Below are positions 1-35,657 of a DNA stretch of 35,657 nucleotides, one piece after another. Position 1 is the first letter of the stretch; every line of letters begins with the position of its first letter. Source of the stretch: an uncultured Clostridia bacterium (lineage in GTDB: Bacteria > Bacillota > Clostridia > Christensenellales > Borkfalkiaceae); the NCBI GenBank assembly GCA_944328495.1, contig CALVHR010000051.1:1-35657 (forward strand), read 5' to 3'. The notes beneath the pieces were generated by a model, which did no database searches, had not been told where the DNA came from, and saw only the letters and a list, made by a program, of their open reading frames with translations. The position numbers were made by a program, and so were the translations under genes.

Positions 1-149
1 TTTTAAAGAAATTTAGTCATTCTCTAAAATAACAAAAGTATACATTAAGGTTCAAGTCCTGTTTTTACTCAAAAACTTCTAAAAGACAGTATAAAATCGA
101 AACCTGTTTTCAAGAAGCACAAAAGCCTCGTTTTTGCCCTAAAAATAGC

Positions 150-187
150 AAAAAACCCTGAAAAACTCATCATTTTTCAGGGTTTTT
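150..187 (-). terminator. Rho-independent terminator after tRNA-Pro
   Basis: Read on the minus strand, a stem built from AAAAACCCTGAAAAA and its complement (plus 151-165 and 172-186) encloses a short loop and runs into T-rich sequence. It sits about 30 bases beyond the 3' end of tRNA-Pro in the direction of its transcription, so it most likely ends that transcript. Confidence 0.75.
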
Positions 188-217
188 GCAGTGGACAGCA
201 TTTTTATCCACTAAACA

Positions 218-294
218 TGGTCGAGGTGACGGGACTTGAACCCACGACCTCTTGGTCCCGAACCAAGCGCGCTACCAAACTGCGCTACACCTCG
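218..294 (-). tRNA. tRNA-Pro (anticodon CGG)
   Basis: The minus strand folds into a complete cloverleaf of 77 nt. The acceptor stem CGAGGTG pairs with CACCTCG, and the discriminator A and CCA end are genome-encoded. The anticodon stem CTTGG/CCAAG encloses the loop TTCGGGA, giving anticodon CGG (codon CCG). G at position 37 is usual for tRNA-Pro. The T-arm carries GGTTCAAGTCC. The gene has its own promoter (306-334) and terminator (150-187), so it is a single-gene transcription unit. Confidence 0.96.
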
Positions 295-305
295 ACAGCC
301 TGTTT

Positions 306-334
306 ATTATATCAAAAGAAAAATTATTTGTCAA
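306..334 (-). promoter_or_regulatory. Promoter of tRNA-Pro
   Basis: The minus strand carries a perfect sigma-A promoter: TTGACA (329-334), 17-nt spacer, TATAAT (306-311). The -10 box lies 11 bases before the mature 5' end of the tRNA, which is typical of a stable RNA promoter. Confidence 0.85.
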
Positions 335-408
335 TGATTCTTTCACCACTAAATCAGAAATCCTGAACAAACCTTTTTTATAATGCTTAAAATTTGTAGG
401 TTATTCGA

Positions 409-993
409 TCAAATCTTCGGATGTATCGCTTTTCGGACAGACCTCGCTAAAAATGCCGCCAAAACACACAAAATCAAATCTTTGGGCATATATATAAGAT
501 TTCCTGTAACAACGATCTGCCATACCCCGCTGTTATGCATATAAAAATGATATATGATCGCAAAATACGGAATCCCGACCGCATAATTGACCAGAAACCC
601 GCAAATTGCAGCGATCATAGTTCTTAAAAGAGTAGGTTGTCCCGATCCTGCAATCAGTCCGGAAACGAATGCCGCTACTATGAAGCCGATCGTATATCCG
701 AACGTTAGATTCAATACATATGAAAACCCGCCTCCGCCTGTAAATACCGGCAACCCCAACAGTCCCATAAAAACATAAACGGCTATCGATGCGGCCCCCC
801 ACTTTGCCCCCAATAAAAGCCCTGCCAAAACGGCCACGACTGTTTGAAAAGTCAACGGCACAAAAGGAAAAGGGATCTGTATGTACGTTGCAACGACCAT
901 TAAAACCACAAAAATCGCGCACTTTGCGATCTTTGCCGCTTTTACCCCGCGACGCACCAATGCCCCGTTTTTCTCTCTATTTATATCTGACAT
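409..993 (-). CDS. bioY: Biotin transporter substrate-binding subunit BioY
   Basis: This 194-aa integral membrane protein is the S component for biotin uptake, working alone or with an ECF energy-coupling module. About six hydrophobic segments span residues 22-185. Family signatures are visible at residues 38-51 (IQIPFPFVPLTFQT) and in the glycine-rich loop at 78-90 (LLGLPVFTGGGGF). Length is normal for BioY. The gene follows birA by 13 bases and has a short AGAGG ribosome site just before the ATG, so the two are cotranscribed from the BirA-controlled promoter at 1982-2010. No biotin synthesis genes are present in the window, consistent with a scavenging role. No ECF ATPase genes are nearby, so these would have to be encoded elsewhere. 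Confidence 0.95.
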   Translation of the reverse strand: MSDINREKNGALVRRGVKAAKIAKCAIFVVLMVVATYIQIPFPFVPLTFQTVVAVLAGLLLGAKWGAASIAVYVFMGLLGLPVFTGGGGFSYVLNLTFGYTIGFIVAAFVSGLIAGSGQPTLLRTMIAAICGFLVNYAVGIPYFAIIYHFYMHNSGVWQIVVTGNLIYMPKDLILCVLAAFLARSVRKAIHPKI

Positions 994-1006
994 ACTACCT
1001 CTTAAA

Positions 1007-1975
1007 TCACTTTTTAGGTTTTACACTGACCTCTCCGGCAACAAGCAAAGACTCCTTGCCGTCCTTATAACGAATACGCAGAGAGCAATCCTTTTCAAGA
1101 TCCAAAACAGTACCCTCGCCGCTTTTATCGCCGGAATAAACATCCACTTCTTTTCCTATTACAAAAGACCTGCGTTTATATTCTTCATAAAATGCGCGTT
1201 GCGGAATTCTCTCGTAATAATAACGAAAACGTTCCAAAAGCTTTGCCGCAAGTTTTGCACGCGTATCCGAAGGATACCTGTCCATACCAAACACAGACGT
1301 TGCTATCCCTTTCAGTTCCTGTGGAAAAGCAGAGTCCCGCACATTTATCCCGATCCCGACTATTGCATAAGAGAGTTTTCCGTTCTCCACATCAAATGAG
1401 GCTTCCGTCAAAATTCCGCATACCTTTTTTCCCCCCATGAAGACATCGTTTACCCATTTGATAGCGCACTTCTTTCCGCTCACACTCTCTATTGCCTCAC
1501 AAACCGCAACCGCAGCGCTCGTCGTGATAAAAAGCGTATCGCCTGCCGTAAATTTCGGACGCAAGAGAATGCTTAGATATAGCCCGGCTCCCTGCGGCGA
1601 ATAAAACGGTCGCGAATATCTTCCCCGCCCCGCAGTCTGTTCTTCAGCGAAAACTACGCTCCATTCGGGCGCAAAATCTGCGGCCATCTTTTTCGCTTCA
1701 TCGTTCGTTGACCCAACCGATCTTTCTACCAAAATCGAACAATCAAAGTTCAAATTTTTTTTTATTCCGTTTGGAGTAAGCAGATCGTTTCCCGGTTGCA
1801 ATACATAACCGCGATTCGTCCCTGCTTCAATTACCAGTCCTTCCCTTTTCAAAGCCTTGACCGCCTTCCAAACAGCATTGCGGCTGACTCCGAATTTTTG
1901 TGCTAATTCTTCTCCGGAAAAATGCTTGCCCCTTTCCGAATCGAGGGCGCGATAAATATCTTCCTTTATACTCAT
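1007..1975 (-). CDS. birA: Bifunctional biotin-protein ligase / biotin repressor BirA
   Basis: This protein attaches biotin to carboxylase carrier domains and, as biotinyl-AMP-bound dimer, represses biotin genes. The 322-aa product has an N-terminal winged helix at residues 1-60 (GEELAQKFGVSRNAVWKAVK). The ligase domain follows, with the biotin/ATP loop GRGR at 116-119, the catalytic-lysine motif KWVNDV at 173-178 and GIGINV at 207-212. The frame stays open for 41 more codons upstream, but that part lies over the promoter and operator, so I place the start at 1975. The -10 box ends six bases before this ATG and no Shine-Dalgarno is visible, which predicts a leaderless mRNA. It is the first gene of birA-bioY. 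Confidence 0.95.
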   Translation of the reverse strand: MSIKEDIYRALDSERGKHFSGEELAQKFGVSRNAVWKAVKALKREGLVIEAGTNRGYVLQPGNDLLTPNGIKKNLNFDCSILVERSVGSTNDEAKKMAADFAPEWSVVFAEEQTAGRGRYSRPFYSPQGAGLYLSILLRPKFTAGDTLFITTSAAVAVCEAIESVSGKKCAIKWVNDVFMGGKKVCGILTEASFDVENGKLSYAIVGIGINVRDSAFPQELKGIATSVFGMDRYPSDTRAKLAAKLLERFRYYYERIPQRAFYEEYKRRSFVIGKEVDVYSGDKSGEGTVLDLEKDCSLRIRYKDGKESLLVAGEVSVKPKK

Positions 1976-1981
1976 ACAAAG

Positions 1982-2010
1982 AGTATAGCAGACACTTATC
2001 CGATTGTCAA
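1982..2010 (-). promoter_or_regulatory. Promoter of birA-bioY
   Basis: The minus strand carries TTGACA (2005-2010), a 17-nt spacer and TATACT (1982-1987). The end of the -10 box is six bases from the birA ATG, so transcription should begin at or next to the start codon. The -35 box lies inside one arm of the BirA operator. Confidence 0.85.
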
Positions 2011-2036
2011 CCAAATATGTATTAAAGGGTGACAAT
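2003..2036. promoter_or_regulatory. BirA operator (biotin box)
   Basis: Inverted half-sites ATTGTCAACC (2003-2012) and GGTGACAAT (2028-2036) are separated by 15 bases. This matches the known architecture of Gram-positive BirA sites, roughly TTGTTAAC-N14-16-GTTAACAA. It overlaps the -35 box of birA-bioY, so binding would block RNA polymerase. Confidence 0.85.
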
Positions 2037-2121
2037 TCGACCTGCCGAAAACGTTTAAGCTCGTTAATTTTTCTATCGCTGTAAGCAAAATAAGGCACAG
2101 AACAAAATTTTACTCCATAAC

Positions 2122-2150
2122 TTGACTGCTTTATTTCGTTTTGTTATAAT
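2122..2150 (+). promoter_or_regulatory. Promoter of the LytS-type kinase
   Basis: TTGACT (2122-2127), a 17-nt spacer and TATAAT (2145-2150) lie on the plus strand. The -10 box ends six bases before the ATG at 2157, so the expected transcription start coincides with the start codon. Confidence 0.8.
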
Positions 2151-2156
2151 ATAACT

Positions 2157-3566
2157 ATGGATAAAAAAAGACATATTAAAATTACGGTTTTTGTCTTGGT
2201 TGAACTTGCTTTGTTTTTCTCCGGAACCTTATACCTTTTTTTGCAAGCTTTCCGATCTCCAAGTCAAGGAAGTTCATTCGACAATGTATCCAATATACTA
2301 CAAGCAATTACGTTATCTTTGCTGATAATTTTGCTGATTGTTGAAATCGTTGCGGCAAAAAAAATTTCAACTTCTACATGGCATACCGTTTTTTTAGCCG
2401 TTTCGTTGACTTTTTACTATATTTTTTCCTTTGACATGCAGGCTTTTTTTATTAATTTCGGCCTGCAACCGGACCCCCTCCCCTTTAATGCCCTGCATTA
2501 TATGTTTTTTATTTTATCAATCATCAGCCTGTTTGTTTTTTGGAACTATACATATAAATTATCCGTCCCCAAAAAGCAGGCAACTCTCGCTTTGGTGTGC
2601 TGCGCCATATCCGCAGCAGCATATACCGTCGCTTTATTTTTTAATTGGCAACGTTTTATTTATTTTGTTTCGATCGCCGCAATTTTGATTTTGTTCATCT
2701 ATCTGTGCATATTGATCTTCAAAGAAAAAAAAGAAAACTTTAACTTTTTCGCAACCGGATTTATCATGAGCATCGTCTGCGGTCTTTCTCTGTCCGATAC
2801 TTTAAACGGCCCCGGGTGGATCAACGGCAATCCTTACGGAATAGCTTCGGTCCATACTATTGCCGTCATATTTTTATATGCAGTCGTATATGTTCATTGG
2901 ATCGTTCATGTCGATAAAACAGCGCTAAAAGCTCTCCAATACAAATTACAGAACGAGACCATAAAATCACAAGCGTTACGCGCGCAAATAAAACCGCATT
3001 TTATTTTTAATGCTTTGACGTTTATAAAAGCTCTATACCACCAGGACAGCAAAAAAGGCGACTACGCCATGACTTTATTTTCGCAACACTTAAGAGCAAA
3101 CACCGAAGCGCTCAACAAGGATTTTGTACCTTTTGATCAGGAGCTTGACAATATCCAAACCTACATAAAGCTTGAAGATATCCGCAGCGGAAAGGATTTT
3201 AATGTCATTTTTGATATTGATTTTGAAGATTTCCTTATTCCTGTGCTTTCCCTGCAGCCATATGTTGAAAACGCCATAAAATACAGCAAAGTAATTGAAA
3301 AAGCGGATGGTTATATCAAAATTTCTTCATCTCTAACGGATGACGGCATTTTATTGGAAATCAGCGACAACGGAATCGGCTTTGATACTGACAAAATATC
3401 CGATTCTTCTTGCGGTATCAAAAACTCCAAAGAACGATTTTTATTGTTGACAGGTGTTACTCCAATAATCAAAAGTAAACTCGGGGCAGGTACCGTTATC
3501 ACCATTTTGCTCCCGAAAAGTTTAACAACTTCCCGATCTGCTGATTCTTCTTTAATGTCTTTTTAA
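2157..3566 (+). CDS. LytS/YehU-family sensor histidine kinase (orphan)
   Basis: The 469-aa protein has seven or eight hydrophobic segments over residues 8-252, then a short coiled linker. The His_kinase domain follows, with its phospho-acceptor motif QIKPHFIFNAL around H281. The ATPase domain has an N-box at 367-377 (LQPYVENAIKY), a DNGIGF box at 404-409 and a GI-N-KERF region at 420-428. This is the LytS/NatK type of kinase that normally pairs with a LytTR response regulator, but no such gene is next to it. The membrane part is not the 5TM-5TMR LytS sensor by eye, so the signal is unknown. The start is fixed by the promoter immediately upstream. No ribosome binding site is visible. Confidence 0.9.
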   Translation: MDKKRHIKITVFVLVELALFFSGTLYLFLQAFRSPSQGSSFDNVSNILQAITLSLLIILLIVEIVAAKKISTSTWHTVFLAVSLTFYYIFSFDMQAFFINFGLQPDPLPFNALHYMFFILSIISLFVFWNYTYKLSVPKKQATLALVCCAISAAAYTVALFFNWQRFIYFVSIAAILILFIYLCILIFKEKKENFNFFATGFIMSIVCGLSLSDTLNGPGWINGNPYGIASVHTIAVIFLYAVVYVHWIVHVDKTALKALQYKLQNETIKSQALRAQIKPHFIFNALTFIKALYHQDSKKGDYAMTLFSQHLRANTEALNKDFVPFDQELDNIQTYIKLEDIRSGKDFNVIFDIDFEDFLIPVLSLQPYVENAIKYSKVIEKADGYIKISSSLTDDGILLEISDNGIGFDTDKISDSSCGIKNSKERFLLLTGVTPIIKSKLGAGTVITILLPKSLTTSRSADSSLMSF

Positions 3567-3640
3567 TGCGCACTTTACAAAATTGAGCAGAATATATTAA
3601 TTTGACAGCTCTTCGATAATTTATCCGCCCTCTCTTTTAA

Positions 3641-3696
3641 TAAAAACAAAACACCTATTGCTGTCCAACCTCACGGGGTCGGATTGCAATAGGTGT
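3641..3696 (-). terminator. Terminator after tRNA-Leu
   Basis: The arms ACACCTATTGC (3651-3661) and GCAATAGGTGT (3686-3696) pair, and the stem extends inward with mismatches. On the minus strand the stem is followed by TTTTGTTTTTATT. It begins seven bases past the tRNA-Leu 3' end. Confidence 0.8.
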
Positions 3697-3702
3697 ATCA
3701 TA

Positions 3703-3785
3703 TGGTGCGGCTGACAGGACTTGAACCTGCAAGGTTGCCCACCGGATTCTAAGTCCGGCGCGTCTGCCAATTTCGCCACAGCCGC
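3703..3785 (-). tRNA. tRNA-Leu (anticodon UAG)
   Basis: The minus strand gives an 83-nt tRNA with acceptor stem GCGGCTG/CAGCCGC, discriminator A and encoded CCA. The anticodon stem CCGGA/TCCGG holds the loop CTTAGAA, giving anticodon TAG. A long variable region (TGGGCAACCTTG) is present, as expected for a class II leucine tRNA. The T-arm contains GGTTCAAGTCC. It has its own promoter and terminator. Confidence 0.96.
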
Positions 3786-3794
3786 ATTTTTTAT

Positions 3795-3823
3795 ATTTTA
3801 CATCTTTTTTATAAAAAAATCAA
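3795..3823 (-). promoter_or_regulatory. Promoter of tRNA-Leu
   Basis: The minus strand carries TTGATT (3818-3823), a 17-nt spacer and TAAAAT (3795-3800). The -10 box lies nine bases before the tRNA 5' end. Confidence 0.75.
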
Positions 3824-3844
3824 GGATTCTCCGATCAAAACATG

Positions 3845-3870
3845 AAAAGGGCGGCTTTCGCCGCCCTTTT
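3845..3870 (-). terminator. Terminator after the cysteine-rich gene
   Basis: AAAAGGGCGGC (3845-3855) pairs with GCCGCCCTTTT (3860-3870) around a four-base loop. On the minus strand it is followed by a T-containing stretch and lies 14 bases beyond the stop codon of the cysteine-rich protein. Confidence 0.75.
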
Positions 3871-3884
3871 ACTTATTAGCCGTT

Positions 3885-4241
3885 TTAATTACCGTAAAAC
3901 CCCTGATTGCAGGAGCAACGATTGTTTCCGGTTTCTCCGCAGGAATAACACCAATTTCTGCTTTCGGTACAGGAATTGCAGTTATTGGAAGCGGAATTGT
4001 CGCACAAAGCATACTGCCGACGATAATAACATTCATCGCAGCACACACAATTTTCACCATGGCGTCCGAACCCGCTGCAACAACGGCAATGGCAACCGCA
4101 CTGACGAGCATTGGCCATTTCCGTACATCCGCACGTTTCATAGGTATTGCACTCGGAATGACTCTCCCGTGAACGATTCGAACATCCGCACGAACGCCGC
4201 GAATTACCGCACCCGAAAAGCACAGAATAAAGCAAGCACAT
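3885..4241 (-). CDS. Very cysteine-rich small protein, unknown function
   Basis: The 118-aa product contains 23 cysteines spread over its whole length. Many form CxC, CC or CxxC pairs, for example CGCHCRCC near residues 48-55 and CVCCDEC at about 65-71. It also has many Asn, Ser and Gly, and no convincing membrane span. A good ribosome site (AAGGGG, eight bases before the ATG) and a terminator 14 bases after the stop support a real single gene. Two overlapping open frames in the same stretch lack such signals. I do not recognise a family. Cysteine density of this order is seen in metal-binding proteins and in cross-linked spore-coat or surface proteins, but nothing here decides between these. 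Confidence 0.7.
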   Translation of the reverse strand: MCLLYSVLFGCGNSRRSCGCSNRSRESHSECNTYETCGCTEMANARQCGCHCRCCSGFGRHGENCVCCDECYYRRQYALCDNSASNNCNSCTESRNWCYSCGETGNNRCSCNQGFYGN

Positions 4242-4416
4242 AAATTTGTCCCCTTGTAAATAAAATAGGAAGATAGTCTCCCTTATTCATTGTATGCAAG
4301 GCTCGACAAACATGCGACCGGAACAAAAAATTTATTGATCGTAAAGTCGCTGTTTCAGTCTCCGATCAAATGATTGCTCTTTTCTTTTTCTTACCAACGA
4401 GCCGCCTAAGAGTTGT

Positions 4417-4869
4417 TTATATATTTTTTAGGTTCTTGTACATCTGGCGATATTCCAGCGGACGATATCCAAGAATTTCATACAAAGAACGAGCACGCAC
4501 ATTCGAATCTTCGACTTCCAACCGAATGCGTGCAAACCCGTTATCAAACGCATACTTTTCGATATATGAAAAATATTCACGGCCAATCCCGCAACTTCTG
4601 TATTCTTCCAAAACAAACAGCTCTTCCAGCCACAAAACTTTCCCGCCCGCTTCCCTGGAATAGGTTTCGGCATTCAAAGCATATCCCACCGCTTTGCCAT
4701 CTTTTTCAAGAATAAAAGCCTGCGCATACGCGTCGCTGCGCATCAATTCATCAAACGCATCTTCGTGATATTTTTGCGGCAATGCATGCAAAACAGCGGC
4801 CGAATCGTAAAACATATTCGAAAGTTTTAAAAAAACCGACCTGTCTTTATTTTCGATCTTACGGATCAT
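4417..4869 (-). CDS. GNAT-family N-acetyltransferase
   Basis: The 150-aa protein has the single-domain GNAT fold. Acetyl-CoA binding motif A is visible in the middle (LEELFVLEEYRSCGIG, the RxxGxG/A loop), followed by a helix and the C-terminal beta-strand region (RIRLEVEDSNVRARSLYEIL) with the usual N..A..LYE pattern of motif B. The substrate cannot be told. I chose the second in-frame ATG because GGGAGA sits six bases before it. The first ATG at 4890 lies directly at the predicted transcription start and has no ribosome site. The gene stands alone between the cysteine-rich gene and the insertion sequence. Confidence 0.9.
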   Translation of the reverse strand: MIRKIENKDRSVFLKLSNMFYDSAAVLHALPQKYHEDAFDELMRSDAYAQAFILEKDGKAVGYALNAETYSREAGGKVLWLEELFVLEEYRSCGIGREYFSYIEKYAFDNGFARIRLEVEDSNVRARSLYEILGYRPLEYRQMYKNLKNI

Positions 4870-4897
4870 TGTATCTCTCCCAAAAGACATTTTTTCT

Positions 4898-4926
4898 ATA
4901 ATAGCATAAAATCTATGTTAAATCAA
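4898..4926 (-). promoter_or_regulatory. Promoter of the GNAT gene
   Basis: The minus strand carries TTGATT (4921-4926), a 17-nt spacer and TATTAT (4898-4903). Confidence 0.65.
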
Positions 4927-5002
4927 CTATTTAAAAAACAATACAAAAGCGGCAGCATCATTAAAATGGTGTAAGTAGCTTACCATATGCATAATAAATC
5001 AT

Positions 5003-5070
5003 AACTACGCGTTGAACGCGTAGTTTGCATAAGCCCTATAAGGGCATGGTACTGGCAGTGCTATTCGCAC
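5003..5070. repeat. Structured IS end: consecutive hairpins downstream of tnpA
   Basis: An eight-base stem AACTACGC/GCGTAGTT (5003-5025) is followed by GCCCTATAAGGGC (5033-5045) and a GTGC/GCAC hairpin (about 5058-5070). Such imperfect palindromes near the ends are what IS200-type transposases recognise as single-stranded DNA. They could also form a structured 3' untranslated RNA. Confidence 0.5.
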
Positions 5071-5121
5071 GATGAAAAAGCTGCCAACCGCAATTTTTCT
5101 CAGGCTGCTGCTAAAGCAGCC

Positions 5122-5583
5122 TTATTTTTTGCCTTCTTCTCCAAACGGGTCTATATACTCTTTCATTGTCATTTGTTCTGTCGCTTGGTCTTCTTGCAAC
5201 TGATTTTGTATATATTCCGCTATCTTCTTTTCATTTCGCCCTACCGTACTTACATAGTATCCTTTGCACCAGAAATGCCTGTTCCCGTACTTATATTTTA
5301 AGTTCGCAAACTTGTCGAATATCATTAAACTGCTTTTTCCTTTCAGATATCCCATCACTTGTGCTATACTATATTTTGGCGGTATTATTAGCAACATATG
5401 GATATGATCCGGACACGCATTTGCTTCCAAAATTTCTATCCCTTTATATTCACATAACTTACGCAGTATCTTTCCGATTTCACTTTTAATTTTTCCATAG
5501 ATTACCTGCCTTCGAAATTTTGGAGCAAATACTACATGATACTTGCATTCATACTTGCAATGTGCTAAACTTAATTCACTCAT
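5122..5583 (-). CDS. tnpA: IS200-type HUH transposase TnpA
   Basis: This 153-aa single-strand DNA transposase of the Y1 HUH class has the metal-binding His-x-His motif (PDHIHMLL, H60 and H62) and the catalytic tyrosine Y124 in the helix KKIAEYIQNQ. It also shows the family pattern HVVFAPKFRRQVI near the N-terminus and FWCKGYYVSTVG before the catalytic helix. Length is normal, so the gene appears intact. I chose the ATG at 5583 because AGGAGG lies eight bases upstream. The longer frame would run through the leader. Expression is probably weak, since the leader can fold and a CCTCC sequence upstream could mask the ribosome site if included in the transcript. Confidence 0.93.
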   Translation of the reverse strand: MSELSLAHCKYECKYHVVFAPKFRRQVIYGKIKSEIGKILRKLCEYKGIEILEANACPDHIHMLLIIPPKYSIAQVMGYLKGKSSLMIFDKFANLKYKYGNRHFWCKGYYVSTVGRNEKKIAEYIQNQLQEDQATEQMTMKEYIDPFGEEGKK

Positions 5584-5629
5584 CTTTGAGTCCTCCTTTG
5601 ATTTTTGTTTGCGGTTGGTAGCCACTTAC

Positions 5630-5658
5630 ATTCTATCATTGGAGGTTTTTCTTTGCAA
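5630..5658 (-). promoter_or_regulatory. Putative tnpA promoter
   Basis: The minus strand carries TTGCAA (5653-5658), a 17-nt spacer and TAGAAT (5630-5635). The predicted leader starts with the arm of the inverted repeat 5611-5622. Confidence 0.5.
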
Positions 5659-5676
5659 CGCTTCCGCTTCTTTTTT

Positions 5677-5704
5677 CCTCCCGCTTAGCGGGAGGTTTTC
5701 TTTA
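5677..5704 (+). terminator. Terminator-like hairpin at the IS200 left end, pointing away from tnpA
   Basis: CCTCCCGC (5677-5684) pairs with GCGGGAGG (5688-5695) around a TTA loop and is followed on the plus strand by TTTTCTTTAT. In known IS200 elements a hairpin in this position insulates the element from outside transcription. Here the T-tract orientation would also end an RNA made antisense to the tnpA leader. Confidence 0.6.
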
Positions 5705-5710
5705 TACAAT

Positions 5711-5747
5711 AAAAAGCCCTGCCGGTGCGTCTGCACCGACAGGGCTG
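5711..5747 (-). terminator. Terminator of gapA
   Basis: On the minus strand, AGCCCTGTCGGTGC pairs with GCACCGGCAGGGCT around AGAC (one mismatch) and is followed by TTTTTATT. It starts 17 bases after the gapA stop codon. Confidence 0.9.
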
Positions 5748-5764
5748 CTGAATTTAACTTGATA

Positions 5765-6781
5765 TTACTTCAACTCAGCAAAATATTTGATGGTACGAAC
5801 CATCTGGCTGGTGTAAGAGTTCTCGTTATCATACCAGGAGACAACTTTCACAAGCGTTGTTCCGTCACCCATAGGCATGCATTTTGTCTGCGTGCCGTCA
5901 AAGAGCGAACCGTAGGTAATGCCGACGATATCGGAAGATACGATTTCGTCTTCGGTATACCCAAACGAATCGGAAGCAGCCGCTTTCATAGCAGCATTCA
6001 CACCGTCTTTATCGACCTCACCTTCCACAATGGCAACAAGCTGGGTCAGAGAGCCGGTAGGAACAGGCACGCGCTGTGCGCATCCGTCCAAAACGCCGTT
6101 GAGTTCAGGAATAACCAAACCGATCGCCTTTGCGGCACCGGTGCTGTTCGGAACAATGTTCACGGCAGCAGCACGTGCACGGCGGAGATCACCTTTCCGA
6201 TGAGGTCCGTCCAACGTCATTTGGTCACCGGTATAAGCATGGATGGTGGTCATATAACCTTTCTTAATTTTCGCATACTTGTTGAGCGTATTCGCCATCG
6301 GTGCGAGGCAGTTCGTCGTGCAGGAAGCCGCGGAAATAATTGTATCCGTAGCTTTCAGCGTCTTTTCGTTTACGCTATATACGATCGTAGGCAGATCATT
6401 GCCGGCGGGAGCAGAAATAACGACTTTCTTTGCGCCCGCATCGATGTGCGCCTGGCTCTTTGCCTTGGAGCAATAGAAGCCCGTGCATTCCAAAACAACA
6501 TCAACGCCGATCTCGCCCCAAGGCAGATCTTTCGCGTCTTTTTCCGCATAAATCTTGATCTCTTTTCCGTCAACGATAATCGAGTTTTCCGTCGCGGAAA
6601 CCTTGTCCGCCAATGCATAACGACCCTGTGCGGAATCGTACTTGAGAAGATGCGCAAGCATTGCAGGGCTGGTCAAATCGTTGATCGCAACGACTTCGTA
6701 CCCCTTCGCGCCGAACATCTGACGGAACGCGAGGCGGCCGATACGGCCAAATCCGTTGATCGCAACTCTTACATTTGCCAT
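5765..6781 (-). CDS. gapA: Type I glyceraldehyde-3-phosphate dehydrogenase
   Basis: This cytoplasmic glycolytic enzyme of 338 aa oxidises glyceraldehyde-3-phosphate with NAD and phosphate. The NAD-binding Rossmann start is [15 protein letters not shown] (residues 2-16). The catalytic cysteine C154 lies in [12 protein letters not shown] and the base H181 follows in [11 protein letters not shown]35 in the region AINDL fits NAD preference. Length is normal. GGAGG precedes the ATG, and the gene has its own promoter and strong terminator, so it is monocistronic here, unlike the gap-pgk-tpi operons of many Firmicutes. An inverted repeat in the promoter spacer suggests repressor control. Confidence 0.97.
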
Positions 6782-6837
6782 GAGAATAAACCTCCGTTTA
6801 TAAATAAAGATTTTTATTGCTTTTTTTCAGCAGTCTT

Positions 6838-6866
6838 ATTATAGCAAATTGACAAAATTTAGTCAA
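6838..6866 (-). promoter_or_regulatory. Promoter of gapA
   Basis: The minus strand carries TTGACT (6861-6866), a 17-nt spacer and TATAAT (6838-6843), leaving a leader of about 50 bases. Confidence 0.85.
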
Positions 6867-6867
6867 T
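6848..6867. promoter_or_regulatory. Inverted repeat in the gapA promoter, possible operator
   Basis: ATTGAC (6848-6853) and GTCAAT (6862-6867) are exact complements eight bases apart and lie across the -35 box and spacer of the gapA promoter. A repressor bound here would occlude polymerase. The sequence does not fit a regulator I can name, and the palindrome partly coincides with the -35 hexamer itself. Confidence 0.4.
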
Positions 6868-7004
6868 GAGTTTACATAAGTTCCTTGAAATTTCGAAAAA
6901 ATTGCATTTCTGCGAAGGAAAATTTGTGCAAATTCTCCATGGACGCATTTTTCAATCCGCCCTCTCACACATGAATCCGCGCCATATCTTTCCGATATTC
7001 CGCT

Positions 7005-8120
7005 TTATTTCAGGTTCTCGGGATTGAGGCATTTAAGTTCTTCCAAAACAAACCGACCGTCTTTTCGTATCAAGACATCGTCGAACCAAATTTCCCCTCC
7101 GCCCCACGCGGGAGTCTGAATAAGCACCATGTCCCAATGTACACTCGATTTATTTCCGTTGAACGCATCGTCATAACTGCACCCCGGCGTAAAATGAATG
7201 GATCCCGAAATTTTTTCATCGAATAAAATATCCAGCATCGGCGAAGTGACATAAGGATTAACACCTATTGCAAACTCACCCACGTAGCGCGCGCCCTCGT
7301 CCGTATCAAGAACGGCATTTAAAGCCCGGGTTTGCGATGAAGTCGCTTCAATTATTTTTCCGTTCTTGAAGGTCAGGCGCACGTTTTCATGCTTGATGCC
7401 ATTCTCCAAGGTGGGAGCATTATACGTAATAACTCCGTTTACGCTGTCTTTGACAGGAGCAGTATACACTTCTCCGTCGGGAATATTCATATGCCCCGCA
7501 CATTTAATCGCAGGAATCCCTTTGATCGAAAACGTCAGATCGGTATCCTTTGCAACTATGCGCACTTTGTCCGTCTTTTCCATCAAAGCCTGCAAAGCGT
7601 CCATCGCCCGATCCATTTTCGAATAATCAAGTGTGCAAACGTTAAAATAAAAATCCTCAAAAGCCTCGGTTGAACACCCGGCATTTTGCGCCATAGACGG
7701 GTTCGGATAGCGCAATACTACCCATTTCGTCTTTTTGACGCGCGTTTCATGATGCACCGGAAATGAAAACAAACGATCATACACCTGCATTTTATCCGCC
7801 GGCACATCGGATAACTCAAATGAATTCTCACCGCCGCGTATGCCGATGTAACAATCCATGTCTTCCATACGGTATTTTGCGTACTTTGCGCGCAGTGAAC
7901 AATGTGTTTCATCCGTCCCAAGCAACAACGCACGTTCCACAGAAAGATCGATTACATCCGCAAACGGAAATCCGCCTGCAGCAAAAACCTTTTCTATACA
8001 TGCCTTGACAAGTTCGGAATCAATACCCCGCGCCTCGATCAGAACTTTCTCACCTTTTTGACAGCTTACTGAATAATTTACAAGCACATCTGCAAGCTTT
8101 TCAATCCTCGGATCACGCAT
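7005..8120 (-). CDS. M29-family aminopeptidase (PepS/AmpS type)
   Basis: This cytoplasmic metallo-aminopeptidase of 371 aa removes N-terminal residues from peptides. Expected dinuclear metal ligands are visible: E217 in DGEVYTAP, E282 in GEFAIG, H309 in GSIHFTPG, and H328 and D330 in SSVHWDMV. The N-terminal half shows the family's RxxxLAxxLVxYSV start. Length is slightly below the usual 400 residues but all motifs are present. AAGGAG lies six bases before the ATG. It is transcribed away from fba. The leader contains a small hairpin CTCCGT/ACGGAG just before the ribosome site. No clear terminator was seen between it and gapA, 223 bases downstream. Confidence 0.93.
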   Translation of the reverse strand: MRDPRIEKLADVLVNYSVSCQKGEKVLIEARGIDSELVKACIEKVFAAGGFPFADVIDLSVERALLLGTDETHCSLRAKYAKYRMEDMDCYIGIRGGENSFELSDVPADKMQVYDRLFSFPVHHETRVKKTKWVVLRYPNPSMAQNAGCSTEAFEDFYFNVCTLDYSKMDRAMDALQALMEKTDKVRIVAKDTDLTFSIKGIPAIKCAGHMNIPDGEVYTAPVKDSVNGVITYNAPTLENGIKHENVRLTFKNGKIIEATSSQTRALNAVLDTDEGARYVGEFAIGVNPYVTSPMLDILFDEKISGSIHFTPGCSYDDAFNGNKSSVHWDMVLIQTPAWGGGEIWFDDVLIRKDGRFVLEELKCLNPENLK

Positions 8121-8254
8121 ACACCGCTCCTTTGCTCCGTTTTACGGAGAAACCATCAATATTCCTTTGGCGGATGAACTCACCCGCACGATTATTATTA
8201 TAATACCAATCCGAAAAATTATAAAGCATTTTCAATATATTTTTGAAATTCTGA

Positions 8255-8283
8255 TTGATTTTTACGCGATTTTGATGTAAAAT
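8255..8283 (+). promoter_or_regulatory. Promoter of fba
   Basis: TTGATT (8255-8260), a 17-nt spacer and TAAAAT (8278-8283) give a predicted start near 8290, about 30 bases before the ATG. Confidence 0.75.
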
Positions 8284-8320
8284 ATTGAATGAAAGAAAAT
8301 TCAATTCGGAGGATCTATTT

Positions 8321-9256
8321 ATGCCTTTAGTAACATCGACCGAAATGTTTAAAAAAGCATACGCCGGCGGCTACGCGATCGGCGCATTCAACGTGAACAA
8401 CATGGAAACAATTCAGGGAATTGTCGAAGCCGGCAAGGAATGCAATTCACCTTTGATCTTGCAGGTTTCCGCGGGCGCAAGAAAATATGCGAACCCCGTT
8501 TATCTTCGCCACCTGATTGCCGCAGCCGTTGAAACGACCGGTCTGCCTATCGTTATGCACCTCGACCACGGTGCCGATTTTGAAGCATGCAAATCCGCAA
8601 TCGATGACGGATTCACTTCTGTCATGATCGACGCTTCGCACCATGCTTTCAAAGAAAATATCGAAATCACAAAAAAAGTTGTCGAATACGCGCATGACCG
8701 CGGGGTTGTCGTTGAAGCCGAACTCGGTCAGCTCGCCGGCATTGAAGACGCTGTGAACGTCAAATCCGAAGACGCTTGCTTTACACAACCCGACGAAGTT
8801 TTTGAATTTACGCAAAAAACGGGATGCGACTCCCTTGCTATCGCGATCGGGACAAGCCATGGAGCTTATAAATTCAAGCCCGGACAGAAACCCCAGCTCC
8901 GCTTCGATATTCTTGAAGAGGTCGGCAAACGCCTTCCCGGCTTCCCTATCGTCTTGCACGGTGCTTCCTCCGTTCCGCAGGATCGCGTTGCCATTATCAA
9001 CCAATTCGGCGGCAAGATGCCTGATGCGATCGGCATTCCCGAAGAAATGCTCCGTAAAGCGGCTACAATGGCAGTCTGCAAAATCAATATTGACTCTGAC
9101 TTGCGCGTAGCTTGCACGGCCGCAATCCGTAAACATTTTGCCGAACATCCCGACCATTTTGACCCCCGTCAGTATCTCGGCGATGCACGCGCTGCCGTAA
9201 AAGAAATCGTTAAACATAAGATCATCGATGTTCTCGGCAGCAATGATAAAGCATAA
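8321..9256 (+). CDS. fba: Class II fructose-1,6-bisphosphate aldolase
   Basis: This zinc-dependent aldolase of 311 aa splits fructose-1,6-bisphosphate in glycolysis. Zinc ligands are H83 (HLDHG), H180 (GTSHGAYK) and H213 (LHGASS). E134 in VEAELGQLAG is also a family landmark. The GTSHG and LHGASS phosphate-binding loops are intact. Length fits the clostridial form. I chose the ATG at 8321 because GGAGG lies eight bases before it. The frame is open 12 codons further, but that ATG overlaps the promoter. It has its own terminator. A tagatose-bisphosphate role is possible, but fructose is likelier near gapA. Confidence 0.96.
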   Translation: MPLVTSTEMFKKAYAGGYAIGAFNVNNMETIQGIVEAGKECNSPLILQVSAGARKYANPVYLRHLIAAAVETTGLPIVMHLDHGADFEACKSAIDDGFTSVMIDASHHAFKENIEITKKVVEYAHDRGVVVEAELGQLAGIEDAVNVKSEDACFTQPDEVFEFTQKTGCDSLAIAIGTSHGAYKFKPGQKPQLRFDILEEVGKRLPGFPIVLHGASSVPQDRVAIINQFGGKMPDAIGIPEEMLRKAATMAVCKINIDSDLRVACTAAIRKHFAEHPDHFDPRQYLGDARAAVKEIVKHKIIDVLGSNDKA

Positions 9257-9271
9257 ATCAATTTTGCTCTT

Positions 9272-9307
9272 GCGGGCGCTGAATTTTCAGCGCCCGCTTT
9301 TATTTTT
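9272..9307 (+). terminator. Terminator of fba
   Basis: GCGGGCGCTGAA (9272-9283) pairs with TTCAGCGCCCGC (9286-9297) and is followed by TTTTATTTTT. Confidence 0.9.
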
Positions 9308-9315
9308 AAATTCAA

Positions 9316-9339
9316 GCGGCGGGCAATTTTGCCCGCCGC
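9316..9339 (-). terminator. GC-rich hairpin after the ATC-hydrolase-like gene
   Basis: GCGGCGGGCAA (9316-9326) pairs with TTGCCCGCCGC (9329-9339). It lies 11 bases past the stop codon of the leftward gene, but only a weak T-tract (TTGAATTT) follows on the minus strand. The fba terminator just beyond may act as a backup. Confidence 0.55.
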
Positions 9340-9350
9340 CAATTATTTCC

Positions 9351-9977
9351 TTATTCGCTTTTCGTATGTTTTGATCCCTTCAAAAACGCAAAATCGCAAT
9401 ACTCATGCCCGTTTGCCAACGTACCGTCACATTCAAAGACTACCTGCGGACGTAACCCGTCAAAGGCTTTCCTCTCATAATCACAAAATACGGTGCATAG
9501 TTCGGGACAACCAAATTTTGCCGTAATGGAATAATAAACGCAGTTTACGATCTTAAAAGATATTTTTCTTCCCTTTACCAAAAGATCGGCACTCTTCCAG
9601 CCGCCGGCAGGAAACTTATATTCCATAAAATTGCGTATGTTGCGCTTAAATGCTCTATATGGAAAAATCGGACGCATCTGACTTGCCAAAACCTTTGCCG
9701 TCTCTTTGGCCGCTTTATCCGTTTCTGTACGAACAATACCGAGCGCGTTCGGAATTTTATATCCGAACGCCAATAACGTTTTATAAAATGCAATCACCGG
9801 ATACACCAATCGCTTTAACTGCCGTTCCAACGTAACACTGTTATGATAATCCGTCGTCACTACAAGTTCCGCGTACAATTTTGCAGCCCGATTAAAAATC
9901 TTCTGCCCGTCCGCATCTCCGAAATGACGCAGTACATCCTTTTGCAGGAAATACAGCTCGGTTTTTTCGTAATTCAT
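9351..9977 (-). CDS. L-2-amino-thiazoline-4-carboxylic acid hydrolase family protein
   Basis: The 208-aa protein matches the ATC_hydrolase family. The C-terminal signature is visible as FCDYERKAFDGL, then VVFECDGTLANG and CDFAF, with several conserved cysteines. The founding member opens the thiazoline ring on the way to L-cysteine, but most family members, including this one, are assigned by sequence only. The start at 9977 is supported by AGGAGG shortly before the ATG. The frame continues upstream to a GTG near 10076 without a ribosome site. It is divergent from the perR-like gene, and its promoter lies at 10087-10115, giving a leader of about 100 bases. Confidence 0.85.
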   Translation of the reverse strand: MNYEKTELYFLQKDVLRHFGDADGQKIFNRAAKLYAELVVTTDYHNSVTLERQLKRLVYPVIAFYKTLLAFGYKIPNALGIVRTETDKAAKETAKVLASQMRPIFPYRAFKRNIRNFMEYKFPAGGWKSADLLVKGRKISFKIVNCVYYSITAKFGCPELCTVFCDYERKAFDGLRPQVVFECDGTLANGHEYCDFAFLKGSKHTKSE

Positions 9978-10086
9978 ACTCTCCTCCTGCTCATCGCTGT
10001 ATATTGTATTATCCCCGCACTCCGTCGCTCTACAAACCGCACCCTTTTCGGTTGGCTTTCGCGATCTTTTTGACACATTTTATTTA

Positions 10087-10115
10087 ATTATACCACGCAT
10101 TTTTTAAGCCGTCAA
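10087..10115 (-). promoter_or_regulatory. Promoter of the ATC-hydrolase-like gene
   Basis: The minus strand carries TTGACG (10110-10115), a 17-nt spacer and TATAAT (10087-10092). Confidence 0.8.
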
Positions 10116-10160
10116 GAAAAAATTTTTAAACATTTATCACAATTATTATTTTGAGCCCTC

Positions 10161-10188
10161 TTGACTTTTTTAAAAAAAGTGCTATAAT
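10161..10188 (+). promoter_or_regulatory. Promoter of perR-like/rbr
   Basis: TTGACT (10161-10166), a 16-nt spacer and TATAAT (10183-10188). The -10 region continues into an A/T palindrome-like stretch (CTATAATATTAATTA) that loosely resembles a PerR box (TTATAATnATTATAA, about 10 of 14 positions), so autoregulation is possible but not proven. Confidence 0.7.
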
Positions 10189-10219
10189 ATTAATTAAGAA
10201 TAAATATCAATAAAAAATT

Positions 10220-10606
10220 ATGAATCGAAGAAACACAATTCAAAAACAATTAATCAGCAAAACCGTCATGAATATGGATCATCCGGACGCAGATCAAGTA
10301 TATGCGGCAATTGTAAAAGAACATCCGCACATAAGCAAAGCGACGGTATACAGAAATTTGAATATTTTGGCTGAACAAAAAGAAATAGGCAAAATCGAAC
10401 CCGGTGAAGGCGCTACGAAATTTGATTTCCGCACAGACCCGCACTACCATTTGCGGTGCCGTGAATGCGGACGCTTATTCGATGCCGATCTCCCACTCCT
10501 GGAAGGGTTGAATTCACGCGTTCAGAACACACACGGCTTTACCATTGAAAAGCACAACATTGAATTCGTCGGAATTTGTTCCGATTGTAAAAATAAAATC
10601 AAATAA
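10220..10606 (+). CDS. Fur-family regulator, PerR-like
   Basis: The 128-aa metalloregulator has a winged helix around residues 12-60, with recognition helix [10 protein letters not shown] at 38-47. The dimer domain carries HYHLRC (H75, H77) and the structural zinc site C80-x2-C83 and C120-x2-C123. This layout is that of PerR and close Fur relatives. Its position 14 bases before rubrerythrin points to peroxide sensing. It is slightly shorter at the N-terminus than Bacillus PerR. No clear Shine-Dalgarno precedes the ATG, which is unusual in this window. It likely represses its own operon. Zur or Fur specificity cannot be excluded from sequence alone. Confidence 0.9.
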
Positions 10607-10620
10607 CGGAGGATCCAGTA

Positions 10621-11166
10621 ATGGCAAAAGAACTCAAAGGCTCAAAAACCGAACAAAACCTGATGACGGCATTCGCAGGCGAATCGCAAGCGAGAAACAA
10701 ATATACATATTATGCAAGCAAAGCAAAAAAAGACGGATTTGTACAGATCGCCGCTCTTTTTGAAGAAACGGCAAACAACGAAAAAGAACATGCGAAGATT
10801 TGGTTTAAACTTCTCCACGGCGGCGGCATTGCTTCCACCGAAGAAAACCTGATTGATGCGGCCGCCGGTGAAAATTACGAATGGACAGATATGTATGCGA
10901 ACTTCGCGAAAGAGGCGAAAGAAGAAGGGTTCGATCACATCGCATTTTTATTCGAAAAGGTCGGCGAGATCGAAAAAGAGCACGAAAAACGTTATCTCGC
11001 ACTTTTGGACAATGTTAAAAACGAACTGGTATTTTCCCGCGATGAAGACTGCATCTGGCAGTGCTCGAACTGCGGACATATCGTAATCGGCAAAAAAGCA
11101 CCCGAAGTATGCCCTGTTTGCTCCCATCCGAAGGCATATTTCCAACTTAAAGCGGAAAATTATTGA
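10621..11166 (+). CDS. rbr: Rubrerythrin
   Basis: This cytoplasmic non-haem di-iron peroxidase of 181 aa reduces hydrogen peroxide in anaerobes. The ferritin-like four-helix domain holds the iron ligands: E21 in [11 protein letters not shown] and EKEH around residues 48-57, then [12 protein letters not shown] around 112-123. The C-terminal rubredoxin domain has C148-x2-C151 and C164-x2-C167 for an FeS4 site. Length and domain order are classical. GGAGG lies eight bases before the ATG. It is the second gene of the perR-like/rbr operon, which ends in a very strong terminator. Confidence 0.97.
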
Positions 11167-11250
11167 TACTCCATTCAGTACATTTTTCTCCAAGTTATTG
11201 AATGTACACAAGCTCTAACCTTACTTGCAGCTTGTTTTGTTTAACAATGA

Positions 11251-11291
11251 AAGCCGCGAGGCTGTCCGACGGACAGCCTCGCGGCTTTTTT
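11251..11291. terminator. Bidirectional terminator between rbr and the unknown gene
   Basis: AAGCCGCGAGGCTGTCC (11251-11267) pairs perfectly with its complement at 11271-11287 around GAC, with TTTTTT on the plus strand and TTTCATTG on the minus strand. It serves convergent genes, most strongly rbr. Confidence 0.9.
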
Positions 11292-11294
11292 CAA

Positions 11295-12131
11295 TTATTT
11301 TGCGTTCTGCTTGATTTTAACAAGCGCAGCATACGGCTTAATGAGCGACTTATCGATCAGCTCTTCATCAGTTTGATAAGGATAATGAAAATCCGTAAAA
11401 ATACATCCGACGTTCACAAGGCCGAATTTTCGCGCCAGTTCGTCCAAAAGCTCTTTTGCCTGCTTCAGCGTACGGCTGCCCGTTATCTTTACGCGCATAG
11501 GTGTTTCATGATGAGACCGCTTTTCTGATACATCTTCAAAACGATACTTTGATTCCTCAAACTCCTGCGGCGAAAGCGCCAAATACAGAGACAGAGTTTT
11601 TCCCGTGATGCTTAACTTCGCAATTTTTGTTCTTCCCACCCGAAAATTTTCAGATGCCACACATTGACGCGATTTCACTCCGCTATAACCGAGAATCGCG
11701 TTCTTGATTTGGGTATAAATATCCTGTATCTTTTCGTTTTGGATTAACTTGGACCGAAAGGACCTACGCAGACGCACTACACTTATATATCCGACAGGGA
11801 TACCGCTTAAATTCTCTCTCGCGATCTCCTCTCCCGCCTGTTCCGCAATCACGCTTGAAGTTTCTTTTTCACTTTCCCGTGCAATTGTTTCATCCGGCGC
11901 ATATTCATCAATGTCTTCAGAAAGCTCATTCAGAGCGCTTTCCATCCTTTCACGCAGCTGTGCCTTTGCACAAGGATATTTTTCCGCCTTTACACAATAT
12001 TTGCACCATGTCATGGTTCCGCACAAATCATATCCGGCACGCTCGCTCGCAATCCATTTTTCTACATCCAAAATATGCTGTTTTTCTTCAAATTCCGCCT
12101 GCGATATACCCGATAAATTTCTGTTTTTCAT
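11295..12131 (-). CDS. Unknown protein with a domain shared with the membrane protein at 21353-22816
   Basis: I do not recognise a named family. The 278-aa protein has no membrane segment. Residues 37-54 hold a cysteine cluster (C37, C43, C46, C54; CGTMTWCKYC) that could bind zinc. A charged acidic stretch follows (60-105), and then a domain at about 121-228 with landmarks RRSF, GVKxR, FRVGR, FEDVSEK and KITGSR. The same landmarks in the same order occur at residues 194-311 of the protein at 21353-22816. By eye about four in ten positions are identical. The start is chosen from AAGGAAG seven bases before the ATG, and a TATAAT promoter lies at 12189-12217. It is also the last gene downstream of EFR1 and the alarmone synthetase. 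Confidence 0.75.
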   Translation of the reverse strand: MKNRNLSGISQAEFEEKQHILDVEKWIASERAGYDLCGTMTWCKYCVKAEKYPCAKAQLRERMESALNELSEDIDEYAPDETIARESEKETSSVIAEQAGEEIARENLSGIPVGYISVVRLRRSFRSKLIQNEKIQDIYTQIKNAILGYSGVKSRQCVASENFRVGRTKIAKLSITGKTLSLYLALSPQEFEESKYRFEDVSEKRSHHETPMRVKITGSRTLKQAKELLDELARKFGLVNVGCIFTDFHYPYQTDEELIDKSLIKPYAALVKIKQNAK

Positions 12132-12188
12132 CTTGTTTCTTCCTTTTGAAATCGTTGCATTTGCCCGGTCCCGCATAGTTTCATTTAT

Positions 12189-12217
12189 ATTATAATTCAA
12201 TCTGCCTGCAAAAGCAA
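12189..12217 (-). promoter_or_regulatory. Putative promoter of the unknown gene at 11295-12131
   Basis: The minus strand carries TTGCTT (12212-12217), a 17-nt spacer and TATAAT (12189-12194), in the 120-base gap after the alarmone synthetase gene. Confidence 0.65.
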
Positions 12218-12251
12218 GCATCACCAAAGAACTTTCAATAAAAAACTGAAA

Positions 12252-12935
12252 TTACAACTCACTTTCCAACTTTTCGATCCGCTTTCGAATGCCCTGCATG
12301 CGCGCATCCGTCGCCGCAATGACTTCGGCACAACTTTTTAATTCTGCCGCTATATCCGGACGATCGGCCGCGCTTTTTTTATATTTCATCTGGTGTTCAA
12401 GGCTTGCCCAAAAATCCATCGCCACTGTCCGTATCTGAATTTCAACGCGCGTGACTTGTTTGCTGTCCGAAAAGAAAACCGGTACCTCGACAATCATATG
12501 ATAGCTGCGATACCCATTCAATTTCGGCTTACGAATATAATCTTTTATCTCGATCACCGTAATATCGTCCTGCTGTGCAAGCATATCCGCTACGCGGTAA
12601 ATATCATCTATAAACGAACAAATCACACGAATGCCCGCAACATCGTTTAAATTTTCCTTGACCGAATCGACCGTAAGCGGATTCCCTTGCCTCGCAAGTT
12701 TCTCAACAATACTTTCGGGAGATTTTATCCTGGAACTTATACTTTCGATCGGATTGCGGCTTGTACGAAAAGACAACTCTTCGTTTAAAACCTCAAACTT
12801 CGTTCGAACTTCGCGGATCGCGCAATCATAGCGAACCATTAATTCCCGAAATTTTTTCAGGTTTTTCAATGCTCCCCCTGCGCCGCCGGATAAAAATTCA
12901 TTGATTAATTCTTCCTTTTGCTTACTCTTTTCCAT
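12252..12935 (-). CDS. Small alarmone synthetase, RelQ/SAS1-like (p)ppGpp synthetase
   Basis: The 227-aa protein consists of a single RelA/SpoT synthetase domain, without hydrolase or regulatory domains. It transfers pyrophosphate from ATP to GDP or GTP. Visible motifs are the SRIKSPESIVEKL substrate region near residues 67-79, DVAGIRVIC, KPKLNGYRSYH (GYRSxH) and VEIQIRT followed by FWASLEHQMKYK. A coiled C-terminal helix fits the RelQ tetramer. GAAGGA lies before the ATG. It lies 28 bases downstream of the EFR1 gene and is probably cotranscribed with it, an arrangement that could couple the stringent response to redox stress, although that is inference. Confidence 0.93.
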   Translation of the reverse strand: MEKSKQKEELINEFLSGGAGGALKNLKKFRELMVRYDCAIREVRTKFEVLNEELSFRTSRNPIESISSRIKSPESIVEKLARQGNPLTVDSVKENLNDVAGIRVICSFIDDIYRVADMLAQQDDITVIEIKDYIRKPKLNGYRSYHMIVEVPVFFSDSKQVTRVEIQIRTVAMDFWASLEHQMKYKKSAADRPDIAAELKSCAEVIAATDARMQGIRKRIEKLESEL

Positions 12936-12963
12936 GAAAATTCCTTCTTAAATCATGTTAACG

Positions 12964-13746
12964 TTAAATAAAAAATTCCGGCCAGCGCCGCACTGTACAA
13001 TTTTGCTCAAGCTTTTCGCGGGCAGCGATAATATTCGGATCCGAAAATGAACGCGCTCCCGCCGGACAAAAGCGGACACAAGCTCCGCATCCGATGCAAC
13101 GATCAAACGTTTCAAGGTTTTTTCCGATATTACAAACGGGACAAACAGCAATACAATTACCACAGTGAACGCAGCGCCCGTTATCGACGGAAGGAGGCTG
13201 CTTGTTTGATCGCATAGTCGCAGACAACTCTTTATACGGGCGATTTCCTCTCAATCTTTTGCGTACCTTCGATCCGCTCATAACATTGTTAAATGCAGCG
13301 ATCGCAAATGTCTGCGCCGCCAAAAGGTCCTCCGCATCCGGTCGATTTGTCCCGACTTTCGACGTATAAGAATGCTGTCCGATAAAGGCAGCTGCCGCAC
13401 AAACCACAAAGCCCCTATCGGTAAATAAGTCACAACTTTCCAAAAGAGCATCATCGTAATCACGATTGCCATATACCGAAACAACGATCGCCTTGGCCCC
13501 ATTTCCTTCGCAATTTTGCAATAGCGGGACCAGCAATTGCGGCAACCTTCCACCATATACGGGTGCACCAAACACGACAATATCTTCTTCTTCGAAAACG
13601 TAGTCTCTTGATCGCGCCGCAAGCTTTGTCAAATCTAAAATTGTTGTTTCACACAGCAATTTTTCGAAAAAAACTTTCCCAACCGCACTCACGATCTTTT
13701 TTGTAGAATGCGTCGGACTGAAGTACATCAACGATAGTTTTGCCAT
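12964..13746 (-). CDS. EFR1-type flavodoxin/ferredoxin fusion protein
   Basis: The 260-aa protein joins an N-terminal flavodoxin-like domain (YFSPTHSTKKI phosphate loop at 8-18, VFGAPVYGGRLP at about 58-69) to a C-terminal 2[4Fe-4S] ferredoxin domain. The two clusters are CVHCGNCIAVCPVC and CIGCGACVRFCP. It is likely a cytoplasmic electron carrier or flavin reductase. The partner is unknown. The ATG lacks a strong ribosome site (AAAGGCGG is rather far). Its promoter is at 13774-13802. It is the first gene of a probable EFR1-alarmone synthetase operon. Confidence 0.9.
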   Translation of the reverse strand: MAKLSLMYFSPTHSTKKIVSAVGKVFFEKLLCETTILDLTKLAARSRDYVFEEEDIVVFGAPVYGGRLPQLLVPLLQNCEGNGAKAIVVSVYGNRDYDDALLESCDLFTDRGFVVCAAAAFIGQHSYTSKVGTNRPDAEDLLAAQTFAIAAFNNVMSGSKVRKRLRGNRPYKELSATMRSNKQPPSVDNGRCVHCGNCIAVCPVCNIGKNLETFDRCIGCGACVRFCPAGARSFSDPNIIAAREKLEQNCTVRRWPEFFI

Positions 13747-13773
13747 AAGATCATTGCCGCCTTTTTTCTGATT

Positions 13774-13802
13774 ATTGTATCATGAATGCAATCATTTGTA
13801 AA
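13774..13802 (-). promoter_or_regulatory. Promoter of the EFR1 gene
   Basis: The minus strand carries TTTACA (13797-13802), a 17-nt spacer and TACAAT (13774-13779). Confidence 0.7.
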
Positions 13803-13904
13803 GGCATAAGTTAAAATTCATTGCAGATGATAGAAATATCATTTTTGTTTCTGCACCATGCAAAATCTTATCGGCACAAATCATCACATTTTTATAACTT
13901 GAAA

Positions 13905-13930
13905 AAGTTTGAAGAAATTCCTTCAAACTT
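13905..13930 (-). terminator. Second terminator after reverse rubrerythrin
   Basis: AAGTTTGAAG (13905-13914) pairs perfectly with CTTCAAACTT (13921-13930) around AAATTC. On the minus strand the stem runs into TTTTTC. Confidence 0.65.
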
Positions 13931-13942
13931 GATATTATATGA

Positions 13943-13976
13943 GAAAAAGCGGACCTGATATAATCAAGTCCGCTTT
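13943..13976 (-). terminator. First terminator after reverse rubrerythrin
   Basis: AAAGCGGACCTGA (13946-13958) pairs with TCAAGTCCGCTTT (13964-13976) with one G-T mismatch. On the minus strand it is followed by TTC and T-rich sequence. It lies about 70 bases beyond the stop codon. Confidence 0.75.
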
Positions 13977-14048
13977 GATCTCTTAAATGGAACGCATATC
14001 CATTTCCGGATATGTCCGAAATATTATTTCCGTTTTCTCGGAATATAA

Positions 14049-14582
14049 TCAGTTTTTGAAATATCTCTTCAAAAGCCCGTTGAAGCCTGCACCGTGACGC
14101 GCTTCATCTTTCGCCATTTCATGAACGGTATCATGGATCGCATCATAACCGAGCTCTTTCGCGCGCTTCGCAATCTTGAGTTTCCCTTCGCATGCGCCCG
14201 TTTCCGCCGCAACGCGCATTTCAAGATTCTTCTTCGTAGAATCGCTGATGCATTCGCCTAAAAGTTCAGCAAATTTGGATGCGTGATCCGCCTCTTCATA
14301 TGCATAACGCTTGTATGCTTCGGCAACTTCAGGATATCCCTCGCGTTCTGCAACACGTGCCATTGCAAGATACATCCCGACTTCCGTGCACTCTCCCTCA
14401 AAATTTGCGCGAAGTCCGGCAACGACCTCTTCGTCAAGCCCTTTTGCAACACCCACTTCATGTACACAAGCAAATTTGATTTCTGCACTGTCATCGATCG
14501 GAATAAATTTCGTCGCCTTGCACACGGGGCAAACGGTCACGGAATCATCAACGATCTCACCACAAATCGCACACCTTTTCAT
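14049..14582 (-). CDS. Reverse rubrerythrin
   Basis: The 177-aa protein has the domain order opposite to classical rubrerythrin: an N-terminal rubredoxin domain (C4-x2-C7 and C18-x2-C21) followed by a ferritin-like di-iron domain. Iron ligands are visible in [11 protein letters not shown] (62-71), EEADH (96-100), [14 protein letters not shown] (121-134) and [11 protein letters not shown] (154-164). In Clostridium such proteins act as NADH-linked peroxide and oxygen reductases with partner electron carriers. The EFR1 protein encoded next door is one candidate partner, by proximity only. A GAGGT ribosome site lies before the ATG. It is a single-gene unit with two terminators. Confidence 0.93.
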
Positions 14583-14664
14583 TGTAATAACCTCTTTTTG
14601 ATTTATTCGAAAACCGCTTTTTGCTGTTTCTGATACTATTTTATCATTCTATGAGAAAAAATAC

Positions 14665-14690
14665 TGTTGCTTTTGCAACAATTTCTTATT
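14665..14690 (-). terminator. Weak terminator after the OmpR-type two-component pair
   Basis: TGTTGC (14665-14670) pairs with GCAACA (14675-14680) around TTTT. On the minus strand it is followed by GTATTTTTTCT. The stem is short, so some read-through into reverse rubrerythrin is possible. Confidence 0.45.
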
Positions 14691-14782
14691 AATTTAAAAA
14701 CTTACTGCTTATAAAACTACCGCATAAGTTTTACACAATCGGAAGTTTCCCGATAATGCTTTTATACTGAAATTTATAAAAC

Positions 14783-16240
14783 TTACTTTTCAGGAAAAAT
14801 CACATAGAACGTACTTCCCTTGCCCACTTCGCTTTCGACGCCAAATTGAAAATTATGCTTCAGCAATATCGTTTTAACGATCGAAAGCCCCAGTCCTGTC
14901 CCTTTGATCGGCCGTTTATGCGTCTCGGCCGAACGATAATAGCGATCCCATATCGTTTTGATCTCTTCCTGCGGGATACCCTTCCCTGTATCCGAAACGC
15001 TGAATCGCAAAGTTCCCTGGTCCGCTTTGTGAAGCCGTACAATGATCCGTTTGTCTTCCCCAGTATAATTTACGGCATTCCCGACAAGATTGTAGACCAC
15101 CTGTTCGATCTTTTCCATATCCGCTTCGGTAAAAAGCTCATCGTCAATATCGCGCTCGATCGTATAACCTTTCGTTTCTACAAGGTAATCAAACCGTTCC
15201 AAAACAGTGTGGATAAACTCGGAAAGATTGAACGTCGATAATTTGAGCATATCCATTCCCGATCGTATTTTAGAAAGGTTCAAAATATCGTTGACGAGCG
15301 CCGTAAGACGATCCGATTCATCAATGATGATCTGCGTATGTTTCGCTCTCTTTTCGGGATTGTCTCCCGATATTTCCTGAATCATGGATGCGTACGCCTT
15401 GATCATGGTCAGCGGTGTTTTCAGATCATGCGTTACGTTCGCAAGCACCTCTTTTTGCAGTTGATCGGATTTACCGATTTCTTCCTTTGCATAATCGAGC
15501 GTCTCGGCCAAAGCGTCCATTTCGGCATACGAATAATCACCTTTAAAATTCACCGAAAAATCACCTTCCGCCATACGCTTTGCGGCGCGGGTAATTTGCG
15601 TGATGGGTTTTGTCAACCACATCGAAATCAACGCAGATATGACCAAAGCAAGAAAGATAACGATCACTGCAACAAGAATCAGCTGTATGCGCATCGTTCC
15701 GAATGCCATTTCAACCAACTCAGTCGAATAGCTGATATATAAATACATATCCGCATCGGTTTCCGACGCATTTTGCAGCTTTGCGGCAAAGACATAATAA
15801 TTATCGCTCAGCTTATAAATGATCCCTTCGTCACGGTTCACCGAAGACAATTTCTCGCAAACTGTTTCAAATTTATTCCGATCGGGATAATCTTCTTCCT
15901 GCGAATTGTCTGCGTTGCCGACATTATCGGAAGAAAATAAAACTTCTCCTTCAAGCGTCAGCAAATATACCGTTGCTGACGGATTTTTGGCTTGCAGATC
16001 GTCCAGGCAATATTGAACCAATTCCTGCGCACGTTCATCATTTTCTATGCGCATAGCCGCATTCAATTGCTCATACGCCTGCTTTCCTATAGTACTGAGA
16101 TCGTGTTCGACCTGCCCGGAAAAAAATACTCGCAAAAGCGCGGTCTGAAAGACCCACGTCAACAAAATGATAAATGCCGCAAACACCAGAAAGCTGAGCC
16201 ACAATATTGAATTGATACTGTGAAATCGATGCTTTGTCAT
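14783..16240 (-). CDS. Two-component sensor histidine kinase (HAMP-HisKA type)
   Basis: The 485-aa membrane kinase has a transmembrane segment at about 12-33, an extracytoplasmic sensor region of roughly 140 residues and a second transmembrane segment at about 184-208. A HAMP linker (TKPITQITRAAKRMAEGDFS) follows. The HisKA domain has the phospho-acceptor H271 (NVTHDLKTPLTMI), and the HATPase domain has an N-box (VVYNLVGNAVNYT), DTGKGI and GTGLGLSI. It starts inside the stop codon of the response regulator (ATGA overlap), so the pair is translationally coupled. The sensor part does not reveal a ligand. Confidence 0.95.
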   Translation of the reverse strand: MTKHRFHSINSILWLSFLVFAAFIILLTWVFQTALLRVFFSGQVEHDLSTIGKQAYEQLNAAMRIENDERAQELVQYCLDDLQAKNPSATVYLLTLEGEVLFSSDNVGNADNSQEEDYPDRNKFETVCEKLSSVNRDEGIIYKLSDNYYVFAAKLQNASETDADMYLYISYSTELVEMAFGTMRIQLILVAVIVIFLALVISALISMWLTKPITQITRAAKRMAEGDFSVNFKGDYSYAEMDALAETLDYAKEEIGKSDQLQKEVLANVTHDLKTPLTMIKAYASMIQEISGDNPEKRAKHTQIIIDESDRLTALVNDILNLSKIRSGMDMLKLSTFNLSEFIHTVLERFDYLVETKGYTIERDIDDELFTEADMEKIEQVVYNLVGNAVNYTGEDKRIIVRLHKADQGTLRFSVSDTGKGIPQEEIKTIWDRYYRSAETHKRPIKGTGLGLSIVKTILLKHNFQFGVESEVGKGSTFYVIFPEK

Positions 16241-16905
16241 GCTTCAAACTTATACCCCAGCCCCCGAAGTGTTATGATGAATTTCCTGTATTCTTTCAGG
16301 CTGCTTCGCAACATCTTGATATGCGTGTCGACAGTACGGTCATCCCCGTAAAAATCAAACCCCCAAACATCCGAAAGCAACTTCTCGCGCGAAAGTGCTA
16401 TCCCGTTGTTTTTTACAAGATAAAAAAGTAATTCGTATTCCTTGGGGGTAAGCTCGAGTTTCTCGCCGTTAACATAAACATTTCGGCCGGGCATATCGAT
16501 TTCCAGTCCTTCAAATTTCAAAATTTCACGCGAAGGCGCCGCTCCGGCTTTATGACGCTTTGTCACTGCCGCAATACGCGCCATCACTTCCTTCGGCGAA
16601 AAAGGTTTCGTCACATAATCATCCGCACCCACTTCAAATCCGAAAAGTTTATCATATTCTTCTCCCCTTGCCGAGAGCATGATCACCGGAATATCTTTAT
16701 ATTTATGAATTTCTTTTACCGCGGAAAAACCGTCCAACGACGGCATCATGACGTCCATCAATATGATATCGAAATCATTTTCTTTGCACATTTTCACTGC
16801 CTGAATGCCATCCGCTGCCTCGAACGCTTCATTCCCTTCAAACTCAATGTATTCTCTAAGCACATTGCGGATCATTTCTTCATCGTCAACAATCAATACT
16901 TTCAT
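16237..16905 (-). CDS. OmpR-family response regulator
   Basis: The 222-aa protein has a receiver domain with acidic residues D8 and D9, phospho-acceptor D51 (ILMDVMMPSLDG), conserved T/S and K (PFSPKE). The C-terminal winged-helix DNA-binding domain (LTPKEYELLFYLVKN, VDTHIKMLRSSL) is of the OmpR/PhoB type. Two ATGs are adjacent, and I prefer the second because GGAG lies seven bases from it. It overlaps the kinase gene by four bases. Target genes are unknown. Confidence 0.96.
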   Translation of the reverse strand: MKVLIVDDEEMIRNVLREYIEFEGNEAFEAADGIQAVKMCKENDFDIILMDVMMPSLDGFSAVKEIHKYKDIPVIMLSARGEEYDKLFGFEVGADDYVTKPFSPKEVMARIAAVTKRHKAGAAPSREILKFEGLEIDMPGRNVYVNGEKLELTPKEYELLFYLVKNNGIALSREKLLSDVWGFDFYGDDRTVDTHIKMLRSSLKEYRKFIITLRGLGYKFEA

Positions 16906-16954
16906 CATTTTACTCCGTTTTACCGAATTTTTATTATTGTATCCGATCAATATT

Positions 16955-16984
16955 ATTATAACACTATAATTACATGAAAAACAA
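16955..16984 (-). promoter_or_regulatory. Putative promoter of the two-component operon
   Basis: The minus strand carries TTGTTT (16979-16984), an 18-nt spacer and TATAAT (16955-16960), about 50 bases before the regulator start. Confidence 0.55.
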
Positions 16985-17097
16985 GTGAAATTTTTATTTT
17001 CTTCACTATGAAAAGATTTACGCACCTTTATACTGACTTAATGCTCCTGCAGTAAAATTTACCTGCTTTTTTTTCGCTGAAAAATACGAACAAATGT

Positions 17098-17126
17098 TTG
17101 ACTTTTGTCCGCAAAAAGAGTATACT
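17098..17126 (+). promoter_or_regulatory. Promoter of the radical SAM/DUF4130 operon
   Basis: TTGACT (17098-17103), a 17-nt spacer and TATACT (17121-17126) predict a start near 17133. This lies downstream of an in-frame ATG at 17094 and therefore rules that start out. Confidence 0.8.
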
Positions 17127-17156
17127 GAAAGAACTAACAAAGGGCGGAAACCAGAT

Positions 17157-18416
17157 ATGCTTGATGCAGAACGATTAAAAATACTCACGGAAAGCGCAAA
17201 ATATGACGTATCCTGCTCTTCTTCCGGGTCTACCCGCAGCAATCGCAAAGGAGGGCTCGGAAATGCAAGCGTCGGCGGAATATGTCATTCCTTTACCCCG
17301 GACGGCCGATGCGTATCTCTTTTGAAAATTCTTATGAGCAACCGTTGCGTGTACAATTGTCTGTACTGCCCCAACCGCGCAGAAGCAGACGTACCGCGTG
17401 CTTCTGCTTCGCCCGAAGAACTGTGTGAACTTGTCATCTCATTTTATAAACGCAACTACATCGAAGGACTTTTTCTTTCGTCTGCCGTAGACGGTTCTCC
17501 CGACCGCACTATGGAACAGATGCTTGAAACAGTCATCCGACTTCGTAAAGTGTATAATTTTAACGGCTATATCCATTTGAAAGGCATCCCCCATGCGGAC
17601 AGGCTCCTCATGTCGCGTGCCGCACAATATGTGGACCGTATGAGTTATAATGTGGAATTTCCATCCGAACACAGCCTGAAACTTCTTGCCCCGCAGAAAA
17701 GCAAAGAAAGCGTACTTTTACCCATGCGTCAGCTCTCCATCGAAAAGTGCGCCGCCGACAGCGAAAAAGGAAAATGCCGCACCCGTTTTTTGCCCGCAGG
17801 TCAAACGACTCAGATGATTGTCGGCGCATCTCCCGAAGCCGACGGACAGATTTTACGGCTGAGCGAAGCGATGTATCGCAAATTTTCGCTCAAACGTGTA
17901 TATTATTCCTCATACGTTCCCGTCGTGCATCATTCTCTGCTGCCCGATACGTGCACGGGACTTTTGCGCGAACACAGACTGTATCAAGCAGACTGGCTCA
18001 TGCGATTTTACGGCTTTTCCGCCGAAGAAATTGCGCAAGAAAATGAAAATCTGCCCGTAGATTTGGATCCGAAATGCGCTTGGGCATTGAAAAACATGCA
18101 TTTGTTTCCCGTCGAAATCAACAAAGCTCCCATAGAAATGCTTTTGCGTGTTCCCGGGATCGGTACTTTCGGTGCTTATAAAATTTTAAAAGCTCGCAAA
18201 TTTACAAACCTGTGCTTCGAAGACCTTGTAAAGTTGCGCATCGTGCTGAAACGCGCACGGCATTTCATTACCTGCAACGGGAAATTTTACGGGTCCGAAA
18301 ACAGCGTTTCCGTGCGAAACATGCTGGCCCTTCAATCAAAACAAGAAAAATATGAACAGCTTTCACTTTTTTCCGAACCGCAAACAGCAGACAGCGTTCT
18401 GACAGGTCAGCTATGA
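17157..18416 (+). CDS. Putative DNA modification/repair radical SAM protein (TIGR03916 type)
   Basis: The 419-aa protein has a radical SAM cluster motif NRCVYNCLYCPNR (C64-x3-C68-x2-C71) and, near the C-terminus, a helix-hairpin-helix-like element INKAPIEMLLRVPGIGTFGAYKIL that suggests nucleic-acid contact. It matches the family linked in many genomes to a UDG-like or DUF4130 partner and thought to act on DNA. The substrate is unknown. The start is placed at 17157 from the promoter position. The ribosome site is only AGGGCGG at some distance. It overlaps the next gene by four bases, so the two are translationally coupled. Confidence 0.9.
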   Translation: MLDAERLKILTESAKYDVSCSSSGSTRSNRKGGLGNASVGGICHSFTPDGRCVSLLKILMSNRCVYNCLYCPNRAEADVPRASASPEELCELVISFYKRNYIEGLFLSSAVDGSPDRTMEQMLETVIRLRKVYNFNGYIHLKGIPHADRLLMSRAAQYVDRMSYNVEFPSEHSLKLLAPQKSKESVLLPMRQLSIEKCAADSEKGKCRTRFLPAGQTTQMIVGASPEADGQILRLSEAMYRKFSLKRVYYSSYVPVVHHSLLPDTCTGLLREHRLYQADWLMRFYGFSAEEIAQENENLPVDLDPKCAWALKNMHLFPVEINKAPIEMLLRVPGIGTFGAYKILKARKFTNLCFEDLVKLRIVLKRARHFITCNGKFYGSENSVSVRNMLALQSKQEKYEQLSLFSEPQTADSVLTGQL

Positions 18417-19195
18417 ACATTTATATTACCGATGGCTCGCCGGACGGATTCTTCACCGCAGCTTTTACTGCATGCAACGATATAAACTGTACCGTAACAT
18501 CCGAGCAAAATTTTCAGATTGCTTTAAACTCGCAAATTACAGAAATTAAAAACGATCCCGTAAAAAGCAATCGAGTTCGCAAAAAAATTGCCGAATACGA
18601 TCCCCAAGCCCTGCATGATATCTCAATTCTGTTGCTGCGGGGGGCCGGCACCAAAGAAATGACTGCTCTCAATTATTTAAGACAGATCGTTAAATACAAA
18701 CGCCCTGTGCGTGATATGCTTGCCGTCCCGCCCATAAGGATTGCCATGGAAGAACGGCGCAAGGTTACTCTCGAAGCACACCGCTTTACGGGATTCCTTC
18801 GCTTTATGGAGAGCGAAGGCGGCATCTTTTATGCACCGTTCTCTCCGGACAATGATATCCTCGAGCTGATTTTGCCGCATTTCTATCGGCGATTTTCCAA
18901 CCAACCTTTTGTTATTCACGACGTTTCGCGCAAAAAAGCCGCCCTTTGCAATAACGGCAAATCACGCATTGTACCCGTAGACGAAAATGCTCAGGTAATT
19001 CTTCACGAAAACGAACAATGCTTTCAGGCACTTTGGCGGGAATATTATCAATCCGTCAACATTGCCCAACGTCCTCATGAAAAGCAAATGAAAGGTTATA
19101 TGCCGGTACGCTACTGGAAATTTATGCCCGAAAAACAACAGGAAAAACTTTTCGGACATTTTAGGGAAAACGACGGTTTGCATCCAGGGAAATAA
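18413..19195 (+). CDS. DUF4130 / TIGR03915-family putative DNA metabolism protein
   Basis: The 260-aa soluble protein belongs to the family that pairs with the preceding radical SAM protein. The family's central block is visible around residues 115-150 (EAHRFTGFLRFME, GIFYAPFSPDNDILELILPHF), followed by the FVIHDVSRKKA and C-terminal ...RPHEKQMKGYMPVRYWKFMPE regions. The C-terminal part resembles the uracil-DNA-glycosylase-linked DUF4130 domain. It is presumed to repair or modify DNA together with its partner, but no biochemical role is established to my knowledge. It begins within the stop codon of the radical SAM gene and ends before a strong hairpin. Confidence 0.9.
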   Translation: MNIYITDGSPDGFFTAAFTACNDINCTVTSEQNFQIALNSQITEIKNDPVKSNRVRKKIAEYDPQALHDISILLLRGAGTKEMTALNYLRQIVKYKRPVRDMLAVPPIRIAMEERRKVTLEAHRFTGFLRFMESEGGIFYAPFSPDNDILELILPHFYRRFSNQPFVIHDVSRKKAALCNNGKSRIVPVDENAQVILHENEQCFQALWREYYQSVNIAQRPHEKQMKGYMPVRYWKFMPEKQQEKLFGHFRENDGLHPGK

Positions 19196-19233
19196 TGCGG
19201 AGTGCCGACGCAGGATCGGCCCTATCCAATTCC

Positions 19234-19279
19234 AAAGATGCGGCGCCGCGGAATTATCCGCGGCGCCGCATCTTTGTTT
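19234..19279. terminator. Bidirectional terminator between converging operons
   Basis: A perfect 19-base stem (19234-19252 with 19257-19275), core GCGGCGCCGC, encloses ATTA. The plus strand continues with GTTTATTAT. It separates the radical SAM operon from the converging ABC transporter operon. Confidence 0.85.
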
Positions 19280-19322
19280 ATTATGCTTTGACCTTAATCT
19301 AAATTGATCCTCAAAGCGTTCA

Positions 19323-19928
19323 TCAAAAATCTTTTGCTCTGTAAATTGCTTCGGAAATCCGAACCGAAATCAATAATCCTACGATCCCGAGTGCAAATAT
19401 CACACTTGCTGCCGTCAATCCGGATGCAATCCCCAATCGAGCAAACAATAGAGAAATGCCAATACCGAACGCGAGCGCGCACGCCAATATGACGGTATAT
19501 GCCGCGCGCGCCTTTTCAACCCCCAAGCGAAATGCGGTCGGAAGAGCGGCCGACATTGCCAGAAGACCGATCCCTCCAAATACAAAAAGCGATGAAAGAG
19601 TCTCGGTATTGCGAAGCGCCGGCATCACAAAAAAAAGAAACCCGACGCCGAAGAACGGAACGAAAGCGACGATGCCCAATACATAGCGTGCAATCACGAG
19701 TTGTCCGCGCGTGACGCCCGATGCCAAGGCAAATTTATCCCAGTTATCTTTTTCATCATATGCCAAAGCCGAAATGGGCAAAACAGCGGCTACAAATATT
19801 ATGGCGCCCATATAAAAATATACATTTTTTAAAATTATTCCGATAGCAAAAAATACAGCCACCACTGCCGCGTAATAAAGCAATTGTCCTCGGACATTTT
19901 TTATATCTTTTAACATTACACCGAACAT
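19323..19928 (-). CDS. ABC-2 type transporter permease
   Basis: The 201-aa membrane protein has about six hydrophobic segments. Its loop YDEKDNWDKFALASGVTR after the second pair of helices is characteristic of the ABC2_membrane_5-like permeases that pair with a GntR-regulated ATPase. I placed the start at 19928 because AAAGGAG lies seven bases upstream. It then overlaps the ATPase gene by 13 bases. The substrate is unknown. Related systems in Firmicutes respond to cell-envelope peptides or antibiotics. Confidence 0.88.
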   Translation of the reverse strand: MFGVMLKDIKNVRGQLLYYAAVVAVFFAIGIILKNVYFYMGAIIFVAAVLPISALAYDEKDNWDKFALASGVTRGQLVIARYVLGIVAFVPFFGVGFLFFVMPALRNTETLSSLFVFGGIGLLAMSAALPTAFRLGVEKARAAYTVILACALAFGIGISLLFARLGIASGLTAASVIFALGIVGLLISVRISEAIYRAKDF

Positions 19929-20806
19929 TTCCGCACTCCTTTGATCCCGCAAGTATTTGTCGTACGTTCTCCGCGCAAATAGTACAGCATGATATCTTCA
20001 ATACTTGCGCGTTCAAGAAACAAATTTGCGGGAACTTTTTCTCGCAAAACAAGTGCCCCCGCTCCAAATTCTCCTCTTCTGTACGCGACGATCGAGGAGG
20101 GATCAAGAGAAAAAAGTTCTTGCTCCGAACATTTTAAAATTCCGTACTTTTCGTAAAGAACATCTTTTTCTTCTTCAAAAATGATCGCTCCTTCATGAAT
20201 AAAAACTATGTAATCACACAATTTTTCCAAATCGGATACGATGTGCGACGAAATGAGGACCGAATGCCGTTCATCCTGCATGAAATCGTATAACATATCC
20301 AATATCTCATCTCGCGCAACGGGATCCAGCCCCGACGTCGGCTCATCTAAAATCAATAACTCGGCTCCATGCGACAGCGCAATCGCCAAGGACAATTTCT
20401 GCCGCATTCCCCGCGAAAATTCGCGTACTTTTTGATCCTTCGGGAGACTGAATTGTGTTGCGTATCCGAAAAACAAGCTCTCTGACCAATTTGAAAAAAT
20501 ATGTTTCATTACGTCGTTTATGTCACGCAGCGTAAAATTTTCGGGAAGACAAGTTTCACCCAACACGGCGCCGATCCTGTTTTTTTCTGTCCTCGTTAAC
20601 ATGGAAGCACTTTTACCGAAAACCTTGATCGAGCCCGCATCGGCGCGCATCAACTCGAGAATGCTTTTTATCGTCGTGCTCTTTCCCGCCCCATTTTCTC
20701 CGATCAAGCCTACCACGCTTCCGCGCGGCACACACAGCGAAATATTTTTTATTTCAAAATCTTTCAGCCTTTTTTGCAAATTGTTGATTTCGACACTGTT
20801 CTCCAT
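19916..20806 (-). CDS. ABC transporter ATP-binding protein
   Basis: The 296-aa ATPase has Walker A GENGAGKST (36-44), a Q-loop region replaced by GAVLGETCLP, a signature-like SRGMRQKLSLA (131-141) and Walker B LLILDEPTSGLDP (150-162). This is the YtrB/DrrA-like class that drives ABC-2 permeases. The signature SRGMR differs from the canonical LSGGQ but is common in this class. The ATG follows the GntR stop codon directly and has GAGG before it, so the three genes form one operon. The C-terminal 80 residues are an accessory domain. Confidence 0.95.
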   Translation of the reverse strand: MENSVEINNLQKRLKDFEIKNISLCVPRGSVVGLIGENGAGKSTTIKSILELMRADAGSIKVFGKSASMLTRTEKNRIGAVLGETCLPENFTLRDINDVMKHIFSNWSESLFFGYATQFSLPKDQKVREFSRGMRQKLSLAIALSHGAELLILDEPTSGLDPVARDEILDMLYDFMQDERHSVLISSHIVSDLEKLCDYIVFIHEGAIIFEEEKDVLYEKYGILKCSEQELFSLDPSSIVAYRRGEFGAGALVLREKVPANLFLERASIEDIMLYYLRGERTTNTCGIKGVRKCSV

Positions 20807-21184
20807 CTATTCCTCTCCCTCTTTGATTATCCGAAATACTTCATCCAGCTCTTCGTTAGAAATTCCGCCTTCCCGAGCAAGGCGAACCGCTTCCGTAAAA
20901 TGCTCCTCTATTTGCTTCAACAACTCTTCCCGAACCAAATCACGGTTTTTCGCCGCGACAAAACTCCCTTTTCCCTGCACGGAATAAATAAACCCGTCTC
21001 GTTCCAACTCGTCAAACGCCCTTTTCGTCGTTATTACACTGATTCGAAGTTCCTTCGCAAGCACTCGAATGGACGGCAACGCTTCCCCTTCACCGATCTC
21101 ACCGCGCAAAATCGCACCTTTAATTTGCGTGCAAATTTGTTCGTAAATAGGCCTGTCGCCGGCATTGCTGATTATAATCCTCAT
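20807..21184 (-). CDS. GntR-family regulator (YtrA subfamily)
   Basis: The 125-aa repressor has the winged helix of GntR proteins at residues 10-75 (RPIYEQICTQIKGAILRGEI, LPSIRVLAKELRISVITTKRAFDELER) and only a short C-terminal helical tail. This is the YtrA subfamily, which controls the adjacent ABC transporter. GAGG lies before the ATG. It is the first gene of the operon, and a perfect palindrome on its own promoter is the probable operator. Confidence 0.95.
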   Translation of the reverse strand: MRIIISNAGDRPIYEQICTQIKGAILRGEIGEGEALPSIRVLAKELRISVITTKRAFDELERDGFIYSVQGKGSFVAAKNRDLVREELLKQIEEHFTEAVRLAREGGISNEELDEVFRIIKEGEE

Positions 21185-21199
21185 CTTTATATCCTCAAC

Positions 21200-21220
21200 T
21201 GTATATATTTATTATATACA
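21200..21220. promoter_or_regulatory. Probable GntR/YtrA operator
   Basis: TGTATATA (21200-21207) and TATATACA (21213-21220) form a perfect inverted repeat around five bases and cover the -10 box. The TGT...ACA outline fits known YtrA-type sites, so the repressor would block its own operon. Confidence 0.7.
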
Positions 21221-21238
21221 CTATAAACATTTTGTCAA
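21211..21238 (-). promoter_or_regulatory. Promoter of the GntR/ABC operon
   Basis: The minus strand carries TTGACA (21233-21238), a 16-nt spacer and TATAAT (21211-21216), about 27 bases before the start codon. Confidence 0.85.
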
Positions 21239-21295
21239 GTAATTAAAGGCATTTTATTCACTTTTACTTTTTCGTCAACTCAACATTCAAGCAAG

Positions 21296-21326
21296 GGCGG
21301 GAGTGTCTTCGACACTCCCGCCTTTA
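21296..21326 (-). terminator. Hairpin after the multidomain membrane protein gene
   Basis: GGCGGGAGTGTC (21296-21307) pairs perfectly with GACACTCCCGCC (21311-21322) around TTC. It lies about 30 bases past the stop codon. The T-tract on the minus strand (CTTGCTTG) is poor. Confidence 0.6.
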
Positions 21327-21352
21327 CTGCATTATCAATTATGTTCAAAAAT

Positions 21353-22816
21353 TCAATTCTTTTTCAGCTTGATTACTTTTCCGCCTGTAAGCACAATCAT
21401 TTTGACTGCGGGCAACGAAAAATCGGTTGCCTCGACGATCAGTGATTTATCTAGCATCCCACGCGCCAAAACTTTGCATGCCACTGACTTTTTATCGATC
21501 AGCCCCTTAGCTTTAAGTGACTCCAATGACACAGTTTCGCCTTCACGGTAATTTGCCGAAATCGTATCAAGATTAATGTAAGTGCGCTTCCCTGCAACGC
21601 GTCCGCCCTTACCGTCTTCGCGCGTCTCTGCCAAAGCAATGAGCTGTTTTGCCGTGTCATCGCTCAGCAACTTGTCCGCTTCGCCGATGGATACTTTATC
21701 TGTTACGGTATAAGCGGATAGTTTTTCAACCTTCGCCCCTTCGGCGATCATTTCCTCCACTTCTTCTGCCGTAACCGTTTCGCCGGTATCGCGCTTTGCG
21801 TATACTTTGATCAGTTTGCGGCGAATGAGCGTTTCGCGATCCTCATACGGAATTTCTTGCGTATCATCGACGCGCTTAAAATCTAAACCGAATTCGCGCG
21901 CCGCCTGTTCGAGCAACTCACAAGCATATTTGAAACTGCGGCTGCCCGTGATTTTATAACGTACAGGGACGTTTGCATAACGCTTCTTTTCGCTAACATC
22001 GCGGAAATTGTATTTTTCATCTATGCCGGCAGGATCGAGAGCAAAATAGATGATCAAGCTCTTTGTATTTGCATTAATTTTAGCAAACTGTTTCCTCCCC
22101 ACATTGAAAGAGTCATATTTCCAGCTTACCCTCTCCTTAACTCCGATCTGCGACAAAAGCTCATTGCGGACCCGATTGTATAAATCCTTGATCTCATCGG
22201 CAGACTGAATCAACCGTGCCGTAAAACTCCGACGGTACTGCACAAAAACCTTGCTGCCTGTAACCGTTGTGACGATCGCACCTTCAATTTCATCCCCTTC
22301 TTCCGCTTCGCCCTCTTCTTCCTCCTCTGTTTCGGGCAAATTTTCTTCATAGGCCGGCGTTTGCGCATCCGCCGTTTCAGCTATTTCAGGAATCTTTTCT
22401 TCCTCGACAGCCATCGGTACGCTTTCTTCGTTCCCCTTTTGCTTGGAAACGTTTTCTTCTGTCAATGCATCCGCTTTTAGCCATTTGGCATACAAAGATG
22501 CCCCGCTCATAGGCATGCGATAAACGCCTTCTATTCGCACGGTATAATTTTTATCGGTATACCAACCGTCAAAAACAAATCCCTGCCGAGGCTCCGGAGC
22601 TTGCAACCGAACAGCTTTAAAGCCCGGATATTTCCGCACAATAAATTCATCTTCCTGTATATACAGTTTCAATTTAAAGGGGGTAAACAGCAACACCAGA
22701 AGAATTATGATCGCCAACAATGCGGCAACGGCAATGCAAAGATACGCTATCATACGGGGCGAATCTTTCAGCTGCGAAAAAAAGTCTGCAACACTCATAA
22801 TAATTTGTAAAGCCAT
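21353..22816 (-). CDS. Membrane protein with InlB-like repeat, new paralogous domain and uL15-like C-terminus
   Basis: The 487-aa protein has an unusual build. A single transmembrane segment lies at about 21-45. Residues 50-112 look like a Listeria-Bacteroides (InlB B-type, Flg_new) repeat, with FDGWYTD and LYAKW. Residues 115-180 are an acidic low-complexity linker. Residues 190-345 are a domain shared with the protein at 11295-12131 (RRSF, GVKER, FNVGR, FRDVSEK, KITGSR). Residues 411-485 resemble the C-terminal half of ribosomal protein uL15 (YINLDTI, SLESLKAKGLIDKK, VKMIVLTGGKVIKL). The start follows AGGAGGTGA and a clear promoter. It is monocistronic. I cannot name a function. Which side of the membrane the C-terminus faces is undecided. 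Confidence 0.8.
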   Translation of the reverse strand: MALQIIMSVADFFSQLKDSPRMIAYLCIAVAALLAIIILLVLLFTPFKLKLYIQEDEFIVRKYPGFKAVRLQAPEPRQGFVFDGWYTDKNYTVRIEGVYRMPMSGASLYAKWLKADALTEENVSKQKGNEESVPMAVEEEKIPEIAETADAQTPAYEENLPETEEEEEGEAEEGDEIEGAIVTTVTGSKVFVQYRRSFTARLIQSADEIKDLYNRVRNELLSQIGVKERVSWKYDSFNVGRKQFAKINANTKSLIIYFALDPAGIDEKYNFRDVSEKKRYANVPVRYKITGSRSFKYACELLEQAAREFGLDFKRVDDTQEIPYEDRETLIRRKLIKVYAKRDTGETVTAEEVEEMIAEGAKVEKLSAYTVTDKVSIGEADKLLSDDTAKQLIALAETREDGKGGRVAGKRTYINLDTISANYREGETVSLESLKAKGLIDKKSVACKVLARGMLDKSLIVEATDFSLPAVKMIVLTGGKVIKLKKN

Positions 22817-22847
22817 GACACTCACCTCCTGTTTGGAAAGTAGGAAT

Positions 22848-22876
22848 ATTATACCACCTATACTCTCACTTTGCAA
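22848..22876 (-). promoter_or_regulatory. Promoter of the multidomain membrane protein gene
   Basis: The minus strand carries TTGCAA (22871-22876), a 17-nt spacer and TATAAT (22848-22853). Confidence 0.75.
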
Positions 22877-22954
22877 GAGTTTGTCCTATTTTTTTCACAT
22901 ACGTATCTGAGATTTTAAAACCAAACGACAAAATATGACTTGTTTCTCTATCGT

Positions 22955-24052
22955 TTACCCGTGATTTCCGATCGCTTCTTGAAGGACATTATACAATTCC
23001 TTTTCGTTAAAAAATGCCGCACAGTTGTGAATATTTCTGTTTTGAGCCGCACGATGTGCGTAGTCATGAAGCTCCGTATCGGTAAAATGTTCTTTTTCCC
23101 CCAACAGCGCAGATATTTTTTTGGAAAAGTCTGCGATTCCCATCCCGAGCGCCGCACTGATATTGGAAATTATCGCAGGGATCTTTTCTGCGCACTTATG
23201 CAAAAAAGCAGGCAGAAGCAACCCGTTTGCGCGCCCGTGAGGAATATTTCGAAAATAAGTAAGAGAATATCCCATTCCATGTACGGGCGTTGTCCCCGTA
23301 CCGGCAATGACCATTCCCGCAACGGAAGCTCCGACCAACAAGTTCTGCCTCGACTCGGCAGAATACTTCCCGGACGAAAGCGACGCGTATTCCCCCATAA
23401 GAATTTTCAGCGCTTCTTTCGCCAAAGCATCGGTAATCGGGTTTGCCCTGACAGACAGCATCCCTTCCACCGCATGAGAAATCGCATCGATTGCGGTATT
23501 CACTGTAACGGATTGGGGAAGGTCGCGCATATATTTCCCGTCGAGAAAAGCGATCTTCGGAAATAAGAAAGGCGCCGATATGCTCATTTTTGTTTTTTGC
23601 CGATCGTTTGTCAGCACCGAATATTGCGTAACTTCACTGCCCGTTCCCGCCGTCGTGGGAATATGAATCATCGGCAATACATCCTCTGAAATAGAATGGG
23701 AAAAGATATCTTCCGCATCTTGCCGCGCGAGCATTGCTATCGCCTTTGCCGCATCCATCGGTGAACCGCCGCCAATCGCCACTACAAAATCAGCACCGAA
23801 ACTGCGGGCGAGGGCCGCACCTTCTCGAACACTTTGCGCGCTCGGATTGGAAGATATTCCGTCAAACACTTTATAGGTTTTCCCGAGTTGATGCATAACA
23901 CACGCCACATCCGAGAGCGCCCCGTTTTTTTCTGAACTCTTTCCCGTTACAATCAAAGCACGTTTCCCGAACGGATCGAAAACATTCGCATTTCTTAAAA
24001 CGCAATCGGCACCGCTGATCACTCGAACAGGCATATAATACGAAAATTCCAT
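22955..24052 (-). CDS. Iron-containing alcohol dehydrogenase
   Basis: The 365-aa group III dehydrogenase has a nucleotide-binding GGGSPMDAAKA motif (94-104) and PTTAGTGSE (132-140). Likely iron ligands are D189 and H193 (AIDAISHAVE), H258 (VHGMGYS) and H272 (PHGRANG). It would interconvert an alcohol and an aldehyde or ketone with NAD(P)H in fermentation. The substrate cannot be read from sequence. It is slightly shorter than the usual 380-390 residues. GAGG precedes the ATG. A -10 box TATAAT lies 21 bases upstream, next to the terminator of the preceding gene cluster, suggesting a separate transcript. Confidence 0.93.
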   Translation of the reverse strand: MEFSYYMPVRVISGADCVLRNANVFDPFGKRALIVTGKSSEKNGALSDVACVMHQLGKTYKVFDGISSNPSAQSVREGAALARSFGADFVVAIGGGSPMDAAKAIAMLARQDAEDIFSHSISEDVLPMIHIPTTAGTGSEVTQYSVLTNDRQKTKMSISAPFLFPKIAFLDGKYMRDLPQSVTVNTAIDAISHAVEGMLSVRANPITDALAKEALKILMGEYASLSSGKYSAESRQNLLVGASVAGMVIAGTGTTPVHGMGYSLTYFRNIPHGRANGLLLPAFLHKCAEKIPAIISNISAALGMGIADFSKKISALLGEKEHFTDTELHDYAHRAAQNRNIHNCAAFFNEKELYNVLQEAIGNHG

Positions 24053-24073
24053 ATATGTTTCCTCTTATGCTCC

Positions 24074-24104
24074 ATTATACAGCTTTCATTTTTTAAAGCC
24101 GCAA
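24074..24104 (-). promoter_or_regulatory. Putative promoter of the alcohol dehydrogenase gene
   Basis: The minus strand carries TATAAT (24074-24079) and a weak TTGCGG (24099-24104) 19 bases upstream. The latter lies in the stem of the preceding terminator. Confidence 0.45.
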
Positions 24105-24122
24105 AGCATTCCTTGCGGCTTA
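24095..24122 (-). terminator. Terminator of the RNase J/trmR/dinB cluster
   Basis: AAGCCGCAA (24097-24105) pairs with TTGCGGCTT (24112-24120). It lies about 50 bases beyond the amidohydrolase stop codon. The T-tract on the minus strand is short. Confidence 0.6.
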
Positions 24123-24169
24123 TTTGTTCTGCTCTTCTGCGTTAAATCGATTTTTTATTTTATGATTTC

Positions 24170-24964
24170 TTACTGCAACCCCAATAATCTTAACGCGTTG
24201 CGGCAATAGATCTTTTCTTTTTGCTCTTCCGTAAATCCCATACTTTCCAGATAGGAAAGTGTATGCGCCGCCGTATCCCACGGGAGGTCAGTCCCAAACA
24301 ACACGCGATCAAACCCAAACGCAAGAATCGTACGCATACCGACTTCGGGTGATGCCGCGGTCGCCGCATAGCTTGTATCGATATAAGCGTTTGTGTCGGC
24401 AAGATATTCTGCAGCCTCCTCTTCCATACGCTGCCCGCCCAGATGCGCTACCACAATTTTTGCTTCGGGGAATGTCAAGCATACCCGTCGCATACGCTTG
24501 GGAGGCGTTTTTACGGGAGGAGCAAACCCAAGATCGGCACCGCCATGAAACAGCATGATCAGACCAAGTTCCGCACACTTTTCGTAAATCGGGAAAGCAC
24601 GTTCATCATCCACATAGAAATCCTGGTATTCATTATGAAATTTGACCCCGCATATTCCTGCCGATTTTAAACGCTTCAATTCAGAAATCGCATTCGGCGA
24701 ATCGGGATGGACCGAGCCGAAGGGAATGAATTTCGGTTCCTGCAAAAGCGATATCGCAAAATCATTGACGTGATGTTCGGTCCGCGGACTGACCGCAATG
24801 CTGAGAATTACCGATCGGTCCACTTTTTGTTCGCTCATGATACGAAGCGTATCAGCGACCGTCCCGTTCGAATTCGGCTGAATATGTGCCTTTGCCGCCA
24901 ACGATGCAACGGCACCCGCCGCAAGCTTATCCAAAAACGCGTGCGCATGAAAATCAATCAGCAT
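24170..24964 (-). CDS. Amidohydrolase family protein (Amidohydro_2)
   Basis: The 264-aa protein has the metal-dependent TIM-barrel signature: HAHAF (H6, H8) at the start, H140 in LFHGGAD, H174 in VAHLGG and D226 in FGTDLPW. This pattern fits the PF04909 group (ACMSD, resorcylate decarboxylase and related hydrolases), which act on small carboxylates. The particular substrate is unknown. AAGGAG lies six bases before the ATG, and the gene starts ten bases after the upstream membrane protein gene, as the last member of the leftward operon. Confidence 0.88.
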   Translation of the reverse strand: MLIDFHAHAFLDKLAAGAVASLAAKAHIQPNSNGTVADTLRIMSEQKVDRSVILSIAVSPRTEHHVNDFAISLLQEPKFIPFGSVHPDSPNAISELKRLKSAGICGVKFHNEYQDFYVDDERAFPIYEKCAELGLIMLFHGGADLGFAPPVKTPPKRMRRVCLTFPEAKIVVAHLGGQRMEEEAAEYLADTNAYIDTSYAATAASPEVGMRTILAFGFDRVLFGTDLPWDTAAHTLSYLESMGFTEEQKEKIYCRNALRLLGLQ

Positions 24965-24974
24965 GCAAGTCTCC

Positions 24975-25913
24975 TTATCCGATTCTGCGCATCCGAGCAG
25001 CGATACTCTTTCTCGCCCTCAAAAAAGAGAAAAGAATATATGCCGTACCGACCAAATCGAAAACAAAAATAAAAATAAAATTCAAGATAATGCTCTGCTT
25101 ATATTGTGCGTCGTTTTGCCAGTCTTGCAAAATTTTAGCAATAACTCCGCCGTCAAAGCCTTCCATATTTGCTTTTGCCTGCAAAAAGACGCAGAGCGCA
25201 AATACCGCAAACATAACTATCAAAGATACAATCGAGACGGTCACAACTTTGAAAGATGTATTTTTCCCGCCCATCCTTCCGTACAGCCATGCCCCCAGCA
25301 GCACTGAGATCGCCGCCGCAATCGCCGCAAAATTCCACCAAAGATACATGAGGATAAATGCAACCGCCCCGGCAAGCGCCCCCAACAATGCTCCTGCGAT
25401 CCCCGCCGCTTTCTTATCCGGAGCCGCGCGTTCCGCCTCTTCCTTGCGAACCATTGCTGCGTGTGCGCGTTCATAACAGGCTTCATGCGCCTTGAACGGT
25501 ATCCCGGATTCCTCCATTTCTACCGTATCTCCCGCAAGTTCAGTCCCGCAATAAGGGCAATAAACCGCGTTCGGACAACCAAGTTTAGAAAGTTGCGCTA
25601 CGAGTTTATCCAAAATTTCTTCAACACGCCGAAATACCCCTCTATACACTTGCGGACTGACCATCAAACCGATCCCGACCACACCGTACTGCGATATCTT
25701 CAAATCACGTTTGTTTTTTTCCAAATATTTTTCGATATCTTTATCTCTGCCCTTCGTATCGGTCACAACCGTAATCAAACAGGAGGGGTTGCCCATCAAT
25801 GCATACTTGACATGAATGCGATATCCTTTGTACAAACCGTAACAGGAACGCTTTGTGCATGTTAATCCATGCGATTCCGCAAATTCCTTCATTCCGTATT
25901 TCTGCTTTTTCAT
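24975..25913 (-). CDS. Zinc-ribbon membrane protein of unknown function, linked to dinB
   Basis: I do not recognise a characterised family. The 312-aa protein has an N-terminal soluble region of about 110 residues (GYRIHVKYALMGNPSCLITVVTD) that may be a small beta domain. A zinc-ribbon-like motif C119-x2-C122 with C146 and nearby H143 follows, then a charged helix at 148-166. Four hydrophobic segments lie at about 168-187, 190-208, 219-243 and 274-298. A basic C-terminal tail ends it. The start codon overlaps the dinB stop (ATGA) and has GGAGGAAGG before it, so translation is coupled to DNA polymerase IV. A stress-related role is only suggested by that linkage. Confidence 0.75.
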   Translation of the reverse strand: MKKQKYGMKEFAESHGLTCTKRSCYGLYKGYRIHVKYALMGNPSCLITVVTDTKGRDKDIEKYLEKNKRDLKISQYGVVGIGLMVSPQVYRGVFRRVEEILDKLVAQLSKLGCPNAVYCPYCGTELAGDTVEMEESGIPFKAHEACYERAHAAMVRKEEAERAAPDKKAAGIAGALLGALAGAVAFILMYLWWNFAAIAAAISVLLGAWLYGRMGGKNTSFKVVTVSIVSLIVMFAVFALCVFLQAKANMEGFDGGVIAKILQDWQNDAQYKQSIILNFIFIFVFDLVGTAYILFSFLRARKSIAARMRRIG

Positions 25914-27211
25914 CCTTCCTCCGAAAAAAACGTTTCACCATCGCGATCACGTTCAAGTTCACCTTCATCCTGTGACGCAATCGTCCCGTCAAGACCTGCC
26001 GGGCGAACCAACCTTTCTCCGCGCACATCCATTTGCAGGGACAATCTGTCCTCATACATGATCCCGCGCTGAATCTTCGAATATCCGTATTTTTTCCGAA
26101 TATCACTTACTGCCGCCTCCGCGCGCGCTTTTTTATCATAATTACCGTCCAGCGATTCAAGCGTCAATTGCTCGATCCCTTTATCGAATCCCGAAACGGT
26201 CACCCCCAGCCCGCGCACGCCTTTGCCGCTCACATAACGCTCGCAAAACAGCGTAAACGCCGCCGACGCAATCTCGCCGCATAGAGCAGTCGGACGCACC
26301 TTTGTTTGCCAGGAATAATTTTTCATATCTTTATCCCGCACCCATAAATGCACCGTGTCTGCTTTGCCAAGACCTGCATCTTTCAGGCGCGCAGATACGC
26401 TTTCGCTGAGCACATAAAGAAGCCTTTTTATATCTTCGTGCCGATAAACATCTTCAAAATATGTCAAAGAATTGCCCACCGATTTAAGATCGGCATGCTC
26501 ATTCATATTCCGCACGGGCGATTTGTCTTCTCCGCGAGCATAAGCCGAAAGCGTCACGCCCCACTTCCCAAGATAATCGCTGAGAAATTTCGGATCCGCT
26601 TCCGCAAGCGCGCCGATCGTACAAATTCCGAGCTTTTCAAGTTTCTTTGCCGTTGCCCGCCCCACATAGAGAAGATCGGTCACCGGAAGCGGAAAAATCT
26701 TTTGGCGAAAATTCGATTCGTCAACAATTGTGACCGCATCCGGCTTTTTCAGATCGCTCGCAAGTTTCGCAAAAACCTTATTGAAACTTACCCCGACGGA
26801 AACAGTCAGCGAAAGTTCCTCCTTTATTTCCCTGCGGATACGTTCGGCAATTGCCTCCCCGTCTCCGAAAATGCCGCTGTGCGTTACATCAAGCCAACAT
26901 TCGTCAATTCCGTACGGTTCTATACAATCTGTATACCGCGCGTAAATATCGCGAACCGCACGCGATTGCCGCACATACTCCGAAAACCGAACGGGCCGGA
27001 TTATAATATCCGGGCATTTGCGTTTTGCTTCCCAAATCACATCTCCCGTCTTAACGCCGCACCGTTTCGCCTCTTCACTCTTAGCCAGCACAATCCCGTG
27101 CCGCGCTTGCTTGTCTCCACAAACTGCGATCGGTTTCCCGATGAGCTCCGGAAAGAGTTTTCGTTCGACACTCGCATAAAAGTTATTTAAATCGGAATGA
27201 AGAATAATCAT
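25910..27211 (-). CDS. dinB: Y-family DNA polymerase IV
   Basis: This error-prone translesion polymerase has 433 aa. Catalytic carboxylates are D7 (LHSDLNNFYASVE) and D103-E104 (YGIDECWLD). The steric-gate residue region NNFYAS is intact. A helix-hairpin-helix region (VGRATAKKLEKLGICTIGAL) and the little-finger domain follow. The C-terminal 60 residues are charged and lack an obvious canonical clamp-binding peptide at the very end. An internal EQLTLESL at about residue 359 may serve. It begins one base after the trhP-like stop codon, with GGGGA as ribosome site, so it sits in the trmR-trhP operon. No LexA site was recognised at the cluster. Confidence 0.94.
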   Translation of the reverse strand: MIILHSDLNNFYASVERKLFPELIGKPIAVCGDKQARHGIVLAKSEEAKRCGVKTGDVIWEAKRKCPDIIIRPVRFSEYVRQSRAVRDIYARYTDCIEPYGIDECWLDVTHSGIFGDGEAIAERIRREIKEELSLTVSVGVSFNKVFAKLASDLKKPDAVTIVDESNFRQKIFPLPVTDLLYVGRATAKKLEKLGICTIGALAEADPKFLSDYLGKWGVTLSAYARGEDKSPVRNMNEHADLKSVGNSLTYFEDVYRHEDIKRLLYVLSESVSARLKDAGLGKADTVHLWVRDKDMKNYSWQTKVRPTALCGEIASAAFTLFCERYVSGKGVRGLGVTVSGFDKGIEQLTLESLDGNYDKKARAEAAVSDIRKKYGYSKIQRGIMYEDRLSLQMDVRGERLVRPAGLDGTIASQDEGELERDRDGETFFSEEG

Positions 27212-27212
27212 T

Positions 27213-28424
27213 TTATCCCCGATTGGTTTTTATCTTGCGCAGAATTTCTCCTGCCTGCAACGCAAACGGAGCTTGCAGATACAGTTTTTGCATCACCAAC
27301 TTTGCGTCCGCCACCGGTTCCCCGAACTCATCCGTCAGTTTTTCAACCGTAAACGTACGATTGAAATTCAGTGAGGGAGACAAGACTTCCAGTTCATCTC
27401 CGACTCGAAACCGATTTCGCATTTGCACAAGCGCCCGTTCCCCGCCGAGCAATACATCCGCCGTATATTCACGTGTGCCTGATTCCTGTGAATCTGTATA
27501 ATTTACCGTTTGATCGTTTTTGCCCAGAGCATATGCCGTCGTAAACGCCCGATGCGCTACCTTACAAAGCTCTTCCTGCGCCTCCCTCTCGGATATCTTT
27601 TTATCCATCACCCTGCGATAAGCATTGACTACGGTCGCAAGATAATAAGAACTTTTCATCCTGCCCTCGATCTTAAAAGAACAAACACCTGCCTGCGATA
27701 ACCGATCAAGATATTCAAGCATATTCAGATCTTTGCTGTTAAAAATATATGTCCCGCGATCATCCTCTTCGACAGGACACGCTCCCGTTTCCGTTTTAGC
27801 ATTCTCGGCTCGCACAAAATATTTCCAGCGGCATGCCTGCACACAGGCTCCTCGGTTGGAATCCCGCCCGTCCAAATAATTACTCAATAGGCACCTGCCG
27901 CTGTACGATATGCACATTGCGCCATGCACAAACGCTTCCAATTCAAGGCCCGGGCAAAAATCATGAATTTCCGCAATTTCTGCCAACGAAAGTTCACGCG
28001 CGAGCACCACCCGACGCGCCCCCTGTTCCTGCCAGAACCTCGTAGCATATTTATTGGTCGTGTTCGCCTGGGTGGAAATATGCAATTCCAGCTTTGGAGC
28101 TGTTTTCTTTGCAATCGCAAATGCACCCGCATCCGTCACCAGCGCTGCATCCGCTCCGATCTCCTGTAAAAAAGAAAAATAATCTCCGAGTTCTTTGAAA
28201 TCTGCGTTTTTTGCGAAAATATTTGCCGTCACATAAACTTTTTTTTCGCGGGCATGGGCATAAACAACCGCATCCTGCATCTCATCACGCGTGAAATTAT
28301 CCGAAAATGAGCGCAAAGAAAAATTCCTCCCGCCCAAATAAACCGCATCCGCACCGAAGCGCAATGCCGTTTTCAGTTTTTCGAAATTACCCGCAGGCGC
28401 GAGCAATTCGGGAATCTGCCCCAT
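27213..28424 (-). CDS. trhP: U32-family protein, probable tRNA hydroxylation protein TrhP
   Basis: The 403-aa protein begins with the typical PELLAPAGNFEKLKTA and GADAVYLGG. The U32 signature with four cysteines is visible at C171, C178, C194 and C198 (CISYSGRC, RGACVQAC), presumably binding an iron-sulphur cluster, followed by KIEGRMKSSYYL. Although labelled peptidases, many U32 proteins modify RNA. In Bacillus the yrrMNO cluster makes 5-hydroxyuridine (YrrN, YrrO) and methylates it (YrrM/TrmR). Here the methyltransferase gene ends two bases before this start, which strongly favours the TrhP function. The start is chosen from GAGGTG six bases before the ATG. Confidence 0.88.
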   Translation of the reverse strand: MGQIPELLAPAGNFEKLKTALRFGADAVYLGGRNFSLRSFSDNFTRDEMQDAVVYAHAREKKVYVTANIFAKNADFKELGDYFSFLQEIGADAALVTDAGAFAIAKKTAPKLELHISTQANTTNKYATRFWQEQGARRVVLARELSLAEIAEIHDFCPGLELEAFVHGAMCISYSGRCLLSNYLDGRDSNRGACVQACRWKYFVRAENAKTETGACPVEEDDRGTYIFNSKDLNMLEYLDRLSQAGVCSFKIEGRMKSSYYLATVVNAYRRVMDKKISEREAQEELCKVAHRAFTTAYALGKNDQTVNYTDSQESGTREYTADVLLGGERALVQMRNRFRVGDELEVLSPSLNFNRTFTVEKLTDEFGEPVADAKLVMQKLYLQAPFALQAGEILRKIKTNRG

Positions 28425-28426
28425 AA

Positions 28427-29086
28427 TCACCTCTTCGGTATATCGCACGGCTCTTCGTTTCTGTCCCTCAAAACAGAGATCGCGACCCCTTCCCCCACTT
28501 CTATGATCGACGTCAAAAAATCAGGATCCTCTCTGACAGCGCGCAAATACTCGCGCAACCTCTCTACAATGGAACGGCGTTTGGGCGGCACAGGCTCCCG
28601 ACCGCTGACCCAGCCATACAGCAAAACATCATCTGCGAACAACACCCCGCGCGGCGCGAGCAGACGCTTGAGATCGGGCAGATAATGTATATACTGCGCT
28701 TTCGGCCCGTCCAAAAAAATCAGATCAAAACGGTCTTCCAGTGCAGCAAGTACATCGCCTGCATCGGAAAGAAGCGCATTTACGCGATCAGCCACCCCGA
28801 AAGCCGTAAAATTTTCCCTCGCGCTCCGCCAAAGAGACTCTTCCGTTTCAACGGTCGTAAGGCGCGCATCTTTGCATTCAAGCAATAACGCCGTCGAGGA
28901 TAATCCTTCCGCCGTGCCGATCTCTAATATCCGCCGCGGCGCACGCATGCGCGCAACCGCAAGCAGCAATGCCAATGTTTCGTCTTCCGTTGCCGGATCC
29001 CGCCTGCCCTTCGCTTGTTCGCGAAGACTTGCGAGACGTTCGTCCAATCGGAACGGCACAGTTTTCAAAAAACCCATAACATTCAT
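28427..29086 (-). CDS. trmR: O-methyltransferase, probable tRNA 5-hydroxyuridine methyltransferase TrmR
   Basis: The 219-aa class I SAM-dependent methyltransferase belongs to the O-methyltransferase family 3. Motif I is ILEIGTAEGLSS, with LTTVETEE as motif II and the metal-binding acidic residues in DLIFLDGPKAQY and LFADDVLL. Coupling to the U32 gene matches the Bacillus yrrM-yrrO arrangement in which TrmR converts ho5U34 to mo5U34 in tRNA. The ribosome site is weak (AAGAA). It lies 65 bases after the RNase J gene and may be read from the same transcript. A small-molecule substrate cannot be excluded by sequence alone. Confidence 0.85.
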   Translation of the reverse strand: MNVMGFLKTVPFRLDERLASLREQAKGRRDPATEDETLALLLAVARMRAPRRILEIGTAEGLSSTALLLECKDARLTTVETEESLWRSARENFTAFGVADRVNALLSDAGDVLAALEDRFDLIFLDGPKAQYIHYLPDLKRLLAPRGVLFADDVLLYGWVSGREPVPPKRRSIVERLREYLRAVREDPDFLTSIIEVGEGVAISVLRDRNEEPCDIPKR

Positions 29087-29151
29087 TTCTTATGCAAAAC
29101 CGAAACAAAAAATTGCACATGATTCTCTGTTACAGCAATGCCCACTATTTG

Positions 29152-31014
29152 TCAAATACGGACTATGTTTGCCATGATCACAGGATTTTGTTTCGTCTTC
29201 CGATAAATAAAGTTCTTGACAGACTTTTTGATGGCAGCCGCAAGTTCTGTATTATCTACGTCGCGGCGAACATCCGTCTGACTGACACAATTGATGGCAA
29301 TTCTCTTTATTTCGGAAACATAATCGGCATTCTCCGGCATTACAAAGCCCCGATTGACAACGATCGGGTCGCTGAGGAGTTCTCCGCTGCGCTCAGAAAC
29401 ACACGCCGTGATGACAAAAATCCCATCTTCCGAAAGATGCTTTCTGTCTTTCATGACGACGCTGTTTTCTCGGTCTTCCAAATTTCCGCCGTCCACGAGC
29501 CGTGAACCCGAAGAGACGCTTTCCCCAAACTGCATCGTATCGCGCGTAAGCTCGACGCAATTCCCGATATCCGCAAGCAATATATTATTTTCGCTCATTC
29601 CCAAGCTCATTGCAAGCTGCGCATGACGCTTCAAGTGGCGATATTCTCCGTGCACCGGTATGAAAAATTTCGGTTTCAGCAAAAAATGCAGCATCTTTAA
29701 TTCTTCCTGGCACGCATGCCCCGAAACATGGATTTTTTCCAACGATTCGTATACCACATTCGCTCCCTTGCGATACAAATTGTTGATCACTTTATAGATC
29801 ATCTTTTCGTTGCCGGGAATGGGACTTGCCGAAATTATTATTGTATCATTGGCTCCGACCGTAACTTTGTTAAATTCCCCCGACGCCATGCGCGTGAGCG
29901 CGCTCATCGGCTCTCCTTGGCTTCCGGTGGAAACAATCACAATTTCACGGTCAAAATAATTCTTGATCTTTTCCACATCGATCAATACACCTTCGGGAAT
30001 GGTCAGCTCACCGATCTTTGTAGCCGCGTCGACAACATTTAACATGCTCCTTCCGGAAAGCGCGACCTTCCTGCGATATTTGGCCGCAAGATCGACAATC
30101 TGCTGCAAGCGATGTACATTGGACGCAAACGTCGCAACAATAATCCGCCTGTTCGCGTTCTCAGAGAAAAGATGATCGAGAGTCGTCCCTACGACCGTCT
30201 CGCTCATTGTATACCCGAGGCGTTCGACATTGGTTGATTCGCATAAAAGAAGATTTACGCCTTCTCTGCCGATCTCCGCAATGCGCGGCAGATCGATCTG
30301 TTTTCCCGCCACCGGAGTCAGATCGATCTTGAAATCTCCGCTATGGAAAACTCTGCCCTGCGGCGTATCGATGCAAAGAGCGACGGCTCCTGCGATCGAA
30401 TGGTTTACATTGATAAACTCAATCCCGAAACAACCAAGTTTAATCTTGTCTCCGGGTTTGATACAGCAAAGCTGCGCTTTGTTGATATGCTGTTCGCGCA
30501 ATTTATTGTCCGCAAGTGCCAGCGTCAACTTAGTGGCATAGACAGGACAGCTGATCTCTTTTAAAAGGTACGCGATCCCCCCGACATGATCTTCGTGCCC
30601 GTGCGTTATCAAAAGCCCGCGGACCTTCTGCTTGTTTGCCACCAAATACGAAATGTCGGGTATGACCAAATCAATCCCGGGAAGCTCTTCGTCCGGAAAA
30701 GTAAGACCTGCATCGATGATTATGATGTCATTTCCGTATTCGAGCGCAGTCATATTCTTTCCGATCTCGCCGACACCGCCCAAAAAAATTACTTTCAGAG
30801 GATTTCTGCCTCTTCCCTTCTTCACCGGTCTTTTCTGCTTTTGCGCTTGCAAAATATCGCTCTTTCCCGCTCTTTCCTCGCGAGATTTTGCCCTGTCGGC
30901 ATTTTTTCCCTGTTGTTTGACGGCATCTTTCGCGTTCCCCAAAAAACGGGGAAATTCCACATGCGCCTCGCCTCCCTTTTTCGGACGGCTAACATTTTCT
31001 TGTTTCTGTTTCAA
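29152..31014 (-). CDS. rnj: Ribonuclease J, starting at TTG
   Basis: This metallo-beta-lactamase/beta-CASP ribonuclease has 620 aa. A basic N-terminal extension of about 70 residues precedes the catalytic domain. Zinc ligands lie in ITHGHEDHVGG (H138-H143), FHSGDFKID and the beta-CASP motifs VHVSGHACQEEL/PVHGEYRH. It degrades and matures mRNA and rRNA with 5'-exonuclease and endonuclease activity. I chose the TTG at 31014 because AAAAGGAG lies eight bases before it. The upstream in-frame ATG at 31068 falls inside a hairpin that terminates the previous gene and has no ribosome site. It is likely the head of the trmR-trhP-dinB cluster. Confidence 0.93.
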   Translation of the reverse strand: MKQKQENVSRPKKGGEAHVEFPRFLGNAKDAVKQQGKNADRAKSREERAGKSDILQAQKQKRPVKKGRGRNPLKVIFLGGVGEIGKNMTALEYGNDIIIIDAGLTFPDEELPGIDLVIPDISYLVANKQKVRGLLITHGHEDHVGGIAYLLKEISCPVYATKLTLALADNKLREQHINKAQLCCIKPGDKIKLGCFGIEFINVNHSIAGAVALCIDTPQGRVFHSGDFKIDLTPVAGKQIDLPRIAEIGREGVNLLLCESTNVERLGYTMSETVVGTTLDHLFSENANRRIIVATFASNVHRLQQIVDLAAKYRRKVALSGRSMLNVVDAATKIGELTIPEGVLIDVEKIKNYFDREIVIVSTGSQGEPMSALTRMASGEFNKVTVGANDTIIISASPIPGNEKMIYKVINNLYRKGANVVYESLEKIHVSGHACQEELKMLHFLLKPKFFIPVHGEYRHLKRHAQLAMSLGMSENNILLADIGNCVELTRDTMQFGESVSSGSRLVDGGNLEDRENSVVMKDRKHLSEDGIFVITACVSERSGELLSDPIVVNRGFVMPENADYVSEIKRIAINCVSQTDVRRDVDNTELAAAIKKSVKNFIYRKTKQNPVIMANIVRI

Positions 31015-31030
31015 CTCTACGACTCCTTTT
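31015..31030 (-). promoter_or_regulatory. Ribosome binding site that fixes the TTG start of RNase J
   Basis: AAAAGGAG on the minus strand is followed by eight bases and TTG at 31014. It decides the start against the upstream ATG. Confidence 0.7.
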
Positions 31031-31041
31031 GACCATGCCGG

Positions 31042-31075
31042 AACAAACAAAGGGGCTGAATGCGCCATTCAGCCC
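31042..31075 (-). terminator. Terminator between the coiled-coil protein gene and RNase J
   Basis: GGGCTGAAT (31053-31061) pairs with ATTCAGCCC (31067-31075) around five bases. The minus strand continues CTTTGTTTGTT. It is placed about 80 bases after the stop codon of the coiled-coil protein. Confidence 0.75.
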
Positions 31076-31154
31076 TCTTCTTCCGTTTAAACGGCTCCTT
31101 TGCCGAAATCCGGCTTGAAATCCTTATATTTTTCAGACTACCTCCGCGGTGTCT

Positions 31155-32978
31155 TTATTTCATCCTGCTATTCGCAATTTTTTGTGCCAATTCGTCTACA
31201 ACCTGCTTGGATAAAGAGTTCTCTTCCCCTCCCGTGACCAGTTTTCTCTTCACTGTGCGAAGCGGTTGATCGGTCTTTTCCACACGATTATCTTTCCCGG
31301 ACACCGCAGGACGAAGGATGCGCTTTTTTACATTCGGCACACTGTGGTTTTGCGAAAGTTCTTCCAGCCTTTCTTTTGCATGTTCGTCGGATATCGCCGC
31401 ATTGCTGCTCTGCGTCTGCGACTGTACATTCGAACCCAAACGCGCGATCGCATCGAGTATGGCTTGCGTATCCACAGAAGATGCGAATACACCCTCTTTC
31501 TCTTCGGGAACTGCCGGCGTAAAATCGATAAAATAGGAAAGGTTGAAAGACATTAATTCTTTCTTCAATGCATTCAGATTATCAACCGTGCCTTTTTCAG
31601 GTTCTGCGCCGCCCAACGATTCACGTATTTCCAGTATTTCCGCATACGTGTCCCGATCCATGGCTTCCACGTCTGTATCGCACAGAAAAGCTTTCTTTGC
31701 CTGCAAAAGCCCACGGACCGTTTCGTCCGACGGAAGAGCCGGACTTTGTTCAAATGCACGAACCGCTTCCGAAAATGCCTGCATCGCCTCTGACGAATAT
31801 GTCATCGGCAAATTGTTTGACTTTACCGCGTCCGAAATTACGGTAAGAGCACTCGACCCCCACACGCTCACTCTGGAAAGCCGCATACGGAGATCGGAAA
31901 GCATCGTTTCTCCGCGAAGGACGTTTCCGCTCACGATATAGCGATTTGCCATGTTGCGGATCGAATTTGCCGTGACCAACAGATCCGGGATCATGTCGTA
32001 AGACAAACTATGCAAATAATCGGCGATCAAAACATCCAATCGACGGAATTCCGGCATTTGCTTGACACTGATCGCACCGTTGAGAGCATCTTTCAGGTCA
32101 TCTACCTTGCGTTCCAGATTTGCTATGTCCGCATCCGACTTACCTGCAACAGCTCCCACGGCCGCCCCCGTCATAATGCCGACGATATGTTGAGCAAGGA
32201 CATCGTAATTGATTCCTTCCGTTATAACTTTCGCAGCAACCTCCCCGGCAAGCCGTTCATAATCAACGGGCGCAAGCGCGTTGATCTTTTCATCCAAAGC
32301 CGAAATGCTGCCGCTCATCGCACTGATATTTTCACCCAAAGGTTTAAGCGTCTCTTCAATTGCCGCGGTATCCGCAGGTTTGATCGCGTCGATCTTGGCA
32401 GAGAGATCGTCGTAGATCGCCATATCTTGCTTGTATGAATATTTCAATTCCTGCAAAACATCGTCCCGCATTTTTTCAATATCCATGGAAAGCCCGGCAT
32501 ACATGCTTTCAATCGCAAGTGATGCGTCTCCTTTCCGGAATCCCGTGATCGCGTTGTCCTGCGGCGTAATCGCCATGGAATCCACTTTTTTGGATAACTC
32601 GGATATCGCCTTGTTGTTTTCTTCGGCCTTCGCGGCAGGAACCTGCGCCGCCTGTTCGAGAGCGCGCTTTTCACGCACCAAACGCTCGCGCTCCGCCCGT
32701 TCCTTTGCTAGGCGCTCGGACGCCCGCTGCTCTTCGCGCGAAATCTCCGCTAAAATGCTCTCCTTCTGCTTTTCGAGCTCCGCCACAAATTTTTCGACCG
32801 TAGAACGCTTGTAGCCTCCGAATTCGTCGGAAGCCGCTTCGCCGCGCTTTTCCCGCAAAGCAGCGATCTCTTCCATCGAAGCGAGGACGCCGCGCATTTC
32901 GGTTAAATATTTATCCGTCGCTTTGAGCCTCTCCACAGGAGTAAGTCCATTCATTTTTTGCTGAAACGATTCTGACAT
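31155..32978 (-). CDS. Long coiled-coil protein of unknown function
   Basis: I do not recognise a family. The 607-aa protein lacks a signal peptide and a clear membrane span. Residues 55-130 are a highly charged coiled coil (REEQRASERLAKERAERERL). Residues 195-235 contain heptad-like repeats (PLGENISAMSGSISALDEKI). A glycine/alanine stretch lies at 265-280 (IVGIMTGAAVGAVAG), then helical segments to about 480. The last 100 residues are basic and polar (VKKRILRPAVSG, LRTVKRKLVTGGEE). The ATG has GGGGG close upstream and a promoter at 33043-33071. It is monocistronic, with a terminator before RNase J. Structural or scaffold roles are guesses. Confidence 0.75.
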   Translation of the reverse strand: MSESFQQKMNGLTPVERLKATDKYLTEMRGVLASMEEIAALREKRGEAASDEFGGYKRSTVEKFVAELEKQKESILAEISREEQRASERLAKERAERERLVREKRALEQAAQVPAAKAEENNKAISELSKKVDSMAITPQDNAITGFRKGDASLAIESMYAGLSMDIEKMRDDVLQELKYSYKQDMAIYDDLSAKIDAIKPADTAAIEETLKPLGENISAMSGSISALDEKINALAPVDYERLAGEVAAKVITEGINYDVLAQHIVGIMTGAAVGAVAGKSDADIANLERKVDDLKDALNGAISVKQMPEFRRLDVLIADYLHSLSYDMIPDLLVTANSIRNMANRYIVSGNVLRGETMLSDLRMRLSRVSVWGSSALTVISDAVKSNNLPMTYSSEAMQAFSEAVRAFEQSPALPSDETVRGLLQAKKAFLCDTDVEAMDRDTYAEILEIRESLGGAEPEKGTVDNLNALKKELMSFNLSYFIDFTPAVPEEKEGVFASSVDTQAILDAIARLGSNVQSQTQSSNAAISDEHAKERLEELSQNHSVPNVKKRILRPAVSGKDNRVEKTDQPLRTVKRKLVTGGEENSLSKQVVDELAQKIANSRMK

Positions 32979-33042
32979 AGAGCCCCCTTGAAGCAGTAAG
33001 CCTCAATTCGCCGCCGATCCGGCAAGCATTGTTCTTTTTTCT

Positions 33043-33071
33043 ATTTTACTATATTTTGCAAAAAAAGTAAA
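33043..33071 (-). promoter_or_regulatory. Promoter of the coiled-coil protein gene
   Basis: The minus strand carries TTTACT (33066-33071), a 17-nt spacer and TAAAAT (33043-33048), giving a leader of about 60 bases. Confidence 0.6.
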
Positions 33072-33172
33072 TACTTTCTTCAATTATTTTTTGACAATCC
33101 CTACAACTTTTTATACCCGCATCGGCAAAAACAAAAAAATTTTTGTTTAAGGTATTTCAACGCCCGAAAGGC

Positions 33173-33201
33173 TTGTCAAAAATTGCGTATTATTGTATAA
33201 T
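33173..33201 (+). promoter_or_regulatory. Promoter of serC-serA
   Basis: TTGTCA (33173-33178), a 17-nt spacer and TATAAT (33196-33201), 46 bases before the serC ATG. No T-box or other riboswitch is recognisable in the short leader. Confidence 0.8.
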
Positions 33202-33247
33202 AATGAGGATATCTTTTCGAAAAATAAATTCCGAAGGAGTTTTTGAT

Positions 33248-34321
33248 ATGAGAGTTTACAATTTTTCGGCAGGCCCTTCCATGCTTCCCCTTGAAGTTTT
33301 GGAAGAAGCGCAGAAAGAGTTCCTTGACTTTGCCGGCACCGGCATGAGCGTTACGGAGATCAGTCACCGCGATAAAGCATTTGCGCCGATCGTTGAAGAA
33401 GCGGAAGCAAACCTTCGCGAACTCATGAATATTCCCGAAAATTATTGTGTTCTGTTCGTTCAGGGCGGTGCAAGCCAGCAATTCGCTGCCGTTCCTTTGA
33501 ATCTTATGCATACGGGAAAAGCGGATTACATCGTAACCGGCAATTTCGCAAAAAAAGCATGGCAGGAAGGTAAAATCTACGGCGAGGCACGTTGCGTGGC
33601 GTCTTCCGAAGATAAAACGTATACATATATTCCCGATGTTGACAAAATTGCTTTCAACGACGACGCCGACTATGTCCATATCTGCTCAAACAACACCATT
33701 TTCGGAACTCGTTATGTCAAATTTCCCAAGACCAAAGCTCCGCTCGTTTGCGATATGAGCTCGGAAATCCTTTCCCGTGAAGTGGACGTTAATCAATTCG
33801 GCGTAATCTATGCCGGTGCACAGAAAAACCTTGCACCTGCCGGCGTGACCATCGTTATCGCCCGCAAAGATCTCATCGAAAACCCGCTTCCCATCTGCCC
33901 GACCATGCTCAAATGGAAAACGCAGGCGGATAACGGATCACTTTATAACACCCCTCCCTGCTTCTCCATTTATATGGCGAATCTCGTACTGCGTCACCTC
34001 AAAAAGCAGGGCGGCGTCAAGGAAATCAACAAAATCAACGAATATAAAGCGGGCTTGCTTTATGACTTCATCGATAATTCTTCCTTCTATACGAACAACG
34101 TCGTGAAAGAATTCCGTTCCATCATGAATGTTCCTTTTGTCACACCCTCCAAGGAATTGGACGAAAAATTTGTCAAGGAGGCAAAAGCGGAAGGACTTGT
34201 GACCCTCAAGGGCCATCGCCTTGTCGGCGGCATGCGCGCATCCATTTACAACGCTATGCCTGTCGAAGGCGTGAAAAAGCTCGTCGAATTCATGAAAAAA
34301 TTTGAAAAGGAAAACGCCTGA
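33248..34321 (+). CDS. serC: Phosphoserine aminotransferase
   Basis: This PLP enzyme of 357 aa converts 3-phosphohydroxypyruvate and glutamate to phosphoserine. The start YNFSAGPSMLP is the family hallmark. GGASQQF (73-79) binds the cofactor phosphate, D169 is in CDMSSE, and the Schiff-base lysine K193 is in YAGAQKNLAPAG. Length is normal. AAGGAG lies eight bases before the ATG. The longer upstream frame overlaps the promoter. It is the first gene of a two-gene operon with serA, 21 bases apart. Confidence 0.97.
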   Translation: MRVYNFSAGPSMLPLEVLEEAQKEFLDFAGTGMSVTEISHRDKAFAPIVEEAEANLRELMNIPENYCVLFVQGGASQQFAAVPLNLMHTGKADYIVTGNFAKKAWQEGKIYGEARCVASSEDKTYTYIPDVDKIAFNDDADYVHICSNNTIFGTRYVKFPKTKAPLVCDMSSEILSREVDVNQFGVIYAGAQKNLAPAGVTIVIARKDLIENPLPICPTMLKWKTQADNGSLYNTPPCFSIYMANLVLRHLKKQGGVKEINKINEYKAGLLYDFIDNSSFYTNNVVKEFRSIMNVPFVTPSKELDEKFVKEAKAEGLVTLKGHRLVGGMRASIYNAMPVEGVKKLVEFMKKFEKENA

Positions 34322-34342
34322 AAGGCGAAAGGAGACCAAATT

Positions 34343-35500
34343 ATGCCCGAAATACTCAAACTAAATGCAATCAGTGAAGTGGCCGATAAAGAATTCCCGC
34401 AAAACTACGTCTTCTCGGACAGCGTCAAAAATCCTGACGGCATCATGCTTCGCAGCTTTAATATGCATGAATACCCTCTGAACGACGAACTCCTCGCCGT
34501 AGCACGCGCCGGCGCCGGCACGAACAACATTCCCATCCCCAAATGCACGGAAAAAGGAATCGTTGTATTCAATACCCCGGGCGCAAATGCAAATGCCGTA
34601 AAAGAACTCGTCATCTGCGAACTTTTACTCGGCGGAAGAAAAATTGTAGACGCAATCGAATGGGTCAAAACACTCAAAGGCTCCGAAGGCATTTCCAAAA
34701 CCGTAGAAAAAGGCAAATCCAAATTTGTCGGGCATGAAATCCTCGGCAAAACGTTGGGCGTGATCGGTCTCGGCGCGATCGGCGTCATGGTGGCAAACAC
34801 TGCCGCCGACCTCGGAATGAAAGTGCTCGGCTATGACCCCTACCTTTCCGTACAAGGCGCCCTCCACCTCGATAATCGTGTACAAACCTCCGACCTTGAC
34901 ACTTTGCTCAAAAATTCGGACTTCATCACAGTACATGTCCCTCTCACCCCTTCCACGGAAAACATGTTTAATGCCGATTCCTTCGGTAAAATGAAGGACG
35001 GTTCCGTATTGATCAATAATTCGCGCGGCGAGCTCGTCGATGTAAAAGCTGTCCTCTCCGCGGTCGAAAGCGGAAAACTGGAGCGCTATATCACAGATTT
35101 CCCCTCCGAAGAACTCATCGGGGTACCGAATGTGATTTGCGTGCCTCACCTCGGCGCCAGCACCCCCGAAGCGGAAGACAACTGTGCCGCAATGGCTGCG
35201 CGGGAACTGGTCGACTACATCGAAAACGGAAATATTACGCACAGCGTCAACTTCCCCGACGTTTGCTCACCCCGCACTTCTGCCGCGCGCGCCTGCATTA
35301 TGCACAAAAATGAGGAAGGCGTTATTTCCAAAATTACAACAATCATTTCTTCCGCGAATATCAATATTGCCGATTTGCAGGACAAATCCAAAAAAGAAAT
35401 GGCATACATGATCGTTGATCTCGATCAGCCTTTGCCCGAAGCGGTAATTGAAGAAATCAAAAAGCTTGATTGCGTGATCCGCGTCCGCATTTTTGCATAA
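34343..35500 (+). CDS. serA: D-3-phosphoglycerate dehydrogenase
   Basis: The 385-aa enzyme makes the first step of serine synthesis from 3-phosphoglycerate. The NAD-binding motif is GVIGLGAIG (139-147), and the catalytic triad is R228 (NNSRGELVD), E256/E257 and H269 (VPHLGAST). A C-terminal ACT domain (about 315-385) suggests allosteric control by serine. This is the short form, which lacks the intervening domain of long SerA proteins. AAAGGAG lies before the ATG. With serC it supplies two of three steps. A phosphoserine phosphatase gene is not in the window. Confidence 0.97.
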   Translation: MPEILKLNAISEVADKEFPQNYVFSDSVKNPDGIMLRSFNMHEYPLNDELLAVARAGAGTNNIPIPKCTEKGIVVFNTPGANANAVKELVICELLLGGRKIVDAIEWVKTLKGSEGISKTVEKGKSKFVGHEILGKTLGVIGLGAIGVMVANTAADLGMKVLGYDPYLSVQGALHLDNRVQTSDLDTLLKNSDFITVHVPLTPSTENMFNADSFGKMKDGSVLINNSRGELVDVKAVLSAVESGKLERYITDFPSEELIGVPNVICVPHLGASTPEAEDNCAAMAARELVDYIENGNITHSVNFPDVCSPRTSAARACIMHKNEEGVISKITTIISSANINIADLQDKSKKEMAYMIVDLDQPLPEAVIEEIKKLDCVIRVRIFA

Positions 35501-35546
35501 TATTCATTGTTTCCGGACAAGTATATTTCATAAAGCATCCATTTCA

Positions 35547-35575
35547 AAGAGAACGGGTTACCCGTTCTCTTTTTC
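35547..35575 (+). terminator. Terminator of serC-serA
   Basis: AAAGAGAACGGG pairs with CCCGTTCTCTTT around TTA and is followed by TTTTT, about 50 bases after the stop codon. Confidence 0.9.
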
Positions 35576-35657
35576 TGTCTGGGTGAATTATACTATTAAG
35601 TGCAACAGAGTAAATAAAAAAAGGAGTTCATACAAATCTGTGGTAAAATAAAGTTGC

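Follow-up and report, generated by a model that had tools for sequence, protein, structure and literature searches.

A membrane-anchored Clostridia protein combining a putative DUF5655 relative with a uL15-like module

InlB-type repeats are normally extracellular. How, then, can one of them share a polypeptide, behind a single membrane helix, with parts that look cytoplasmic, and what might such a protein do? The question is raised by a gene in a 35,657-nucleotide contig of an uncultured Clostridia bacterium of the Borkfalkiaceae (order Christensenellales, meant below by "the order"), the whole of which was analysed and is termed the window here. A preliminary description made from the letters of the window proposed that two of its genes share a new-looking domain, here called X, and that one copy is fused to an InlB-like repeat and a membrane anchor with a puzzling topology. 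It also took the two paralogs as a sign of an expanded family in this lineage. We refer to the fused copy (copy 2) as the window protein and to loci carrying related genes by L numbers.

The window protein and its surroundings

The extent 21353..22816 given in the preliminary description is correct when taken on the minus strand, where it encodes a protein that runs from a transmembrane helix through an InlB-B-type repeat, an acidic linker, domain X and a bridge to a uL15-like module (Table 1). This anatomy is well supported. The hydrophobic stretch and the acidic linker had been recognised and stand, the linker with a pI of 4.05 over residues 119-185. Support for the repeat is mixed, with 21.9 bits against TIGR02543 (cut-off 20.95) and 23.1 bits against Pfam Flg_new (PF09479), which is under the cut-off of 27. 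The earlier inventory of parts was also incomplete, as residues 414-482 match PF00828 (uL15/L18e/L27A) at 41.5 bits against a cut-off of 21.5. X and the uL15-like module are confidently placed in the full-length model, while the InlB region and the linker mostly have pLDDT below 50, so that the model, of low confidence there, does not confirm the fold of the repeat. X (pI 9.7) and the uL15-like module (pI 9.9) are both basic.

Table 1. Features of the window protein gene and of copy 1
Feature	Positions	Strand	Residues	Basis or remark
Gene P0001	21353..22816	minus		ATG 22816, stop 21355-21353, 487 aa
Sigma-70-like promoter TTGCAA-17-TATAAT	22848..22876	minus		10/12 matches; consensus match alone
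Ribosome-binding site AGGAGG	22825..22830	minus		8 bases 5' of ATG, read from sequence
Transmembrane helix core	22679..22753	minus	about 22-46	single helix; hydrophobic stretch 18-54, model helix 20-52
InlB B-type (List_Bact_rpt) repeat	22481..22606	minus	71-112	TIGR02543 over cut-off, Pfam Flg_new under
Acidic linker	22283..22468	minus	117-178	low pI; residues 125-175 pLDDT <50
Domain X	21782..22264	minus	185-345	putatively DUF5655-related, predicted YjbR-like fold
Bridge between X and uL15 module	21593..21781	minus	346-408	aligned with L130 and G296; pLDDT of most blocks 56-85
uL15-like C-terminal module	21356..21592	minus	409-487	PF00828 and Foldseek of full-length model
G+C-rich hairpin, 12 pairs	21296..21322	minus		3' of stop, without T run
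Copy 1 gene	11295-12227	minus		start most likely ATG 12131
Domain X of copy 1	11328..11780	minus		BLASTP alignment with copy 2

Among the X frames examined, that is, open frames carrying X, only L041 (same genus) and L130 have an InlB repeat in front of X besides the window protein. The L130 repeat reaches 32.2 bits in Pfam, above the cut-off, and also exceeds that of TIGR02543. The X domain of L130 is 78% identical to that of the window protein, with a dN of 0.16 and a dS of 2.7 that is near saturation and makes the ratio rough. For the same pair dN is 0.23 in the uL15 module, 0.50 in the repeat and 0.74 in the linker, three parts for which dS was not measurable; X and the uL15 module are thus the slowly evolving parts, and the repeat and the linker the faster ones.

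A longer start candidate, TTG, is itself the first codon of the -35 hexamer TTGCAA. Given this promoter-like site and the AGGAGG before the ATG, the gene can be its own single-gene unit; the hairpin behind the stop is absent from the terminator scan output. An Fe-ADH-like gene lies upstream (22955-24052, minus strand), and L130 (282-1550) and L041 (14304-15422) each have an Fe-ADH-like relative directly upstream of their X gene, so the position behind the Fe-ADH-like gene is preserved among these close relatives. A conserved operon around the window gene was considered and rejected, as no arrangement is common to all 14 loci displayed. Elsewhere in the window, the stretch 5122-5625 (minus strand) resembles what we take to be an IS200/IS605-type transposase, TnpA.

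The common domain of the two window genes, as previously proposed, is real. BLASTP aligns them with 38% identity over 208 aa (E=3e-34), and a whole-genome search with the window protein as lone query retrieves copy 1 at 6.7e-32. A proper profile comparison, which the preliminary description had named as the refuting test, was run and the significance did not vanish; the X profile scores the two window copies at 1.5e-54 and 1.9e-53, values for domains that are themselves rows of that profile. A recent tandem duplication is ruled out, each copy pairing in the tree with its own same-genus ortholog. Copy 1 (11298-12131 from its likely start) adjoins a RelA/SpoT-type synthetase gene (12252-12935, PF04607) and carries an N-terminal four-cysteine motif, C-x6-C-x2-C-x7-C, that is kept in the same-genus ortholog L041:7099-8130.

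Kinship of domain X and of the C-terminal module

Domain X was compared with known families by structure and by profile. Two alignments were built, one (A1) from 24 of 30 locus domains and the other (A3) from 76 of 81, each with the two window domains added; A3 thus holds 78 domains, five short or cut ones being left out. The AlphaFold2 model of X from the 78-domain alignment has a mean pLDDT of 96 and a pTM of 0.88. Its best Foldseek match in the PDB is E. coli YjbR (2fki, probability 1.00, E=0.011), followed by Bacillus YdhG of the DUF1801 family (2oc6, probability 0.77, E=0.16), and a Listeria YdhG-like protein is also among the matches; none of the PDB matches reaches E<=0.001. Searching PDB sequences with X returned a single chain, a Pyrin at chance level (E 0.57). 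PMC7641849 assigns the YjbR type to the double-wing folds that bind DNA.

The matches to YdhG raise the alternative that X is an iron chaperone like frataxin, as proposed for Bacillus subtilis YdhG, which PMC10855754 links with Fe-S assembly. The same source describes frataxin as binding iron through acidic residues, whereas X is basic (median pI 9.48 over 130 domains, range 6.6-10.2; 9.7 here), a value for the charge of the whole domain and not a map of its surface. On charge we regard such a role as highly improbable.

A Pfam scan of 26 X members yielded weak hits only, spread over 19 families, with DUF5655 in two members (best 0.0019), YjbR at 0.12 and DUF1801 at 0.13. Such matches prove nothing alone because they include unrelated families such as NPL4, which also appears in two of the 26 (best 0.0095). 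Against the DUF5655 cut-off of 24 bits, copy 1 scores 17.6 and copy 2 gives no listed match. In the profile-to-profile alignment, hhalign pairs X with DUF5655 (PF18899) over 113 columns at 97.9% (E=5.3e-13), as against 0.3% for a reversed profile and at most 1.4% for 100 column shuffles; the six rows of the DUF5655 alignment A4 (L149 and L150, with L157, L158, L160 and L162 from the 14 DUF5655 loci mentioned below) were picked because the X profile found them.

When 391 genomes of the class were searched with the X profile, nine matched at 1e-5, seven of them inside the order. The two outside it encode proteins with DUF5655 over the Pfam cut-off (X profile E 1.9e-8 and 9.7e-8), whose N-termini resemble NucS_C and HSDR_N, both under their Pfam cut-offs. 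Run on 14 DUF5655 loci in small per-locus searches, the X profile found four at E<=1e-4 and seven under 0.01 and missed the other seven; the kinship is therefore to part of DUF5655. From these comparisons of profiles and of a predicted structure, we take X to be a divergent DUF5655 relative with a YjbR-like fold, and no fold of its own. The idea of a new domain thus gives way to one with relatives, in DUF5655 by profile and, at weak E-values, in YjbR and YdhG by fold.

The C-terminal module resembles the C-terminal half of uL15, an RNA-bound ribosomal protein. Among the Foldseek hits of the full-length model are chains from ribosome entries (listed without chain names), the best at E 1.8e-5. 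The sole other PF00828 match in the genome of the window is a uL15 frame on contig C6 that has the N-terminal half, its own rplO. Could the module then act as a membrane receptor for ribosomes that still binds 50S subunits or assembly intermediates in or around the uL15 site and favours co-translational export of surface proteins? Its recognition both by sequence and by fold, its 34% identity over 68 aa with the rplO of the same genome (E=4e-5 when the two are compared singly) and the ties of X proteins to secreted proteins and signal peptidase, set out below, speak for this reading. The N-terminal half of uL15 is missing, however, and the full-length equivalog TIGR01071 reaches only 34.3 bits against a cut-off of 77.95, covering positions 73-143 of 144; in addition, a longer rplO exists elsewhere in the same genome. 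We consider a receptor of this kind unlikely.

Distribution, orientation and shared tails

Of 297 genomes sampled from the order, 129 have a match to a single X sequence at 1e-5; they represent 42 of 125 genera, and one genome has as many as 10 matches. In the window's own genome, which is 91% complete, single-sequence and profile searches returned no X copies beyond the two in the window. The proposed expansion of the family in the lineage therefore holds at the level of the order and not for the genome itself. Of the 188 confirmed stretches, the 80 listed come for the most part from metagenome-assembled Clostridia, often from animal gut by title; the named ones among the matches listed include Pumilibacter intestinalis and Candidatus Coproplasma. 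Carriage of X by mobile elements was rejected, with zero matches in 50,697 phage and 72,556 plasmid records. The only viral contig with X, IMGVR_UViG_3300032007_003637 (L180), has one that is 43% identical and that may be host sequence near the contig end.

The architecture of X proteins was surveyed in 99 non-redundant X frames, eight of them cut by the end of the locus and one a fragment, with the two window genes excluded. As the loci were fetched through X itself, they are a sample of X proteins and not of genomes. By custom profiles built from few seeds, 37 frames carry the uL15 module, 12 another C-terminal module and 50 neither, and in none do both occur. Tandem X domains are found as pairs in 22 of the 99 frames and as triplets in two. 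The alternative module (VVGVMFRRRGRKVYWFDPDG...), which takes the place of uL15 for example in L063:9587-11395 and L051:6607-8064, was considered as a candidate PSP1; a Pfam scan of two members gave neither PSP1 nor any other match. A separate sample of the order, counted by hand and irrespective of whether the second match is fused to X, has at least two PF00828 matches in 27 of 151 genomes. One X protein, L056:6012-8516, shows no helix in the scan and has two X domains after a long N-terminal region; this region is, to our eye, reminiscent of DUF2357, a resemblance that comes without a Pfam match.

The puzzle of topology is best approached through these relatives. In 77 of 90 proteins lysine and arginine are more numerous behind the last helix before X than in front of it (fewer in 11 and equal in two), with totals of 268 behind against 104 before. 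Four relatives (L043, L048, L049 and L106), from which the uL15 module is absent, begin with a signal-peptide-like start and a long ectodomain, followed by a single helix and then X. In L092 the closing helix of a signal peptidase leads on into X and a uL15 module within one protein. Signal peptidases of the SipW-like kind usually have their catalytic part outside, which for L092 places the X-uL15 tail inside. In uL15-tailed giants (L089 and the G141 proteins described below), two strong hydrophobic stretches with a short hydrophobic segment between them precede X, and their topology is less clear for this reason.

From the family comparison, X, the uL15 module and the InlB-like repeat of the window protein probably face the cytoplasm; with a single helix in the protein, a cytoplasmic X implies a cytoplasmic repeat. 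The charge counts, L092 and the four proteins with ectodomains thus supply a likely answer to the puzzle, while the window protein's own signal is slight (two lysine or arginine residues behind the helix, one before). The reverse topology would put the N-terminus inside and expose the repeat, X and the uL15 module as in an ordinary surface protein. The usual location of InlB-type repeats, the nearly even flanking charges of the window protein and the 11 of 90 relatives with fewer lysine and arginine residues behind the helix all lean that way. Set against the four relatives that place X after an ectodomain and one helix, the SipW-like peptidase whose closing helix precedes X in L092 and the positive-inside counts of 77 proteins, this arrangement is very unlikely.

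A set of shared tails occurs in one genome, G141, which has 14 PF00828 matches and 12 X matches. One PF00828 match, in a 169-aa frame, looks like rplO, leaving 13 besides. Five giants (L167-L171), whose open frames span 1700 to 2533 aa and of which one is cut by a contig end, are closely alike in their last 300 residues (median identity 92%), whereas the region ahead of the first helix of the tail, compared over at most about 840 residues, has a median identity of 26%. Several further tail copies lie near contig ends, and the true number may be higher. A tail kept or homogenised over unrelated ectodomains suggests, as far as sequence comparison goes, a common cytoplasmic machinery.

Export is also touched by the gene neighbourhoods. 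Over all frames of 100 loci, six distinct stretches have a SipW-like signal peptidase gene immediately in front of an X gene (L054, L064, L093, L107, L122 and L088, the last being identical with the stretch of L053); Pumilibacter intestinalis has an X gene that adjoins such a gene. The fused peptidase of L092 scores 81.5 bits with TIGR02228 (cut-off 51.85) and 83.1 bits with the Bacillus SipW model NF046067, whose cut-off of 190 it does not reach, and the five peptidases scanned from the pairs (L054, L064, L088, L093 and L122) likewise lie over the first cut-off and under the second. Additional conserved genes accompany the pairs in L053/L088, L054 and L064 and partly in L093, L107 and L122. 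The peptidase search was made over all frames; the clustering of neighbours, before which three duplicate loci were removed, kept the longest frames that do not overlap and so missed some real genes, among which was, in 18 of 98 loci, the X gene. No signal peptidase gene lies beside the window gene, which is on contig C51; the TIGR02228 matches of its genome are on C23 (over the cut-off) and C49 (under it).

Possible roles and comparison with known systems

Our leading reading, which we hold with slightly less than even confidence, is that the window protein is a docking device anchored in the cytoplasmic membrane, with an arm on the inner face that binds nucleic acid or the ribosome. One helix, with the N-terminus outside and the C-terminus inside, would carry a cytoplasmic arm with the InlB-type repeat at the membrane, followed by an acidic leash, the basic X and the basic uL15-type module. 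X and the module would share a binding partner in the cytoplasm, nucleic acid or the ribosome being the likeliest, and would keep membrane and surface proteins close to that partner, with the acidic leash serving as both spacer and competitor. A tether that binds nucleic acid or ribosomes is favoured because X and the module are both basic, YjbR-type folds are described as DNA-binding and uL15 is bound to RNA. Against a docking arm stand the 50 of 99 X frames with neither C-terminal module, from which it follows that uL15 is not required for the role of X. The weak E-value of the YjbR match, the slight charge difference of the window protein, the 11 of 90 proteins with the opposite charge pattern, the usual extracellular place of InlB-type repeats, the less clear topology of the uL15-tailed giants and the distance of the signal peptidase genes from this gene also count against it. 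The domains, their kinship and the recurrence of the tail were computed; the ligand and the coupling of the arm we infer.

A protein-protein clustering scaffold accounts for much of the same evidence as a nucleic-acid or ribosome tether. Both folds would here have been co-opted for self-association or for a dedicated partner, with no part for nucleic acid or the ribosome. Tandem copies of X agree with this, as does the exchange of the uL15 module with another C-terminal module (37 against 12 frames), and near-identical tails on the unrelated ectodomains of G141 would suit any sort of common partner. Polyanions are favoured instead by the relatives of both folds and by the basic charge that X and the uL15 module carry, and we regard a scaffold as a serious possibility of less than even likelihood.

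If the docking reading is extended to the family, the window protein may exemplify an undescribed inside-tail cassette of one Clostridia order, in which part of a ribosomal protein joins a DUF5655/YjbR-type domain in an exchangeable cytoplasmic tail for surface proteins and a signal peptidase; the tail would physically couple the places of protein export and surface assembly to ribosomes, mRNA or the nucleoid, a proposal that we advance as possible but doubtful. Each part belongs to a known family or stands near one; literature searches of open-licence papers found neither their combination nor its repeated use as an inner tail. The same searches gave nothing relevant on DUF5655, on a 'uL15 family ribosomal protein' or on a membrane-anchored L15, and the literature searched names no function for the X-uL15 tail module. 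Were the tail to dock nucleic acid or ribosomes, surface display would be tied directly and physically to translation or the nucleoid by a device made partly from a ribosomal protein. Even without such docking, many membrane and surface proteins of a gut-associated Clostridia order end in this recurrent module.

X aligns by profile with DUF5655 and yet remains under its Pfam cut-off, and the DUF5655 members outside the order have NucS_C- or HSDR_N-like N-termini and no known membrane role. YjbR/MmcQ and YdhG/DUF1801 provide the best structural matches of X, but with the fold E-values given above and sequence matches of only about 0.1. Like InlB B-repeats (List_Bact_rpt), the repeat of the window protein exceeds the TIGR02543 cut-off; unlike them, it is a single copy, under the Pfam cut-off, beside a membrane helix and probably cytoplasmic. 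The X loci recall tapA-sipW-tasA systems in having a peptidase gene directly 5' of the X gene in six stretches and fused to it in L092, and in that L092 and the five tested peptidases exceed the TIGR02228 cut-off. They differ in that the same peptidases fall under the NF046067 cut-off, in that the window gene has no such neighbour and in that the accessible portion of PMC4551309 names no X protein for the Bacillus operon. With uL15 (rplO) itself the window protein shares a module that is over the Pfam cut-off in sequence and matches chains of ribosome entries in the model, but here the module lacks the N-terminal half, lies under the equivalog cut-off and is fused to a membrane protein.
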